NCBI GenBank assembly: GCA_029309925.1
Contig: JARKND010000001.1
Location: 1,798,001-1,862,000, forward strand
Direction: 5' to 3'
Source of the DNA: Fulvivirgaceae bacterium JP3-4
GTDB lineage: Bacteria > Bacteroidota > Bacteroidia > Cytophagales > Cyclobacteriaceae
DNA: 64,000 bases
Shown: positions 1-64,000 of the stretch, piece after piece
How positions within the stretch are numbered: position 1 is the first letter of the stretch
How the letters are laid out: every line of letters starts with the position of its first letter
Position numbers and translations under genes: made by a program
The notes under the pieces: model-generated
What the model was told of the DNA's origin: nothing
Databases searched by the model: none
Seen by the model: only the letters and a program-made list of their open reading frames with translations

Positions 1-2124
1 ACGTCATGGGATGGTGATTATATTCTCTCATCAGGCGAAACGAACGCATCGGCCCGTGGGCTTTATGTCGACAATGAATTTCCTGAAATGTTCTCGTTTA
101 AAATGGTATCGGGCAACCGGAGCGGGCTTGCGGATCCAAAATCCATGTTGATATCAGCGTCAGTTGCAAAAACACTTTTCGGTAATACTGATCCGGTAGG
201 AGAGATTGTCCTTCTCAACAACAAAGTTGAATTGAAAATTTCGGGTGTGTTTCAGGATTTTCCGGATAATTCAAAATTTAACGCACTTCAGTTTGTTGCG
301 CCATGGGAAGTTTTCCTCAGCAGCAATCCGTGGATCGAACAACGTGCAACAAATGACTGGCGGAATCATTTTCTTAAGATCTATGTCGAACTTGAAGACG
401 GACAGTCAATTGAATCCATACAACAGATTATTCAGCCTGCGCTGAAGTTTGCGCCAGAGGATCAGGAGAAAGCAGCTGCGATGCAGACACATCTTTACCT
501 GTATCCGATGCGTGACTGGCATTTCCATCCTGAGTCATCGCGAAATGCACGGTATAATCCGATCCTCATGATCAAGCTTGTAGCAATGATCGGATTGTTT
601 GTGCTGATACTCGCCTGTATCAACTTCATGAACCTGAGCACCGCGCGCTCTGAGAAGCGTGCCAAGGAAGTGGGAATCAGGAAGACGATCGGGTCCGTTC
701 GCGCGCAGCTTGTGCAGCAGTTTTTCAGCGAGTCAATTCTGGTAGTGTTGTTTGCATTTATGCTGGCGCTGGTGCTGACGAATGCATTCCTTCCGGTGTT
801 TAACGAGATCGCAACCAAACAAGTGCGAATGCCGTGGACGAACGGATACTTCTGGAGCGCGTCTCTTGTATTCGTGCTGATTACAGGTTTGCTCGCAGGC
901 AGTTATCCCGCCATATATCTATCATCATTTAATCCCATCAATACCTTGAAAGGACAATTTCGCACAGGACGAAATGCCACCACACCGCGAAAGGTATTGG
1001 TCGTTTTTCAGTTTTGCATTTCCGTCATCCTTATTATTGCTACGATGATCGTGTATCAGCAGATCCAGCACGCGAAAGACCGGCCTGTAGGATATGATCG
1101 TGAAGGGCTGATCATGGTTCAGAAAAAGTCAGGTGAATTTTACGGAAAGTATGATGTGTTGCGGAATCAATTAAAAAATACTGGTGTAGTCTCGGAAGTG
1201 TCTGAATCGATGGGGCCGGTGACCGAAGTGGTTTCCGGCAACAACGGCTGGGACTGGCGCGGGCGGAATCCGAATGTAGATGAAAGCTTTGCGACATTGT
1301 CTGTCTCCCATTTGCATGGAAAAACTGCAGGGTGGCAATTTATCATGGGTCGCGATTTTGATATCACACAAGCCAATGACTCATCAGGCTTAGTGATCAA
1401 CGAATCGGCCATGAAGTTTATGGGTCTGAAAGATCCCATAGGAGAACCGGTGACGTGGACCTGGTGGCGCGACAAACGAAAAATGGAATATAAGATCATC
1501 GGTGTCGTGCGGGATATGGTGATGGATTCTCCATACGCGCCCGTTGAGCCGACTATATTTTATCTCAAAGGATTCAACGGTAATCCAAACTGGATAAACA
1601 TCCGCATTAATCCTGAGGTAGCTGCAAGCGATGCGTTGCCGAAAATCGAACGTGTTTTCAGGCAGGTTATCCCAGGGGCTCCTTTTGAGTACAAGTTCGT
1701 TGACGAGGAGTATGGAATGAAGTTTGGCAAAGAGGAGCGGATCGGAAACCTGGCATTGATCTTTGCCGTGCTTGCCGTGATCATCAGCGCACTCGGTCTT
1801 TTCGGACTTGCATCATTCACAGCTGAACGCAGAACAAAGGAGATCGGAATTCGCAAAGTGCTGGGCGCTTCGGTCGCGAATGTTTGGGGAATGTTATCGA
1901 AAGACTTCGTGATGCTGGTCGTCATTTCCTGTGTGCTCTCTGCGCCAGTTTCCTGGTACCTCTTGTCTAAATGGCTGGAGAATTTTTCTTACCGGACCGA
2001 GATTTCCATCTGGACGTTTGTCGCTGCTGCGGCTGGTGCAGTAGTGCTCACGTTGTTAACGGTAAGTTATCAGGCGGTGCGTGCTGCGCTGGCCAATCCG
2101 GTGAGGAGTCTGCGTTCGGAATAG
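1..2124 (+). CDS. FtsX/MacB-like ABC transporter permease, 5' truncated
   Basis: The reading frame is open from base 1, so the start lies outside the window; about 707 residues are visible. It shows the MacB-type layout: a periplasmic N-terminal part, then hydrophobic segments around 550-1050 ending in the FtsX-like signature 'AKEVGIRKTIGS'. A second periplasmic domain follows, then a second FtsX block ('TKEIGIRKVLGAS', near 1835-1875) with three more membrane segments. The C-terminus 'ALANPVRSLRSE' is the usual end of these Bacteroidota permeases. The family works as the membrane part of mechanotransmitting or efflux ABC systems; no ATPase gene is adjacent, which is common in this phylum, where duplicated permeases often stand alone. 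The substrate is unknown. A second member of the family lies at 16562-18985. Confidence 0.9.
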   Translation, partial: TSWDGDYILSSGETNASARGLYVDNEFPEMFSFKMVSGNRSGLADPKSMLISASVAKTLFGNTDPVGEIVLLNNKVELKISGVFQDFPDNSKFNALQFVAPWEVFLSSNPWIEQRATNDWRNHFLKIYVELEDGQSIESIQQIIQPALKFAPEDQEKAAAMQTHLYLYPMRDWHFHPESSRNARYNPILMIKLVAMIGLFVLILACINFMNLSTARSEKRAKEVGIRKTIGSVRAQLVQQFFSESILVVLFAFMLALVLTNAFLPVFNEIATKQVRMPWTNGYFWSASLVFVLITGLLAGSYPAIYLSSFNPINTLKGQFRTGRNATTPRKVLVVFQFCISVILIIATMIVYQQIQHAKDRPVGYDREGLIMVQKKSGEFYGKYDVLRNQLKNTGVVSEVSESMGPVTEVVSGNNGWDWRGRNPNVDESFATLSVSHLHGKTAGWQFIMGRDFDITQANDSSGLVINESAMKFMGLKDPIGEPVTWTWWRDKRKMEYKIIGVVRDMVMDSPYAPVEPTIFYLKGFNGNPNWINIRINPEVAASDALPKIERVFRQVIPGAPFEYKFVDEEYGMKFGKEERIGNLALIFAVLAVIISALGLFGLASFTAERRTKEIGIRKVLGASVANVWGMLSKDFVMLVVISCVLSAPVSWYLLSKWLENFSYRTEISIWTFVAAAAGAVVLTLLTVSYQAVRAALANPVRSLRSE

Positions 2125-2203
2125 CGCGCAGACATGCTTTGTAACGTGTCTCCGGGCAACCGTAGAGAACGTTATTCGCGATAAAAATAAGAAAGTGAGC
2201 TCG

Positions 2204-3064
2204 TCATTTTGCCCAGTTCACTACGTTCTCAAGCATCCGCACGAACGCCTCCTGTTTCCACGCAGTGGCATTGTGGCCCATTGACGTATAGAACGTTTTT
2301 CCATTTCCTGTGGTGCGATACCAGGCCACAGGGTGCTCTTTTCCCATCCCGAAATTTTTGTCTCTAATCCACAGCATATTCCCGTTCGGGATGATTTTCT
2401 CACCATCGATTGTGTAAAGCAAAGTGAAGTTGTTCATCTTCGGATTGTCGAAGAACACGTACCATTCATCGGTATGCATCCACGCCTTGGGTAAGTTTTG
2501 CCTGAGCACGCTGTCTGCTCCCGGATGCAATGCCACCGGTGCCTCCTGAAGTTGAGGATCGATCGGGTGATGAGAGAATTTTGAACCCAGCAGATTTCGT
2601 TCATACCAGTCCCAATGATGCGAGTCATCGCCAGCGCCATGGATTCCTGCCAGCGTTCCACCACCTTCAACATAGCTTTCTAGCGCCAGCTGCTGTACAT
2701 CGTTCAAAACTCTTCCTGTGGAGTTGTTAAAGATCACAATATCGAATTTTGAAAGTTGTTCAGCGTTGAAGACGCCACCTTCCTCTGTACTGTAAAGGAA
2801 CCAGTCATTCTTCACCGCAAGCTTTTCAAATTCAGCTTTACCGGCCTCGATCGATTCTCCGTGGCGAAATGCTGTTGACTTAGAAAAGAGCAGCACTGCC
2901 GTTTCGCCCTGCGGAAAAGTGATGACTGGAATTTCTGTCTCATACGAAACAGGAAATCCATTTTTCACTTTGTAAATGAACACGGCTACAAGTATTCCAA
3001 GAACGACACTCACAACAAGGATCGACCACAAAAGAAATTTCAGAAGTTTTCTCAGGAATTGCAT
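2204..3064 (-). CDS. ThuA-like domain protein, membrane-anchored
   Basis: This 286-residue protein has a single N-terminal hydrophobic segment (about residues 6-30), consistent with a signal anchor, followed by a ThuA-like domain with a class I glutamine-amidotransferase-like fold. Family-typical stretches are visible: 'LLFSKSTAFRH' near residue 57, 'GGGTLAGIHGAGDDS' near 133, and the terminal 'SMGHNATAW' block. ThuA proteins occur with sugar-utilisation genes in Bacteroidota and are thought to act on trehalose-like or other glycosides; the reaction is not established. The gene converges on the truncated permease and is divergent from the two-domain esterase at 3515. The family assignment is firm; the substrate is not known. 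Confidence 0.85.
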   Translation of the reverse strand: MQFLRKLLKFLLWSILVVSVVLGILVAVFIYKVKNGFPVSYETEIPVITFPQGETAVLLFSKSTAFRHGESIEAGKAEFEKLAVKNDWFLYSTEEGGVFNAEQLSKFDIVIFNNSTGRVLNDVQQLALESYVEGGGTLAGIHGAGDDSHHWDWYERNLLGSKFSHHPIDPQLQEAPVALHPGADSVLRQNLPKAWMHTDEWYVFFDNPKMNNFTLLYTIDGEKIIPNGNMLWIRDKNFGMGKEHPVAWYRTTGNGKTFYTSMGHNATAWKQEAFVRMLENVVNWAK

Positions 3065-3514
3065 AGGGATTATTTAGCGTTCTTAAATTCCAGCGTTGCC
3101 ACACAGGAAAAGATCTTCAATGAGTCTTGTATTTAAGCTTCAGCGCAAGATCGTGAACTCCTTCCGTTTTTTCGATCTTTATCGGCAATTCCTTTAAAGT
3201 CGGGAGCGGTAAGGCGCACGTCAAGTGATGGCGTGCCGATGCGTTTGCAGCTTTCACCATGGATAAGATATCAACTGTTCCTGCCGAGAATAATCGGGAG
3301 TTTTGATTAAAACGGCCAGGACGAAAATGGAAAGCAAAGGCCGCCAGACGTTTACATCCTTGAGAGTGAAGAAAAAAGACCCGGACTGACGAAGAGAAAT
3401 CTGGCTTCTGAATTTTTTACGAAGCGCCTGCAATATTTTGTTGTCTGTAAAGCAGGATCCATTTCGTTACTTTGAAAAAATTGTAAATTACAATCAACAA
3501 ACCGATAACCGAAG
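3065..3514. other. 450-bp intergenic region with a possible degraded coding remnant
   Basis: No intact gene is visible between the divergent ThuA and esterase genes. On the minus strand (about 3119-3400) a frame without stops ends in 'PIKIEKTEGVHDLALKLKYK', which resembles the closing strands of a CBM6-like carbohydrate-binding module. The shifted frame just upstream reads 'IGTPSLDVRLTAPDFKG', which would continue sensibly into the first if one or two bases were lost or gained. This suggests a frameshifted tail of a former carbohydrate-binding protein, but it could be chance. The promoter of the esterase gene must lie in the A/T-rich last 80 bases. Confidence 0.3.
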
Positions 3515-5125
3515 ATGAGAACATCTCTTAAACTGTTTTTGATTTTCCTGCTCGTTGCCGGCAGCGTATCCGCCCAGCAAAAAGTTATTCAATTGTATGA
3601 AGGAGCCGCACCCGGCTCTGAGTCATGGACATGGAGTGAAGCCGAGAACAACGACAACCTTTGGAAGACGCGGGTTGTCTACAATGTGAGCAAACCAACG
3701 CTTACTGTGTTTCAGCCTGAGGAGGGAAAAGCAAACGGTACGGCTGTGATCATTGCTCCGGGCGGAGCGTTTCACGCTCTGTCGATCGACAGCGAAGGAT
3801 TTGATGTCGCAAAGTGGCTTGTTCAGAAAGGCGTTACATGTTTTGTATTAAAGTATCGCCTCGCGCGCAGTCTCACCACAGATCCCGTGAATGAAGTCAT
3901 GGCCAAGTGGGGTAAGAAGGAATTTGACGAAGCAAACGCAGCAGTCATTCCGCTTGGCATAGCCGATGGACGAGAAGCGATTGCTTACGTGAGGAAACAT
4001 GCAGATGAATACAATGTTATTCCATCGAGGATCGGTATCATGGGATTTTCGGCAGGCGGTACTGTGACAGCAGGAACATTGTTTAATTACTCGCGCGAGA
4101 ACCGGCCAAATTTTGCAGCTCCGATCTATCCGTACTTTCCAAAGGAAATGATTGGGACAGTAGCGAAAGATGCTCCACCACTCTTCGTTCTCACAGCATC
4201 GAATGACGGCCTTGGCCTTGCACCGCACAGTGTCGACTTGTATTCGGCATGGCTGTCGGCAAAGGAGGACGCTGAGATCCATATGTATGCAAGAGGTGAT
4301 CACGGTTTCGGTATGCGCAAACAAAATCTTCCCAGCGACAAGTGGATCGAGCGGTTTGGAGAATGGCTGGAAGTCCAGGGGCTGCTCAAGCCAGCAGATC
4401 CTGCATTGAAAGCTTATGAGCGCAAAGAGTTTGTTCACAACGGAAACGTGCTTCCATACCGCATTCTTTACCCTGAGAACTACGACAAGAGTAAGAAGTA
4501 TCCACTGTTGCTGTTCCTCCATGGCGCAGGCGAACGCGGTAACGACAACGAAAAGCAATTGGTGCATGGATCGAAGCTGTTTTTGTCAGAAGCAAATCGC
4601 AAAGCGTTTCCGGCCATCGTTGTACTTCCGCAATGTCCGGAGGAATCTTTTTGGGCGAGCACAAGCATAGACCGGTCTGCGCAGCCTTACAAAATCAATT
4701 TTGATTATTCAGCGGAGCCACAGTGGCCACTCGTTGCTGCAAACGAGCTTGTGAAGAAGATCATCAGCGAAGGAAGCGTTGACAAATCAAAGGTGTACAT
4801 CACGGGCCTTTCCATGGGAGGCATGGGCACGTTTGAATCGGTGTATCGCTACCCGGAACTTTATGCGGCAGCATTGCCGATCTGTGGCGGAGGTGATGTG
4901 GCTCGTTACGACAAGCGCGTAAATAAAACTGCGTTCTGGATCTTTCACGGTGCAGACGATGCCGTAGTGAATGTGAAACTTTCGCGTGACATGCTGGCGC
5001 GTCTGAAAGAATTAAAAGTAGAAAACAAATATTCAGAATATCCAGGTGTCAACCACAACAGCTGGGACAATGCTTTCGCAGAACCGGACTACCTGAGCTG
5101 GATGCTTGCACATAAGCGGAAGTAA
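3515..5125 (+). CDS. Secreted two-domain alpha/beta-hydrolase (tandem esterase fusion)
   Basis: The 536-residue protein begins with a clear signal peptide (MRTSLKLFLIFLLVAGSVSA, cleaved before QQ). Domain 1 (about 25-285) is a BD-FAE/acetyl-xylan-esterase-like alpha/beta hydrolase with 'IIAPGGAFH' as the oxyanion region, the nucleophile elbow GFSAGG (Ser near 178) and a late 'GDHGFG' His. Domain 2 (about 300-536) is a second hydrolase of the PHB-depolymerase/feruloyl-esterase type with 'LHGAGERG' near 335, GLSMGG (Ser near 433), 'HGADDAV' and a terminal 'GVNHNSW' His. Both triads look intact, so this is probably a bifunctional carbohydrate esterase acting in the periplasm or outside the cell. 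A terminator follows at 5153. The exact substrate cannot be told from sequence. Confidence 0.88.
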   Translation: MRTSLKLFLIFLLVAGSVSAQQKVIQLYEGAAPGSESWTWSEAENNDNLWKTRVVYNVSKPTLTVFQPEEGKANGTAVIIAPGGAFHALSIDSEGFDVAKWLVQKGVTCFVLKYRLARSLTTDPVNEVMAKWGKKEFDEANAAVIPLGIADGREAIAYVRKHADEYNVIPSRIGIMGFSAGGTVTAGTLFNYSRENRPNFAAPIYPYFPKEMIGTVAKDAPPLFVLTASNDGLGLAPHSVDLYSAWLSAKEDAEIHMYARGDHGFGMRKQNLPSDKWIERFGEWLEVQGLLKPADPALKAYERKEFVHNGNVLPYRILYPENYDKSKKYPLLLFLHGAGERGNDNEKQLVHGSKLFLSEANRKAFPAIVVLPQCPEESFWASTSIDRSAQPYKINFDYSAEPQWPLVAANELVKKIISEGSVDKSKVYITGLSMGGMGTFESVYRYPELYAAALPICGGGDVARYDKRVNKTAFWIFHGADDAVVNVKLSRDMLARLKELKVENKYSEYPGVNHNSWDNAFAEPDYLSWMLAHKRK

Positions 5126-5152
5126 TGCTTATTGTATGGGAAATTCGAGCAG

Positions 5153-5187
5153 GAGCTGTTCACCAAAAATGACAGCTCTTTCTTTTT
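5153..5187 (+). terminator. Rho-independent terminator of the esterase gene
   Basis: GAGCTGT (5153-5159) pairs with ACAGCTC (5172-5178) across a 12-nt loop and is followed by TTTCTTTTT. It lies 27 bases after the esterase stop codon. Only the 3' arm and T-run are included in the downstream 360-bp duplicated unit. Confidence 0.65.
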
Positions 5188-5300
5188 GATATTGTCCGGT
5201 GGGGGCTTGAACCCACGTGCGTTGATCGAATGTTATTGCTTGCGTGCCGGTTAGGTCCATCTCAGGATCACAGTTACGAGAACAAAACGTTCCTATAAAC

Positions 5301-5427
5301 ATTTCATCCCTTCGGGATGAAATACAAGGTTTTCTTAGTAAATATCCTTTGCACTTTTATTTCCTGGCAATCTTCAGAACTGACAGATCTTTTGAGGTGC
5401 ACGATCACAGCAACCCCGAAGGGGTTG
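5301..5427. repeat. REP-like inverted hairpin pair in duplication copy 1
   Basis: Hairpin A is ATTTCATCCC-TTC-GGGATGAAAT (5301-5323, 10-bp arms). Hairpin B is CAACCCC-GAA-GGGGTTG (5411-5427). Each is flanked on its outer side by TATAAACATT or its complement AATGTTTATA, so A and B form an inverted doublet about 90 bp apart, like a bacterial interspersed mosaic element. The tetraloop-like TTCG/CGAA tips are typical of extragenic palindromes. Confidence 0.75.
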
Positions 5428-5660
5428 AATGTTTATAGCAAATGATGCTAAATTATCTGCGTGCAAACTGGGGTCGTTGTTAATTATTCGCATTTTCATC
5501 GCACGGGTCAGGTGCACTGTGACTGAAAATGACAGCTCTTTCTTTTTGATATTGTCCGGTGGGGGCTTGAACCCACGTGCGTTGATCGAATGTTATTGCT
5601 TGCGTGCCGGTTAGGTCCATCTCTGGATCACAGTTACGAGAACAAAACGTTCCTATAAAC

Positions 5661-5788
5661 ATTTCATCCCTTCGGGATGAAATACAAGGTCTTCTTCGTA
5701 AATATAGTTTGCACTTTTATTCCCTTTGCAATCTTCAGAACTGACAGATCTTTTGAGGTGCACGATCAGGGCAACCCCGAAGGGGTTG
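5661..5788. repeat. REP-like inverted hairpin pair in duplication copy 2
   Basis: Same doublet as in copy 1: hairpin A at 5661-5683 and hairpin B at 5772-5788 (CAACCCC-GAA-GGGGTTG). Both stems are perfectly conserved while the sequence between them has acquired substitutions and indels. That pattern suggests the hairpins are constrained, or that they are recent and frequently copied. Confidence 0.75.
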
Positions 5789-6035
5789 AATGTTTATAGC
5801 AAATGATGGGAATCATTAGCGTGCGAACTGCCTGCGTTGTTAATTATTCGCATTTTCATCGCACGGACTAGACGCACTGTTTAACAGCCGTTGTCGAGCC
5901 TCAATTACTTCCAGGTCAAATGTTGTGAGGCAATGCGGCTATGCGCTCGAAACGTTAACATGATTTGCGGAAATAATCGGTGAACGCGCGACCCGTGGCT
6001 TTAGTGATCTGATTCTTTCCTATTATCTTGCTTCG

Positions 6036-7118
6036 ATGATGAAAGATACAATGCGTACGCTTTTCCAATGGGCCACGATCGCACCGATACTGGCGTGGTT
6101 GTTGTATTTTTCCGGACTCATCAGCGACAGCGCAATTTTCCAGGTAGTAGCTACGGTGCTGCTGATTGCAGCAGTGATCTCAGCGGTTCACCACTCAGAG
6201 GTTATCGCTCATCGCGTGGGCGAGCCGTATGGTACCATCATCCTTGCTGTAGCAGTAACGATTATTGAAGTTTCTATTATCGTGTCATTGATGGTTTCTG
6301 GTGGGGAAGAGTCAATGTCGCTGGCGCGGGATACGGTGTTCGCTGCGACCATGCTGATTCTCAACGGAATTGTAGGTGCCTGCCTTTTTATTGGCGGACT
6401 GAAGTTCCATGAGCAGAATTTTTCGAAACATTCAGCAACCATAGCGCTCGTGTCTTTGGTCGCGATTATCATTCTGACACTGGTATTCCCCTCAGTCACC
6501 ACCAGTGTCAAAGGCCCATATTATTCCACTCCTCAATTGATTTTTGTTTCTGTTACCTGCATCATCATTTATGGATTCTTTCTCTTTGCGCAGACAAAAC
6601 GTCACCGCGAATATTTTCTCTCGGCCGAAGACAACGAAGATGTACAGCACATCACCATTACAAACCTGCAGCTTGTCGCCAGCCTTGCGTTCTTGCTTGT
6701 GAGTCTCGGAATTGTTGTCCTGCTCGCCAAAACCCTGTCGCCTACGATAGAAACAATTGTGGTAAAGCACCATTTACCAAAAACACTCGTAGGTATAGTC
6801 ATTGCAGCGGTGATCTTACTGCCTGAAGGCATCGCTGCCATTATCGCTGCAAGAATTAATAAACTTCAAACCAGCCTGAATCTCGCGCTGGGTTCCGCGC
6901 TTGCCAGTATCGGTTTAACGATCCCTTGCGTTGCCGTTGTCAGCATCATATACGACATGAAAATCATCCTCGGACTTGATATCAAATCTATCATTCTGCT
7001 GGGATTGTCGGTTTTTATTGTGATGCTTTCGCTTGCCAGCGGAAGAACAAATATCGTTTATGGCGTTGTGTTGCTCGTTAACCTGCTGGCTTTCATATTC
7101 CTGATCATCCATCCTTAG
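6036..7118 (+). CDS. chaA: Calcium/proton antiporter of the ChaA family
   Basis: This 360-residue polytopic membrane protein has about eleven hydrophobic segments. Two cation-exchanger signatures are visible: '[20 protein letters not shown]' (about residues 67-86), with the acidic residue needed for cation binding, and the inverted-repeat counterpart '[20 protein letters not shown]' (about 261-280). Length and motif order fit E. coli ChaA, an inner-membrane Ca2+(Na+,K+)/H+ antiporter active at alkaline pH. Two in-frame ATGs (6036 and 6039) are possible starts. The gene sits alone after the duplicated noncoding region, about 90 bp before a luciferase-like gene on the same strand. Ion specificity is inferred from family membership. 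Confidence 0.92.
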
Positions 7119-7209
7119 GTTTTTTGGTTTAATCAGAAGGACTTCGAACTGGCGTGAACTTTCTACCGGCTGCACCGCGTTAGCAAGTGTAATTAAAAAT
7201 TCAGCGAAC

Positions 7210-8241
7210 ATGGCAAAGAAGCTCCAGGATATTCCAGTCTCGATACTCGATCTCGCCAATATTGTGCAGGGTGACCAATCAGCGGGTGATGCACTTAAAC
7301 GCAGCCGGCAGTTTGCACAGCATGCCGAACAACTTGGTTACAAGCGGTACTGGTTCGCTGAGCACCACAATATGGAAAGCGTGGCATCTTCAGCAACTGC
7401 GCTGTTGATCGGTTATGTAGCGGAGGCAACGAAGACGATCAGGGTCGGGTCCGGAGGCATTATGCTGCCCAACCATGCACCGCTTATTATAGCTGAGCAG
7501 TTTGGAACGTTAGCATCCTTGTATCCCGACCGCATAGACCTCGGCCTGGGACGGGCACCTGGCACAGATCAAGCTACAGCCTATGCGTTGCGCAGAAATC
7601 TTCATGCGGATGTCGAGCAGTTCCCAAATGACGTTGTTGAGCTTCTTCAGTATCTGGGTCCGGAAAGCAAACAGGGCAGGGTGAAAGCGATTCCCGGCAT
7701 GGGCACAAATGTTCCTGTGTGGCTTCTGGGTTCGAGCACATTCAGTGCGCAGCTTGCCGCGAGGTTGGGATTGCCTTTTGCGTTTGCGTCACATTTTTCT
7801 CCGGCTCAGTTATTTGCAGCGCTGCAGGTTTATCACTCTGCGTTTCAGCCTTCGGACTATTTGAGCGCTCCCTACGCCATGGCATGCGTCAATGTGATCA
7901 CTGCCGACACAGACGAAGAAGCAGAGCACCTGGCAACTTCATTCTACCAGCTTGCACTCGGCCTCGTTCGCAACAACCGCAGGCCCCTGCCGCCTCCAGC
8001 TAACATGGATAAACTGTGGACACCTGAAGAACGCGCAGCAGTGAAACAAATGCTGTACTATTCCTTTGTCGGGTCGAGAGAAACCGTGGCAACAAACCTG
8101 CAGGAATTCGTGGACAACACCGGAGTGGATGAGCTGATGGTCGCAACGTATGTGTACGATATTGAGGCAAAGATGAAATCGCTTGAGCTGACATCATCAT
8201 TGTTCAAAACGATAAAAACCCCGGCCACTGTATTAGGCTGA
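7210..8241 (+). CDS. LLM-class flavin-dependent oxidoreductase
   Basis: The 343-residue protein is a luciferase-like monooxygenase with a TIM-barrel fold. It starts with the family-typical '[14 protein letters not shown]' and contains '[10 protein letters not shown]', '[25 protein letters not shown]' in two parts (about 77-101) and '[13 protein letters not shown]' near 115. These mark the MsnO8-like subgroup of bacterial LLM proteins. The family uses reduced FMN or F420 to oxidise small organic molecules; the bacterium would probably use FMNH2. No reductase partner is adjacent. The gene converges on the TauE-like exporter with only 14 bp between stop codons, where a weak CTGAC-N6-GTCAG stem may serve both directions. 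The substrate is unknown. Confidence 0.9.
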
Positions 8242-8255
8242 TACTGACAGCAGCG

Positions 8256-9194
8256 TCAGGCTATTCCGGCAGCAGATGCGATGATCTTCAAGCTGAGGAG
8301 GATCACTAAAATTCCCACGATAATCATCATCGTTTTCACGGGAAGGTTGCGCGACAGCACGGCTGCGATCGGTGCCGCGATGATCCCGCCAAGGATAAGC
8401 CCGGCAATGACGGCCCAATGGCTGATACCGATGATCGAGAAGAACGTAAGTGAACTTGCAAGAGCAACAAAGAATTCAGTAAGGTTGACCGAGCCGATGG
8501 TGTAGCGCGGATGTCTGCCGCCCGCGATAAGCGTTGATGACACGATCGGTCCCCAACCGCCACCACCGATTGAATCCATAAAGCCACCAAACGAAGCGAG
8601 CTTCGGAATATGGCGGGTCTTAATCTTCTTCCTCCGCTTACCGAATGCTTTTTTCAAAATGATGACGCCTAGATAAAGTGTGTACGCAGCGATGGCGGGC
8701 TTGAGTATATAATTGTATTCCTCGAGCAATGATAACGTCAATGCTCCTCCGATGGCACCTAAGACGCCAGGCAGTAACAGTGTCCTGAACAATTTTTTAT
8801 TCACGTTCTGGAACTTGAGGTGCATCAGGCCTGACACTCCGCTGGTAAAGATCTCGGAAGTATGAATGCTTGCACTTGCCGCAGCAGGAGGGACACCAAA
8901 ACTCAGAAGGAATGTTGAAGCGCTCACGCCATAGGCCATCCCGAGTGCTCCATCGATCAGCTGCGCAATGAACCCCGCGATAACAAACAGCTGGAAATCA
9001 GCATCCACGTTCTGACGCAAGACTTCGAAATAATGAAATATGAGTTCGTAGTTCCAGCTGACGATGAGTATCAGCAGGAGAAAGGCGATGACGATCAGGT
9101 TGAGCTTCCAGTTGATCTGGTCAGCCGGTCTTGTGGCCGTTTCGACCGTTTCCACTGACGCATTATATCCTGACTCGACTTCGTTTTCGCGCAT
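8256..9194 (-). CDS. TauE/SafE family sulfite/organosulfonate exporter-like membrane protein
   Basis: The protein has about 312 residues from the preferred ATG at 9194; an upstream in-frame TTG at 9215 would add seven residues but is less likely. It has an N-terminal tail, one membrane segment (about 30-50 in the longer form), then the TauE/SafE core with 'GFIAQLIDGALGMAYGVSAS' and, in the second half, 'GGFMDSIGGGGWGPIVSSTL'. These two inverted glycine-rich motifs are the family signature. Known members export sulfite, sulfoacetate or other anions. No sulfur-metabolism gene is next to it, so the substrate is open. It is transcribed away from the lone receiver gene's end. Confidence 0.9.
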   Translation of the reverse strand: MRENEVESGYNASVETVETATRPADQINWKLNLIVIAFLLLILIVSWNYELIFHYFEVLRQNVDADFQLFVIAGFIAQLIDGALGMAYGVSASTFLLSFGVPPAAASASIHTSEIFTSGVSGLMHLKFQNVNKKLFRTLLLPGVLGAIGGALTLSLLEEYNYILKPAIAAYTLYLGVIILKKAFGKRRKKIKTRHIPKLASFGGFMDSIGGGGWGPIVSSTLIAGGRHPRYTIGSVNLTEFFVALASSLTFFSIIGISHWAVIAGLILGGIIAAPIAAVLSRNLPVKTMMIIVGILVILLSLKIIASAAGIA

Positions 9195-9315
9195 AGACCC
9201 TTGAGTAAACCTCAAAAATAAACAAATTCTACAATCTCTACTGTTTTAGTAGGATTTTGTTCCGAATTTTGTGAGCGCAAACGTTGGATTCAGCCTTTCT
9301 TGGCGTTTTGAATTA

Positions 9316-9768
9316 TTACAGGATGGTTTTTTCCAGCCCAAACGAGCGCTGATTGTTAAAAACATCAGCCTGGTTTATGTGCATGTGGGCCACAATATCA
9401 CGCAAGGGCCTGAGCAGGTAGGGCTTGGGAATGTAATGTTTGATACCCAGCCCCATCGCTTTCTGTTTGTCCCTTGGATTACTTGAACCCGTGAACACCA
9501 CAAGTTCGATATGGGCCTTTGCGGGAAAATCCCAGTCGTTGAATGCCTCGATAAATGCGAAGCCGTTCATGACAGGCATCGCAAGATCGAGAATGATAAG
9601 GTGCGGCAGCGTGTATTTCTTTTCTACACGCAGTTTGAGGTAATCGAGTGCGTCTTTGCCATTGCGGCATATATGGACCTCACTGACCAATCCTGATGAG
9701 TCGAGAATTTTTTCATTGATCTTGTTCAATTGTTCATCGTCATCGATTATCAATACGCGTTTTTGCAT
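9316..9768 (-). CDS. Single-domain response regulator (receiver only)
   Basis: The 150-residue protein is a CheY-like receiver with no output domain. The acidic pocket is Asp9-Asp11, the phosphoacceptor is Asp61 in 'LIILDLAMP', the conserved Ser/Thr is in 'VVFTGSS', and Lys is in 'IPKPY'. It belongs to a Bacteroidota group of lone receivers with 'MPVMNGFAFIEAF', which often act in phosphorelays or protein-interaction switching. It is the last gene of a minus-strand run containing a histidine kinase, a sigma-54 activator and two small proteins (9.3-13.1 kb), although a 115-bp gap with a hairpin separates it from the MORN-like gene. A similar lone receiver heads the exopolysaccharide operon at 61649-62035. 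Confidence 0.9.
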   Translation of the reverse strand: MQKRVLIIDDDEQLNKINEKILDSSGLVSEVHICRNGKDALDYLKLRVEKKYTLPHLIILDLAMPVMNGFAFIEAFNDWDFPAKAHIELVVFTGSSNPRDKQKAMGLGIKHYIPKPYLLRPLRDIVAHMHINQADVFNNQRSFGLEKTIL

Positions 9769-9839
9769 GGGGTGACGTCCGGTTTTAAAATGTGTTTTAT
9801 TCTAGTTTTAGTTTATATTCTTACACAACTCTCTATGAT

Positions 9840-9867
9840 GATCATCATGATGTACAGCATGATGATC
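9840..9867 (-). terminator. Hairpin downstream of the MORN-like gene
   Basis: GATCATCATG (9840-9849) pairs perfectly with CATGATGATC (9858-9867) around an 8-nt loop, 16 bases after the MORN-like stop on the minus strand. No T-run follows, so it may be an attenuating or transcript-stabilising hairpin rather than a true intrinsic terminator. Confidence 0.4.
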
Positions 9868-9882
9868 AGTATCATCGGATAG

Positions 9883-10272
9883 TCAAGTTGTCTTCTCTCG
9901 GGTTTTACTGGTAAGGGTGAGGTGTTCTTCAATGTCTTCAATTTGATTGTTGTTGATGAATAACATGTTTTTAATATTCTTGCCGTTTTCGTCATAGGCT
10001 CTGAAGTAACCTTCGCGCAAGCCATTGTGAAAAGTTCCTTGTGAGAAGATCTGCCCGTTGGGATGGTAGGAGATAAACCTTCCGTGCTGCACTCCATAGT
10101 GAAAGTCTTCTTCGATCATGATCGATCCGGTGTGATCATAATATTCTCTCCAGGTGCCGTGTTTTTTGTTGTTCACATACATCCCCTCAGCGATGAGGAT
10201 CGCATGCTTATTGAACTCTTTCCACTTGCCATTCTTCACGCGCGTTTCTTTTCCTCCCATTGTCTTTATCAT
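9883..10272 (-). CDS. MORN/YwqK-like repeat protein
   Basis: This 129-residue protein has four or more tandem repeats of the MORN-like type seen in 'toxin-antitoxin system YwqK family antitoxin' annotations: 'KNGKWKEF', 'KKHGTWREYYDHTG', 'VQHGRFISYHPNGQ' and 'LREGYFRAYDENGK'. These beta-hairpin repeats form solenoids and often mediate contact with proteins or membranes. No toxin gene is adjacent, so an antitoxin role is not supported here. There is no signal peptide. It lies 15 bp downstream of the Cys-rich protein gene on the same strand and is probably co-transcribed with it. Function is unknown; the repeat assignment is good. Confidence 0.75.
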   Translation of the reverse strand: MIKTMGGKETRVKNGKWKEFNKHAILIAEGMYVNNKKHGTWREYYDHTGSIMIEEDFHYGVQHGRFISYHPNGQIFSQGTFHNGLREGYFRAYDENGKNIKNMLFINNNQIEDIEEHLTLTSKTREKTT

Positions 10273-10287
10273 ATGAAGCTGATTTAT

Positions 10288-10548
10288 TTACTGAAACTCG
10301 TTACAGCGCCACACGCCTTCTTTCCTTCCCGGCAGTGTGCAACGCAAAGCATGGTCGCATGTTCTGCATAGTCCCTGCAGGGGAGCGTTCTCCACCTGAG
10401 CCAGACTGACCAATTCAAACAGTTCACATTGGATCACAGATTTCGAACTCGTCTTGTGATAGATGCATTCGTCTGTATGTGCGCACGACAGACACAAGCT
10501 TTTCAGCTCGCGTGTAACAATGTCTTCGATGGTATCCCTGAATTGCAT
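10288..10548 (-). CDS. Small Cys-rich protein with two CxxC-x5-C-x11/12-C modules
   Basis: The 86-residue protein has an internal duplication. Module 1 is 'LCLSCAHTDEC...C' and module 2 is 'LCRTCDHALRC...C'. Each has the spacing Cys-x2-Cys-x5-Cys-x11/12-Cys, giving eight cysteines with good potential to bind two Zn ions or Fe-S clusters. There is no signal peptide or membrane segment. It is encoded downstream of the sigma-54 activator and kinase (128-bp gap) and immediately upstream of the MORN-like gene, all on the minus strand, so it may be a metal or redox-responsive accessory or a target of that system. I do not recognise a named family; the coding call rests on the regular Cys pattern. 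Confidence 0.7.
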   Translation of the reverse strand: MQFRDTIEDIVTRELKSLCLSCAHTDECIYHKTSSKSVIQCELFELVSLAQVENAPLQGLCRTCDHALRCTLPGRKEGVWRCNEFQ

Positions 10549-10676
10549 TCGACTTGCCTTTCATGAGCAGATTCCAAAATGCATACCATCTTTTTTATTA
10601 AGCCTGCAGACGAATTTCAGCGATATCGTTTGCACGTAACGGAGAGAAATTGTTCAGGCGGAGAGAATTTCCCCAG

Positions 10677-12023
10677 CTATTCTTTGTTTTTCCGCTTGAT
10701 CTTTTGGCGCAGCGTTTTGCGGTCAATGCCGAGCACCTGTGCGCTGTGCGAAATGTTGTTTTTGTTTGCCGCGAGAACTTCAAGGATATATTCGCGTTCC
10801 ACTTCGTCCAGTCGCCTGTTCAGCCCGCGCGAACGTGTTGCTGAGAAACGAAAGTTCTCAGGCAGGTCCGGAACGTCAATCACATTGTCATCCGCCATGA
10901 TCACGAGGCGATGAACGAGGTTCTGAAGTTCCCGTACATTTCCGGGCCACGCATATTCATTCAGCGTCTTTAACACACGGGGCGAAAAGTGCATCGCGGT
11001 CTTGCCAACCTCACGAACATATTTGTTCAGAAAGAAGTCAAGCAAAAGCCCGATATCACCATTTCGTTCACGGAGCGGTGGAAGGTCGATGGTGATGATA
11101 TGCAGGCGATAGAATAGATCTTCACGGAAGAGGCCTTTTTTCAAGAGCTGCATCAGGTCAACGTTGGTGGCTGCAATGACCCTGACGTTGACACGGTTAG
11201 GTTTTTTCGAGCCCACCATGTAGAATTCTTTTTCCTGCAGCACGCGCAGAAGCTTGGCCTGCATCGCCAGACTGGTATTGCTGATCTCATCGAGGAAGAT
11301 CGTGCCGCCATCCGCAGTCTGGAAAAATCCGGCACGTGTTTCCGTTGCCCCTGTAAACGCACCTTTCACATATCCGAAAAGTTCACTTTCGAGAAGTGAA
11401 TCTGGAATGCCACCGCAGTTCACTGGCACGAACGGAGCTGCGGAGGCGTTTCCGCCATAATGCAACGCGCGGGCTACCAGCTCTTTTCCCGTCCCGCTTT
11501 CGCCATTGATCAGTACCGTAGCCGCTGTATTCGTAGCTTTGTGAATCGTTTTGAATACTTTTTGCATCCCGTCTGATTCGCCAATAATTCCATAATGTGC
11601 CGACTCAGCTCTGGGAGCCGCAGTTTTTTTCTGTTTTTGAGTTTTTGCAAACACGCGTTCTACTGCCCGGAACAGTTCATCATCGGTAAACGGTTTTACA
11701 AGGTATTCTTCCGCTCCGATCTTGATCGACTCAATCGCGCCCTGGATAGTGGGAAAACCAGTGATAACAAGCACGCCCACACCCTTCAGATTTTCTGTCA
11801 CGTGTCGTACCAGCTCGATTCCGCTTTCGCCCGGCATTTTCAGGTCACTGATCACAAGGTCAACCGAGATCGTGTTTAACAATCGCACAGCAGACTGAAC
11901 AGTATTGGCCGTGTAGATCTGATAACCCACAGACTCAAGGTTGCGCTTGATGAGCTCAACGGTTTCTGCTGAATCATCTACTACGAGAATATTTGTCTTT
12001 TCGGAATTCTTTGCGTTCATCAC
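10677..12023 (-). CDS. Sigma-54-dependent response regulator (NtrC family)
   Basis: The 448-residue protein has all three NtrC modules. The receiver (about 10-125) has Asp16/Asp17 and phosphoacceptor Asp60. The AAA+ domain (about 145-385) has Walker A GESGTGKE (174-181), the sigma-54 contact loop GAFTGA (221-226) and Walker B 'IFLDEI'. The C-terminus is a Fis-type HTH ending 'GIDRKTLRQKIKRK'. It activates RNA polymerase with sigma-54 at -24/-12 promoters after phosphorylation. Its start overlaps the stop of the upstream histidine kinase by 4 bp (ATGA), so the two form a translationally coupled pair. The signal and targets are unknown; no convincing -24/-12 site was found in the 128 bp before the Cys-rich gene. 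Confidence 0.95.
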   Translation of the reverse strand: MMNAKNSEKTNILVVDDSAETVELIKRNLESVGYQIYTANTVQSAVRLLNTISVDLVISDLKMPGESGIELVRHVTENLKGVGVLVITGFPTIQGAIESIKIGAEEYLVKPFTDDELFRAVERVFAKTQKQKKTAAPRAESAHYGIIGESDGMQKVFKTIHKATNTAATVLINGESGTGKELVARALHYGGNASAAPFVPVNCGGIPDSLLESELFGYVKGAFTGATETRAGFFQTADGGTIFLDEISNTSLAMQAKLLRVLQEKEFYMVGSKKPNRVNVRVIAATNVDLMQLLKKGLFREDLFYRLHIITIDLPPLRERNGDIGLLLDFFLNKYVREVGKTAMHFSPRVLKTLNEYAWPGNVRELQNLVHRLVIMADDNVIDVPDLPENFRFSATRSRGLNRRLDEVEREYILEVLAANKNNISHSAQVLGIDRKTLRQKIKRKNKE

Positions 12024-13132
12024 TTCTTCCTTCCTTGCTTTAACGGTAATTGGATTTCAAATTTTGATCCCTGGTTGATCGTACTGTTCACCAGGATTTT
12101 TCCCTTGTGAGAATCAACGATACCCTGCACGACCGAAAGCCCCAGGCCAGTTCCCTGCCCGACAGGTTTGGTCGTGAAGAACGGCTCAAAGATCTTTGAT
12201 TTTATTTCCGGTGTCATGCCTGTGCCGGTGTCCTTAACGATGAGGCTAATCGCAGAATCCCTTCGTCTTGTGGTCACCGTGATCTCACCTCCCTTTGGCA
12301 TTGCATAAACCGAATTGGTGATGAGGTTTACCAGTACCTGGCTCATCTGCACTTCATCGGCATGGATCTCCGGCAGCGCGGGATCAAGTTGTTTGGTGAT
12401 TGTTATGCCACGGCTTTGGAACCTCACGTCAATAAAATACAGGATGTTCTCAACGATCGAGTTCAGGTTTACTTTTGTAATCTGTTGCGGCATCTGCCTG
12501 GAGAAGATCATCAGTTTTTTAATGATCTCGCGCGAATACAATGATGCCTTGATAATCCGCTCCAGGTCTTCGCTTTGTTGCTCGTTAAGACTTCCCGCTT
12601 TTTTGATCAGCTGGGCAAATCCAAGCACGCGGCCCAAGGGTTCATTGAGTTCGTGCGCAATACCAGCGGAGAGTTCTCCCACAAACGCCAGGCGCTCAAC
12701 ATGCTGCAACTGGATCTGGAGCTTCGCTTTATCTTCTTCAATGGATATCCGGTTCAGCACCAGCGAAAGTTCACGTGCGACAGTTTTCAGCAAACTTCTT
12801 TCTTCCTGCAGAAATGCAATTTTTTTCCCATCGCTGCCTGCTGGAATGCGATAGCCAACTTTTACCTTTCCGTACTTTCGCCCATCTATGACGAGTTCCG
12901 CCTCGATCATCCGCTTAATCCTGTTGAAGCGCGCAGTTGCATGATCATTCTGGCCGATGGAAATGCTGGCTTCTGCGAGCTTCGGATATTGCATTGCTTC
13001 CGGGAGGATCTCAATTGTTTTCTGAATAATGGTGTCAATGTTATTTTTTGACTCGAACGCCACCTTTGATAAACTGTAAAGACAGTTCAGTTCTTTTACC
13101 CGTTCTCTCAGTTTAAAATCGCTTGAGTTCAT
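12020..13132 (-). CDS. Cytoplasmic sensor histidine kinase, partner of the sigma-54 regulator
   Basis: This 370-residue kinase has no membrane segment. Residues 15-130 look like a divergent GAF-type sensor with a '[15 protein letters not shown]' helix. The dimerisation/phosphoacceptor helix is '[16 protein letters not shown]' with His160, the NtrB-like HELN-P variant. The ATPase domain shows '[13 protein letters not shown]' (N box), 'VKDTGTGMT' (G1), '[19 protein letters not shown]' (F and G2). This soluble layout fits an NtrB-like kinase sensing a cytoplasmic cue and phosphorylating the sigma-54 activator whose gene overlaps it by 4 bp. The likely promoter lies within 13133-13335, which it shares with the divergent deaminase gene; no clear motif was found there. 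Confidence 0.93.
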
Positions 13133-13335
13133 GCTTATAGGATTTGATCACCAAAGGTATAAACATTAAGTGCTAAACGGATAAATAAGTTTCCCGATTC
13201 TGAGATCTTGCTGAGGAATAATTACCCACTGAGTAATTTTTGTATATGCACCCTTGAATGTGTACTGGTTGTGGGCCTGAAAAGGCATAAATTCTCTGGC
13301 ACAGATCGTGCAGATGATAGACGGAAGCGATTCCC

Positions 13336-13935
13336 ATGTACACGACCAAAATATATCTTTTCTTCTGTCTTGTCATCTTTGGTGCTTATGCAGAGTATCA
13401 GGCGGGAAAGGTTGTGAAAAGGGCAAAGGCGCGCGAACGAAGATTGAACGAGGAGAGCTGCATAACTCAGCAGGACTCTGTTTTCATGATGCGGGCACTT
13501 GAGCTGAGTCATGAAGGGCATGAGGCGGGGAAGGGTGGACCTTTTGGAAGCGTGCTGGTACATAACGGCAAAATAATTGGCGAAAGCTGGAGTACAAGAG
13601 GCAGCCTTACCGATCGGTTGGCTCATGCAGAATTCCAGGTTATTCGCCATGTGTCTAAGCTGACGCCTCTTGAGACGCTTGAAGGTTTAACAATTTACAC
13701 AAGCGCATTTCCGTGCGAAACCTGCTTATCCCTGATTCATTCAACCGGAGTTGACAAAGTATTTTATTGTTTATCTGCAGAAGAAATGACATCTTTCGAC
13801 CATAATCTGAAACCTAGTTATCGACTGGATAGGTTTTCAGACTACCGTCATGACAAGCCGACACCTGCAGTACCAATTCTCCGCCATCAGGCTGCTGATG
13901 CTATCGAGCGCTATAAGCGCGTTGCAGGTGAATGA
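13336..13935 (+). CDS. Nucleoside/base deaminase of the CDA fold
   Basis: The zinc-binding deaminase core is complete: 'LAHAE' with His97 and catalytic Glu99, and 'FPCETC' with Cys127 and Cys130. The preceding 'GGPFGSVLVHNGKIIGESW' is typical of guanine/cytosine-type deaminases of the GuaD/TadA branch. The first 50 residues are unusual: a hydrophobic stretch like a signal peptide or anchor ('IYLFFCLVIFGAYA') and a basic linker. An internal start at Met51 or Met52 (13486/13489) would give the normal-length cytosolic enzyme of about 148 residues, and I consider that at least as likely as the long form. Substrate guanine, cytosine or a nucleoside cannot be settled. Confidence 0.82.
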   Translation: MYTTKIYLFFCLVIFGAYAEYQAGKVVKRAKARERRLNEESCITQQDSVFMMRALELSHEGHEAGKGGPFGSVLVHNGKIIGESWSTRGSLTDRLAHAEFQVIRHVSKLTPLETLEGLTIYTSAFPCETCLSLIHSTGVDKVFYCLSAEEMTSFDHNLKPSYRLDRFSDYRHDKPTPAVPILRHQAADAIERYKRVAGE

Positions 13936-13990
13936 TCCGGATGGATCCTTGTCAAACCTTCCATTTCAAACAACCCCAATTCGTAATTAA

Positions 13991-14911
13991 ATGAGCGATT
14001 CATCAATCCTGTGGATAGCTTTCAATGGATTTGTGCTATTGATGCTTGCCCTTGACCTTGGCGTTTTCCACAGAAAGTCGCATGAGGTAACAGTCAAAGA
14101 GGCGCTGACATGGACAAGTGTCTGGATTACGCTCGCGATGCTGTTCAACCTGTTTGTCTTTTATTATTTCGATAAAGACAAGGCTGTTGAGTTCTTCACA
14201 GGTTATGTGATCGAAAAGTCGTTGAGTGTTGACAATATTTTTGTCATCATCATGATCTTCTCGTATTTCAATGTGCCTAAGGAGTATCAGCACAAGGTTT
14301 TGTTCTGGGGTATCCTGGGCGCGCTCGTGATGCGGGTGATCTTCATCTTTGCCGGCATCGAACTCATTCATAAGTTCCACTGGCTGATCTATATCTTCGG
14401 AGGCTTCCTCATCTTTACCGGTATTCGAATGGTAACTTCAAGTGATGTCAAGCTGGACCCGGAGAAGAATCCGCTCGTAAAATTTGTCAGAAGATTTTTT
14501 CCAGTTACTCCGAATTTTCACAAAGATCATTTTTTCACGAAAATTGATGGGAAGCTTTGGGTTACACCGTTATTCCTTGTTGTGATCATGATCGAGGCAA
14601 CCGATCTTATCTTTGCGGTGGATTCCATCCCTGCAATCCTGGCGATATCGGATGATCCGTTCATTGTTTACACGTCAAACGTATTTGCTATTCTTGGATT
14701 GCGATCGCTGTATTTCGCGCTTTCAGGAATTGAAGGGTACTTCCGTTATCTCAAATACGGTCTTGCCGTGATTCTTTGCTTTGTCGGAACGAAAATGTGC
14801 CTCATGGACTTCTTCAAGATCCCAGTCGAGGTTTCGCTCATCGTCATCGTATTCGTGCTGGGCATTTCGATGGTCGCCTCGGTTATCATCTCACAGCCGG
14901 AAAAGAAATAA
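13991..14911 (+). CDS. TerC/Alx family integral membrane protein
   Basis: This 306-residue protein has about eight membrane segments and the TerC signatures 'ALDLGVFHRKSHEV' near residue 21, 'GYVIEKSLSVDNIFVIIMIF' near 77, and 'EATDLIFAVDSIPAI' near 203, whose acidic residues are thought to bind a cation. Members such as Alx export Mn2+ and TerC is linked to tellurite resistance and metallation of exported proteins. It stands 55 bp after the deaminase gene and converges on the serine hydrolase. No riboswitch-like leader (as in E. coli alx) fits in the short upstream space. The manganese role is inferred from family knowledge. Confidence 0.92.
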   Translation: MSDSSILWIAFNGFVLLMLALDLGVFHRKSHEVTVKEALTWTSVWITLAMLFNLFVFYYFDKDKAVEFFTGYVIEKSLSVDNIFVIIMIFSYFNVPKEYQHKVLFWGILGALVMRVIFIFAGIELIHKFHWLIYIFGGFLIFTGIRMVTSSDVKLDPEKNPLVKFVRRFFPVTPNFHKDHFFTKIDGKLWVTPLFLVVIMIEATDLIFAVDSIPAILAISDDPFIVYTSNVFAILGLRSLYFALSGIEGYFRYLKYGLAVILCFVGTKMCLMDFFKIPVEVSLIVIVFVLGISMVASVIISQPEKK

Positions 14912-14974
14912 CGGGCGTCCAGAGAGCACCCCTAATCGAAGTTTTCTAGTGCGACTTATCGCATGAGCAAACAA

Positions 14975-16411
14975 TCATTGGTTGCTCGTGCGAACGTTCC
15001 TCGTTGAATAGTTGCTGTGCTGCAGCATTCGGATCACATTTCCTTTCGAATCTCTTTCGAAAGTGACTTCTTCCGCAAGTGATTTGTCTTTGCGCACGCG
15101 CTTGAACGTATCACCGGAAATATGTTGAAGCATGGTCATACTCTCATCAGGATTTTCCGTAGGCAGCCCGAGAACCATCAATTCACCATACCATGGCATC
15201 ACAATCCTTTCGGACCCCCATGGCTGTGATGAGTAATTCCCGGCATACTGCGCAAGCTCAACCGAAGGCTTTTTCGAAGTCTTTTCCTTAGGAACTTTTG
15301 CAAGGATTTCCCGGATCTCCTTGGCAAACAATTCCGGGCTTTCTCCGCCAGCGTTGATCATCACGGTGTATGCCATTTTTTCTTTTGGATTTAATTGCAG
15401 CGTAGTGCGATAGCCGGGACAAGAGCCCCCATGACCAACGAGGGTAACATTGTCCTGCTGAAAAACGCTGAAGCCAAGACCCCAGGATGTGCGCCAGTCA
15501 GGATCCATAAACTGAACGCGATGCATATCTTTCAATGTAGAAGGTTTTAGAAGCTCTGCCTGATCGCTGTTTAATAAGCGGAATTGCCATGATGCGAAGC
15601 GTGCCAGATCTTCAACATTGGAGGTGAAGCCAGCGGCTGCAGTAATTCCTTTCGCATCGAACAGTTCGACTTTGTCGCGGTTGCCATCGCGCTTCTTCGC
15701 GCCATAACCTACCGCCATCTTCTTGCCCCATTCATCCTTCGGAATAAAGGGCCGGGTTTCTGCAAGCTTCAGCGGTGTCAGAATATTCTCTTGTACATAT
15801 TGGCCGTAAGGCTTGCCGGATACTTTTTCAACGACTTCACCAAGCAGTGAAATGCCAAGGTTACTGTATTGGAAATAAGTTGAAGAAGGATAAAGCGTTT
15901 GCTGACTGCCAAGCTTTGTCAACATTTGTTCTTTTGTTGGAAAAGGAAAATCCGGTCCCGTCCAGTACGGATAGTCGGATTCGCGCGGAAGTCCGGAAGA
16001 GTGTGTGAGCAATGCGCGAATTGTAATGGGACCGCTGTCTTTGAATTGTTGTTTCAGATTATACTTCGGAAGCAGTGTCTGAATGTCGTCATCGAGGCGC
16101 AGTTTACCTGCATCGTATAGCTGCATAATGGCAATAGAGGTAAACAGCTTCGAGATAGAGCAGATGCTGTAGAGTGTGGCGGTTGAAGCCTCCCGGTTGT
16201 TTTCAAGATTCAAGGAACCGTACGCTTTGCTCCAAAGGATTTCCTGGTCCTTCACCACTGCAACCGATAGGGAAGGAAGGTTCTGATAGTCAACCTGAGC
16301 ATCAATCCATGCATCAATTACTTCGATAGCATCCTTGTAGTCAGTTTTGTCTGTCTGTGCGAACGTTGCGTGCGCGAGCAGACATAGCACAAAAGCGGGG
16401 AGTGATTTCAT
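14975..16411 (-). CDS. Secreted serine hydrolase, class C beta-lactamase-like
   Basis: The 478-residue protein has a signal peptide (MKSLPAFVLCLLAHATFA). The penicillin-binding/beta-lactamase fold carries the three active-site motifs: SISK (Ser-x-x-Lys, near residue 84), YSN in 'FQYSNLGISLLGE' and HGG in 'LVGHGGSCPGY'. A C-terminal extension of about 100 residues resembles the beta-barrel DUF3471-like tail found on such proteins. These enzymes are usually D-aminopeptidases or esterases rather than antibiotic-resistance lactamases. The gene is divergent from the second FtsX-like permease, with about 150 bp between the starts if the permease starts at 16562. Its substrate is unknown. Confidence 0.9.
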   Translation of the reverse strand: MKSLPAFVLCLLAHATFAQTDKTDYKDAIEVIDAWIDAQVDYQNLPSLSVAVVKDQEILWSKAYGSLNLENNREASTATLYSICSISKLFTSIAIMQLYDAGKLRLDDDIQTLLPKYNLKQQFKDSGPITIRALLTHSSGLPRESDYPYWTGPDFPFPTKEQMLTKLGSQQTLYPSSTYFQYSNLGISLLGEVVEKVSGKPYGQYVQENILTPLKLAETRPFIPKDEWGKKMAVGYGAKKRDGNRDKVELFDAKGITAAAGFTSNVEDLARFASWQFRLLNSDQAELLKPSTLKDMHRVQFMDPDWRTSWGLGFSVFQQDNVTLVGHGGSCPGYRTTLQLNPKEKMAYTVMINAGGESPELFAKEIREILAKVPKEKTSKKPSVELAQYAGNYSSQPWGSERIVMPWYGELMVLGLPTENPDESMTMLQHISGDTFKRVRKDKSLAEEVTFERDSKGNVIRMLQHSNYSTRNVRTSNQ

Positions 16412-16561
16412 AGAAGGGGTGATTTGCGAAATTATATCAGGAAATTAGAGCATTCCCCGCAGGCCTCAAAACCGCTCACGTATTTTGTGGCACCTGCAAT
16501 TTTCCATGACCGGTTTTTTCAAGGTTATCAGGATCGGTACCTTCATGCAGAATTCACTGCC

Positions 16562-18985
16562 ATGCTGCGACACATCTTTACAACCTTCTACAGGTCATTT
16601 ACCCGTGCGAAATTCCAGATTTTTACAATTGTCTTTGGCCTCACACTCGGCATCGCAGTAAGTCTTCTGATTTTCATTTACGTCACCGAAGAGTCTGGGT
16701 ACGACCGTCAGCACACAGGTGCGGACCGCATCTTCCGAATCAACACAGTGTTGGAGATGGAAGGAAAAGTCGATAAAACGGCAAAGTCCGGTTACAATAC
16801 GGGCGAAGCAATGATGGATTTTTTTCCGGAGATCGAGAGCTACACACAGATGCTCAACATCAACAAGCAAACGATTCGCGTGGGCGAAGATCTGTATGCC
16901 TCAGAGAAAGTCGTCTATGCCGACAGCAACCTCTTCACATTCTTTACTTATCCTTTCTCAGAAGGTAACCCTGATGAAGCGCTCCAGGGTCCGAACAAAG
17001 TTGTTATCTCCGACAACCTCGCGAATGCCTACTTCGGCAATGGACGGGCGCTTGGCAAAAGGATCAATGTTAACAATGTTGATTTTGAAGTGAGCGGTGT
17101 TTACCAGCAAAAGTACGCCACGCACATTCCGTACGATATGTTCTTATCGCTGGCAACCTTACCGAAAGATTTCAGGGACCAGCGAAACCGCGAGTTCATG
17201 TGGATCACCTGCTATTCTTATATAAAATTGAAGCCCGGCTACGGTGTTGAAAAACTTGAGGCGCGGCTGCCGGAGTTTTATCAGAAGTTTCTTGTCCCTT
17301 ATGTCGAGAAGAATCAGGTGAACGGATCAATCACATTCGAGCTAGGGCCGGTAACAAATATCCACCTCGATGACAAACTGCGTTTTGACTTCCCGGGTGC
17401 TATCAATCCCAATTACCTCACGATCTTTTCCGCTGTAGCGATCATGACGCTGTTCATCGCGCTGATCAACTATGTAAATCTCACTACGGCACAGGTGTCT
17501 AAACGTTTAAAAGAAATCGGCATAAAAAAATCGATCGGTGCAACGAGGCGAAATCTCATCTCGCAGTTTCTGACGGAGACCATCATGACAGTACTCGTCA
17601 GCTTTGTACTTGCCATGGGGTTGGTTTCCTTAACGCTGACAGAATTGAATAACCTTACCGGTAAGGCTTTTTCCTTCTCGCAGCTGCTGACGCCAGCTAT
17701 GTTGGCGTATTCAGCTGGATTTATAGTCGTGTTCGGAGGGCTCGCTGGTGTTTACCCTGCTATATTGTTAAGCTCGTACAAACCGGTGCAGGCATTACAG
17801 GCTGCAAAGAAAAGTTTTGGTGTTTCAATCATCCAAAAGATCATCAGCCCCGTGTTTGTACGGAAGCTCCTTGTTACGCTGCAGTTCAGCATTTCGATTT
17901 TTCTGATCATCGGTACTATCGTGATCTTTCAGCAATTCCGTTTCATGCGAACCCAGGATCTTGGCTTCGACCAGGACCTTGTGATGGTGATCGATATTCC
18001 ATCCGACACAGCGATTTCGAAACATCTCGAATCTGTTAAGACGGAGTTGCTCGAAATCGGGGCGGTCAAATCTGTCAGTGCCACCGGATCGATTCCTGGC
18101 AGCAGCCACGGTGCCTTGACGATGAACCTAAGTCAGTCAGGAGGTAGCGAAATCAAGGTCATCAACACTTATTTTACTGACGACAAATTCCTTGAAGCGC
18201 TCGATCTCAAGCTTGTGGAAGGTCGGTTCTTCTCAAAGGAATTTTCAACAGATCCGCAACAGGCATTTGTGATCAATGAGGCTGCAGCGAAATTTTTAGG
18301 ATGGGACAAACCGTTGGAGAAAAAAATAATCAGTCCACTCGGGCAGGAGGGAATGGTAGTTGGTGTGCTCAGAGACTTTAACTATAAGTCGTTGCATTCA
18401 GCAGTCGAGCCTTTGGTGCTCATGAACAATCCCACGTCACAGGGATTTCTTCTGGTGAAGATCAATACGTCAGGCGGAGACAACCTCAAAGAAGTAATTT
18501 CGAAAGTGGGGCACGTCTGGCAGGCGTTTGATGAATCGCATCCGTATGAATATTTTTTCCTTGATGAAAAATTCCAGGCGCAATATGAGAAGGAGGAACG
18601 GCTTACTAAGATCTTTACCTATTTCTCAATCCTCGCCATCTTTATTTCATGTCTCGGTCTTGTCGGATTAGCGATCTTCACCAATGAGATCAAAACAAAG
18701 GAGATTGCTGTGCGGAAAACACTTGGCGCAAGCCAGTCGCAGATCCTTGTGCTTTTATCGAAAGAATTTCTGATGCTCATTTTAATAGCGAATATACTGG
18801 CGTGGCCGGTGACGTATAAAATGGTTTCGGAGTGGCTTGGAGAATTTGCCTATCAGGTGCCGATGAATGTTTTTCCTTTTATCGGAGGAATGTTGATTGC
18901 ATTTTCGATTGCCTGTCTCACGATCGGATACTTTGCCGGAAGGGCTGCAAAGAAGGATATTGTCAGTGCATTGAAGTACGATTGA
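16562..18985 (+). CDS. FtsX/MacB-like ABC transporter permease
   Basis: The frame is open from 16424, but the preferred start is the ATG at 16562, giving about 807 residues and the typical N-terminus 'MLRHIFTTFYRSFTRAKFQI' followed at once by the first membrane segment. The upstream 46 codons have no family character. The domain order is membrane segment, MacB periplasmic domain, three membrane segments with 'LKEIGIKKSIGATRRNLI', a second periplasmic domain, and a second FtsX block with 'TKEIAVRKTLGASQSQIL'. The C-terminus 'AKKDIVSALKYD' is standard. The protein would transmit ATP hydrolysis to periplasmic movement or efflux with an unlinked ATPase. It precedes the NarL-type regulator by 97 bp on the same strand; co-transcription is possible. 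Confidence 0.92.
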   Translation: MLRHIFTTFYRSFTRAKFQIFTIVFGLTLGIAVSLLIFIYVTEESGYDRQHTGADRIFRINTVLEMEGKVDKTAKSGYNTGEAMMDFFPEIESYTQMLNINKQTIRVGEDLYASEKVVYADSNLFTFFTYPFSEGNPDEALQGPNKVVISDNLANAYFGNGRALGKRINVNNVDFEVSGVYQQKYATHIPYDMFLSLATLPKDFRDQRNREFMWITCYSYIKLKPGYGVEKLEARLPEFYQKFLVPYVEKNQVNGSITFELGPVTNIHLDDKLRFDFPGAINPNYLTIFSAVAIMTLFIALINYVNLTTAQVSKRLKEIGIKKSIGATRRNLISQFLTETIMTVLVSFVLAMGLVSLTLTELNNLTGKAFSFSQLLTPAMLAYSAGFIVVFGGLAGVYPAILLSSYKPVQALQAAKKSFGVSIIQKIISPVFVRKLLVTLQFSISIFLIIGTIVIFQQFRFMRTQDLGFDQDLVMVIDIPSDTAISKHLESVKTELLEIGAVKSVSATGSIPGSSHGALTMNLSQSGGSEIKVINTYFTDDKFLEALDLKLVEGRFFSKEFSTDPQQAFVINEAAAKFLGWDKPLEKKIISPLGQEGMVVGVLRDFNYKSLHSAVEPLVLMNNPTSQGFLLVKINTSGGDNLKEVISKVGHVWQAFDESHPYEYFFLDEKFQAQYEKEERLTKIFTYFSILAIFISCLGLVGLAIFTNEIKTKEIAVRKTLGASQSQILVLLSKEFLMLILIANILAWPVTYKMVSEWLGEFAYQVPMNVFPFIGGMLIAFSIACLTIGYFAGRAAKKDIVSALKYD

Positions 18986-19082
18986 TGCGACTTTCCGGAT
19001 TCAATTGCTTAGCTGATCGCGCATGCGTTTGCTATTCAGATTTCTTTTTTATTAACTTACCCGCGTCTTACCCGCTTGTTTT

Positions 19083-19718
19083 ATGACCAGAGTGCTCATT
19101 GCTGACGATCATCAGATGTTTGTAGACGGGTTAAAATCCCTGCTGGAGGAAGAAAAGGAACTGTGCGTGGTGGGCGAAGCAAAGAATGGCTTTGAAGTTT
19201 TGGAGATCTGTGAGCACGAGCCTGTCGATATTGTCATCATGGATATCAACATGCCGTTGATGGATGGCATCCAAACGTCTCGCGAACTTTCGAAAAAGCA
19301 TCCTTCGATCAAGATATTGGGATTGTCGATGTACAATGACCGTGATTACATTTCTGATATTCTCAAAGCGGGCGCCCTGGGTTATGTGCTGAAGAATACC
19401 GGAAAGGAAAGTTTGCTCAATGCCATCGCCACGCTTCGTTCCGGATCTAATTACCTCAGCGAAGAAGTAAGCAAGACGCTGCTCAGCAGTTTTATCAAGA
19501 ATGTTCCGCACGAACAGGCAATGGAGAAACTCTCTGATCGCGAAAAAGAAGTACTGGAGTGCATCGCGTCCGGACTTACAACGCAGGAGATAGGCGAAAA
19601 ACTGTTCATCAGCAAAAATACTGTTGAGACCCACCGCAAGAATCTGTTATACAAGCTCAAAGCACGCAATACCGCAGAGTTGGTGAACAACGCCTACAAA
19701 CAAAGGTTAATTCAGTGA
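19083..19718 (+). CDS. NarL/LuxR-type response regulator
   Basis: This 211-residue regulator has a receiver domain (acidic pair Asp9/Asp10, phosphoacceptor Asp54 in 'VIMDINMP', Lys in 'YVLKNTG') and a C-terminal LuxR HTH (about 144-205) with 'LSDREKEVLECIASGLTTQE' and 'SKNTVETHRKNLLYKL'. No kinase gene is adjacent. The only HisKA_3-type kinase in the window, the normal partner class, is the large protein at 30918-35066 on the other side of the carbohydrate locus. A 34-bp element starting over this gene's stop codon recurs upstream of susC, which makes the regulator a candidate controller of the flanking genes. That pairing is inference. Confidence 0.93.
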   Translation: MTRVLIADDHQMFVDGLKSLLEEEKELCVVGEAKNGFEVLEICEHEPVDIVIMDINMPLMDGIQTSRELSKKHPSIKILGLSMYNDRDYISDILKAGALGYVLKNTGKESLLNAIATLRSGSNYLSEEVSKTLLSSFIKNVPHEQAMEKLSDREKEVLECIASGLTTQEIGEKLFISKNTVETHRKNLLYKLKARNTAELVNNAYKQRLIQ

Positions 19719-19746
19719 TTGTTTCAAATCACTATTTTCGGGGATG
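19713..19746 (+). promoter_or_regulatory. Shared regulatory element, copy 1 (upstream of the sugar kinase)
   Basis: CAGTGAT-N4-TCAAATCAC followed by TATTTTCGGGGATG. It matches the element at 22306-22339 at about 28 of 34 positions with identical spacing, and contains the half-matching arms GTGAT and ATCAC. It overlaps the regulator's stop codon and precedes the BadF kinase start by about 80 bp. Confidence 0.45.
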
Positions 19747-19828
19747 CGATAAATAATTCTTCAAACTTTATTTGTCTGGATGTATGCTGGAGATAGCATA
19801 GCTTTTTCATTTTAGACAAACAGATCCT

Positions 19829-20689
19829 ATGTTATTAATAGCGGACAGCGGTTCGACCAAGACGGACTGGAGAATGGTGGACGAAGACGGCAAGCAGGTC
19901 GCATCAGTCATTACCGAAGGGCTCAATCCTTATTTCGTAACGCAGGAAAAAATTGCGTCAACCATTGCAGAGAAAGTTCTCCCGCATGTCAGCAATGTTG
20001 AAAAAGTATTTTTCTATGGAGCCGGGTGTGGTTTGCCTGTGAAAGCAGATCTCGTAAAGCAGGTTCTTAATGAAACGATTCCTGGCCGTATGCCTGCTGA
20101 AGTTTGCGGAGACATCCTCGGTGCCGCGCGAAGTCTGCTTCAGGATGAAGAGGGTATCGCCTGTATTCTCGGGACAGGTGCAAACTCCTGTGTTTATGAC
20201 GGCCGCGAGATCACAGGAATAATGCCTTCGCTGGGCTATATGTTTTCGGATTGGGGTAGCGGGACCGTTATGAGCAAGGATCTTATCGCGCTCCTGCTGC
20301 AGGAACAACTACCATCCGCACTGCTTGAAGACTTTAAGGCAACATACAAGATCGGTCGACCTGAAATTCTTGATAACATTTACAACAAGCCACTACCAAA
20401 TCGCTTCCTTGCTTCATTCACTCCCTTTCTGCTGAAGTATGCTGAGGTCCCCGAGTGTAAAGAAATCATCCTCGGAAATTTTACAAAGTTCTTTTTCTAC
20501 TACGTTCAGCGTTATCCAAAAAAATCACAATCACTGGGGGTGAGTTTCACAGGCTCAATTGCCTATCGCTTCCAGTCGTACCTGAAGCAGGTTGCCAACG
20601 ATCTTGACATCGAGATCAAGACAATCGTACAGCATCCGATGGATGGCCTTGTAAAATATCACCGCGTAACAGTACCCATAAACGATTAG
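19829..20689 (+). CDS. BadF/BadG-type sugar kinase (N-acetylglucosamine/MurNAc kinase-like)
   Basis: The 286-residue protein has the ASKHA ATPase fold of BadF/BadG/BcrA/BcrD kinases: the phosphate-1 loop 'LIADSGSTKTDWRMVD' at the N-terminus, 'GAGCG' near residue 68, 'GDILGAARSLL' near 96, the phosphate-2 loop 'ILGTGANSCVYDG' near 116 and 'GYMFSDWGSGTVMSKDL' near 137. Length and motifs fit the GlcNAc kinase branch that includes Bacteroidota MurK, which phosphorylates MurNAc and GlcNAc. It is followed 3 bp later by a GHL10 hydrolase and then by susC/D and a NagZ-like fusion, supporting a role in amino-sugar recycling. Substrate choice between GlcNAc and MurNAc cannot be made by eye. Confidence 0.88.
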   Translation: MLLIADSGSTKTDWRMVDEDGKQVASVITEGLNPYFVTQEKIASTIAEKVLPHVSNVEKVFFYGAGCGLPVKADLVKQVLNETIPGRMPAEVCGDILGAARSLLQDEEGIACILGTGANSCVYDGREITGIMPSLGYMFSDWGSGTVMSKDLIALLLQEQLPSALLEDFKATYKIGRPEILDNIYNKPLPNRFLASFTPFLLKYAEVPECKEIILGNFTKFFFYYVQRYPKKSQSLGVSFTGSIAYRFQSYLKQVANDLDIEIKTIVQHPMDGLVKYHRVTVPIND

Positions 20690-20692
20690 CTT

Positions 20693-22270
20693 TTGACGAA
20701 TACATTCAGACTTTGCGTTGTTACCTCCTTATTGAGTGCTGTGGTAACGATGTTCATTCCATTATCCGATCTGTCTGCACAGCATTATCCAAAGCGGGAA
20801 CTTCGCGCTGCGTGGATCGCTACCGTTGTGAACATTGACTGGCCATCGCAGAAGGGGCTGACCTCACAACAACAGCAGGAAGAGTATGTCAAACTTCTTG
20901 ATTTATTGAAGTCAGTTGGGATGAATGCAGTGATCGTACAGGTTAGACCAACCGCTGACGCATTTTACCCGTCTTCTTACGAGCCCTGGTCGGAGTATCT
21001 CTCCGGAACGCAGGGCAAGGCCCCCGAGCCCTACTACAATCCGCTTGCATTCATGATTGAACAGGCCAAAAAGCGCGGCCTTGAATTTCATGCCTGGTTC
21101 AATCCCTATCGTGTCAGCATGAAAGACACAATGAATTTCGCGGAGGGCCATCCGATCCATAAACATCCTGAGTGGTTTCTGAAATATGGTGGGAAATTGT
21201 ACTACGATCCTGGTCATCCGCAGGCGCAGGAATTTGTTCTGCAGTCGATTATGGAAACGGTTCGTCACTACGATCTGGATGCCGTTCACTTTGACGATTA
21301 TTTTTACCCATACCGAATCGCAACTGAAGTGTTTCCTGATTCGGTGAGCTACAACACCTACGGCAAATTGTCATACCCACTCATTGATGACTGGAGGCGC
21401 AGCAATGTTGACTTCTTTGTGAAGGAACTCTCCTCCAGGATCAAGCGCGAAAAACCGCACGTGAAATTCGGCATCAGTCCCTTTGGTGTGTGGCGCAATA
21501 AAGACAAGGACCCGGACGGGTCTGATACTCAGGCCGGTCAGACAAACTACGATGACCTGTATGCCGATGTGCTCAAATGGCTGAAAGAAGGCTGGATCGA
21601 TTATGTGACACCACAACTCTACTGGAACATTGGATTTAAGGTTGCTGATTACGCTGTACTTCTTGACTGGTGGAGCAAGCACAGCTTTGGCAAGCACGTT
21701 TACATCGGCCAGGGGATTTACAGAGTAGGAGGCAAGGGCTGGGAAAATCCTGAAGAACTGACGAACCAGATCCGGTTGAACAGGAATTATTCCGAAGTAA
21801 AGGGAAGCATGTTCTTCAACTCAAAGACGTTTCTTCAGAACAAGCTTGACGTAAACACGAAAGTAAGACAACTCTATGCCTACCCGTCATTGATTCCTCC
21901 CATGAGTTGGATCGATGCGACACCGCCCCAGGCGCCTGTCATTCTTGAGGCCAATGGTACGCAGGGGAGAGGAGTCGGTATTACGTGGTCTGATACCGTG
22001 TCAAATGATGCTGCCTATTATGTGATCTATCGTTTTGAAAAGGGAAACCTCATCTCCCCGGACAATCCGTCAAACATTGCAGCGATTGTTCAACGCGCAC
22101 CCTTCGCCACCCAGTCGTGGTCGGACAAGACCGCCCGTAAACGCAGGAGATACACATATTGTATTTCCGGAGTCGATCGCGGCCACAATGAAAGCGCGCT
22201 CAGTCTTCCGCTGAGCCTGAAAACGCGCGGACGAAACGGTAAGGTCAGAATTATTTCCACTCCGCACTAA
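20693..22270 (+). CDS. GHL10-family (DigH/YngK-like) glycosyl hydrolase, secreted
   Basis: The start is a TTG 3 bp after the kinase stop. It is preferred over the ATG at 20750 because it provides a complete signal peptide ending near 'LSDLSA'. The 525-residue protein opens with the family block 'KRELRAAWIATVVNIDWPS', then 'GMNAVIVQVRPTADAFYPS', 'GLEFHAWFNPYR' and 'YDLDAVHFDDYFYP', all hallmarks of the GHL10/DUF187 TIM barrel. A fibronectin-III-like tail (about 410-520) follows. E. coli DigH of this family cleaves denuded peptidoglycan glycan strands. Translational coupling to the BadF-like kinase supports a shared amino-sugar pathway. The enzyme would act in the periplasm; exact specificity is inferred. 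Confidence 0.88.
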   Translation: MTNTFRLCVVTSLLSAVVTMFIPLSDLSAQHYPKRELRAAWIATVVNIDWPSQKGLTSQQQQEEYVKLLDLLKSVGMNAVIVQVRPTADAFYPSSYEPWSEYLSGTQGKAPEPYYNPLAFMIEQAKKRGLEFHAWFNPYRVSMKDTMNFAEGHPIHKHPEWFLKYGGKLYYDPGHPQAQEFVLQSIMETVRHYDLDAVHFDDYFYPYRIATEVFPDSVSYNTYGKLSYPLIDDWRRSNVDFFVKELSSRIKREKPHVKFGISPFGVWRNKDKDPDGSDTQAGQTNYDDLYADVLKWLKEGWIDYVTPQLYWNIGFKVADYAVLLDWWSKHSFGKHVYIGQGIYRVGGKGWENPEELTNQIRLNRNYSEVKGSMFFNSKTFLQNKLDVNTKVRQLYAYPSLIPPMSWIDATPPQAPVILEANGTQGRGVGITWSDTVSNDAAYYVIYRFEKGNLISPDNPSNIAAIVQRAPFATQSWSDKTARKRRRYTYCISGVDRGHNESALSLPLSLKTRGRNGKVRIISTPH

Positions 22271-22305
22271 CGTTTGAAATGGCTCGCAAGACGCAACTTG
22301 AAAAA

Positions 22306-22339
22306 CAGTGATATTATCAAATCACCGTTTTCAGGGATG
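22306..22339 (+). promoter_or_regulatory. Shared regulatory element, copy 2 (upstream of susC)
   Basis: CAGTGAT-N4-TCAAATCAC followed by CGTTTTCAGGGATG, 76 bp before the susC start. The core ATCACYRTTTTCRGGGATG also occurs at 19728. A related, more symmetrical site lies at 36613-36631 (TCAC-N8-GTGA). Confidence 0.5.
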
Positions 22340-22414
22340 GAACTTGCTGTGGAAATAAAAAGCTTTGGACATGTGAGACTCGCTCTCCTAAACCGCTTAA
22401 CCTAAACTCAAATC

Positions 22415-25400
22415 ATGAAAAAAATTTTACAAAGCTACTTGTGGATCATGGGGTTGCTCCTCGTCCATGGTTCGCTCTTCGCACAAACGAGTACTGTTAC
22501 GGGTACCGTTGTGAGCGTCCGTGACAAGTCACCGCTCCCCGGAGTAACGGTTGCCTTGAAGGGAAAAACTCAGGGAACCGTGACCGACAGCGATGGTAAG
22601 TTTTCCATCAATGCCGAATCTTCCGATGTTCTCGTGTTCTCCTTTATCGGTCTTGAAACCTACGAGCAGCAGGTTGGTGACTCAAAAGTCATCAATGTGG
22701 AGCTGACCGAAAACATCGAAAGCCTCCAGGAGGTTGTCATCGTTGGTTATGGCCAGCAGAAAAAAACAAACCTGACAGGCGCGGTCGCTTCTGTTGACAC
22801 AAAGGTTCTCGAATCGCGCCCGATTACTGATGCAGGTCGTGGTATGCAGGGAACTACTCCCGGTCTGAACATTGTGATCCCGAGTGGTGAAGTAGGATCT
22901 GATCCGCTTATCCGGATCAGGGGACAATTCGGTTCGATCAACGGAGGTTCAGCGCCACTGATCCTTCTCGACAACGTTGAGATTCCTTCTATCCAGTTGG
23001 TCAATCCCGATGACATCGAATCGATCTCTGTATTGAAAGATGCAGCGTCAGCGTCAATCTATGGATCGAAGGCCGCCTTCGGTGTGATCCTCATTACAAC
23101 AAAGAAGGGTGCAAAGAAGGAAGGCGTTACTGTTTCGTATCAGGGTAATCTTTCGTTCGCAAATATTTCCAAGAAGATGGAAATGGGCGGAATCGATGCG
23201 ATGGAATATACATTGCTTGCCGCTGAACGCGTGAATGCGGTCAACCCGCCTCCGGGTGCATTCTTCAAGGTGAATCGCGAAAGCTTCGAGCGCGCGCAGG
23301 CATGGCAGCAAAACTGGGCTGGCGTTGTCCGTCCCGAAGATCCAATGGTCTATAACCGAGACTGGTATGTAGACCCTACCAATGTCAATTACAAATTTGG
23401 CTTGCGCATGTATGATCCTTACGAGTACATGATCCGTGAGTGGGCGCCAACGCAATTGCATAACCTTTCCGTTAATGGTTTGAGCGGAAAAACCACATAC
23501 AACATTGGGCTTGGATATGTTGATCAGACGGGTATCATCAAGCCTGCAAAGGATGACAGCTTCCAGCGTTATAACGGATCGATCCAGGTTGGAACAGAAG
23601 TGAATAAATGGCTGAAGGTGAATGTTGGCGCATTGTATTCGAAGCGCATGAAGAATTATCCATACACAACGAATTCTACTACGGCAGATCCCTGGCTGTA
23701 TTTGTATCGCTGGGCGGCAACCTATCCGATGACCACGGAAGATGGCAAGCCGATCAGAAGCCCATACTACGAGATGCAGGCTGCCAACACAGCGACACTG
23801 GAGAACAACTACAACAGCCTGAATGGTGGATTCACCATCACACCAACGAAGAACTGGTCAATCAAATTCGATTACACCCATGCTAACCAGGAATTCCTGA
23901 ACAAAAGACCTGGAACGCAGTTTACCGCTGGCGATTCATGGATTGCTGCCGTACCAAAGGTGGATGAGGCGGGCAACCCTGTGTTTGTAAATGCAGCGGG
24001 CGAAGTTGTCGCATCAACCGAACCCGGTGCGACACGCGCGTACACGTTGAATCACAGAACGTACACAACACCGGGAGCAAATCCTGACCATGTGTACCGC
24101 TATGTTAAAAATGATCAGTGGAACACCATCAACTTATTCTCAACGTATGATCTCAGCCTGCTTGAAGTACACAATCTGAAATTCATGGTCGGAATGAACC
24201 GTGTCGGATATGAGAATGCGTACAACTGGTCACAGACATTATCATTAATCGATCCTTCAAATCCTCAGTTCGACCTGGCAACAGGAACGCAGACTGCAAG
24301 TGGTGGAGAATACTGGGACGCAGTATTGGGCTTCTTTGGTCGTATCAATTACAACTTCAACGAGAAATATTTACTTGAAGCAAACCTCAGACGCGATGGG
24401 AGCTCTAAGTTTCCGGAACACCTGAGGTGGAGAACATTTCCTTCGTTTTCTGCCGGATGGCGCGTGAACGAGGAATCGTTTATGTCGTTCAGCAAATCTT
24501 TCCTCGATGAATTCAAACTTCGTGCGTCATGGGGCAGCATCGGAGATCAGACAGTTCCGAACAATCTTTACGTTCCCGGAATGACTGGTTCACAAAGTTC
24601 CTGGATCCTGGGAACCTCAAGACTCTATCAATTCTCAACGCCTCCGGCTGTATCTCAATCGATCACCTGGCAGAGCATTACAACGCTTGACTTGGGAACA
24701 GATGTTCGCGTGCTGAACGGGGCACTCGGCTTAACGTTCGACTGGTTTCAACGTGACACCGAAGATATGATCGTACCGCAGGAAGGTATCCCGACCACCT
24801 TTGGTGTGGGAGCACCTCAGAGCAATTTAGGTTCGCTCAGGACAAAAGGTATTGAGTTCGCACTTGACTACACGCACCAGTTTAATAACGGATTGCGCCT
24901 GAACTTTGTAGGAACGCTTGCTGACGCTGTTACAAAAATCACAAAATATGGAAGCACCAAACTGATCAGCAGCTGGTATGTTGGAAAAACCTACGGAGAG
25001 ATCTGGGGCTATGAAACCGACCGCTTGTATCAGGCTGAAGATTTTGTTTACAACCCTGACGGATCATTGGCAACCACCGTTGTTGATGGCGTTACCATTT
25101 ACCAGTTGTCAGACGAGACTGCTCCAACGCAGCACCTGCTGGAAGGCGGACAATTCGATTTCGGCCCTGGCGATGTCAAGTACAGAGACCTTAACGGTGA
25201 TGGAGTGATCAGTCCCGGTACTAGAACGATCGATGATCCGGGCGATATGAAAGTAATCGGTAATTCCACACCACGTTTTGAATACAGCTTCAGACTGAAT
25301 GCTGACTTTAAAGGCATCGACCTGGGAGTATTTGTTCAGGGTATTGGACAGAGACAGGTTTGGGGAGATGGCTTCCTTGCTATCCCTGGTTATAACTCGG

Positions 25401-25816
25401 CAGACGGAGCAATGCCACAGGCTTTCGCAGGAAACTTCTGGAGAGAAGACCGCACGGATGCGTTCTACCCACGTCCTTACAACATGGCGCTGACAGCGGG
25501 TGGCGTACCTGCTTACAACATGCAGCCACAAACCCGGTATTTGCTGAACATGGCATACCTCCGTATCAAAAACATTACGCTGGGATATACTTTGCCATCT
25601 TCGTTAATCCAGAAGATGCACCTGACTAAGCTGAGGGTGTACGGTTCACTCGAGAACTTCTTCACGTTCGATCATCTGGGCAATCTTCCGATCGATCCTG
25701 AAGTGATCACCGGTGTCTCGATGTGGAGAGATGATTCAAATTACAACTCAGGACGTACGGCCGTTGGAGTACCTGCATTTAAGAACGCATCTGTCGGCCT
25801 TCAATTGACATTCTAA
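22415..25816 (+). CDS. susC: SusC/RagA-family TonB-linked outer-membrane transporter
   Basis: The 1133-residue protein has a signal peptide ending 'GSLFAQ' and a carboxypeptidase-regulatory-like N-terminal domain ('TGTVVSVRDKSPLPGVTVAL', about 28-47). The SusC linker 'LQEVVIVGYGQQKKTNLTGA' (about 104-123), the plug domain with 'ISVLKDAASASIYGSKAAFG' and a large beta-barrel ending in Phe ('SVGLQLTF') complete it. SusC forms the TonB-driven channel capped by the SusD lipoprotein, importing oligosaccharides or peptides across the outer membrane. The SusD gene follows after 12 bp. The neighbours (GHL10 hydrolase, BadF-like kinase, GH3-lactamase fusion) suggest that peptidoglycan fragments or other amino sugars are the cargo, which is inference. 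Confidence 0.96.
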   Translation: MKKILQSYLWIMGLLLVHGSLFAQTSTVTGTVVSVRDKSPLPGVTVALKGKTQGTVTDSDGKFSINAESSDVLVFSFIGLETYEQQVGDSKVINVELTENIESLQEVVIVGYGQQKKTNLTGAVASVDTKVLESRPITDAGRGMQGTTPGLNIVIPSGEVGSDPLIRIRGQFGSINGGSAPLILLDNVEIPSIQLVNPDDIESISVLKDAASASIYGSKAAFGVILITTKKGAKKEGVTVSYQGNLSFANISKKMEMGGIDAMEYTLLAAERVNAVNPPPGAFFKVNRESFERAQAWQQNWAGVVRPEDPMVYNRDWYVDPTNVNYKFGLRMYDPYEYMIREWAPTQLHNLSVNGLSGKTTYNIGLGYVDQTGIIKPAKDDSFQRYNGSIQVGTEVNKWLKVNVGALYSKRMKNYPYTTNSTTADPWLYLYRWAATYPMTTEDGKPIRSPYYEMQAANTATLENNYNSLNGGFTITPTKNWSIKFDYTHANQEFLNKRPGTQFTAGDSWIAAVPKVDEAGNPVFVNAAGEVVASTEPGATRAYTLNHRTYTTPGANPDHVYRYVKNDQWNTINLFSTYDLSLLEVHNLKFMVGMNRVGYENAYNWSQTLSLIDPSNPQFDLATGTQTASGGEYWDAVLGFFGRINYNFNEKYLLEANLRRDGSSKFPEHLRWRTFPSFSAGWRVNEESFMSFSKSFLDEFKLRASWGSIGDQTVPNNLYVPGMTGSQSSWILGTSRLYQFSTPPAVSQSITWQSITTLDLGTDVRVLNGALGLTFDWFQRDTEDMIVPQEGIPTTFGVGAPQSNLGSLRTKGIEFALDYTHQFNNGLRLNFVGTLADAVTKITKYGSTKLISSWYVGKTYGEIWGYETDRLYQAEDFVYNPDGSLATTVVDGVTIYQLSDETAPTQHLLEGGQFDFGPGDVKYRDLNGDGVISPGTRTIDDPGDMKVIGNSTPRFEYSFRLNADFKGIDLGVFVQGIGQRQVWGDGFLAIPGYNSADGAMPQAFAGNFWREDRTDAFYPRPYNMALTAGGVPAYNMQPQTRYLLNMAYLRIKNITLGYTLPSSLIQKMHLTKLRVYGSLENFFTFDHLGNLPIDPEVITGVSMWRDDSNYNSGRTAVGVPAFKNASVGLQLTF

Positions 25817-25828
25817 AAATCAGCAATC

Positions 25829-27676
25829 ATGAAAAAATATTCACTTATAGTGGTCTTCTTCGCGCTCGTTTTCACGGGCTGCGAGGACTTTCTTGACCGA
25901 CCACAACTTACGCAGATGAATGACGAAACCTATTGGACAAATGAGAACAACCTGCGTCTCTTCGCCAATGGTTTTTACGCCAACTATTTCATTGGCTACA
26001 ATTCCAGTTTCACAGTCGACTACGCACCACTGCGTGGCTATACGTTCAACGATGACCTTGCCTCAGCAGGTAAACAGGCAAATTTCGAGGTTCAGGCTCC
26101 GCCAACACGTGGCGCCACAAGCGAGGGAGCCGGATGGCTTGCAAACTATTCAGGCCCGACCTGGAACTTTGCACTCGTGCGCAAATCAAATTTCTTCCTC
26201 GAAAGAATTGAAGGTATGAAGTCTGGTATTCTTCAGGATGAAGCTTTCAGACACTGGACTGCAGTGGCTCGTTTCTTCCGCGGTTTCGAATACAGCAGAC
26301 TTGTGAGCGTGTTTGGAAATGTCCCATACTACGGTCGTGTCGTTGGTGATTCGGAGCTTGCGGAGTTGTACAAGGACAGAGATGACAGAGCGGTTGTGAT
26401 GGATAACGTGTATGATGATTTTGTATACGTTCTTGAAAATATGCGCCTGACGGATGGGGGAAGCAGTCAGTACCTGAACCGCTACATCGCAGCGGCCTTC
26501 ATTTCACGTCTTATGCTGTTCGAAGGTACCTGGCAGAAGTATCACCTCGGCAACACTGAAAAAGCGAAAAAGTATCTTCAGCTTGCAGTTGATGCGGCAG
26601 GTTTTGTGATGCAATCGGGTAAGTGGTCTTTCACACGCGATTTCCGCACCTTGTTTGGTTCAGAAAACCTGGCAGGTCACCCGGAAGTATTAATGTATCG
26701 CCAGTATGATGCCGCGCTGACAGTTACGCACAGCATTGCTTCCTACTCTAACCTCACCGAGGGGCAGGGACAGGCTGCAAACCTTGATCTTGTAAAATCG
26801 TTTATCGCACGCGATGGCAGGCCGTATCAGAATTCAACCGTACCGAATGCAAATCAGTTTAACCTCAGTAACCTGATTGTGACCCGTGACCCGCGCTTTG
26901 AAGCTACCTTCTGGGATTTCCCAAGAACGCAGGCTGCGACATTGCTATACTCCGATAAATTTATTGACCGTGTAGGGCCAACGTTGTTCGGAACCGCATA
27001 TCCGGCACAATATGCGAGCAACACTAACACAAATGACGCCCCTGTCATGCGCCTCGCTGAAGTGGCACTCAACTGGATTGAAGCGAAAGCCGAACTCGCT
27101 ACACTTGGCGGCACACCGGTAACGCAGGCAGATATTGATGCATCAATCAATGCGATCAGAAATCGTCCGTTGGATGCAATTGCGTCTGGCAAGGGCGTTG
27201 TAAAGACTGCTCCGTTGCAGTTGGCGGCTATTACGCCAGCATTTGATCCCGAGCGCGATCAGACCGTTGATCCTTTGATCTGGGAAATCCGCAGGGAGCG
27301 CAGAATGGAATTCGTGTTTGAGCACACGCGTTTGCAGGACATCAGACGCTGGAAAAAAATTGACTACATGAACGCTGCCACGAATACCGATATCCTGCGG
27401 GGCCCATGGGTTGATTTCCCGGCTGAAAAGGCTGCCAACAGAATAAACCTGTTGACACCTAACAAAGTGAACATCCTTAAAGTGGAAAAAGCTGATGGAA
27501 CGATTGTGACTTACAATGGTTCAAATGCAGCCGAGATGGTCGGATATTATATCCCCGAAACCGCTGCAAACCGCGATGCTTTCTCCGATCGTGTATATCT
27601 CGCACCGGTGGGTCAGGCTGAAATTGCCCAGTACCAGGACAAGGGCTACACGCTGACGCAGACGGCTGGTTGGTAA
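25829..27676 (+). CDS. susD: SusD/RagB-family outer-membrane substrate-binding lipoprotein
   Basis: The 615-residue protein has a lipoprotein signal with the lipobox 'VFTGC' and acylation at Cys18, followed by 'EDFLDRPQ', the universal SusD mature start. Later hallmarks include 'ARFFRGFEYSRLVSVFGNVP' near residue 146, 'RLAEVALNWIEAKAEL' near 408 and 'IRRERRMEFVFEHTRLQDIR' near 485, from the TPR-rich SusD core. It caps the SusC channel and supplies glycan binding at the cell surface. It is expressed from the susC promoter (12-bp gap) and is followed by a good terminator at 27719. Like its SusC partner it gives no direct substrate information. Confidence 0.96.
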   Translation: MKKYSLIVVFFALVFTGCEDFLDRPQLTQMNDETYWTNENNLRLFANGFYANYFIGYNSSFTVDYAPLRGYTFNDDLASAGKQANFEVQAPPTRGATSEGAGWLANYSGPTWNFALVRKSNFFLERIEGMKSGILQDEAFRHWTAVARFFRGFEYSRLVSVFGNVPYYGRVVGDSELAELYKDRDDRAVVMDNVYDDFVYVLENMRLTDGGSSQYLNRYIAAAFISRLMLFEGTWQKYHLGNTEKAKKYLQLAVDAAGFVMQSGKWSFTRDFRTLFGSENLAGHPEVLMYRQYDAALTVTHSIASYSNLTEGQGQAANLDLVKSFIARDGRPYQNSTVPNANQFNLSNLIVTRDPRFEATFWDFPRTQAATLLYSDKFIDRVGPTLFGTAYPAQYASNTNTNDAPVMRLAEVALNWIEAKAELATLGGTPVTQADIDASINAIRNRPLDAIASGKGVVKTAPLQLAAITPAFDPERDQTVDPLIWEIRRERRMEFVFEHTRLQDIRRWKKIDYMNAATNTDILRGPWVDFPAEKAANRINLLTPNKVNILKVEKADGTIVTYNGSNAAEMVGYYIPETAANRDAFSDRVYLAPVGQAEIAQYQDKGYTLTQTAGW

Positions 27677-27718
27677 AGATTGTTTTTAATAGATTGAAAT
27701 TTTTGGGTTGAGTTTTAG

Positions 27719-27757
27719 GGTCCTCTTCAGCTATCTGAGGAGGGCCTTTCTCATTTT
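27719..27757 (+). terminator. Rho-independent terminator of the susCD operon
   Basis: A 12-bp stem GGTCCTCTTCAG (27719-27730) with CTGAGGAGGGCC (27735-27746), two G-T wobbles and the tetraloop CTAT, is followed by TTTCTCATTTT. It lies 43 bases after the susD stop. Confidence 0.8.
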
Positions 27758-27862
27758 AAGATCGCCTGGTAATACCGATATAATTTTAGCGCCACCGGTA
27801 ACACTTCACTTGGACTCCCGGTCGGATTTAGTAACGTTGCCATCAATTTCCCTGCAAGCCAC

Positions 27863-30820
27863 ATGAAAAGAATTTTGTTTTTCGCTGCGATCGGTCTTCT
27901 GACATTGAATTTGCTTCCTGCAAAGGGGCAGCAACACACCGCTCAGGTTCCGTTCGGCCAGTACACACATCATTCATGGGTCGACTCCGTGTTCAATACG
28001 CTGTCACCTGACGAAAAGATTGCGCAGCTTATTGTCGTGGCAGCTTTCTCGAACCGCGGGGAAGATCATAAACAGGAAATACTGAGACTGATCCGTGAGC
28101 AAAAAGTTGGCGGATTGATTTTCTTCCAGGGAGGGCCAGTTCGACAGTCAAGACTCATTAATGAATATCAGGCTGCAACGAAGGTTCCGCTGCTGATGGC
28201 CATGGATGCAGAGTGGGGACTTGGCATGAGGCTCGACAGCACCATCAGCTTTCCCTACCAGATGACATTGGGCGCAATTCAAAATGAAAAGATGTTGCAT
28301 GAGATGGGGGCAGAGGTTGCGCGGCAGATGAAGCGCGCGGGTCTTCATATCAATTTTGCCCCGGTGGTCGATGTCAATAACAATCCCGAAAACCCGGTGA
28401 TTAATTTCAGATCGTTTGGCGAAAACAAGCTGAATGTTACGAGGAAAGCGATCGCCTATATGAAGGGAATGCAGGACAATGGCATTCTCACCACTGCCAA
28501 GCATTTCCCGGGGCATGGAGACACTGGCACCGATTCACACTATGCTCTGCCGCAGATCAACCACTCGCGTCAGCGCCTGGATTCTTTGGAGTTGTATCCA
28601 TTTCGTGAACTCATCAAAGCCGGAGTAGGCGGTGTGATGGTTGCACACTTAAACATTCCTGCACTTGACACTTCAGGTGTCCCCTCAACACTATCACGAT
28701 CTATCGTCACTGATCTGCTGAGAAAAGAGCTCGCCTTTCCCGGTTTGATCGTGACCGATGCAATGAACATGAAAGGAGTGACCGCGAGCAATCCTCCAGG
28801 CATTGTTGACCGAGATGCTATCCTTGCCGGGAATGATATGCTTGAATTTACAGAAGACGTTGGTAAAGCTGTTGCTGAGATCAGAAAGGCGATCAAGGAA
28901 GGAAAACTGAACCAGAGAGACATCGATGAGCGGTGCAGAAAGATCCTGGCGATCAAATACTGGGCTGGACTTGCACAAGGTGGCCAAATACAGGTCGCAA
29001 ATGTTGTAGATGACCTCAACACACCTCAAGGCAAATTGTTAAACCGGAATCTGGTCGAAGCATCGATCACAGTATTGAAGAATGATAACGCAATTCTTCC
29101 GATCCGCGATCTGGAAAAAGTTCGCATAGCATCAGTCTCGTTCGGTCGAAAGAGAGTCACAACCTTTCAGCACACGTTGAGCCTGTACACGAAGGTGGAC
29201 GCGTTTTACATTGCCAATGATGCGCCACAGACCTATCTGGACTCTATAGGTAAACTGCTGAGAGACTACAATCAACTGATCATTGGAATCCATGACGATC
29301 CCGGACGGCCGCACAACCGGATGGCCTTCACTCAGCCGGTATTAAGCTTTATCAGCGCCCTTGCAACGCAGCCGGGTTCCATTGTCGCAGCTTTTAAGAA
29401 TCCCTATGTGCTCAGTAAGATTGCGTCAGTCGAGGAAGCTGACGGTCTGATCGTCACTTACCAGGACAATTATGATACAGAGGATCTTGCTGCCCAGTTA
29501 ATCTTTGGAGGAACAGGCGCAACGGGGAGGCTACCCGTGACAGTAGGAAACAAGTTTGCAGCTGGATCCGGGATGAATCTCGAGGGCGGCATTCGTTTTA
29601 AGTACACGTTGCCCGAAGATGCAGGCATGCATTCGCAGATACTCACAAAGAAAGTTGACTCGCTGGTGAATCAGGCATTAAGCGTGAGGGCCATTCCAGG
29701 ATGCCAGGTATTTGTAGCGAAAGACAGAAAGGTAGTGATGCACAAAGCTTACGGATACCAGGACTACGCTGATACGGTGAAAGTGAAATTGTCAGACCTG
29801 TATGATCTTGCATCCGTGACGAAAGTTTCTACCGGCCTGCCTTCGCTGATGAAGTTGTACGATGAGGGCATTTTCAGACTTGACGCAACGTTGGCAGATT
29901 ATCTCCCTTCGTTCAAACGCTCCAATAAGGCGGACATTCCGATGTACGACATCCTCACGCACCAGGCACGCTTCCGGCCATGGATTCCTTTCTACAAAGA
30001 TATGGTTCGGAAAAATGGCCGATATAAATGGGCCACGGTGAAGAACGATTCTTCCGGCAGATTCCCCATCAGGCTGAAGGATCACATGTACCTTCATCGC
30101 AAGTACCCGGATCGAATTGTCAAAGCGATCCGCAAGTCCCCACTTGAAGCTGAAAAGAAATACGTGTACTCAGATTTCTTTTTTATCCTCGCGCCACGCG
30201 TGGTGGAAAGCATGATCGATGAAGACTTTCAAACCTATATTCACAAAAATTTCTATGGACCATTGGGTGCAACGTCCATCACCTACAATCCTTTCCTCAA
30301 ATATCCTAAGCGGAGAATTATTCCAACGGAGCACGATTATTACTTTCGCATGCAACCGATCCACGGCACAGTGCATGATGAAGGAGCGATCATGCTTGGA
30401 GGAGTGTCAGGACACGCAGGATTATTTGCCAATGCCAACGATCTCGCTAAGCTGATGCAAATGTACCTTAGCAAAGGTGAATATGGAGGAAAACGTTATA
30501 TCAAAGAGGAAACACTCACAGAGTGGACACGGACCCGGTTCCCTGAGAACAACAACAGGCGCGCATTGGGATTTGACAAACCAAATCTGAAATACACCGG
30601 TGACAACAACAACACAGCTAAGGACGCGAGCCCTGACAGCTTTGGTCACACCGGCTTCACCGGTACAATTGTGTGGATGGATCCGAACTCAGGATTGCTT
30701 TACATTTTTCTTTCGAACCGGGTCAATCCGACACGTGACAATACCCGGCTCTACCAATTGAATACACGGACTAAGATTCAACAGGCGCTGTATGATGCGA
30801 TGATCAAATCTGTGCCATAG
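27863..30820 (+). CDS. NagZ-like GH3 beta-N-acetylhexosaminidase fused to a serine hydrolase (beta-lactamase fold)
   Basis: This 985-residue secreted protein (signal peptide ending near 'LLPAKG') joins two enzymes. Residues 45-375 are a NagZ-type GH3 TIM barrel with 'KHFPGHGDTGTDSH' (about 213-226), including the Asp-His catalytic dyad unique to NagZ-like enzymes, and the nucleophile Asp in 'IVTDAMNM' near 299. A GH3 C-terminal alpha/beta domain follows (about 400-590). Residues 600-985 are a penicillin-binding/beta-lactamase domain with SVTK (Ser near 651), YSD in 'VYSDFFF' and HTG in 'FGHTGFTG'. This architecture is known in Bacteroidota. It would release GlcNAc from muropeptides and may cleave D-amino-acid bonds. 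It follows susCD after its terminator, with its own promoter likely. Confidence 0.94.
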   Translation: MKRILFFAAIGLLTLNLLPAKGQQHTAQVPFGQYTHHSWVDSVFNTLSPDEKIAQLIVVAAFSNRGEDHKQEILRLIREQKVGGLIFFQGGPVRQSRLINEYQAATKVPLLMAMDAEWGLGMRLDSTISFPYQMTLGAIQNEKMLHEMGAEVARQMKRAGLHINFAPVVDVNNNPENPVINFRSFGENKLNVTRKAIAYMKGMQDNGILTTAKHFPGHGDTGTDSHYALPQINHSRQRLDSLELYPFRELIKAGVGGVMVAHLNIPALDTSGVPSTLSRSIVTDLLRKELAFPGLIVTDAMNMKGVTASNPPGIVDRDAILAGNDMLEFTEDVGKAVAEIRKAIKEGKLNQRDIDERCRKILAIKYWAGLAQGGQIQVANVVDDLNTPQGKLLNRNLVEASITVLKNDNAILPIRDLEKVRIASVSFGRKRVTTFQHTLSLYTKVDAFYIANDAPQTYLDSIGKLLRDYNQLIIGIHDDPGRPHNRMAFTQPVLSFISALATQPGSIVAAFKNPYVLSKIASVEEADGLIVTYQDNYDTEDLAAQLIFGGTGATGRLPVTVGNKFAAGSGMNLEGGIRFKYTLPEDAGMHSQILTKKVDSLVNQALSVRAIPGCQVFVAKDRKVVMHKAYGYQDYADTVKVKLSDLYDLASVTKVSTGLPSLMKLYDEGIFRLDATLADYLPSFKRSNKADIPMYDILTHQARFRPWIPFYKDMVRKNGRYKWATVKNDSSGRFPIRLKDHMYLHRKYPDRIVKAIRKSPLEAEKKYVYSDFFFILAPRVVESMIDEDFQTYIHKNFYGPLGATSITYNPFLKYPKRRIIPTEHDYYFRMQPIHGTVHDEGAIMLGGVSGHAGLFANANDLAKLMQMYLSKGEYGGKRYIKEETLTEWTRTRFPENNNRRALGFDKPNLKYTGDNNNTAKDASPDSFGHTGFTGTIVWMDPNSGLLYIFLSNRVNPTRDNTRLYQLNTRTKIQQALYDAMIKSVP

Positions 30821-30861
30821 GACGCATTCTCCGGATAGGGGCCATTGAGGTATCAATTGTT

Positions 30862-30890
30862 TTGATCACGGAATGTAAATGTTAAATTAG
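30862..30890 (+). promoter_or_regulatory. Possible Bacteroidota promoter for the large sensor kinase
   Basis: TTG (30862-30864) and TAAATTAG (30883-30890) are separated by 18 bp and approximate the phylum's -33 TTG and -7 TAnnTTTG boxes, with one mismatch in the latter. It lies 28 bp before the start codon. The call rests on pattern alone. Confidence 0.3.
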
Positions 30891-30917
30891 AATTGGTGAA
30901 CTCCCGGAGGTGACGTT

Positions 30918-33900
30918 ATGCAATCAGAAACCGAAAGATCAGTAAGCCCGTTGCGGCAGCGCATTGTGACTAAGATGGCGGTGGCCCATCAGCTTGATGC
31001 ACTAGTCGAACGGATGCGTTTGAACGCAACTCGATCACTATCGGGAATTCTCGTGTCTGGTTACAGCGGTACGGGGAAAACACTTTTAATTGAAGGTTAC
31101 CTGCAGGGACTGGAAGCGACACACCCAGTACTGATCGCCCGTCACCATCAGCAGCACCAGACCATACCTTACTTCGGTTTTAAGTATTGCATCTCGGATT
31201 ATCTGAGCAAAATTTACAATCAGTCGAGCAAGACAGAACTCCAGGATTTTTCAGACAAACTTAAAGAACATCTTGGTGAGAGTTTCCCCTTGCTGATCGA
31301 CTACATACCGGAGTTATCGCTCATTTTTGGCCGCGAGCTTTCGGTGCCGGTGCACGCGAACCTGGCAATCGAAAACCAGTTGTATCCACTATTCAGACGT
31401 TTCTTTGAGTTTCTGGCAGATTTCTACGGGCGCCCGGTATTTTTATTCACGGATGACCTCCAGTGGATCGATGCATCTGGCATCAATCTGCTCAAGTACT
31501 TGTTGCTGAATGTTCCTCATCAAAAGCTGATATGGATCGGTGCGTGCCGTGCACCTCAAAACAAAATCAGTCTTGTAGGTCAGCTGATGGATGAACTTCG
31601 CCTGCAGGAAAGGCACATTGAAAATTTGCTGTTGACAGGATTTACCCGCGAGGAAGTTCAAAATTTTATGGAGCTGACACTGGGGGGAAAATGCGATGTT
31701 GAACTCGTCAGTATATGCGCGAAGCTTACTGATGGAAACCCGTCTCACTTGCAGGCGCTCCTTGAGAATCTGAGAAACAGCGATCTCATCTGGCGGCAGA
31801 ATGAAGTTTTGTATTGTGACGCGCTGGCCGTGCGGACCCAATATGAAGGAAAGAATCCGCAGAATATGCAACTCTGGCAATTGCAAAAGCTTTCTGCTGC
31901 AGCCTATGAAGTATTGTGCACCATAGCCTGTCTTGGACGTTTTAACAGACAGATCGTTCTTGACTGGCTGAATGGCGACATTGTTGTCATGAAGGCATTG
32001 CTGGATGAGTCGATAGAGGCAGGTTTGCTTGAGGCAAATGATCAGGATGTGCGCTTTTCGGAAATTCATATAGGTGAGATCATTTACAATCAGCTTACGG
32101 AAGAACGTAAAGTCGAGCTGCACTATAAGATTGCCAACCTTTTCTACGGGCGCGGACTCGACCGCCTCAGCAGCACCGACATTATTCTGCTCGCAACAAG
32201 TTTTAATCAGTCGATTAAAAAGGTAAAGGCTGACGATCGCCTTCAACTTGCTGCGGAACTCAATTACCGCGCAGGAAAGATATTACAAAATGACAAAGCG
32301 TATGATCAGGCGCGCTATTTCCTCAAGATGAGTGCAGAAATGCTGAAAGAGTGCCGGTGGGAAGACGTAAGCCAGCAGGTATGGCTGGTGTATATGGATC
32401 GGGCACGTATCGAATATCAGCTCGGAGAGTACGACCTTGCCGAAATTCATCTTGATTACCTGCTTGGGCGTATATCCGATCCGTTAAAGCGCTCAAAGGT
32501 TTTTGAGTTGAAAGTGACAATTAACAATCACCTTGCCAGGTATCAGAAGGTTGTATGGATCCTTCGTGAAAGTCTTGGGGAGCTTGGACTCGAATTGCCA
32601 CTGGATGAACAACACCTGCAGTCTGAAGTCAGACGTTTAAAAGTTATTCTTGCGCAGCAGGAGTCTGGTCCCGAGAGTGCAGGCGCGGCACAACAGTCAG
32701 ATCCTGAAAAGTCCGAAGCTATTTTACGTTTGCTGTATGTTGGTGGAATGAGTTTGCACCACACGTCCGATGTGCTGATGACGTGGGCAGCGCTGCAGAT
32801 CATTTTGAGCGCCAATCGCGAAAAGCCTTCCGTTGTTAAGGCGATTGGTTATGTTTCATATGGCAGGATGCTCATCATTTCGGGAGACATTGAAAAGGGC
32901 TATGAGTATGGGACGAAAGGTCTCGCCATCAACAAGTCGCTCGATGATATCAGCCTTAGATGCCGTGTATTCGGTGTGTATGCTTTTTATATCCAGCCAT
33001 GGATGAAGGATTTTTCGAAGAGCGCTCCGTTGCTGGAAGAAGCTGCACAGGCAGGGCAAAAGGCAGGTGACCTCATTGGGATCTATATTCTCAAGACACA
33101 TCAGCTGAACCTTCATCTCATCTCAGGACTTCCACTGAAAGGATTGTCGCGCTGGGATTTTGGTGAGTCGTATCCGGGGATGGAGCTTACTTACTACATT
33201 ACCCATTACCAGAAAAGTCTGATTCGGTTTTTAACAGGTGAAGCTTCGGAGTTTTCTATTCCACGGCAAAATCCATCATCGCTTGCAGGCCGACTGACGA
33301 TTCAGGAAGAAAAGTTTTACAGGAATTATGTCTGGGGAAGGTATTATTTTCTCTTTGGACACTATGAGCTTGCAGCACGAGCAGCGGAAGAAGCACACGC
33401 AAACCGGAAACTACAGGAAGCTTCACCCTTGCTCACGGCAAATCTCACAATCTGGTTCTTATCCGTGGCGCAAAACTGGTACGGTTATCCTGACTCAACC
33501 CGAAGAGAACTATTACCACGGGTTTCAGACGTACTGAAATCCTTTGAGTTGTGGAAAGATTATGCACCTTCAAACTACCTCGCGCCATGGCTGCTGATGA
33601 AGGCTGAATGGAGCCGCATCTCAGGGAATGACGATGAAGCGCTCGCATATTTTCAAAAGTCGTTTGAGGCATCGGGTGCAAATATTTACCACCGCGCTGT
33701 GTCGAGTGAGCTGTGGGCTAAGTTTTTATTGAGTCGTAATTCGCAGGACGCGCGTGCGAGGATACTGCTGTTGAGTTCCATCGATGCTTTCGATCAGTGG
33801 GATGCTGTTGCGAAGAGCAAGCAACTCCGGCAGCAGTTCGAGGCTGTTCTTTCCGGAGATAGCAATTACACTCAGACCATCGATATTGAAACGATTCAGT

Positions 33901-35066
33901 ACGAATTGAGTGGTGATATGGAGGTGCGCTCTCTGGTGAAAAAACTAATGGTGCTCCTGCTGCGCATTTCAGGTTCAACACATGCCGCAGTGGAGTTGCT
34001 CGAAGATGCCGGTGACCGTATCTGGTATGATGAGCTTTCGCTTCTCCATGATGCATCGGAAAAGCTGCCTTCCGTTCCCAAGTCGATGATCCTGATGGCG
34101 CTCAAAGCGCAAAACGTTGTGGTTGTCAATGAACTTAGATCCGAACTTGGGTTGCGTGATATCGAAGTGCTCCAGGCCAAAGGGGTACAATCATTTCTCA
34201 TTTTGCCCATCACAATCAGCGGACACCTGTCGGTCGTCATCTATCTTGAAAACGTATTCGCGAAGTACTGGTATGTGCCCGAGCGACTCAAAGCTGTCAA
34301 GATTGCGGCCAACCAGGGCGCAGTGATGATCGAAAACGCACGCATCCACGAACACTCTGTCAGACTGAACGAAGAGATCAGAAAAGAAATGGCAGAGAAG
34401 GAACGGCTTTCATCTCTTATCGAAGCGCAGAAGGATGCGCACATGAAGGCGCTGATGCAGGCGCAGCACAATGAGCGGAAGCGGATTGCTGGTGATCTGC
34501 ATGATAGCCTCGGTTCATTGCTTTCAAGCGTACGCCTCCGCTTCAACGGCCTGCAAAATGATTTCCTTGACAAGGTTCCTGAAAAGAGTCAGCGGTTTGA
34601 CGACAGCCTCAAATTGCTCGATGAAGCCATTGATGAGCTTCGGCAAATAGCCCACACGATGGTCCCTGTTTCATTGAGTCGTTTCGGATTGCGTGCTGCG
34701 CTCGAGTCATTTGTTGAACAGGTAAGTGCATCCGGTGAACTGCATGTGGATCTGCAGATTCTTGGACTGGACAGACGTCTCGCGGAAGAAATGGAAGTTC
34801 GCGTTTATCGCATCTGTCAGGAACTCGTGCAAAATGTTATCAAGCATGCACAGGCGACCACGCTGCGGATCCAGCTCATTCTTCATAATGACTCGCTTAA
34901 TATCATGGTGGAAGACAACGGCATCGGCCTGCGAAAAGAAACACTCGCGCGCGGATTCGGTTTTAGCACAATTCAATCAAATGTGGACCTTTTCAAGGGG
35001 AGCTTTGACATTGAAAGCCAGCCGGGCAAGGGATGTCTTGTACTGATCGATCTTCCTTTGGGTTGA
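30918..35066 (+). CDS. Large AAA-TPR-GAF-histidine kinase (HisKA_3) signalling protein
   Basis: The 1382-residue soluble protein starts with an AAA_16/STAND-like ATPase: Walker A GYSGTGKT (48-55) and Walker B 'VFLFTDDLQWID' near 174. A long helical TPR-like region (about 400-960), a GAF domain (about 1000-1145), a coiled coil and a NarX-type kinase follow, with 'ERKRIAGDLHDSLGSLLSSV' (phosphoacceptor His near 1195) and ATPase boxes 'ELVQNVIKHAQ' and 'EDNGIGLRKE'. It resembles the C-terminal two thirds of trifunctional Ser/Thr-kinase/ATPase/histidine kinases but lacks the protein-kinase domain. Unusually for this phylum it has a strong Shine-Dalgarno (GGAGG, 30906-30910). The NarL-type regulator at 19083 is a plausible partner. 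Confidence 0.93.
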   Translation: MQSETERSVSPLRQRIVTKMAVAHQLDALVERMRLNATRSLSGILVSGYSGTGKTLLIEGYLQGLEATHPVLIARHHQQHQTIPYFGFKYCISDYLSKIYNQSSKTELQDFSDKLKEHLGESFPLLIDYIPELSLIFGRELSVPVHANLAIENQLYPLFRRFFEFLADFYGRPVFLFTDDLQWIDASGINLLKYLLLNVPHQKLIWIGACRAPQNKISLVGQLMDELRLQERHIENLLLTGFTREEVQNFMELTLGGKCDVELVSICAKLTDGNPSHLQALLENLRNSDLIWRQNEVLYCDALAVRTQYEGKNPQNMQLWQLQKLSAAAYEVLCTIACLGRFNRQIVLDWLNGDIVVMKALLDESIEAGLLEANDQDVRFSEIHIGEIIYNQLTEERKVELHYKIANLFYGRGLDRLSSTDIILLATSFNQSIKKVKADDRLQLAAELNYRAGKILQNDKAYDQARYFLKMSAEMLKECRWEDVSQQVWLVYMDRARIEYQLGEYDLAEIHLDYLLGRISDPLKRSKVFELKVTINNHLARYQKVVWILRESLGELGLELPLDEQHLQSEVRRLKVILAQQESGPESAGAAQQSDPEKSEAILRLLYVGGMSLHHTSDVLMTWAALQIILSANREKPSVVKAIGYVSYGRMLIISGDIEKGYEYGTKGLAINKSLDDISLRCRVFGVYAFYIQPWMKDFSKSAPLLEEAAQAGQKAGDLIGIYILKTHQLNLHLISGLPLKGLSRWDFGESYPGMELTYYITHYQKSLIRFLTGEASEFSIPRQNPSSLAGRLTIQEEKFYRNYVWGRYYFLFGHYELAARAAEEAHANRKLQEASPLLTANLTIWFLSVAQNWYGYPDSTRRELLPRVSDVLKSFELWKDYAPSNYLAPWLLMKAEWSRISGNDDEALAYFQKSFEASGANIYHRAVSSELWAKFLLSRNSQDARARILLLSSIDAFDQWDAVAKSKQLRQQFEAVLSGDSNYTQTIDIETIQYELSGDMEVRSLVKKLMVLLLRISGSTHAAVELLEDAGDRIWYDELSLLHDASEKLPSVPKSMILMALKAQNVVVVNELRSELGLRDIEVLQAKGVQSFLILPITISGHLSVVIYLENVFAKYWYVPERLKAVKIAANQGAVMIENARIHEHSVRLNEEIRKEMAEKERLSSLIEAQKDAHMKALMQAQHNERKRIAGDLHDSLGSLLSSVRLRFNGLQNDFLDKVPEKSQRFDDSLKLLDEAIDELRQIAHTMVPVSLSRFGLRAALESFVEQVSASGELHVDLQILGLDRRLAEEMEVRVYRICQELVQNVIKHAQATTLRIQLILHNDSLNIMVEDNGIGLRKETLARGFGFSTIQSNVDLFKGSFDIESQPGKGCLVLIDLPLG

Positions 35067-35072
35067 GGCAAG

Positions 35073-35783
35073 TCACTTTGCGATCGCATACATGCAAAGA
35101 ATCCCTGTGGCGAACGCGATTCCAAAACTTAGCAAAGTCCCGATAAGGATATACTCCGTTAGCTTGAGGTCATTGGATTCTTTCAAGTCTCCAAACCGGA
35201 AGATCGACTTGGCTGCGATAAGAAAACCAATTCCTTCCCAGTGTTGCGTCACGACAAATACGAATACAAACAATCTTTCAAGGATTCCGATGAATTTGCC
35301 GGCATTCTCCAGTGAATCTGCACTTGGATGATCAGACGTTGGCGTCCATCGCGAGATCGTGTTTTTAACGATCACCGAAGTGGGTGTTGTCAGAAAGACG
35401 AGGCCGGTGATGATCAGGAGTATGTTAGGATCATTGAGCGAATCGATGTCGATGACAGGTGATTCCATCCAATACCAGACTGCACCAATCACCGTCAGGT
35501 GCAGCGTTTGATCCACCGCAAACCAGAGCCGTTTGGTGCTTTTTTTCTGCAGGGATACCTTCATGCCATCGATGATGAGGTGAGTAACCACGATGGTGAG
35601 TCCACCGATAATGAACGACCTGTCAGCTACGAAGATGACGAGCAGGACAGCATGTATCAGTACATGTACATAGAGCTGCCACGCTTTAAGTTTTCGCTGC
35701 TCCTTTTCTTTCACCCAGCGGGAAGGTTGTAGCACAAAATCGCCCAGCAGGTGGACAAGGATGAGTTTAAGTAACAGTGGCAT
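35073..35783 (-). CDS. DUF3307 integral membrane protein
   Basis: The 236-residue protein has about six membrane segments and the DUF3307 N-terminal signature 'LLKLILVHLLGDFVLQPSRW', followed by 'HVLIHAVLLVIF' and 'VVTHLIIDGMKV'. His and Asp residues repeated on membrane helices suggest metal or proton handling, but no activity is established. The gene is downstream of and overlaps satD by one base (TAATG), so translation is coupled. DUF3307 and SatD are often neighbours, which implies a shared function. The gene converges on the large sensor kinase with only 6 bp between the stops. Confidence 0.9.
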   Translation of the reverse strand: MPLLLKLILVHLLGDFVLQPSRWVKEKEQRKLKAWQLYVHVLIHAVLLVIFVADRSFIIGGLTIVVTHLIIDGMKVSLQKKSTKRLWFAVDQTLHLTVIGAVWYWMESPVIDIDSLNDPNILLIITGLVFLTTPTSVIVKNTISRWTPTSDHPSADSLENAGKFIGILERLFVFVFVVTQHWEGIGFLIAAKSIFRFGDLKESNDLKLTEYILIGTLLSFGIAFATGILCMYAIAK

Positions 35784-36415
35784 TAGCTAAGCAATACTTT
35801 TATTTTCTTTCTATAAAACGATTCAACCTGCATGATTTCTTCATAAAAGGCTCTTTTTTTTCTTTCGCTTACTGAAGACTGACTGATCCCGAGTTTTTTT
35901 GCAAGCTTGTTTTGCCTGATGTCCGGATTGTTGCTCAGTATCTTAACCAATTCCGCAGCTCCTCGTGTCCAGTTATCCATCGGGATGAGCGAAAGCCGCA
36001 TCAGAAGATTCATTTGTTCATCGAAGTCGGGCCATGGTGTTTTGATGGCGAGGTTTTGTTTTTCCTTCTTTAAGCCTTCAAGGCGGACACCGGAATTTAC
36101 AAAGGCTTCGCCATTTGACTCCGTTATTCGTGAGGCTTTAAAATCTTTCGTGCCAATGCCGATGGCCATGCGCACATCAAGATTCTTTACGCACTTAATC
36201 GTTGCCTTGATCCGGATCGCCTCCATGAAGGCCTCATCAGGTTTCGCTATTTCGACCTGAAAACTATCTCCGCGATAGATCTCCCAGAGTTCAGGGGAAG
36301 TGCGGTCGCTGGCAGAAAGCGTTTTCTTCAGCGGCACCAGCCATTGGTTTGAATTTTTCATACCACGCGACCTGATTAAATCACCAGTGATTACACTTGT
36401 CAGTTTCTTTGCCAT
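35783..36415 (-). CDS. SatD family protein with C-terminal HTH
   Basis: The start is set at the ATG at 36415 (210 residues, 'MAKKLTSVITGDLIRSRGM'); an upstream TTG at 36433 is less likely because it abuts the operator array. The first half has the SatD pattern 'VITGDLIRSR', 'EIYRGDSFQVEI' and 'RMAIGIGTKDF', resembling a nucleotide-cyclase-like alpha/beta fold. The last 60 residues form an HTH: 'QNKLAKKLGISQSSVSERKK', suited to DNA binding. Four near-perfect palindromes (36434-36561) sit directly upstream, so SatD may repress its own operon. It overlaps the DUF3307 gene by one base. The biochemical role of SatD is not established. Confidence 0.88.
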   Translation of the reverse strand: MAKKLTSVITGDLIRSRGMKNSNQWLVPLKKTLSASDRTSPELWEIYRGDSFQVEIAKPDEAFMEAIRIKATIKCVKNLDVRMAIGIGTKDFKASRITESNGEAFVNSGVRLEGLKKEKQNLAIKTPWPDFDEQMNLLMRLSLIPMDNWTRGAAELVKILSNNPDIRQNKLAKKLGISQSSVSERKKRAFYEEIMQVESFYRKKIKVLLS

Positions 36416-36433
36416 AATTTGGATGTAATTCAA

Positions 36434-36561
36434 ATATCGGGAAAAAACCCGATATATTAAAATATCGGGAAAAAACCCGATATGTTTCCTGTGGCGAGAG
36501 TATTTGTATAATTATCGGCAGAAAACCCGATAATCTAAGATATCGGGATAAAACCCGATAT
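36434..36561 (-). promoter_or_regulatory. Array of four ATATCGGG-N6-CCCGATAT palindromes (candidate SatD operators)
   Basis: Copy 1 is 36434-36455, copy 2 is 36462-36483 and copy 4 is 36540-36561. Each has 8-bp perfect arms ATATCGGG and CCCGATAT around an A-rich 6-bp spacer. Copy 3 (36511-36534) is ATTATCGG-N8-CCGATAAT. Centres are 28, 50 and 28 bp apart, so the array is two doublets of equal internal spacing. Copy 1 lies 19 bp before the satD ATG and overlaps GATATTTG, a near match to the TAnnTTTG -7 box. The divergent phosphoesterase gene starts 123 bp on the other side, so one array could control both. Confidence 0.8.
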
Positions 36562-36612
36562 TTTTCTGGCTGGGTTGCATCACGCTTGCAGCAGCGCCAT
36601 TCACCCACAAGA

Positions 36613-36631
36613 TTCACCATTTTCAGTGATG
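36613..36631 (+). promoter_or_regulatory. TCAC-N8-GTGA palindrome upstream of the phosphoesterase
   Basis: TTCACCATTTTCAGTGATG carries the symmetrical arms TCAC and GTGA. It matches the core of the two elements at 19713 and 22306 (ATCACYRTTTTCRGGGATG) at most positions and lies 53 bp before the phosphoesterase ATG. It may be a site for the same regulator. Confidence 0.35.
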
Positions 36632-36683
36632 CTTTTTATGTTTCGTATCATCAACTTGCTCAAATAAATTCCAGGGAATCTCT

Positions 36684-37727
36684 ATGAATCATGCTACGCG
36701 CAGACGCACCTTTGTTAAGCAAATCGCAGGAGCTACCGGACTCGCGCTGCTCGGGCCTTCGGCTACCTTTGCGGCCACCGCTGCGAAGAAGGGCGGATCC
36801 TTTTCCTTTGTTCATCTCACTGACATGCACGTCAGAAGAAAGCGCCAGGGACATCTCGGGTACGAGGCATGTGTATCTGATGTAAATAAGAATCATCCAA
36901 AAGCCGATTTTGTGCTTATGGGCGGAGACCTTGCCTTTGATGGGAATTATACAGCCAAGGATGAGTTTATCGACCAGATCGATCTTTACAAAAGCGTCTC
37001 TGACAAACTGAAGATGCCGTATTATAATTCGATTGGCAACCATGATGTTTTAGGCTGGAGTTCTCGGAGAAAGGTTGCAGCAGACGATCCCGACCTGGGC
37101 AAGAAGCTGATCATGGATAAACTTGGCATGAAGGAAAGCTATTACAGCTTCAATCATAAAGGATGGCACTTTGTGGTGCTCGATTCTATCCATCCGATTG
37201 AGACGGAGCATGGCATCAGTTATAAAGGACGTCTTGGCGAGCAGCAGCTTGAGTGGCTGAGGTTTGACCTTGGCAGGAATGCGGGTATGCCCACCGTTGT
37301 GATGACGCATATTGCTGCGTTCTGTCACCTGGGACAGATGAATGGCGATCCGAAGTTCAATCCATTTGGCCATATGGTGATTGAAGACACTGTAGCTTTC
37401 CGGACGATCATCGAGCGTCACAACGTAAAGGCCGTTTTGCAGGGCCATAGCCATGTGCCTGAAGACTTTTACTACAACGGAATCTGGTATATCACGAGTC
37501 AGTCCGTCAGCGCTGCCTGGTGGGGCGGCAACTGGAAGGGATTCAAGCCAGGATACAGCGTATTCCACACGGATGGCGAAAACCTGCGATGGGAGCGAAG
37601 AACTTTCGAATGGCAGCACCAGCTTGAGCCGGAGGACAATCTTGAACGGCAAAGGATCGCTGAGCGCGAGGCTTTCGACCGCCAGCAGGCGGAGTTGCGT
37701 TCGCAGGAGATCAGCGCAGGCCGATAG
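36684..37727 (+). CDS. Tat-exported calcineurin-like metallophosphoesterase
   Basis: The 347-residue protein opens with a twin-arginine signal: 'RRRTFVKQ' (residues 6-13), a hydrophobic core and an Ala-rich cleavage region near residue 33. All metal-binding blocks of the calcineurin fold are present: 'LTDMHV' (Asp47, His49), 'MGGDLAFDG' near 80, 'SIGNHDVLG' near 114, 'VMTHIA' and 'LQGHSHV'. Tat export fits a metalloenzyme folded with its ions in the cytoplasm. The C-terminal 40 residues are charged and helical ('EPEDNLERQRIAEREAFDRQ'). The gene is divergent from satD and convergent with the TIGR03915 gene (2-bp gap). Substrate unknown; related proteins hydrolyse phosphodiesters or nucleotides. 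Confidence 0.93.
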   Translation: MNHATRRRTFVKQIAGATGLALLGPSATFAATAAKKGGSFSFVHLTDMHVRRKRQGHLGYEACVSDVNKNHPKADFVLMGGDLAFDGNYTAKDEFIDQIDLYKSVSDKLKMPYYNSIGNHDVLGWSSRRKVAADDPDLGKKLIMDKLGMKESYYSFNHKGWHFVVLDSIHPIETEHGISYKGRLGEQQLEWLRFDLGRNAGMPTVVMTHIAAFCHLGQMNGDPKFNPFGHMVIEDTVAFRTIIERHNVKAVLQGHSHVPEDFYYNGIWYITSQSVSAAWWGGNWKGFKPGYSVFHTDGENLRWERRTFEWQHQLEPEDNLERQRIAEREAFDRQQAELRSQEISAGR

Positions 37728-37729
37728 CA

Positions 37730-38506
37730 TCACCATTCGCGTTTTTCGGTGAGATACCGCCAGTAACGGGTTGGGACATGTCGTACATGTAACTTCTGAT
37801 TCTTGCGCGAGCCGATGTTGACGCTGTGAAAGTAACCTTTCCACAATTTCTGGTACTCGATCTCTTCGTCATGGACAAGGTGGGCCGGAAGAAATTCTCC
37901 CTGCGCTTCATCAGCCAGATCAATCAGGACTTCCGAAACTTTGCGCGACTTGCAGTCATATTGCGCTCCGTACTTTCTTTTTCTGTCAAAGATAAGCCAA
38001 TCCTGATCGGCATACCGGTCTCTGAAATGACTCACGATCAATGGTAACACATTGAAGTCGGGAATAATACTGGCGAAATACAATCCGTCTTTTGTCCGCT
38101 GGAACCTTACAAAGGCCTCCATCCGGTGTTTCTCGCGATGAACTTTGTGTGCTATCTGTGACACTGCGAGAACAGCCGGATGTCCGATGTCGTTTTCGAT
38201 CTTGCCTTTGCTTGCAAAAGCATGCCGGATGAAATCGGAGAGTACCTGCTCGATCTGCGGTAGCTCGGACAAAAAGCTTTTATAGATCTCGTGACACTTT
38301 GTGCGAGACAGGTGTTTGTGCAGGCCACTCCACACGCGTGCAGCTTTGGTGGGATCGGTACCGATATCAATCGCTTCGCACAGTAACGAAGGATGATAGT
38401 GCTGCATTCTGACAATTGAAAAATTCGCGAGTTTGCGATCATACACTTCAAAAATGCATGACAAAAACCCGTCAAACGTTCCATCATAGCGAAGCAGAAC
38501 AGTCAT
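37730..38506 (-). CDS. TIGR03915 family DNA-metabolism protein (DUF4130)
   Basis: The 258-residue protein begins 'LLRYDGTFDGFLSCIFEVYD' (from residue 4), the characteristic start of TIGR03915/DUF4130 proteins, and continues with 'ARVWSGLHKHLS', 'HKVHREKHRMEAFVRFQRTK' and 'RYADQDWLIFDRKRKYG'. The family almost always accompanies a TIGR03916 radical SAM protein, and in other bacteria it is fused to a uracil-DNA-glycosylase-like domain, hence the tentative link to DNA repair. Here no glycosylase domain is present. Its start overlaps the radical SAM stop by 4 bp, so the two are translationally coupled. The reaction is unknown. Confidence 0.92.
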   Translation of the reverse strand: MTVLLRYDGTFDGFLSCIFEVYDRKLANFSIVRMQHYHPSLLCEAIDIGTDPTKAARVWSGLHKHLSRTKCHEIYKSFLSELPQIEQVLSDFIRHAFASKGKIENDIGHPAVLAVSQIAHKVHREKHRMEAFVRFQRTKDGLYFASIIPDFNVLPLIVSHFRDRYADQDWLIFDRKRKYGAQYDCKSRKVSEVLIDLADEAQGEFLPAHLVHDEEIEYQKLWKGYFHSVNIGSRKNQKLHVRHVPTRYWRYLTEKREW

Positions 38507-39759
38507 GCAAACAAAGGCAGTTGTTGAACATCGTTGATGGCATATTTGCTTTGTCCTGCCAGTGTATGCCGAAGTACAATCGGATCTACATCACGAGGGA
38601 AAGTATCCATACGGTCGCAGACAATAAAATGCTTTGCCTTGTTAAATGAAATTCCAAATCGTTTTAACTCATCCCAGCCCAGTCTTCTGAATTTGCGTGC
38701 CTTCACGATTTTCAGTGCGGATGAAACACCAACACCGGGCACGCGAAGAATTTGTTCATATGCGGCCGTATTGACATCGATGGGAAATGCATGTGGATTC
38801 CGCAGGGCCCAGGCTAACTTTGGATCGATATCAAGGTCAAGGTTGGGTCTTGACGGATCAATTATTTCATCGATGGAAAAATGATAGAATCGCATCAGCC
38901 AGTCTGCCTGATACAAACGATTTTCACGGATCAGTGGAACAGGCGTGCCGATCTGCGGGAGGCGGTTATCGCGGCTGATGGGAACATACCCGGAATAGTA
39001 GACTCGCTTGAGCGAAAATTTTCTGTATAACGAATCGGCTACGCGCATGATGTCAAAATCATTTTCCGGACTTGCTCCGACAACCATCTGGGTGCTTTGG
39101 CCTGCCGGGGCGAATGCCGGAAGTGCAGGCGAAAGTTTGCGTTCATTACTGACAGCTGAGATCTGCTCACTGAGGAAACCCATCGGCCGGACGATATCGT
39201 TGTGATTTTTTTCGGGGGCGAATTTTCTGAGACTTGATTCAGTAGGCATCTCAATGTTGACGCTGACACGATCTGCATATTGTGCAGCGTCCCGCATCAG
39301 GTCATCAGTGCAGCCCGGGATTGTTTTAATATGAATGTATCCGTTGAAGTTGTGTTCGGTCCGTAATTTTCGCGCAACACGCACCAGGCGCTCCATCGTG
39401 AAGTCGGCATTCTTAAAAATGCCAGAGCTGAGAAAGAGGCCCTCGATGTAGTTTCTCCGATAAAAATGGATGGTGAGATCAACTACCTCCTGTACGGTAA
39501 AGGCCGCGCGTTTTATGTCATTGCTTCTTCGTGATACGCAATAGAGACAATCGTAAATGCAATAATTGGTCAATAGTATTTTCAAGAGAGACACACAGCG
39601 TCCATCTTCTGTATAGGTATGACAGATCCCCGATGCAGTCGTATTTCCAATCCCCTTCGTCTTGTTTGACCGTTTACTGCCACTCGATGAACAAGAAACA
39701 TCATATTTTGCAGCATCGGCCAGAATTTCAAGTTTTTCCCTTACGCGATCCCAATTCAC
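38503..39759 (-). CDS. TIGR03916 putative DNA modification/repair radical SAM protein
   Basis: The start is a GTG at 39759, giving 'VNWDRVREKLEILADAAKYD', the usual family N-terminus; no ATG is suitably placed. The 418-residue enzyme has the radical SAM cluster motif Cys67-x3-Cys71-x2-Cys74 ('NYCIYDCLYC'), a conserved 'GLFLSSGIFKNADFTMERLV' block and a C-terminal helix-hairpin-helix ('RVPGVGVSSALKIVKARKF', about 345-363) that would bind DNA. It forms an operon with TIGR03915. The family is predicted to repair or modify DNA, but its lesion or product is not known. A palindrome AACTAAT-AGA-ATTAGTT 23 bp upstream may be its operator. Confidence 0.93.
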   Translation of the reverse strand: MNWDRVREKLEILADAAKYDVSCSSSGSKRSNKTKGIGNTTASGICHTYTEDGRCVSLLKILLTNYCIYDCLYCVSRRSNDIKRAAFTVQEVVDLTIHFYRRNYIEGLFLSSGIFKNADFTMERLVRVARKLRTEHNFNGYIHIKTIPGCTDDLMRDAAQYADRVSVNIEMPTESSLRKFAPEKNHNDIVRPMGFLSEQISAVSNERKLSPALPAFAPAGQSTQMVVGASPENDFDIMRVADSLYRKFSLKRVYYSGYVPISRDNRLPQIGTPVPLIRENRLYQADWLMRFYHFSIDEIIDPSRPNLDLDIDPKLAWALRNPHAFPIDVNTAAYEQILRVPGVGVSSALKIVKARKFRRLGWDELKRFGISFNKAKHFIVCDRMDTFPRDVDPIVLRHTLAGQSKYAINDVQQLPLFA

Positions 39760-39760
39760 A

Positions 39761-39799
39761 AACTAATATTGTTAGATTGTAAAACTAATAGAATTAGTT
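39761..39799 (-). promoter_or_regulatory. AACTAAT repeats upstream of the radical SAM operon
   Basis: AACTAAT occurs at 39761-39767 and again at 39783-39789, where it is mirrored by ATTAGTT (39793-39799) around AGA. The nearer half-site adjoins the GTG start. The repeats are 22 bp (two helical turns) apart, suggesting a repressor site for a possibly damage-inducible operon. Confidence 0.4.
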
Positions 39800-40025
39800 A
39801 TTATTTTTTGAAAGGTGCGGGTAATTTTTTTGATCTGCCGCTTCGATGATGGCGATCGCGTATGTACTTATATGATGTCCGCCTGTGTGCCGTGTTGTTT
39901 CCCGCGCCTGTTAAAGGAATTGCTATATTGGCAATGAAATTAGTCTCACACCCGTATCGCATGTAACTTCCCAATTACCTGCACCATTGTGATTTGATTA
40001 TTTTGACATTGGACTGTAACGCATT

Positions 40026-40706
40026 ATGGATTGGCAATCGCTGTTATTCGGAAAAGAAGAATCTGATTTTCTGCTTGAGACCGGACTCCGAACCATTGCA
40101 ATGTTTCTGGTGATCCTGGTGGGCTTGCGCATGCTGGGAAAACGCGGTATCCATCAGCTGTCTGTGTTTGAGCTTGGTGTTCTCATTGGCCTGGGATCTG
40201 CTGCAGGTGATCCGATGTTCTATAGCGATGTGGGTCTGCTTCCTTCGGTTGTTGTGTTTACAGTGGTGGTGCTGATGTACCGTGGAGTAACCTATCTCAT
40301 CAGTAATAACGACAAGATTGAAACGCTCATAGAAGGCCGGCCTACGTATGTTCTGAAGGATGGAAGGATGCTTGAAGCATTTAAAAAACAACCGCTGGCG
40401 AAAGACGAGCTCTTTGCGCGGCTTCGGCAAAATCACGTATATCACCTCGGGCAGCTTGAGACCGTCATTATTGAAAGTGATGGCGAGGTAAGCGTTTTTT
40501 TTGCGCCTGACGAGAAGGTAAAGGCAGGTTTGCCCGTCCTTCCGCATCTCCTGGATGAATGCGTGAAGAAGATCGATACACCAGGAACGTATTCGTGTTG
40601 TTCCTGCGGATACACAGCTGACAGTGGCGTTTCCTCAAAATATATTTGCAGTATGTGCCGGCATGATGAGTGTGTGAAATCGATCACCGGCCTGCGGATC
40701 AGATAA
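40026..40706 (+). CDS. DUF421 (YetF-like) membrane protein with C-terminal Zn-ribbon-like motif
   Basis: The 226-residue protein has three N-terminal membrane segments (about 17-90) containing 'GLRMLGKRGIHQLSVFELGV', the DUF421 core, then the cytoplasmic domain with 'GRPTYVLKDGRMLEAFKK' and 'LRQNHVYHLGQLETVIIESD'. Residues 190-215 carry a rubredoxin-like four-Cys set: 'CCSCG' and 'CSMCRHDEC', likely a zinc site. The function of DUF421 is not established. It is followed after 9 bp by the exonuclease gene on the same strand. The 266-bp upstream region contains no recognisable element apart from the AACTAAT repeats that face the other way. Confidence 0.88.
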   Translation: MDWQSLLFGKEESDFLLETGLRTIAMFLVILVGLRMLGKRGIHQLSVFELGVLIGLGSAAGDPMFYSDVGLLPSVVVFTVVVLMYRGVTYLISNNDKIETLIEGRPTYVLKDGRMLEAFKKQPLAKDELFARLRQNHVYHLGQLETVIIESDGEVSVFFAPDEKVKAGLPVLPHLLDECVKKIDTPGTYSCCSCGYTADSGVSSKYICSMCRHDECVKSITGLRIR

Positions 40707-40715
40707 CTTTTTAGA

Positions 40716-41546
40716 ATGATTATTCACCTGATTGACGGCACATATGAGCTCTTCCGCCAGTTCTATGGATTGCGGAGTTTCAACAAGGGGAAAGATAAGC
40801 CTTTCGGTGCAGCAGCAGGGGTCCTGCACAGCGTTCTGCAAATGATTGAAGAAGGTGCAACGCATATCGGTGTCGCCACCGATCATATTATTGAATCTTT
40901 TCGAAACGAACTGTGGCCTGGATATAAGACCGGAGCGGGGATCGAGCCTGTGCTCTGGCGCCAGTTCCACCCGCTGGAAGAGGCACTTGCGTCTATGGGT
41001 GTCGTTGTGTGGCCGATGACAGAGCTTGAGGCCGATGACGGTCTCGCATCAGCTGCACGGATTGCCGCAGCAGATTCGAGGGTCGCAAAAGTCTGCATCT
41101 GGACGCCTGACAAAGACCTGGCGCAATGCGTTCAGGGTGATCGCATCGTTCAGATTGACCGCAGAGCAAAAGTGATTCGCGATGAGGCTGGTGTGAAGAA
41201 AAAGTTTGGTGTGCCTCCTTCTTTGATCCCGGATTTTCTTGCGCTCGTTGGCGATAGTGCCGATGGTTATCCCGGAATCGCGGGAATAGGGAACGTGGGT
41301 GCTGCGCGGCTTCTCAATGAGTATGGACCAATTGAGAAGTTCCCTGAAAAGGTTTTGGGTTCGAAAAGAGAAATGGCTTTGCTGTTCAAGACGCTGGCGA
41401 CACTTCGGACCGATGCGCGGCTATTTAAGAAAGCAGAGCAGCTCCGTTGGCGAGGGCCCACACCGGCATTCAGTAATATCGCAAAAAAGATGGATGATTT
41501 ACGCCTTGTGGAGAGGGCTGCTGCGGCAGCAAAATTAATTCAGTGA
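40716..41546 (+). CDS. 5'-3' exonuclease / flap-endonuclease-like nuclease
   Basis: The 276-residue protein is the stand-alone homologue of the DNA polymerase I 5'-nuclease domain. It begins with the metal-binding 'IHLIDGTYELFRQFYG', continues with 'GVATDHIIESFRNELWPGYK', the acidic cluster 'ELEADDGLASAA' and 'IWTPDKDLAQCV', and then the helix-3-turn-helix DNA-binding stretch 'DFLALVGDSADGYPGIAGIG'. These are the catalytic Asp residues and H3TH of the FEN family. It should remove RNA primers or flaps in repair and replication. It is co-transcribed with DUF421 (9-bp gap), an unexplained pairing. Length is typical of the stand-alone enzymes. Confidence 0.92.
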   Translation: MIIHLIDGTYELFRQFYGLRSFNKGKDKPFGAAAGVLHSVLQMIEEGATHIGVATDHIIESFRNELWPGYKTGAGIEPVLWRQFHPLEEALASMGVVVWPMTELEADDGLASAARIAAADSRVAKVCIWTPDKDLAQCVQGDRIVQIDRRAKVIRDEAGVKKKFGVPPSLIPDFLALVGDSADGYPGIAGIGNVGAARLLNEYGPIEKFPEKVLGSKREMALLFKTLATLRTDARLFKKAEQLRWRGPTPAFSNIAKKMDDLRLVERAAAAAKLIQ

Positions 41547-41703
41547 TCAATCTTTCTTGAAAAGTGTAGAATATTTCACACGTCACCTGATTGTTGACGC
41601 TTTATCCAGCAGCCATGCCGTTGCATATTTCGTTTTATCATATACGATAATGATTTTTTGGTTAATTGCCCTCTGTTGAATATCATTGCGGAAATTTTAA
41701 ATC

Positions 41704-42351
41704 ATGTTAGTTAATCAGGAACCACTCATTGAACGCGTTTTAAGTGCAGACGAGCAAAAGCGATTGTCGCCAGACGATGTTTTGAAAAGCCTCATCGATG
41801 GAAACAGGCGATTTGTGGCAGGTACACTGACATTGCGCGATCACTCCAAACAAATCCGCGCGGCTGTAAATGGGCAGTTTCCAAAAGCTATTATACTCTC
41901 TTGTATTGATTCACGTGTTCCCGTTGAAGATGTCTTTGATAAGGGGATCGGAGATCTTTTTGTAGCCCGCGTTGCCGGAAATATTGTCAACGAAGACATT
42001 CTCGGTTCGATGGAGTTCAGCTGTAAAATTGCAGGCGCGAAGCTCGTGCTTGTAATAGGTCATGAATATTGCGGGGCCATAAAGGGTGCTATAGACAACG
42101 TGAAACTAGGCAATCTTTCTACGTTGTTAGGAAAGATCCGGCCCGCTATTGACAAGTGCAGCCATTTTCATGGCGATAAATCAGCCAAGAATCCCGAGTT
42201 TGTCGACCTGGTAATCCGTGAAAACGTGAAGTTAACGGTGGAGGCGATTCGTTCTCAAAGCGAGGTGCTGCGTGACATGGAAAAGAATGGTGAGATCAAG
42301 ATTGTCGGATCTTACTATGACATGGATACCGGTCTCGTAACTATTCTGTAA
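41704..42351 (+). CDS. Beta-class carbonic anhydrase
   Basis: The 215-residue protein has the full beta-carbonic-anhydrase zinc site: Cys67-x-Asp69-x-Arg71 in 'ILSCIDSRVP', His120 and Cys123 in 'VIGHEYCGAIKG'. The 'ARVAGNIVNEDILGSMEFS' block is also conserved. It interconverts CO2 and bicarbonate in the cytoplasm, supplying bicarbonate for carboxylations and pH control. The N-terminal 25 residues include 'LSPDDVLKSLIDGNRRFVAG', the common family start. It is monocistronic as far as can be seen; the upstream 157 bp contain an A/T-rich stretch with a weak TTATC-N6-GATAA palindrome and no clear operator. Confidence 0.95.
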   Translation: MLVNQEPLIERVLSADEQKRLSPDDVLKSLIDGNRRFVAGTLTLRDHSKQIRAAVNGQFPKAIILSCIDSRVPVEDVFDKGIGDLFVARVAGNIVNEDILGSMEFSCKIAGAKLVLVIGHEYCGAIKGAIDNVKLGNLSTLLGKIRPAIDKCSHFHGDKSAKNPEFVDLVIRENVKLTVEAIRSQSEVLRDMEKNGEIKIVGSYYDMDTGLVTIL

Positions 42352-42435
42352 AATCTTCAGGTAACAGCTGAACGGCTCGGATGCCCTGACCGTCATTCGC
42401 TTTGGCAGCATGTTTCTTTCAGACTTTGTTTATAT

Positions 42436-42451
42436 CTTAGTTTAAACTAAG
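42436..42451 (+). promoter_or_regulatory. Perfect 16-bp palindrome CTTAGTTTAAACTAAG before the DUF4440-like gene
   Basis: CTTAGTTTAAACTAAG ends 3 bp before the ATG at 42455. It could be an operator or could form an mRNA hairpin that covers the ribosome-binding region. Its half-site resembles the AACTAAT repeats at 39761 but is not the same. Confidence 0.45.
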
Positions 42452-42454
42452 TCT

Positions 42455-42916
42455 ATGCGCCTCGCAACACTCATTATTGTTCTCGCCTCATCTCTCCAAT
42501 GTGCGAATGCACAAACGCCTGCAACTGTTGAAAAGGAAGTGAAACTGATGCTCGATAATTATTTTGCCGACATCAGGAGGGAAGGGCTGATGGCGGAAAT
42601 GAAGTATCTGGATACCTCAGCTGATTTCTTCTGGGTTCCGCCAGGCTACAACCACGCGTTATCGCGCGACTCAGTTGTTCTTATCATTACGAACTATGCA
42701 CCAAAGGTAAAGCTCACGGACAACAGTTTTGAAACGCTGCGCATCATTCCACTGACTGACAATCTTGCGACCTATACCGGTAGAGTGAAATCCCGTGTCA
42801 TCGATTTCGAGGGCAAAGAGCGAATCCACATCCTCGTAGAAACTGCAGTAGTAGTAAGGCGCAAGGACGGATGGAAACTGCTGAGTGGTCAGACATCGGT
42901 GGTAAGAACCCGTTGA
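42455..42916 (+). CDS. Secreted NTF2-like (DUF4440/SnoaL-type) protein
   Basis: The 153-residue protein has a signal peptide (MRLATLIIVLASSLQCANA) and a domain of about 130 residues with the alternating helix and strand pattern of the NTF2-like cone: 'KEVKLMLDNYFADIRREG', 'KYLDTSADFFWVPPGYNHAL', 'ATYTGRVKSRVIDFEGKE' and the terminal 'VVVRRKDGWKLLSGQTSVVR'. Such domains bind small ligands or act as simple enzymes; no catalytic residue set is clear. The final 'DGWKLLSGQTS' is typical of DUF4440 members. The GH5 gene starts 47 bp later (42964), so co-transcription is likely. The family call is moderate. Confidence 0.75.
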   Translation: MRLATLIIVLASSLQCANAQTPATVEKEVKLMLDNYFADIRREGLMAEMKYLDTSADFFWVPPGYNHALSRDSVVLIITNYAPKVKLTDNSFETLRIIPLTDNLATYTGRVKSRVIDFEGKERIHILVETAVVVRRKDGWKLLSGQTSVVRTR

Positions 42917-42963
42917 TCCGTCTGTGCCGAAAATCATTTTGTTATCTTCTAAAAAACAATAAG

Positions 42964-44688
42964 ATGCTAAAATCGAAGTTTCTGTATTTCTTCCTGTGCA
43001 GCATTTTCGCCTGGCAAAGTCATGGACAATCGTTCATGCGCGTTGAAGGTAAAAAGATCCTCGACCGCGAGGGTAAGGAAATTATTCTGCGCGGAATGGG
43101 GCTTGGCGGATGGATGTTACAGGAGGGCTACATGCTCCGCGTAAGAGGAATTGGCCAGCAGCAGCATGTCATCAAAAGCAAACTCACTGAGCTCGTTGGT
43201 AAAAACACGACAGATCAATTTTACGAGGCGTGGCTTGCAAACCATACGCGCAAAATCGATATCGACTCGATGGCCTCATGGGGTTTCAATTCCGTCCGGC
43301 TTGCCATGCATTACAATCTTTTTACGCTTCCGGCAGATCAGGAGCCGGTATCAGGTCAGCATACGTGGCTTGAGAAGGGTTTTGCAATGACCGATAGTCT
43401 GCTGGCGTGGTGTGAGGCGAACAACCTCTATCTGATTCTCGACCTGCATGCTGCACCGGGTGGACAAGGCAATGATCTGAACATCAGTGACCGTGATCCT
43501 TCTAAGCCATCGTTGTGGCAGGATGAGGCGAACCAGAAAAAGATGGTTGCTCTTTGGCGCAAGCTTGCGGAGCGTTATGCGAATGAAGAATGGATCGGTG
43601 CGTATGATATCATCAACGAACCGAACTGGGGTTTTCAAAATGCTGACGACAAAAATGGGTGTGCAGAACAGTTAAATGAGCCACTCAAAAAACTGATGAT
43701 GGACGTGACGCAGGCCATACGAGCGGTAGACCGGAATCACATCATTATCGTTGAGGGCAATTGCTGGGGTAACAACTACAACAACATATTTCCGCTGTGG
43801 GACAACAAGATGGTGATCAGTTTTCACAAGTACTGGAATTACAATGACAAGGGTTCGATTCAAAAATTTATTGACATCCGGGAAAAAGAAAATGCTCCTG
43901 TGTGGCTGGGTGAGTCGGGAGAAAATTCAAACACGTGGTTTCGCGATGCGATCCACCTGGTGGAGACTAACAATATTGGATGGGCGTGGTGGCCGCTAAA
44001 GAAACTTGGTTTTAACAATCCACTGGAAGTGAAAGTACCCGCGGGTTACGAGAAGATTCTGAATTACTGGGACGGGAAAGGGGAGAAGCCATCGGCAGAG
44101 GAGGCCACTGTGGCATTGAAGGAACTGGCAGAAAACCTCAAGCTTGAAAATTGCATTTATCATAAAGACGTTATTGATGCCATGTTTCGCCAGACAAGAA
44201 CCGATGCTACGATTCCTTTCAGGAAAAATACCGTGACGCACGCGCTGACAATCCCGGCAGTTGATTTCGACCTTGGCAGAAACCGTTATGCTTATTTTGA
44301 TAAAGATACGGGGAACTACTACATCTCCGCGGGAGGGCAGCGAACATCGGGCAATAAAGGAAGAATTTACAGAAATGACGGAGTTGACATTTTCGCTGAT
44401 GAAGGAGGCATGTATGTAGATTCTGAGGAAGGGGAATGGATGCAATACACGATTCAGTCAAGCGCGAAAGGGTCGTTTGCCATTAGTATTTCTGTAAAGG
44501 CTGAAAAGGCGGGCGCTGTGCAACTGGACGTGAATGGGGAGAAAAGTACAACCGTAAATATTTCTGTGAAGGAAGGATGGCAGTCTGTCACGATCGGCAA
44601 GTTTAATTTGAGGAAAGGAAGAAATACGGTCCGCATCATGACCACAACCGGATCGGTTTCTTTAAGAGAAATTCTTCTTAGGAAGTAG
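42964..44688 (+). CDS. Secreted GH5 family glycoside hydrolase with C-terminal CBM6-like module
   Basis: The start is set at 42964, where a signal peptide begins (MLKSKFLYFFLCSIFA, cleaved after 'SHGQ'); an open frame continues upstream to 42871 without family character. The 574-residue protein has a GH5 cellulase-type TIM barrel with 'REIILRGMGLGGWM'-like beginnings, 'SVRLAMHYN', 'DLHAAPGGQ', acid/base Glu219 in 'DIINEPNWG' and nucleophile Glu317 in 'WLGESGENS'. Residues 400-574 are a beta-sandwich like CBM6/35, with 'GEWMQYTIQSSAKGSFAISI' and 'LRKGRNTVRIMT'. It should cleave a beta-glucan or mannan outside the cell; the exact substrate is unknown. Confidence 0.92.
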   Translation: MLKSKFLYFFLCSIFAWQSHGQSFMRVEGKKILDREGKEIILRGMGLGGWMLQEGYMLRVRGIGQQQHVIKSKLTELVGKNTTDQFYEAWLANHTRKIDIDSMASWGFNSVRLAMHYNLFTLPADQEPVSGQHTWLEKGFAMTDSLLAWCEANNLYLILDLHAAPGGQGNDLNISDRDPSKPSLWQDEANQKKMVALWRKLAERYANEEWIGAYDIINEPNWGFQNADDKNGCAEQLNEPLKKLMMDVTQAIRAVDRNHIIIVEGNCWGNNYNNIFPLWDNKMVISFHKYWNYNDKGSIQKFIDIREKENAPVWLGESGENSNTWFRDAIHLVETNNIGWAWWPLKKLGFNNPLEVKVPAGYEKILNYWDGKGEKPSAEEATVALKELAENLKLENCIYHKDVIDAMFRQTRTDATIPFRKNTVTHALTIPAVDFDLGRNRYAYFDKDTGNYYISAGGQRTSGNKGRIYRNDGVDIFADEGGMYVDSEEGEWMQYTIQSSAKGSFAISISVKAEKAGAVQLDVNGEKSTTVNISVKEGWQSVTIGKFNLRKGRNTVRIMTTTGSVSLREILLRK

Positions 44689-44760
44689 TTTTGACGGTAG
44701 TACGGTGTAGAACCCGGTCCCAAAAGTCTAAGCTGGCATTGAATTATTTGAGCGTGCTTT

Positions 44761-45849
44761 ATGATGCATGCTTTTTTAGACATCGTTGCGTGGATATCAG
44801 CTTGTGGCGTGGTCTTTCGTTTTAGGAAATATTTTGGTTTGCACCGGGCATATTTTCGGCCGGGGGGAGTACGGTCGCTCACCGTTTCTATAATTATTCC
44901 TGCGAGAAACGAGGCTGACAACCTGCCTGACTTGCTGGTATCACTTTCGCAGATGCGGGTCAAGCCACGCGAGATCATCGTGGTTGATGACGATTCAGTT
45001 GATGACACGGCCGGGGTTGCGCGCGGTTTAGGTGCCCGGGTGATTCCAGCCGGCAAGAAGCCGGAGGGTTGGGCTGGCAAGACGTGGGCATGCCACGTTG
45101 GCGCAGTGGAGGCGTCAGGCGATGTTTTGTTATTTACCGATGCTGACACTCGTCATGCACCAGATAGCCTTGGAAATGCATTGCTTTATCTGTCAGCGAT
45201 GAATGCTGATATGTTGTCTGCGCCTTCATTCCATCGGAACGAGTTGTGGTGGGAGAAGCTACTGGGTCCCTTTCATTGTCTGATCCATTGCGGAGCCTCT
45301 CCTTACGACAAACAAACAACTGAAAACGCTTATGCAGTTGGGCAGTATATTCTGATTACAAGGGAAGCTTATCGAAAATCTGGCGGACATTGGTCTGTGC
45401 GTTCTGCCATTGCAGAAGACACCGGACTTGCGAGAAGTGTTATGACGGGTGGAGGACGATACATTTTATATCAAGGTGTGCGGCTATTCTCTGTACAGAT
45501 GTATTCAACGTTTCAAAGCTTCAGCCGAGGCTGGGTAAGGCTGCTGCGACTTGGAATGCGGGAACTTTCGGTGTCGTTGTCGTTCAACGCTGTGTTGCCG
45601 TTGCTTGCGTTTAATTTCTGGAATCTCTACCCACCCTCATGGGTTTCATACGCGCCAGTAGTGGTTACGTTGATCTGCTTCGCGATGGCCCAGCGAAGGA
45701 TCGGGAAGTTCAGCCTGTGGGGAGTCTTGCTGTTTCCGCTTTCGGTCCTGCTGTTTCTTACCCTGAGCAGCCTGGCAGTTGCAAATGAGTTGCTTGCGAT
45801 ACCGATTTGCTGGAAAGGCCGGGCCTATCCGACAGTTACCGGACAGTAA
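44761..45849 (+). CDS. Family 2 glycosyltransferase, CrtQ-like membrane enzyme
   Basis: The 362-residue protein has an N-terminal hydrophobic segment, a GT2 GT-A domain and C-terminal membrane helices (about 280-350). Visible motifs are 'VSIIIPARNEADNLPDLLVS' near 42, 'IIVVDDDSVDDTAGVA' near 75, the metal-binding 'LFTDADTRHAP' near 125, and 'AIAEDTGLARSVMTGGGR' as the acceptor site. The overall pattern resembles CrtQ-type glycosyltransferases of carotenoid-ester biosynthesis, but no carotenoid gene is adjacent, so a lipid or terpenoid acceptor is only a guess. The gene follows the GH5 gene by 72 bp. Confidence 0.85.
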   Translation: MMHAFLDIVAWISACGVVFRFRKYFGLHRAYFRPGGVRSLTVSIIIPARNEADNLPDLLVSLSQMRVKPREIIVVDDDSVDDTAGVARGLGARVIPAGKKPEGWAGKTWACHVGAVEASGDVLLFTDADTRHAPDSLGNALLYLSAMNADMLSAPSFHRNELWWEKLLGPFHCLIHCGASPYDKQTTENAYAVGQYILITREAYRKSGGHWSVRSAIAEDTGLARSVMTGGGRYILYQGVRLFSVQMYSTFQSFSRGWVRLLRLGMRELSVSLSFNAVLPLLAFNFWNLYPPSWVSYAPVVVTLICFAMAQRRIGKFSLWGVLLFPLSVLLFLTLSSLAVANELLAIPICWKGRAYPTVTGQ

Positions 45850-46072
45850 TAATTTTCATGTTAGAGAATTTTTAATGAATGATCCGGGCCGCGTTCACCC
45901 TTTCAGCACACGCGCCACTTGCGGTTTGTGAATTTTGGGATGGGTTCAACAAATGTATTGCCTGATCAAAACAGCACAGTGTCAGTGGCAATCGAATGAT
46001 AGCCTGGTCACATCAGCCGCATGTTTCCTTTCGATGTCAATGTTGTATCTTTCGTACCATTTCTATTTCCGC

Positions 46073-47488
46073 ATGCTCATTCGCAAAAACACAAAGGCAT
46101 TTAAGACGATCCTTGAAATTTTTACCACCTGCATGGACAGGCCCGACCGCGAAAATTTGATAAGGCTCTTCATCACAAAGGCAGGCAATACTGTGCACGA
46201 CAGGATCAGCATCGAAGGGATAGAAGGCAACGCATCTTTGTTTTATGAGATGAATTACCAGGCCGTTCTCAACAGTCTGCGCTCTTCGAATCACCAGCTT
46301 CACGAAAGCGATGATGTGCCGGGCCTCTATTTTTTTCATAGCACATCTAACAAGAGCTGGGATGAAACACCATTTGAATTTGACGAGGCTGTGAAGAAGG
46401 AATTCGCTTCTTTGCCAGACTTGCCAATTGTAAGAAAAAAAGAAAAAGTTCAGAAAACGGCATTGCCTGTCGCCAAACCCGGGTCAGTTACGAAAGCAAC
46501 AGCGAAGTCAGCGGCTAAAAAAGATGGTAAGGCAGCAAAGTCTCAGAAAGCTGATTTACGCAGGCCGGAGCAACCTGATTACGGACTTAAAAGGGAAATT
46601 GATTTTGATTTTCTCGACAAAGTAATCTTCAGACACTCGCGGCTTTCAAAGAAAGATGTGCTTGATTACTACGATAAAATTTCTGAGCATCTGCTTCCGT
46701 ATTTAAAGGATCGGCCGCTGGCGGTGCGACTGCATTCCGATCTCGCGAGAACGAAGTTATTCTCCACGCTCGAATCGTTGTCAAATGGAAGCATAGAGTT
46801 GCCCGGATGGATTAATAAAGTAAAACAAGAAGGGCAGAACGGTGATGAGCATTTTATCATTTGCAATGACCGGGAACATCTTCTCTTCTTTGTAAATATA
46901 GGGTGTGTTGAATTTCACACAGCGCTTTCGAGGTCACGTTCTCTCGAGATGCCGGATTACATGATTCTCGCTTTCGAGTCCCCTGGCGAAGGAATAGCAG
47001 AGGCTGCGGAAAATGCTGCAAGGGCAAAGGAGATTTTTGATGCTCTCGGATTGCCGGCATTTGTCAAGTCTGATGGCACGTCAGCGTTGCACGTCTATAT
47101 CCCGCTTGACGGCAAGAGCAAGTATCAATCGAGTGTTGAAGCTGCCGAATACCTGGCGAAGTTGATTCAGGTAAAAACACGCGGAGCCGTTTCACTGAAA
47201 GGATCTGACGACACAACCTATGGTAAAGTCGCGGTCGATTATCTGATCAATGGTGGTGCGCTGGGTGTCATTGCTCCGTATTCATTGGTACAGGGTGAAT
47301 CAGCGATTGTTTCATCGCCATTGTCATGGGATGAGATTGAAGATAATCGGCTGGAGGAGTTTAATCACGAGACAATTTTTGCAAGGTTGAAAGAAGGTGA
47401 TCCAATGCAGAACCTGGGTAGGAAGAAGGTGAGCGCTGACGAATTGCTGTCGCGGCTGACTGAAAACTACAGCTTCCTATTTTCTTAA
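46073..47488 (+). CDS. LigD-type primase/polymerase-domain protein lacking the DxD motif
   Basis: The open frame begins at 45935; the ATG at 46073 (471 residues) is preferred because the first 46 codons look non-native. Residues 1-110 form an unrecognised domain, followed by a Lys/Ala-rich linker and then the PolDom of LigD from 'EIDFDFLDKVIFRHSRLSKK' on. The fold is well kept: 'RPLAVRLHSD', 'LHVYIPLDG', 'KVAVDYLIN' and 'VIAPYSL'. However, the catalytic FDLDPGEG motif is 'AFESPGEG', so both metal-binding Asp are replaced. The His and third Asp remain. No ligase or phosphoesterase domain and no Ku gene is nearby. It may be a catalytically dead or altered homologue. Confidence 0.85.
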   Translation: MLIRKNTKAFKTILEIFTTCMDRPDRENLIRLFITKAGNTVHDRISIEGIEGNASLFYEMNYQAVLNSLRSSNHQLHESDDVPGLYFFHSTSNKSWDETPFEFDEAVKKEFASLPDLPIVRKKEKVQKTALPVAKPGSVTKATAKSAAKKDGKAAKSQKADLRRPEQPDYGLKREIDFDFLDKVIFRHSRLSKKDVLDYYDKISEHLLPYLKDRPLAVRLHSDLARTKLFSTLESLSNGSIELPGWINKVKQEGQNGDEHFIICNDREHLLFFVNIGCVEFHTALSRSRSLEMPDYMILAFESPGEGIAEAAENAARAKEIFDALGLPAFVKSDGTSALHVYIPLDGKSKYQSSVEAAEYLAKLIQVKTRGAVSLKGSDDTTYGKVAVDYLINGGALGVIAPYSLVQGESAIVSSPLSWDEIEDNRLEEFNHETIFARLKEGDPMQNLGRKKVSADELLSRLTENYSFLFS

Positions 47489-47507
47489 GGCTGTGGCCAA
47501 AAAGGAA

Positions 47508-47531
47508 GGCAGTGAGGGAGAGTTCACTGCC
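47508..47531 (+). terminator. Hairpin downstream of the LigD-like gene
   Basis: GGCAGTGA (47508-47515) pairs perfectly with TCACTGCC (47524-47531) around an 8-nt loop, 20 bp after the stop codon. No T-run follows, so it may be a stabilising or factor-dependent end rather than a classical terminator. Confidence 0.4.
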
Positions 47532-47740
47532 CTAGAGAGGGTGGGAGAAAATAATTTATGGACATCCTTTAATCAGCGGCTGGTCCTTTCGCTCTTTGTC
47601 AGTACGCGTTGAACGGGGTAAAATGCTATCTGCAGTTTATCGCTAAAAAAGTAATTCCATGGTCAAAAAGTGCAATTTACCGTAGTCGCTCTACATATCG
47701 TTTCCACAGATCCAACGGCTGGTCTACACGTTAAATGGGA

Positions 47741-47776
47741 TAATTAAAAAAGCCCGGGAAAATTCAACCGGGCTTT
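47741..47776 (-). terminator. Rho-independent terminator of the T9SS PA14 protein gene
   Basis: AAAGCCCGG (47749-47757) pairs with CCGGGCTTT (47768-47776) around a 10-nt loop. On the minus strand the stem is followed by TTTTTT. It lies 20 bp after the stop codon at 47797. Confidence 0.85.
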
Positions 47777-47796
47777 CGTTTGGGTTTAGGTTAAAA

Positions 47797-50700
47797 TCAT
47801 TTCACCTGTATTTTGCTTGCCCAACGTTTACGGTTATTGGAAACACGAACAAGATAAATTCCCGGTACGATCGAACGATCAAGTTGCACAGCCGCAGTTC
47901 CTCCGTGGGTTAGGAGTTTCTCACTTTGCATGGAGACACCGGTTGCCGAAATCACATCTACGAAAACTTCACCTGCGCCATCGTCCGGGACAGAAATCGA
48001 AAGCTCGCTTCCGCTCACGACCGGGTTCGGAAATAAGGTGACACCTGAGGTTTGTTCTTCATCAAAAATTCCTTCGGTGTCATGCGCGGCTGCCTGCGTA
48101 GACATGTCTGTAAATGGTATGAGTCTGCTGCCCGGGATGGGAGCTTCACTTGTTCCATCCTGGAATTGCCAGGCAACCGAAACGTGGTCATTACCATTTG
48201 CTTCCTTGTGCAATGCTTCAATGTAGTAACGCTGACCACCCACAAGGTTGATTGCTTCCGACTCCTGCGATGGTCTGTTCCGATAAGCGCCCGGAGGAAC
48301 TGCGCCTTCAACGTAGGCGATTCGTCTCTTGTTGGCCGGGTTTTCATCTGTGCTGAGCCAGAGTTCTCCATTGTCATCACTGGCAATAAAGAATCGATAC
48401 ACACCGGAGACAGGCACGCATAAATATCCGCGAATGCGCGATCCATAATCGTTGCCGTAGTACGTTGGTGTGGAGAAGTTCGTTAACTCAACGACACGGT
48501 TAGGCGCTGAATTCACCGGGATTGAGCTGATCGATGTGCCGGGAATTCCAGTCCAGATTTCCCGGTATATTTTGCCGGAATTTGAGCATGGCCCTGTTGC
48601 ACCCACTGTTATAGAAATTTGATCGATTGACGAGGCGCCACGACTGTCAGCAGCGCGGGCAATCACTGAGTAATTTCCAGCGGGAACGTTGTTCCATTGA
48701 AATTCATAGGGAGCCGTAAAATCTTCATTGAGAACAACTGAATTTGCTTCAAATCTCACACTGTAGATCTCTCCATCGGGATCGCTGGCAGTGGCTTTCA
48801 GCAGAATGTTTGAGCCTGCAGTAAACGTTGAATTATCAGCCGGAGCGGTAAGTGTGACGCTGGGTTGCCGGTTGTCACCGATCAGGTTTATCGGTATCAG
48901 GCGATTTCCGGGGATCGGACGTTCCATCGCACCTCCTGGCAATTGCCAGCCTACTGAGACGAAGTCATTTCCTGTTCCTTCCTTATGCAGTGCTTCAATA
49001 TAATACTTGCGTCCTCCAACGAGGGCGATCGGTGCAGACTGCTGGCTCGCGTATTTGTTGTACACGCGAAAACCCGTGGCACCTGTCACTGATGCGATGA
49101 GCTTTTTATTTGATGCAGATTCATCTGTGCTCAGCCACAACTGACTGTTGTCATCGCTCGATATCCAGAAAGTATAATTTCCCGTTTGCGGGACGCAGAT
49201 GTAACCGCGCATACGGCTTCCGTAGTTGTTGCCCCAGTATTGTCCGGTTTCAAAATTCGCGTGCTGCTCGTAGTTGGTAGGTGGTGTGTTGAATGGTACG
49301 GAAGAAACGGAGGTGCCGGTGATGTTCTGCCAGATCTCGCGTTGAATTGTCCCTGCGCCTTCACAACCTCCAACCACTGTGAAGGTGACATAGTCCGAGG
49401 TGCCATCGCGTGAAGACGAATTTGAATCCCATGCTCTTGCCTCAATGGTATAGGTTCCAGGCGGGACATTTTGCCATGTGTACGAATATGGCGAAGAAAT
49501 ATCCTGGCCGATGCGTGTAGTACCGTTCCAGAAGTCAACCGTTACAAACTCGCTATCGGGGTCAGATGCTGTTGCAGTAAAGGTAATGTTTGCGGGTGCA
49601 GTGAACGTCTGACCTTCGGCAGGTGAAGTGATCTCAACTTCAGGCTTTAAGTTGGTTCGTGGGAATTCGATCAACCTGTTTCCGGGAATCGGCCTTTCCA
49701 TTGTTCCGTTCGGAAGTTGCCAGCCCACGGCAAGGTTGTCGCCACCCGAAGCTTCCTTATGCAAGGCTTCAATATAGTAGCGTCTGCCACCGACCAGTGA
49801 GATAAGCGCTGACTTCTGCGATGCATATTTCGTCCACTGCTGCGGACTTGTATATCCCGTCACAGAAGCGATTTTTCTTCTATTGGCTGGGTTGTCATCA
49901 GTACTTAACCATAATTCACTCTTGTCGTCACTGGAGATCCAGAATGTATAATTGCCGGTTTGTGGCACGCAGACATAGCCGCGAATTCGAGCGCCATAGT
50001 TCGTTCCTTCATTGGTTGGAGAAACGAATGCGTCCAACGCTGTTACTTTATCCGGACGTGTGCCGGTGGGGATGGCTGACACTTCCGTTCCGGGGATATT
50101 ATCCCAACGCTCCCGATAAATCCAGCCAACGTTGGCGCAGTTTGTGGATGCGCCTGATGTAGTTACCGTGCCTTCTCCAGCTTCAACTACCGGGAATCCG
50201 TCTTCGAGAAGTGTTGCTGTAAGTTCGTACGTATACGTTGTGTTAGGCAACACATCGCCATCCTTATAAATCACGGTGCGGCCGGAGTCAATATCATCAA
50301 AACCCCAAAAGTCGTAACCATTCCGTGTGAGTTGATAGTACGCATCGGCATATGATCTGTCTTTGAGTGTGATGATCACCGTATCGCCTGCGGGGTTTAA
50401 CGTTACAGTGAATTCGGGTTCATACCATTTTGAATACGTATCATACGAAACGACAGAACTAAAGTCAGAGTAGTTCCCGTTCAATACTGCGCGTGCTTTG
50501 TAATAGAACGTAGTCCTGGGTTTGAGGTCGCGATCATAGTAATCGTCTGTTCCGCTGGGAACCGTTGTGATCAGCTGGTATCCGCTTTCGCTGTTTGTAG
50601 AACGCCAGAGTTCGGTCGCTGCTCCGGCATTCGGATTATGAAAACTCAGGTAGATATCCGTTCCCTCGTGATAATTATATTCTTCGAGTGAAGGTGCCAT

Positions 50701-50820
50701 AAGACTTTGAGAAGAGGAGGGCGGGGGATCTACCGAAGCAACGGTTCGGGCAAGCGCATCTTTAGTGAGGCACACCAATACGGTCACTAAACAGAGTGTA
50801 GCGTAAAAGTTTTTATTCAT
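47797..50820 (-). CDS. Secreted modular protein: FN3-like, three PA14 modules, Ig-like domains, T9SS sorting tail
   Basis: This 1007-residue protein has a signal peptide and two fibronectin-III-like domains (about 40-230). Three PA14-like modules (about 232-390, 490-650 and 750-905) share 'ARIRGYVCVPQTGNYTFWIS'-type strands, 'DDKSELWLSTD', 'GGRRYYIEALHKEA' and 'AVGWQLPNG'. Ig/cadherin-like domains ('VEITSPAEGQTFTAPANITF'; 'VTLTAPADNSTFTAGSNILL') separate them. The last 80 residues are a type A T9SS sorting domain ('VTLFPNPVVSGSELSISV' and 'GIYLVRVSNN...IQVK'). PA14 modules bind carbohydrates, so it is a probable surface adhesin or glycan-binding protein exported by T9SS. No catalytic domain was found. 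It ends in a strong terminator. Confidence 0.92.
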   Translation of the reverse strand: MNKNFYATLCLVTVLVCLTKDALARTVASVDPPPSSSQSLMAPSLEEYNYHEGTDIYLSFHNPNAGAATELWRSTNSESGYQLITTVPSGTDDYYDRDLKPRTTFYYKARAVLNGNYSDFSSVVSYDTYSKWYEPEFTVTLNPAGDTVIITLKDRSYADAYYQLTRNGYDFWGFDDIDSGRTVIYKDGDVLPNTTYTYELTATLLEDGFPVVEAGEGTVTTSGASTNCANVGWIYRERWDNIPGTEVSAIPTGTRPDKVTALDAFVSPTNEGTNYGARIRGYVCVPQTGNYTFWISSDDKSELWLSTDDNPANRRKIASVTGYTSPQQWTKYASQKSALISLVGGRRYYIEALHKEASGGDNLAVGWQLPNGTMERPIPGNRLIEFPRTNLKPEVEITSPAEGQTFTAPANITFTATASDPDSEFVTVDFWNGTTRIGQDISSPYSYTWQNVPPGTYTIEARAWDSNSSSRDGTSDYVTFTVVGGCEGAGTIQREIWQNITGTSVSSVPFNTPPTNYEQHANFETGQYWGNNYGSRMRGYICVPQTGNYTFWISSDDNSQLWLSTDESASNKKLIASVTGATGFRVYNKYASQQSAPIALVGGRKYYIEALHKEGTGNDFVSVGWQLPGGAMERPIPGNRLIPINLIGDNRQPSVTLTAPADNSTFTAGSNILLKATASDPDGEIYSVRFEANSVVLNEDFTAPYEFQWNNVPAGNYSVIARAADSRGASSIDQISITVGATGPCSNSGKIYREIWTGIPGTSISSIPVNSAPNRVVELTNFSTPTYYGNDYGSRIRGYLCVPVSGVYRFFIASDDNGELWLSTDENPANKRRIAYVEGAVPPGAYRNRPSQESEAINLVGGQRYYIEALHKEANGNDHVSVAWQFQDGTSEAPIPGSRLIPFTDMSTQAAAHDTEGIFDEEQTSGVTLFPNPVVSGSELSISVPDDGAGEVFVDVISATGVSMQSEKLLTHGGTAAVQLDRSIVPGIYLVRVSNNRKRWASKIQVK

Positions 50821-51051
50821 GCATGAAAAGGTTTTAGTTTTTCAGTCGAATAAACTTATGCCGGTACAGGATTATTACTTTGGTTTGCCGTCAACAAACC
50901 AGCTTTATCTTTTTCGCTTGTTTAAAAACCTTGCAATTTTTTTTGACGTGATCTGGGTGATTGAAAAAGCCCGCCAACGGATTTGTTGCGTACTTCCTAC
51001 AATCGGAGTAACGTTAAGGATCAGCGCGCAGCAAGTATTCAGGAGTGTAAG

Positions 51052-51831
51052 CTAAACCGCAGGCAACAGCACCGTAAACGTTGCGCCTTCTCCTTCTCTT
51101 CCATCGGCAAGTATTAGTCCTTTATGAGTATTGATAATTTTCCGGCACAGCGCCAGACCTATACCATGCCCTTCATAATCGGTCCGGTTATTCAGTCGTT
51201 GGAAAATAGTGAAGATTTGTTCGTTGAACTTTGGCTCAAAACCTATTCCTTCATCCTGGAAGACGATCTTGTAGTACTTGCCTTCTGACAGCCCGGGGAA
51301 TGACCGGATTTCCGCAGCTGAAATTTCTGAAGCAGAAATCGAGATTTTGTTCAGCCGTCCAGGTTTCGAAAACTTTATTGCGTTGCTGATCAGATTGGAA
51401 AATAATTGCTGCATCTGGATTTCAATAGCATTCACGACCGGGAGTCCTTGCGATTGAAATGAAATATTTTTCTCTTTTAGCAGATGCTCAAAATCCGCAT
51501 GTACATTGCGGGCAATTTGATTCAGGTCCAGATCGAACATCCTCAGTGGGTTCGATAACCGCGAGTATTTCAGCAGGTCTTCAATAAGCCGTGTCATTCG
51601 AAGCGTGGCAGAATCGATCTTGCTGAGATATTTTGAAACTTCGGCTGGTAATTGTTCCTGAAAACGCGAGGTGATCAGATTATTATAAGTTTGAATTTTC
51701 CGGAGTGGTTCCTTCAGGTCGTGTGAGGTCACGTATGCATATTGTTCGAGTTCGGGCCTGTTTGCGGATCGGGAGGAATGGTCTGGGAACTCATAATGGC
51801 AGGCGGATGATTTGACTGACTTGCCTGCCAA
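51052..51831 (-). CDS. Sensorless histidine kinase (HisKA-HATPase)
   Basis: The 259-residue protein has only the kinase core. The phosphoacceptor helix is 'LEQYAYVTSHDLKEPLRKIQ' with His near residue 37, followed by 'SATLRMTRLIEDLLKYSRL'. The ATPase domain shows 'QMQQLFSNLISNAIKFSK' (N box), 'FQDEGIGFEPKFNEQIFTIF' and 'GHGIGLALCRKIINTHKG'. The short N-terminus ('MAGKSVKSSACHYEFPDHSS') is not a recognisable sensor and the start is uncertain. It resembles phytochrome-type 'HDLKEPLR' kinases that have lost their PAS modules, or a fragment of one. No regulator gene is adjacent. The 231 bp on its downstream side show no good terminator. Confidence 0.87.
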   Translation of the reverse strand: MAGKSVKSSACHYEFPDHSSRSANRPELEQYAYVTSHDLKEPLRKIQTYNNLITSRFQEQLPAEVSKYLSKIDSATLRMTRLIEDLLKYSRLSNPLRMFDLDLNQIARNVHADFEHLLKEKNISFQSQGLPVVNAIEIQMQQLFSNLISNAIKFSKPGRLNKISISASEISAAEIRSFPGLSEGKYYKIVFQDEGIGFEPKFNEQIFTIFQRLNNRTDYEGHGIGLALCRKIINTHKGLILADGREGEGATFTVLLPAV

Positions 51832-51942
51832 TTAGAAAGCGTTTGCAGAATATTAAAATTTCCGCCAGCGTGTTTTTATAATATTTAACTTACTGTCGTT
51901 AAACGAAGACGAAAGCACTTCATCAAGGCAGGAAGACTGAGC

Positions 51943-53541
51943 ATGTCATACCATTACATCATAGTAGGCGCAGGGTCTGCAGGCTGTGTTCTTGCCAACA
52001 GGTTGTCTGAAGATCCTTCCTGTAATGTCTTGCTTCTCGAAGCTGGAGACAGCAACGGCTTTCATACAACGATTCCGGGCACCTATGGAATACTTCATCG
52101 TTCGCGTGTTGACTGGGCATTCTGGACGGAATCACAATCTCAGTTAAACAATCGCAGGCTTTTTATCCCTCGCGGCAAGGTGCTCGGGGGATGCAGCACT
52201 ACCAACGCTATGGCCTATGTGCGCGGTAATTCAGCCGACTATGATGAATGGGCTTCTTTTGGAAATAAGGGCTGGAGCTATCGCGAGGTGTTGCCTTACT
52301 TCAAAAGATCGGAGCACCATGAATCCTTCGGTGAACCTTATCATGGTAAATCCGGACCGTTGCATGTCAGCCTTGGGAAATATCCTTCAATCATGAGCCG
52401 GCATTTCTTGAAGGCTTGTGAAGCGAATGGCATCCCTGTGAATGATGATTACAATGGTGCGACACAATGGGGTGCGGGGATGCTCCAGTATACAATCAAA
52501 AATAACCGCAGACAAAGCACTGCTACTGCTTTTCTTGATCCCGTCCGTTCGCGCAGCAATCTCACCATCCGCACAAAGGCACATGTCGGCAAGATCCTGA
52601 TTAAGAACGACCGCGCAGTTGGGGTTGAGATCATTACCGAACCTGGACGGACGGAACAGCTACATTGTGCCAGGGAAGTCATCATTTCTGCAGGTGCGAT
52701 CAAATCGCCTCAGCTTCTGATGCTATCGGGAATCGGTGACAGGCAGTTATTGAAAGATGTTAACATCGAAACGATTGCAGATCTGCCTGGCGTTGGAGCA
52801 AATCTCCAGGATCACGTCTGGACGCATGTCAGTAATCTGTCCAACGTAGCCACACTGAATAGCCACGTGAAGCCCCTTGGTCTGGCGAAGGCTGCTTTCG
52901 ATTACCTTCTTTTTAACAAAGGCCCCCTCTGCAATTCTCCAATAGAGACAAATGCTTTTTTCAAAACGGACGATCACTCCATCCGTCCTGACATTCAGTT
53001 TCATTTTGCTCCGTTATACATCGGCAATGATTACACAACTGACATTTACAACATCAGAACTTTCCCAAATACCAACGGGTTCGGAATGCTGGTGATCCTC
53101 TTGCATCCGGAGAGCCGCGGACGCATTCGCTTGCGATCAAATAACCCTTCAGCTGCGCCCGTGATCGAGCCTGAATTTCTCACGCACGAAAAAGATTGGC
53201 GGACATTATTAAAAGGGTTGAAGAAAGCAATGGCGGTTGCCGATAGCGATGCCTTCCGCGAAACATCAAAGGGCTTGCATCATCCGGTGGGAAATGCTTC
53301 AGATGAAATGCTGATGGATCACATACGAAAAAGCCTCGAAACATTGTACCACCCTGTGGGAACTTGCAAAATGGGCAACGATCCGATGGCGGTGGTCAAC
53401 GATCGGTTGCAAGTCAGGGGAGTAGGAGGGTTGCGCGTGGTTGATGCATCGATCATGCCTACAATCATTTCAGGAAACACCAATGCCCCGGCAATCATGA
53501 TCGGAGAGAAAGGTGCTGATCTCGTGAAGAACGAGATGTGA
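51943..53541 (+). CDS. GMC family oxidoreductase (choline-dehydrogenase-like)
   Basis: The 532-residue flavoenzyme begins with the Rossmann FAD motif 'YIIVGAGSAGCVLANRLSED' (residues 5-24) followed by 'LLLEAGD'. The GMC signatures 'RGKVLGGCSTTNAMAYVRGN' near 81 and 'VIISAGAIKSPQLLMLSGIG' near 247 are present. The C-terminal active-site block is 'LYHPVGTCKMGNDPMAVVND' near 466 with the catalytic His, then 'GLRVVDASIMPTIISGNTNA'. It should oxidise a primary or secondary alcohol with FAD. Without a transport or betaine-aldehyde dehydrogenase neighbour, choline as substrate is not assured. It has no signal peptide and converges on the exopolysaccharide operon (10-bp gap). Confidence 0.94.
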   Translation: MSYHYIIVGAGSAGCVLANRLSEDPSCNVLLLEAGDSNGFHTTIPGTYGILHRSRVDWAFWTESQSQLNNRRLFIPRGKVLGGCSTTNAMAYVRGNSADYDEWASFGNKGWSYREVLPYFKRSEHHESFGEPYHGKSGPLHVSLGKYPSIMSRHFLKACEANGIPVNDDYNGATQWGAGMLQYTIKNNRRQSTATAFLDPVRSRSNLTIRTKAHVGKILIKNDRAVGVEIITEPGRTEQLHCAREVIISAGAIKSPQLLMLSGIGDRQLLKDVNIETIADLPGVGANLQDHVWTHVSNLSNVATLNSHVKPLGLAKAAFDYLLFNKGPLCNSPIETNAFFKTDDHSIRPDIQFHFAPLYIGNDYTTDIYNIRTFPNTNGFGMLVILLHPESRGRIRLRSNNPSAAPVIEPEFLTHEKDWRTLLKGLKKAMAVADSDAFRETSKGLHHPVGNASDEMLMDHIRKSLETLYHPVGTCKMGNDPMAVVNDRLQVRGVGGLRVVDASIMPTIISGNTNAPAIMIGEKGADLVKNEM

Positions 53542-53551
53542 CTACTTCTGA

Positions 53552-54727
53552 TCAATTCTGAGAGACAGGTTTCCGCGCGGCTTTTTCCCAGACAACGGAC
53601 TGCTTGCCTTTAATAAAGCGCCTGAGACCCGCATACACAGCCAGGTTCATCATGCAGAAATACAGTGGCACAAAAAAACCTTTGATGGTAACGGGCTTGT
53701 CTCGCAGAATATATCCGATCATTGCCACCAAATAGAATGCCACCTGCGCAATCAACGTAGCACTGTAGAACCACGAGGTCTGCGCGAGAAAAATGTTCGA
53801 GACGAGTGCAGTAAGCAGCGACAGCGGGGCGAGTGTCCACCGTAACACGCGATGTGATATATACTGAAAGCTCAGCATCGGGTAGGCGAATGGATTCAGC
53901 AATGGTTTTAAGCGAAGCATCGCCTGGAAGGCTCCGGCACAGATGCGCACTTTTCTCTTCCATTCTTCGCCAATAGAGACAGAGCCTGATTCAATTGCGT
54001 ATGCTTTCGGTTCGTAGGCAAAGCGGTAACCTTTCTGTGCAATCCGAAGCGACATATAAAAATCTTCAATGATCATGTCCTCGTTCGGAGGTTCGTATAG
54101 TTCGGTCCGGATCGAAAACAATTCTCCCGCAGCTCCTACCACTGAACCGATCTCTGCATCTTTTTTCTTCAGGAACGATTCATACTTCCAGTAGAGACCT
54201 TCTCCACCAACCGACACTTCACCTTCTTCTGCAGGTGCCTCTACGCGTTTTTCACCCGCGACACCACCCGTGTGCTTATCCGCATAGTGTTTGACAATCT
54301 CGCGGATTGCTTCTTTGTTCAAGGACGTGTTCGCATCACTGAAAATGACGATTGGTGTCTTAATCATGGGCATCACCCGGTTCACTGCGTGGATCTTGCC
54401 CTTGCGACCCGCAGTGTGATACAACGTAATTTCGGGGTATTGCTGTATGATCTCTGGTGTTTTGTCTGTCGATCCGTCAGTGACCATCGCAACGTTCAGT
54501 CTCTCTTTAGGATAGTCGAGCGTCAGCGTGTTGATGATCTTTGCACGAATGAAATCTTCTTCATTGTAAGCAGCGATCAGCATCGTTACCTCGGGCAATT
54601 CTGTCGCGATTGCAGTCGTCTTCTTCCGCCTGACTTTGCTGATGAAGAACACGAGTATGCCATATCCGACATAGGTATAGAAAAGGATCGCGATGCTGAT
54701 CCAGAAAATGTAGAGCGCCAATGTCAT
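53552..54727 (-). CDS. Membrane family 2 glycosyltransferase (exopolysaccharide operon)
   Basis: The 391-residue protein has an N-terminal membrane helix, a GT2 catalytic domain ('VTMLIAAYNEEDFIRAKIIN' near 47, 'VAMVTDGSTDKT' near 80, metal-binding 'VIFSDANTSLN' near 127, and acceptor-site 'EDFYMSLRIAQKGYRFAYEP' near 219) and C-terminal membrane helices. The 'RKVRICAGAFQ' and 'HRVLRWTLAP' stretches recall the QxxRW region of processive synthases such as HasA/IcaA. It is the last gene of the eight-gene minus-strand operon, 17 bp after the membrane protein gene. It probably adds a sugar or extends the polymer at the inner membrane. Confidence 0.9.
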   Translation of the reverse strand: MTLALYIFWISIAILFYTYVGYGILVFFISKVRRKKTTAIATELPEVTMLIAAYNEEDFIRAKIINTLTLDYPKERLNVAMVTDGSTDKTPEIIQQYPEITLYHTAGRKGKIHAVNRVMPMIKTPIVIFSDANTSLNKEAIREIVKHYADKHTGGVAGEKRVEAPAEEGEVSVGGEGLYWKYESFLKKKDAEIGSVVGAAGELFSIRTELYEPPNEDMIIEDFYMSLRIAQKGYRFAYEPKAYAIESGSVSIGEEWKRKVRICAGAFQAMLRLKPLLNPFAYPMLSFQYISHRVLRWTLAPLSLLTALVSNIFLAQTSWFYSATLIAQVAFYLVAMIGYILRDKPVTIKGFFVPLYFCMMNLAVYAGLRRFIKGKQSVVWEKAARKPVSQN

Positions 54728-54744
54728 AGTTCAGTGCAGTGTCG

Positions 54745-55917
54745 TCAGGTCAGACTGCGTTCATGTTTAATCTGGTTTTCCATATACGACAGCGTTGCGG
54801 GCAGCAACACTACGAGCGTTGGCACCAGGAAAAGTCTTGTCTGATAAGACGTGGCTGTCAACAAATGGATGGTGATCCAGATGCCGACCAGGAATACAAA
54901 GAACACTTTGAGACGGAAATCCAGGGAACGGAAAATAAGCAGTGTCCACAGGGGCAGAAAGCCAAAGATGCCGAACAGTTCCATGTAGGTTTTTACGCTG
55001 ACAGAACTCATGAGGTTAAGTTTCAGCATGGGCAACCCTGCGGCTGCACGCCAGATGGATGGCGGCTGATAGCCGAAGTAAGAACGGATGCCAAGAAAAA
55101 TTGCAATAAAGCCTACCATCGACACAACGGACACCGCGATCACCTCGCGGTTATTTGAAATCAGGGTGCCGACAGAACGCCAGTTATTCCAATTGAATTT
55201 CGAAAAGAAATAAATTACGGGTATCAGCAGCGAGGTTTCGCGGTTCGCAGCGCCCACCAGCGTAATCGGGATGATCCACCATCCCGGAAGATTTTTGACT
55301 ATGACCAGCGCTGCAAGAAGGTACACCGTGATGTCCATGTAGGTGTTGAACGTGAGGTCCGCATCCATCACTCCGTTGCCCATGAAAAGTGCCGACATCA
55401 TCAGGCCGAGCAGAACAAGCATGCGGTTCCTGATAAAGACACTGAAGTAGATGTAACACAGATAAAAGATGAGCGCGTTCTGGAAGAACCGGAATGCGAG
55501 GAACACGAGTGTATATTTCACGAAGTGCGGATCGCGAAGACCGGTCATGAGTTTCAAAGTGCGATCGTTCTTTTCACCCGACTCGGGCAGGGTCAGGTTA
55601 AAGCCCTTCACGTCATATACTCGAAACACGGTGTTGTCGGCAACCCAATACATTCCTTCGATCATCATCGGGCAAAGTATGCGGTATTGCCACGGATTGT
55701 AGAACATTGATTTGCCTGCCACCAGATCGAGGTGGCGCTGGTAATGTTCTACCGCATTGGCCTTGTAATAGCTGTTGTAGATCGGGTAGATCGACATCCA
55801 GCTGATGATAATAATTCCCACGAGCATCTTGAGACCCTTGCGCAAACGGCTTTCCGTCTCAATTGTCTTATCAGATGCGCTCGTGAATGACCGGGTGAGG
55901 GTAGCTAGCCAATCCAT
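54745..55917 (-). CDS. Polytopic membrane protein of the exopolysaccharide operon
   Basis: The 390-residue protein has roughly nine or ten hydrophobic segments. I do not recognise the family with confidence. Conserved-looking polar stretches in loops, 'FYNPWQYRILCPMMIEG' (about 93-109) and 'GAANRETSLLIPVIYFFSKF' near 220, resemble the loop motifs of GT-C-type or polymerase-like membrane proteins. The gene starts inside the end of asnB (13-bp overlap) and the last glycosyltransferase follows after 17 bp. Since no Wzx or Wzy gene is otherwise visible in this operon, this protein could be the polymerase or a lipid-linked-sugar transferase. That role is inferred from position only. Confidence 0.75.
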   Translation of the reverse strand: MDWLATLTRSFTSASDKTIETESRLRKGLKMLVGIIIISWMSIYPIYNSYYKANAVEHYQRHLDLVAGKSMFYNPWQYRILCPMMIEGMYWVADNTVFRVYDVKGFNLTLPESGEKNDRTLKLMTGLRDPHFVKYTLVFLAFRFFQNALIFYLCYIYFSVFIRNRMLVLLGLMMSALFMGNGVMDADLTFNTYMDITVYLLAALVIVKNLPGWWIIPITLVGAANRETSLLIPVIYFFSKFNWNNWRSVGTLISNNREVIAVSVVSMVGFIAIFLGIRSYFGYQPPSIWRAAAGLPMLKLNLMSSVSVKTYMELFGIFGFLPLWTLLIFRSLDFRLKVFFVFLVGIWITIHLLTATSYQTRLFLVPTLVVLLPATLSYMENQIKHERSLT

Positions 55918-57806
55918 CTCTTATGCCACATTTGAAACAGCAAAACATGCCAAAGCTTTTGAATGTTAACAGGCTGGCCGTTGAGATAACGGTCGCGCAT
56001 ATCGATAACATCTTTCGTATTGAAAATGTCGTTTCTGTTCAGAACATCTTCATTGATATTGTCGATGACGAGGCTCTTTAATTCGTTTCTGAACCATCCC
56101 ATGATGGGAACAACGAAGCCCATCTTCGGACGATCCATTATTTCAGCCGGAACATATTTGTGAACGATGTTCTTCAGGATGATCTTGGTGTTCTTGTCCT
56201 TCAGCTTATAGGCAGAAGGCAATTGCGCTGCAAATTCGGTGATGCGGTGATCGAGCAGTGGCTCGCGGCCCTCGAATGAAACTGACATGGTTGCGCGGTC
56301 AACTTTCGTAAGGTTGTTGTCGACCAGGAATGTCTTGAAGTCCATGGCGAGCATTTTGTTGGTCAGGTCGTTTGTGTCACCGATCTCCTCATCAGAATCA
56401 AATGCTGAATACTCAAGTTTGAAAGGATGTTTCAGTCGTTGCGTCAGTTCCTGGTCAGTGTTGAACTGAGAGATCACTTTCATGGCGGTGAGCGGGTCCT
56501 GGCTTGCCCAGATCAGTTTCATCTTCGCAAAACGCGTCTGGAAGTTGAATGCGCGGCTCGAGCCCGGAATAAATTTCGGATTGACGATCGACATGCCTTT
56601 GCTCATGGTCGTCATCAGCCACGAATACATTCCCTGAGTGAGGCGCAGCGCCATGCGGTACTTCGAATAGCCTCCAAAGATCTCATCGCCACCATCAGCT
56701 GACAACGCAACCTTTACGTGTCGCGCGGCAACCTGGCTCACGAGTGTGGTCGGGATAATTGAATTATCGCCCAGCGGTTCATCGTATATGTCGGGAAGAG
56801 ACGGGATAATGTCAAACGCTTCCTTGTGTGTGCAATAGTATTCGGTGTGGTCGGTGCCCAGGTAGTTGGCCACGCGCCTCGCGTGTGGCGCCTCGTCAAA
56901 TTTCTTGTCATCAAAGCCGATCGTGAAAGTCCTCAGCTTCTGCGTCTGGTTTTTCTGAAGAATTCCGGCTACGGCTGTGCTATCATAACCCCCGCTCAGG
57001 AACACACCAACCGGTACATCGGAAACTAGTCTATATTGAAGCGCTGATTTCAATATTGCTTCAAGCTCTTGCTCAGCCTCCTGATAAGAGATGTTCAGCT
57101 TGGGCTTGTTGTAGAAATCGTACACGTTCCAATACGCATATTTGTTTGTTGCTTTTGTTGCAAGATCGATTTCAAGAATATGTCCTGGTTCGAGCTTGTG
57201 CGCGTTTTCATAGATTGTATGAGGCGCAGGAATATAGCTGTACTGGAAATACAGCCCGAGGCTGTTATAATTCAGCGTCTTTTTAAATGCAGGATGTGCT
57301 GTGAAGATCTTCAGCTCAGAACCAAAAAGGATCAGGTCCTGGTGCATATAATAATATAACGGCTTCACGCCTGCGCGATCCCGCACGAGGAAGATCTTTT
57401 GTTTTCCCTTGTCGAGCAGTGCAAAAGCAAACATGCCGATGAACTGATCGATGCAACGGATGCCAAATGCCTGGTATGCCTTGATAATTACTTCAGTATC
57501 TGAATTAGACGCAAACTTGTAGCCCTTTGCAATGAGCTTCTCGCGAACTTCCTTGAAGTTGTAGACCTCACCGTTGTAAATGAGTGTGAGATCTTCAAAG
57601 TGATACGGCTGGTGGCCAAGGGGAGAAAGATCGAGAATTGATAATCGTCTGTGGCCGAATCCCACTGTTGCATCACCGAACCGACTCGTGAAGATACCGC
57701 TGTCATCGGGACCACGGTATGCAATCGTGTCTGTCATCCGGCCAATGATCTCATCAGCATCATAATCCGTCCTCTTAAAATCCACAAATCCTGAGATTCC
57801 GCACAT
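55905..57806 (-). CDS. asnB: Glutamine-hydrolysing asparagine synthase-like amidotransferase
   Basis: The 633-residue protein starts MCGISGF, so the catalytic Cys2 of the class II glutaminase domain is available once Met is removed. 'GFGHRRLSILDLSPLGHQPY' and 'YNGEVYNFKEVRE' belong to the same domain. The synthetase half has the PP-loop 'VFLSGGYDSTAVAGIL' near 267 and 'ALSADGGDEIFGGYSKYR' near 364. Length and motif order fit AsnB. Such enzymes in capsule and exopolysaccharide operons are thought to amidate a sugar acid or amino acid substituent rather than make free asparagine. It overlaps the next gene by 13 bp and follows the acyltransferase by 12 bp. Confidence 0.93.
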   Translation of the reverse strand: MCGISGFVDFKRTDYDADEIIGRMTDTIAYRGPDDSGIFTSRFGDATVGFGHRRLSILDLSPLGHQPYHFEDLTLIYNGEVYNFKEVREKLIAKGYKFASNSDTEVIIKAYQAFGIRCIDQFIGMFAFALLDKGKQKIFLVRDRAGVKPLYYYMHQDLILFGSELKIFTAHPAFKKTLNYNSLGLYFQYSYIPAPHTIYENAHKLEPGHILEIDLATKATNKYAYWNVYDFYNKPKLNISYQEAEQELEAILKSALQYRLVSDVPVGVFLSGGYDSTAVAGILQKNQTQKLRTFTIGFDDKKFDEAPHARRVANYLGTDHTEYYCTHKEAFDIIPSLPDIYDEPLGDNSIIPTTLVSQVAARHVKVALSADGGDEIFGGYSKYRMALRLTQGMYSWLMTTMSKGMSIVNPKFIPGSSRAFNFQTRFAKMKLIWASQDPLTAMKVISQFNTDQELTQRLKHPFKLEYSAFDSDEEIGDTNDLTNKMLAMDFKTFLVDNNLTKVDRATMSVSFEGREPLLDHRITEFAAQLPSAYKLKDKNTKIILKNIVHKYVPAEIMDRPKMGFVVPIMGWFRNELKSLVIDNINEDVLNRNDIFNTKDVIDMRDRYLNGQPVNIQKLWHVLLFQMWHKRWIG

Positions 57807-57818
57807 AATAAAATCCTG

Positions 57819-58424
57819 TTATTTCCTGATATACTTCACAACCTTTGCCGGGATTCCCGCCACGATTGCATTGGCAGGTACATCGCGCGTTACAACCGAG
57901 CCGGTCGCAACAACGGCATTTTCTCCGATCGTCACACCTTTCAAAATGGTAGCGCGTGTTGCAATCCACACGTTGTTTTTGATAATGATTGGTTTAGATA
58001 CGCCATCAGCGAAGTGATTTGCAACATCGTGGAAATCGCTGTCGAGTATGATCGTGTAGGGAGCAATCCTGACGTTCTCACCGATGTCCACAAGCATTTG
58101 TGCATCGATGTGCGCTCCGTTTACACGGCTGTTTTTGCCGATGATGAGCTTTCCTTTTTTTCCGGTGAACAGTTTTGCCTGGTTGATCGCAGACCACACG
58201 CGCACCTCATCTTTCAGGATCATCTCGCCCTGATTATCGATCATTGGTTTTCCGTTAATCGATACATATTTCCCAACTTCTGTACATTTCCGCAGATAGA
58301 TCTTCGCCTGGATAAGACGTATAAGGCCGATGAATGTACGCCACGCAATTTCGAACATACCGGCATCAGGGTTTTCCTTTCGGTAAGTATTGATTCGGTT
58401 ATATAGCGTCACACTCAGGCTCAT
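57819..58424 (-). CDS. Hexapeptide-repeat O-acyltransferase (exopolysaccharide operon)
   Basis: The 201-residue protein is a left-handed beta-helix acyltransferase of the maltose/galactoside acetyltransferase type. Its repeat region (about 90-190) includes 'LIIGKNSRVNGAHIDAQM', 'GENVRIAPYTIILDSDFHDV' with the catalytic His, 'VWIATRATILKGVTIGENAV' and 'ATGSVVTRDVPANAIVAGIP'. The first 80 residues are helical ('GMFEIAWRTFIGLIRLIQAK'). It probably acetylates a sugar of the polymer's repeat unit with acetyl-CoA. It overlaps the upstream glycosyltransferase by 4 bp and is coupled to asnB. Confidence 0.92.
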   Translation of the reverse strand: MSLSVTLYNRINTYRKENPDAGMFEIAWRTFIGLIRLIQAKIYLRKCTEVGKYVSINGKPMIDNQGEMILKDEVRVWSAINQAKLFTGKKGKLIIGKNSRVNGAHIDAQMLVDIGENVRIAPYTIILDSDFHDVANHFADGVSKPIIIKNNVWIATRATILKGVTIGENAVVATGSVVTRDVPANAIVAGIPAKVVKYIRK

Positions 58425-59323
58425 GCAGGTAAAGTGTTTTTCGTCATCATGCTGAAATTCCAGCGAAGCCCGCGCAGTATTGCCCTGGCAAGTTCAAACT
58501 TTCCCTTCAGCATATATTGGATCAGGTTTCTCATAGTCGGAACTGCAATGAAATAGATTACTCCGCAGAGCCTAGCAAGCCCGCTTGAGTTGCGCAACAT
58601 GAACAACAGCCTGTTGCGGTTGATGAAGTATACTTTGGTGTAGCTTTCCTCTCCGCCCACACTCACTGACTCTTTATGCACAACCATTGAAGTTCCAACG
58701 TAATACATGTTATATCCCTTGCTTTTCACCTTCTCGCACCACTCGTGCTCTTCGTAGTAGAGAAAATAAAGCTCCGGCATAGGCCCGACTTCATCTATCA
58801 CTTTCCGGGGAACGATCAAGGCAGCACCGTGCCCGAGATCAGTTTTATAAATCTTGTCATACTGCCCGATGTCGGTTTGAAAAAGTCCGATGCGTTCGCC
58901 ACGCCCGGTATATGCGCTTACGCGTTTGGCGCCTGCATACTGGATCGTTTTGATGTCGGGAAACACAACCTTAGGGGAAGCCATTCCTGCATCAGGCGTG
59001 CTCTCCATAAATTCTACCAGGGGCTGAAGAAACGAAGGAGGCAGAAGCGTGTCATTGTTCAGGAACAGCACATACTTCCCTTTCGCTTCCGCGATGCCAA
59101 GATTATTTCCCCCTGCAAATCCGAGATTCTTTTCGCTGACAATAACTTTTGTGTCAGGGTAGGAGGCCAGCACTTTTTCCTTTGGATTGATGCGCGAAGC
59201 ATTGTCCACGATGATCACCTCTACTGACGGATAGGTGATCTCCTTCAACGAAGCAAGAAACTCAAGCGTGTCGTCAAGTGAGTTATAATTGATACTGATA
59301 ATGCTGACCAGCGGGTAAATCAT
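58421..59323 (-). CDS. GT2 glycosyltransferase, rhamnosyltransferase-like
   Basis: The 300-residue protein is a soluble GT-A enzyme of the WbbL/RfbF-like branch: 'VSIISINYNSLDDTLEFLAS' at the start, 'EVIIVDNASRINPKEKV', 'GFAGGNNLGIAEAKGKYVLF', metal-binding 'LNNDTLLPP' near 91, 'YAGAKRVSAYTGRGERIGLF' and 'YYEEHEWCEKVKSKG' as acceptor site. The C-terminal helices ('LCGVIYFIAVPTMRNLIQYM') may touch the membrane. It probably transfers rhamnose or another deoxysugar in repeat-unit assembly. It overlaps the acyltransferase by 4 bp and follows the next glycosyltransferase by 14 bp. Confidence 0.92.
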   Translation of the reverse strand: MIYPLVSIISINYNSLDDTLEFLASLKEITYPSVEVIIVDNASRINPKEKVLASYPDTKVIVSEKNLGFAGGNNLGIAEAKGKYVLFLNNDTLLPPSFLQPLVEFMESTPDAGMASPKVVFPDIKTIQYAGAKRVSAYTGRGERIGLFQTDIGQYDKIYKTDLGHGAALIVPRKVIDEVGPMPELYFLYYEEHEWCEKVKSKGYNMYYVGTSMVVHKESVSVGGEESYTKVYFINRNRLLFMLRNSSGLARLCGVIYFIAVPTMRNLIQYMLKGKFELARAILRGLRWNFSMMTKNTLPA

Positions 59324-59337
59324 TTCAACTGAATTAT

Positions 59338-60522
59338 CTATTCTTTCTTCGATTCAACACTTGCAACTGTATGGGGCGTGTGTATGAATGTCGTGTTCGA
59401 TCCTTTGAGTTTGAAAAGCAGTAAGAGCATTTTCCCAAATACAAGCGGAAGCAACGCCACCGACTTCGCCATCTTGAGGTTATACATGCCCGGAGGTATG
59501 GCGAGCGCCATCGATATCGCGAAGCATCCCCATAGAATCAACCATCCGTAGGAAAGGATTGGAAAAAAGTGAGGGAATGCAAGGCTCAGCAGCGCAAGCG
59601 TTGTGAGCAAGCCAAGATTGATGAGCCGTGGCAGTTGAATGTTGCGGAGTATGGCGCTGTTTAGATATGCAATATTTCCAAGCATCATCTGCTTCAGGCC
59701 TTTTCCAAAATATTTCTTCAGGTAGTAGAACTGACTATACATCCAGCGCTTGCGCTGATTTTGAAAAGCCTTCGCGCTGGCAATCTTCTCGTCATACACG
59801 ATGATATTTTTGGCGTAATATGCTTTCAGGTGAATGTCCAGCAGCTTAAGTTCAAGCTCTCGGTCAAACCCACCAACAGAGTCCATATTTTTCAGTGTCG
59901 ACTTCAGCGTGTGATAGGGAAACATCATTCCGGATCCGGCAAGCGAGGCAGCTCCACCCAGGGCAACAGTGCCCTGGCGGAAGATGAAGTTGTTGATCAT
60001 CTCGCTGATGCCATCCAATACCGACATGGAGTTATGTGAATTTTTCGCTTTGCGTTGCCCTTGAATCACGTAATAACCCTGGTCGTAAAGGTCGTTGATA
60101 TCTCTGAGGAAATTATCGGCCATAACATTATCAGCATCGAGGATCAGCGCACATTCATACGGTTGCGACAGTTCCTCCATTGCCCTGTTGAGGGCTTTTA
60201 CTTTTGTACTTTTTTCAAAAGCTACTTCAATGACCAGGATGTCGAGCTTCCGCAGTTGCTGAAGGGTAGACTGCTGCAGAGAATCGGCAATGACGATGAC
60301 GTCAAATCGATCTGCCGGGTAATTCTGCTGGCGGGCACGTTTTGCAACGTCAACGATCACAGCATCTTCTTTGTAAGCGGGGATAAAAACAGCAATGTTA
60401 TGATGCAATCCCTTGCCGCGAAACGCAGGCTGCTGGTAGAACAGCGCTGCAATGGCAAGTGTCAGTGCATAACCAGTTGCAAATAGGAAATAGATCAGCA
60501 GGATGAGCTCGAATATAAACAT
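59338..60522 (-). CDS. Membrane GT2 glycosyltransferase of the processive type
   Basis: The 394-residue protein has an N-terminal membrane helix, a GT2 domain and two or three C-terminal helices. Catalytic features are 'IAVFIPAYKEDAVIVDVAKR' near 44, 'DVIVIADSLQQSTLQQL', metal-binding 'ALILDADNVMADNFLRDI' near 126 and the QxxRW-like 'FQNQRKRWMYSQFYYLKKYF' near 255. The latter is typical of polysaccharide synthases (cellulose or hyaluronan type), although here Lys precedes Arg-Trp. It may extend or start the repeat unit at the inner membrane. It sits 18 bp after the sugar transferase that would prime synthesis. Confidence 0.92.
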   Translation of the reverse strand: MFIFELILLIYFLFATGYALTLAIAALFYQQPAFRGKGLHHNIAVFIPAYKEDAVIVDVAKRARQQNYPADRFDVIVIADSLQQSTLQQLRKLDILVIEVAFEKSTKVKALNRAMEELSQPYECALILDADNVMADNFLRDINDLYDQGYYVIQGQRKAKNSHNSMSVLDGISEMINNFIFRQGTVALGGAASLAGSGMMFPYHTLKSTLKNMDSVGGFDRELELKLLDIHLKAYYAKNIIVYDEKIASAKAFQNQRKRWMYSQFYYLKKYFGKGLKQMMLGNIAYLNSAILRNIQLPRLINLGLLTTLALLSLAFPHFFPILSYGWLILWGCFAISMALAIPPGMYNLKMAKSVALLPLVFGKMLLLLFKLKGSNTTFIHTPHTVASVESKKE

Positions 60523-60540
60523 AAAGCCAGTGGGGTTTAA

Positions 60541-61656
60541 TCAAGACACTTCTTTCTGCAAGAGGGCAGGAATGGTGCTCAATAAAATTCGCGCGTCAAA
60601 CCAGAATGAATTTTCGATCGCGTATTGCATGTCGAGCTGGATGCGTTCCTCTTCAGACATCTCAGCTTTTCCACGTTTTGTTACCTGCCAGAGGCCGGTG
60701 ATGCCTGCAGGGGCAAGAAAGCGCCATGCAATCTGATCTTTTGTAAGTTTTTCAGCTTCGTACAGCGGGAGAGGACGATTGCCGACAAGAGACATATCAC
60801 CGATCAGCACATTGAAGAGTTGAGGCAATTCATCAAGACTGGTCTTTCGGAGGAATCGGCCGAAAGGCGAAATTCTCGGATCGTTTTTGATCTTGAAGAA
60901 TGAGGAGTTGCCGTACTGATTCATTCCCGCGAGTGATTGCAATTCTGCATCCGCGCCTACGCGCATTGATCGGAATTTGTAAAAGTCAAAGATCTTGTAG
61001 TCTCGTCCTGCACGCTTGGAAACATAGAATACAGGTCCTCTGGATTCCAGCTTCAATATGATCGCGATGATCAGCATAACAGGTGAAACCAGGATCAGCG
61101 CGACAAGAGAAAAGCAGATGTCGAAAGCGCGCTTCGATGACCACATTTTGTATTGAGAAGGATTATCCAGAAGCGTAGGCCGCTGCGGAGCCTCACCTTT
61201 CTTAGCGCGGTGTTCGATGATCAGTTTCGTGATCTCCACTTTGCGAGCAAGCATCGCATTGAGGTTGCCGGTGTAGCAATCATCGAAACCGAATTCCAGG
61301 ATGAACTTAGATGTGACCTTGTCTACATTAGCCTCATAATAGAAAAATGGAATCTTATGCTGTCTGCAGAACTTCTTGATCGGGTCAATCAGTTCGGGAA
61401 GCGTTGGCAGCGTATTCGCAAAAAGAACTACATCGGGAATTCCCGTACTTGCATTGTAGTGCGGTAACAAGCCGATGAGTTTATTGACGTTTAGCGAATG
61501 GATGAGCATGTTTTCATGCGACTGCTCCTGCACTTCATCCACTGGTAAATCTCTTACAAGTATTACTTTCAGCACGTTATCTTTCACAAATGCAGCTTCT
61601 TCTTTTTGAATATTTAGAACAGGGCCGGAATAGAATTCAAGCGATGAACTAGACAT
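60541..61656 (-). CDS. Priming sugar transferase (WcaJ/ExoY type) with N-terminal pseudo-receiver domain
   Basis: The 371-residue protein ends in the bacterial sugar transferase domain (about 172-365): 'KRAFDICFSLVALILVSPVM' membrane segment, 'GPVFYVSKRAGRDYKIFDFY', 'KFRSMRVGADAELQSLAG', 'GRFLRKTSLDELPQLFNVLI' and 'VGNRPLPLYEAEKL'. These load a sugar-1-phosphate onto undecaprenyl phosphate. The first 150 residues lack membrane helices and look like a receiver fold in which the phospho-Asp is missing ('PDVVLFANTLPTLPELIDP', Ala/Asn where Asp is expected). It overlaps the true receiver gene upstream by 8 bp, suggesting signalling control of priming. Confidence 0.9.
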   Translation of the reverse strand: MSSSSLEFYSGPVLNIQKEEAAFVKDNVLKVILVRDLPVDEVQEQSHENMLIHSLNVNKLIGLLPHYNASTGIPDVVLFANTLPTLPELIDPIKKFCRQHKIPFFYYEANVDKVTSKFILEFGFDDCYTGNLNAMLARKVEITKLIIEHRAKKGEAPQRPTLLDNPSQYKMWSSKRAFDICFSLVALILVSPVMLIIAIILKLESRGPVFYVSKRAGRDYKIFDFYKFRSMRVGADAELQSLAGMNQYGNSSFFKIKNDPRISPFGRFLRKTSLDELPQLFNVLIGDMSLVGNRPLPLYEAEKLTKDQIAWRFLAPAGITGLWQVTKRGKAEMSEEERIQLDMQYAIENSFWFDARILLSTIPALLQKEVS

Positions 61657-62035
61657 ATGTTTCAGTATTTACTGACTGAAGCACCTTGTTTATGTTATTC
61701 AATAAAAATTTCGGCTCAAACGGTTTTTCAATAAATTCAGCCGCTCCGAGGTCAAGACTCTTCTTCCGCTTTCGCGGATCTGTGAAATTTGAGAGGATAA
61801 TGACCGGGATGTGCTTGAACAGACTGCTGCTCTTGAGGTTTTCCAACAGTTCGAAACCATTCATGACTGGCATGCTGATGTCGGAGACAATCAAGTCCGG
61901 ATAGTTGCCTTCCGTCAGCCAACACCAACCTTCAATACTACTGGTGGTTGAGATCACCTCATACTCCTTCGAGACAATCCTTTCGGTAAGCCACAATAGC
62001 GGCTCATCGTCTTCAATAATGAGGATTCTTTTCAT
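61649..62035 (-). CDS. Single-domain response regulator heading the exopolysaccharide operon
   Basis: The 128-residue CheY-like receiver has Glu8/Asp9/Asp10, phosphoacceptor Asp52 in 'LIVSDISMPVMNGFELLENL', Ser in 'VIILSNFTDP' and Lys near 104 in 'FIEKPFEP'. No output domain is present. It overlaps the start of the sugar-transferase gene by 8 bp, so it is translationally coupled to the seven biosynthesis genes behind it. The protein could switch synthesis post-translationally, perhaps through the pseudo-receiver of the sugar transferase. Its cognate kinase is not identified. The operon promoter should lie in 62036-62245. Confidence 0.92.
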   Translation of the reverse strand: MKRILIIEDDEPLLWLTERIVSKEYEVISTTSSIEGWCWLTEGNYPDLIVSDISMPVMNGFELLENLKSSSLFKHIPVIILSNFTDPRKRKKSLDLGAAEFIEKPFEPKFLLNNINKVLQSVNTETYV

Positions 62036-62245
62036 GGGGGTATAGATTAAAGCGTTTACTATAGAGTCCGCAATCGGTTTAACTTCGTTTTTAACAAGAA
62101 TTGCAAAAATTCTCGTTTAAGTGGTTATTAGACCGACAAACGGTACATGGTAAAGCTACTATAATTCCACCACAGAAATAGGGTAAATGTGAAAAAAAAT
62201 GCGAAAATGGCCTTTTTTAGGTATACAAACGTTTTAAAAAAGCCG

Positions 62246-62268
62246 AAAAAACGACATGAAACTGTCGT
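62246..62268 (-). terminator. Rho-independent terminator of the PorP/SprF-SPOR gene
   Basis: On the minus strand ACGACA pairs with TGTCGT (62263-62268 and 62251-62256) around a 6-nt loop, followed by TTTTTT. It lies 17 bp after the stop at 62286. A second, A/T-rich inverted repeat (GGCCTTTTTT/AAAAAAGCC) is found at 62209-62244. Confidence 0.75.
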
Positions 62269-62285
62269 CCGTTAGCAATTGCCGC

Positions 62286-63611
62286 TTAAAACTGCTTGTA
62301 CCAGGCATCCGCAAATCCGGTTTTTTCGCGAATCTCAAGGATAGTCTCATACCTGCGTTCGGGTGACTCGTAGTCGGGCAGGTGAATGTAGTAATAGCGG
62401 GAGCCTTCAGGCTTGAGCAAAATGGCATTATAACCCATGGTTTGGACTTTTTTGAGGAATCCCTCCGCATGTTCCTGTGAGCTGAAGACTCCAATAACCA
62501 CTTTATACATGACCGCTGGCGCTGCAGGCTCTTCCGCTACCGCTGGCTCCTGGGCAGACGGCTTAGGTTCTTCTACCGGGGGAGTTACAACAGGTGCGGG
62601 CTGTTTATCTTCTTCTCTTGCGGTATCCTTTGGAATTATAGGATTTTCTTTTGGGACCTCTGTCGTGGTGACGATTGGAGTATTTGTGTTCGGGGTTGTA
62701 GTTTTTTTTTCCGCGGTAGGCTCAAAAAAGTCCTTGAAAAGAATCTTACCCTGGAACTCATTCGTGCCGCCAAATGAACTATTTGTTCCGCTTGCCGGCA
62801 GTTGATAAGCATACCCGATCCGTACCTTGCTGATGCGTACGCGCAAGAGCACCTGGGGGCCAAAGTCGCTTCGATATCCGCCACCGATATCGACATGGTT
62901 TTTGAAACTGAAAAGCAAATTGCCCTCGAAGAATTCAGTGTCGGTGTTTGTCATGCGATAGACAAAAACCGGTTGCGCCTGAATGCTCCTGGCGACATTG
63001 AACCGCGTGCTTATATAAACTGCCTTGTCGCGGAACGGAGTAAATTTTTCACTGTTGACAAGTTCATCGTTGAGGAAGGGTGAGTTTTCAACAAGGTCCA
63101 TGAGAGAGAATCCTAACATCCAACGCTTGTACTGGTAATTGATGCCAAACTGGCCAGTGAAATTTGTATTGTTCGAGATGTTTGCCACGGCAGGATCTGC
63201 GAGATCCACATCCGGAATGTTATTCCTGTTGAGTTGATTAAAAACAGCTCCGGCTGAAAGGCCAAATCCAAGAAAGTGAAATGGAGCCACATCAATCTTG
63301 TAACCGAAAGTTGCCAGCGCGGCAGTCTGCGACAGCAGGATTGATTTGTCATTGTAAACGTTCAGACCAAGAGAGATTTTCGGGTCGATAGGATATTGAA
63401 CATCAAATTGCATCGAAGAGGGTGCTTCCGAAACTTTCACCCAATTCTGCCGGTACGAGGCGTTGATCTCCACGCTGTTCTCGAGCGTTATGAATGATGG
63501 GTTGATGAGGTAAGGATTTGAATAGGTTTGGGTAAAATGAGGGTACTGTTGCTGCGCAGCAACGCAATAGCACTGTGCAAGAACGATCAGCAGGGTAGAG
63601 AGTCTTTTCAT
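62286..63611 (-). CDS. PorP/SprF-like T9SS outer-membrane protein with C-terminal SPOR domain
   Basis: The 441-residue protein has a signal peptide ending 'CYCVAAQQ' and the PorP/SprF family core: 'HFTQTYSNPYLINPSFITLE' (about 25-44), repeated beta-strand blocks and 'LVNSEKFTPFRDKAVYISTR', ending near residue 300. A Thr/Pro/Ala-rich linker (about 305-365) leads to a SPOR domain (about 367-441, 'YKVVIGVFSSQEHAEGFLKK' to 'FADAWYKQF'). PorP/SprF proteins are linked to T9SS substrates that carry CHU_C (type B) tails, and exactly such a gene precedes this one by 1 bp. SPOR would anchor the barrel to denuded peptidoglycan. The fused layout is unusual for the family, which is normally about 310-330 residues. 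Confidence 0.93.
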   Translation of the reverse strand: MKRLSTLLIVLAQCYCVAAQQQYPHFTQTYSNPYLINPSFITLENSVEINASYRQNWVKVSEAPSSMQFDVQYPIDPKISLGLNVYNDKSILLSQTAALATFGYKIDVAPFHFLGFGLSAGAVFNQLNRNNIPDVDLADPAVANISNNTNFTGQFGINYQYKRWMLGFSLMDLVENSPFLNDELVNSEKFTPFRDKAVYISTRFNVARSIQAQPVFVYRMTNTDTEFFEGNLLFSFKNHVDIGGGYRSDFGPQVLLRVRISKVRIGYAYQLPASGTNSSFGGTNEFQGKILFKDFFEPTAEKKTTTPNTNTPIVTTTEVPKENPIIPKDTAREEDKQPAPVVTPPVEEPKPSAQEPAVAEEPAAPAVMYKVVIGVFSSQEHAEGFLKKVQTMGYNAILLKPEGSRYYYIHLPDYESPERRYETILEIREKTGFADAWYKQF

Positions 63612-63612
63612 G

Positions 63613-64000
63613 TTATCGGATTATTCGCAGTGCACCTTTAATTTCTCTTCCGTCAGGGCATACAAGCAGGTAGTAGTAATCACCACTTTGCAGCTGACTT
63701 CCGGTTGAGGACAAGCCAGTCCAGTTGTTTTCATATGGTTCGGCAGCGAATACTTCTATACCGCTGCGGTTGAAAATATTCACTTTACATCCTGTGTATT
63801 TATCGCTGTTGCGGAACGTCCAGACATCGCCCACTCCGTCATTGTTCGGAGTGAAGAACTTGGGTATTTCGTCATTCGCTCCAATCACACCGAGGACTAC
63901 ATCGTCTGAGGCCGAGCCTTTCTCTGTGGAAGCCGTGAGACGATACGTATAGCGTCCCGCGGTCAGGTTTGTTACCTGCAGGATCTGCTGACTCGCCACG
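63613..64000 (-). CDS. CHU_C (gliding-motility C-terminal domain) protein, 5' truncated
   Basis: Only the last 129 residues are visible and the frame continues beyond the window. The segment shows the end of an Ig/PKD-like beta-domain ('LTAGRYTYRLTASTEKGSAS') and then a full CHU_C type B T9SS sorting domain: 'IPKFFTPNNDGVGDVWTF', 'KVNIFNRSGIEVF', 'NNWTGLSSTGSQLQSGDYYY' and 'KGALRIIR' as the last strand. Such proteins are usually large surface adhesins or enzymes secreted by T9SS. The adjacent PorP/SprF-like gene, 1 bp downstream, is the typical partner. Nothing can be said of the N-terminal function. Confidence 0.93.
   Translation of the reverse strand, partial: VASQQILQVTNLTAGRYTYRLTASTEKGSASDDVVLGVIGANDEIPKFFTPNNDGVGDVWTFRNSDKYTGCKVNIFNRSGIEVFAAEPYENNWTGLSSTGSQLQSGDYYYLLVCPDGREIKGALRIIR

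Follow-up and report, generated by a model that had tools for sequence, protein, structure and literature searches.

What regulates the satD gene, and could its own product do so? The question is raised by a row of palindromes in the genome of Fulvivirgaceae bacterium JP3-4, within a stretch of 64,000 nucleotides (contig JARKND010000001.1, positions 1,798,001 to 1,862,000) that is referred to here as the window. There, satD precedes the gene for a DUF3307 membrane protein, while a phosphoesterase gene is oriented divergently. An earlier note, drawn from the letters of this DNA alone, had described four palindromes in two doublets upstream of satD and had proposed that SatD binds them cooperatively to control its own operon, and possibly the phosphoesterase gene as well.

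The satD locus and its array of palindromes

SatD, a 210-aa protein encoded on the minus strand (35783-36415), combines, according to Pfam (PF16264), AlphaFold2 and Foldseek, an N-terminal cyclase/GGDEF-like palm domain with a C-terminal winged HTH. The start codon of the 236-aa DUF3307 protein (35073-35783, minus strand; PF11750, 100.8 bits, residues 3-119) overlaps the satD stop codon by one base (TAATG). The four palindromes upstream of satD are borne out by direct reading of the window sequence and are annotated, with no strand assigned, as predicted operator sites. The motif ATATCGGG-N6-CCCGATAT is found in three copies, at 36434-36455 (site 1, ATATCGGGAAAAAACCCGATAT, the nearest to satD), 36462-36483 (site 2) and 36540-36561 (site 4), for which the direct reading is joined by the pattern counts given below. 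A variant palindrome, ATTATCGGCAGAAAACCCGATAAT, with TATCGGC on one side, occupies 36511-36534, the 22-bp site of the same size being 36512-36533 (site 3). Site 1 is separated by 18 bp from the satD ATG at 36415. From start to start as well as between centres, the sites are spaced by 28, 50 and 28 bp, i.e., two doublets with equal internal spacing, exactly as had been described.

Exact matches to TATCGG-N8-CCGATA number four in the window, all within the array, and a search of the rest of the genome, which the earlier note had put forward as a check, shows these four to be the only ones in the whole 5.8 Mb. When up to two mismatches are allowed, the window contains seven matches versus a mean of 1.78 in shuffles, none of 100 of which had seven or more. 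The looser TATCG-N10-CGATA occurs at 16 genome positions, namely the four of the array and 12 scattered singletons, compared with four for a control pattern. An Rfam scan of 34000-39000 returned a single chance match (E 0.95), far under the gathering score.

As for neighbouring genes, a 1382-aa protein with AAA_16, HisKA_3 and HATPase_c matches over the cut-off, and GAF and TPR matches under it, is encoded on the plus strand at 30918-35066 and converges on the satD operon. At 37730-39759, on the minus strand, lies an overlapping pair of genes for a DUF4130 protein and for a protein of 418 aa that has a CxxxCxxC cluster and that, from this motif, we take to resemble a radical SAM enzyme.

Conservation of the array upstream of satD

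A satD gene is present in 43 of the 291 genomes of the order, and no satD match was found in two further genomes from the genus to which the window belongs. Thirty of these 43 loci were read, 13 being left out, and were combined with 80 loci from public genomes, the best ones among at least 578 relatives that a scan turned up. The resulting 110 loci contain one locus twice (L006 and L038) and seven pairs more than 95% alike; dropping L038, L042, L047, L057, L059, L080, L088 and L092 yields a set of 102 loci. The full 110, or subsets of them, were used for the original array count, the dyad complementarity, the table of classes and helices, the tree pairs, the mixed arrays, the neighbour-gene scan and the palm columns.

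At least one upstream TAT-N14-ATA dyad is found in 98 of the 102 deduplicated Bacteroidota-type loci, and two such dyads spaced by exactly 28 or 29 bp in 85 of them, loci that share ancestry; a first-order Markov model gives pairs at 28 or 29 bp in 0.1 loci on average and in one at most (50 trials). Six of the 17 loci without two strict sites at this distance belong to Tenacibaculum, which carries an AATTCG variant. More than half of the site pairs that are 20 to 60 bp apart lie at exactly 28 bp (157/299). In nine other genomes with TATCAC arrays, 23 of the 24 perfect TATCAC-N8-GTGATA sites are located at satD. The expectation that the motif would recur upstream of satD orthologues thus held in part: the array architecture is general, whereas the ATATCGGG motif is restricted to some clades, and its absence from an orthologue would have misled as a refutation of autoregulation. 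At L030, whose SatD is divergent, two TATAAG-type sites are contained in a perfect inverted repeat of 68 bases, with arms of 33 bases, located approximately 7 to 74 bp before the matched start of satD.

The two doublets of the window, with a wider gap between them (28/50/28) and located between divergent genes, could suggest that the four sites are shared by satD and the phosphoesterase gene, one doublet each. This is unlikely, and the proposed control of the phosphoesterase gene is not supported by the comparison of loci: a phosphoesterase homologue was found upstream of satD in one of the 110 loci, the window itself, and at none of the 109 others, within a search range that reached 3 kb at most, was limited to 1.5 kb at 30 loci and was shorter at a few. 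In addition, arrays of two doublets are found without a phosphoesterase at L039 (28/42/28), L050 and L056 (both 28/41/28), and on two haloarchaeal plasmids (see below). The phosphoesterase of the window itself has a partial PADLOC match to PDC-S60 (E 3.7e-5), a search in which SatD and DUF3307 were unmatched.

Arrays at distant and plasmid-borne satD genes

Distant SatD loci were taken from the best 30 matches (L115 to L144) and, with the exception of L131, where there is no SatD frame, were scanned without deduplication for tandem dyads with periods of 24 to 40. Such dyads were found at p ≤ 0.02 in 19 of the 29 loci and at p ≤ 0.05 in 21, eight loci not reaching the latter value, versus one and three, respectively, of the 29 control stretches. 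The period is 28 or 29 in 18 of the 19 loci and 27 in the remaining one, and the sequences are unrelated. The same test on 28 of the 110 main loci gave p ≤ 0.02 in 24, versus none of the 28 controls.

SatD is also encoded on plasmids. Seven of 10 records were examined, the other three being from Agrobacterium with a SatD identical to the one read, and their hosts are Halorientalis, Haloplanus, Natronosalvus, Agrobacterium, Sphingomonas, Segatella and Enterobacter. Dyads with a period of 28 or 29 were present at all seven loci (floor p 1/101) and in none of the seven controls; for L205 and L206, the tested stretch extends 60 bases beyond the annotated start. At two haloarchaeal plasmid loci with DUF3307, the array consists of two doublets spaced 29/47/29, close to the 28/50/28 of the window. 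On L206, a plasmid record of Enterobacter kobei, the SatD-DUF3307 pair is divergent, has TCAACC/GGTTGA dyads of its own and lies close to an IS3 transposase. A search of phage records with one distant SatD (L116) gave no match.

Half-site classes and the recognition helix of SatD

Half-sites fall into classes that differ by clade (TATCGG, TATCGT, TATCAC/T, TATTCC/TATGCC, TATAAG and others), and these classes correspond across loci to the sequence of the C-terminal HTH. Residues 179-184 of the recognition helix read QSSVSE in the window (35864-35881, minus strand), and two of them, 180 and 184, track the operator sequence. When the 102 loci are sorted by residues 180-181, DA or EA goes with TATyCC in 16 of 19 cases (two TATCA, one uncalled), NA with TATCA in 18 of 19, PA with TATAA in all seven, SS or ST with TATCG in 17 of 26 (three other, six uncalled Tenacibaculum), and NS or NT with TATCG in 14 of 21 (five TATCA, one other, one uncalled). 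The 10 other loci (SA in five; AA, AS, GT, PG and SN in one each) have TATAA or other half-sites. Exceptions to the helix classes include L009, L011 and L073, where QNS faces TATCA, and L084, where QNAVSK faces TATTCC.

The same residues emerge from a scan that was not targeted at the HTH. For each of 201 SatD columns, a partial correlation was computed between column identity and half-site similarity, whole-protein identity being removed; the scan carries no significance value and needs at least two called sites per locus, i.e., 102 of 110 loci in its first version and 94 of 102 after deduplication. The two best columns are 180 (partial r 0.50) and 184 (0.46) for the 94 loci, and their values are 0.54 and 0.48 for the 83 loci that remain without the TATAAG clade. 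Within the recognition helix, a single turn separates these residues; the third-ranked column is a palm residue, W44 (0.30). Independent switches were looked for on a tree built from only the palm domain; for the three traits considered, it gave two, four and one supported independent pairs, numbers too small to reach significance. In these pairs, the operator mostly shifts as expected or stays, with rare reversals in single pairings for the first trait, which agrees with a helix that would read the operator, short of independent proof.

The array could nonetheless be the target of a different regulator of the satD operon, encoded elsewhere, as the link between SatD and the sites is one of sequence and the same helix residue sometimes faces different sites (L084, L009). 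However, each genome has its sites at a single locus (one site of 24 being an exception), the two best site predictors among 201 columns belong to the recognition helix of SatD, and plasmid-borne SatDs of archaea, proteobacteria and Bacteroidota come with arrays as well, all of which makes an unlinked regulator very unlikely. Two findings lend strong support to autoregulation by SatD, as proposed in the earlier note: the array is conserved together with satD, and half-sites are coupled to residues 180 and 184. We estimate at roughly 85% the probability that the array is the cognate operator of SatD and that the operon is autoregulated.

Arrays with two classes of sites

Both TATyCC and TATC sites are found in 10 arrays among the 43 loci in which A at position 181 is preceded by D, E or N at 180, as called with a looser site definition than that of the 102-locus counts. 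In all 10, whichever the class, the sites that fit the present helix are gene-proximal; nine of these arrays are distinct, L075 and L092 being near-duplicates that were both counted. At all 20 D/E loci, the site closest to the gene belongs to the TATyCC class, and at 22 of the 23 N loci it is TATC. A second SatD was considered as a cause of mixed arrays and set aside: 10 of the 11 genomes searched, which cover nine of the 10 mixed arrays (all but L049), contain one SatD match, and the L060 genome contains a second match that is weak and partial.

We infer that the distal sites of mixed arrays are relics of an earlier specificity; on the tree, the helix trait requires a minimum of four changes. 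Mixed arrays would in this way provide a natural record of a transcription factor and its operators changing together and, with the current specificity at the proximal end and another further out, operator evolution may be readable from single genomes.

DNA sites, RNA hairpins or promoter elements

Palindromes located in a 5′ leader could also act at the RNA level, by forming hairpins or terminators, instead of serving as DNA sites. In the window, the minus-strand RNA folds with −48.4 kcal/mol versus a shuffle mean of −27.3 (z −6.2), and four terminator-like sites are found between 36300 and 36800 when 0.6 are expected. This strong fold is nevertheless explained by the palindromes, since every palindrome array folds, and it is in the complementarity of the 299 dyads that the two possibilities differ. 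Relative to shuffles within arrays, complementary pairs are in excess at positions 4/17 (260 versus a mean of 243 and a maximum of 256) and 5/16 (239 versus a mean of 225 and a maximum of 237), but not at 6/15 and further in, with 7/14 and 10/11 being below shuffles. Symmetry in excess at positions 4-5 and none at 6-10 points to a dimer on DNA and not to a hairpin, whose stem would need the inner pairs. Given also that half-sites co-vary with HTH residues, and that the period of 28-29 bp recurs in bacteria and archaea with unrelated sequences, a role of the palindromes as RNA structures is highly improbable.

Another possibility is that the period is set by the Bacteroidota promoter, the operators tiling a tandem promoter whose TTTG and TAnnTTTG, with 28-bp units, would fall into the gaps between sites and be 20 bp apart. 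TAnnTTTG has been described as the flavobacterial −7 box (PMC9723704). The pattern TTG-N17..23-TAnnTTTG is found in 33 of 102 loci, chance giving 1.45 and at most four; in 29 of the 33, the spacer is 20, and in 29 the −7 TTTG begins 0-3 nt past the end of a site. No perfect TAnnTTTG box is present in the window. Such a promoter is, however, absent from 69 of the 102 loci, and haloarchaeal and proteobacterial loci have the period of 28-29 bp too. As archaeal and proteobacterial promoters differ from those of Bacteroidota, the simplest and likelier source of the shared period is the way in which SatD itself assembles, and a period dictated by the promoter seems improbable.

The two domains of SatD and its membrane partner

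The Pfam assignment of SatD (PF16264) is close to the limit, with 30 bits for a cut-off of 29, distant members scoring up to 123.5. At the C-terminus, HTH_24 is matched with 24.5 for a cut-off of 21.9, AsnC-type and MarR models remain under theirs, and the predicted structure is helical there, at residues 151-162, 168-175 and 179-188. The AlphaFold2 model, built from a 30-sequence alignment, has a pLDDT of 96.1 and a pTM of 0.92. Its putative palm domain, approximately residues 5-125 (36041-36403, minus strand), is delimited from the model, Foldseek and the conserved columns, and contains D12 and a G49-D50-S51-F52-Q53 hairpin motif. Class III cyclases, GGDEF, Cas10-type proteins or GTP cyclohydrolase III make up 49 of the 50 listed PDB matches from Foldseek, with a best E of 1.1e-3 (none ≤0.001) and modest query TM values of 0.27-0.43 among these matches. 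A sequence search of solved structures gave 24 matches (E ≤ 1), 23 of which are SRY/SOX-type HMG boxes and were taken as chance.

D12 is kept in 108 and D50 in all of 110 SatDs, and hhalign places both on the metal aspartates of cyclases, with a probability of only 15% (E 0.0018). The hairpin reads RGDSFQ in the window SatD and LGDEFQ in most distant SatDs. In hmmscan searches, no cyclase or GGDEF family profile matched the window SatD or six distant SatDs; Guanylate_cyc domains were used in the profile comparison because the GGDEF family gave no match in 39 relatives. Class III cyclases carry a catalytic Asn/Arg pair. It is not conserved in SatD, where position 107 is mainly F, N, Y or L, 106 is I, V, Q or R, and 112 is F or L, so that nucleotide binding is likelier than cyclase activity. 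In one case (L020, genome G283), satD has a Y at the position of D12 and the adjoining DUF3307 match contains a stop codon; this pair may be decaying as a whole.

The tight coupling of the two genes extends beyond the window, the DUF3307 start overlapping the satD end by four or one bases at 73 of the 95 loci with a frame of 200-270 aa. Outside the Pfam DUF3307 domain, the membrane protein has a C-terminal membrane module (around residues 161-220; 35124-35303, minus strand) with the signature AGKxIGxLER ... AAKSxxRF ... EYxLIGTLLS. A DUF3307-type motif was detected 3′ of satD by one regular expression at 97 of 110 loci, and the C-terminal module by a second one at 106; DUF3307 is likewise found in 42 of the 43 SatD genomes of the order. 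Following distant satD genes, the module was recognized by regular expression in 18 of 30 cases and by eye in seven more, in proteins often far shorter than DUF3307's, and is unconfirmed at L120, L123, L124, L129 and L131; it is present at all seven plasmid loci. From these sequences, the C-terminal module looks like the constant partner of SatD. In 17 of 59 genomes, DUF3307 is found without a SatD match, and in 13 of these 17 the open frame has no more than 119-151 aa, which probably leaves no room for the C-terminal module. The DUF3307 model (pLDDT 88, pTM 0.63) gave no match under E 1.6 in the PDB.

A transposon meta-analysis (PMC11323703) describes satD as an accessory gene (178/249 genomes) that nonetheless scores as essential when S. 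pyogenes is screened with transposons. An accessory and essential satD, in a species that enters here by the family name, would fit a role as repressor of, or antitoxin against, a harmful partner.

A model for SatD and comparison with known systems

A SatD dimer would bind each palindrome of about 20 bp by means of the C-terminal winged HTH, whose residues 180 and 184 would read positions 4-6 of the half-site. Several dimers would sit side by side in a fixed register of 28-29 bp, a constant period that makes cooperativity plausible, and would shut the promoter of the operon for satD and the membrane protein. The palm domain, with both metal aspartates, may bind and perhaps turn over a nucleotide, which would switch DNA binding. 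These suggestions decrease in strength from repression (rather than activation) to cooperative filling, to a nucleotide ligand and finally to a harmful partner. We tentatively propose, beyond this, that SatD and the membrane module form a hitherto unrecognised nucleotide-responsive two-gene system of bacteria and archaea, also carried by plasmids, in which a GDEF-type palm protein on an array phased at 28-29 bp holds down a membrane effector that is harmful if uncontrolled, and whose arrays turn over from the gene-proximal end, leaving distal sites as fossils of earlier specificities.

In the literature on SatD or DUF3307, a scope outside of which most subscription journals lie, no earlier report of such an array at satD was found, and a search for DUF3307 by name led to a phage description. 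Across the sampled Bacteroidota branches and plasmid copies, a gene pair without known function gains a testable regulator role, for which there are now a DNA target, a pair of residues that may set specificity and a domain predicted to bind nucleotides.

Several known systems invite comparison. SatD shares its family name with SatD of the streptococcal sat locus, the comparison being one of name and of a published report (PMC11323703). Its predicted fold, with D12, D50 and a GDEF-like hairpin, recalls the palm of class III cyclases, GGDEF proteins and Cas10; unlike these, it has no Pfam match to them and no conserved Asn/Arg pair, and is fused to a winged HTH. An HTH_24 match over the cut-off and palindromic sites are reminiscent of AsnC/Lrp and MarR regulators, but SatD has no match to the AsnC ligand domain, its sites are at one locus and its half-sites vary widely by clade. 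In type II toxin-antitoxin operons, antitoxins are autoregulated. SatD differs from these by its cyclase/GGDEF-like palm and by having a membrane protein as partner. It resembles them in its patchy distribution (43/291 genomes) and plasmid copies, and in a small operon of overlapping genes whose first product has an HTH and would repress through several upstream palindromes.
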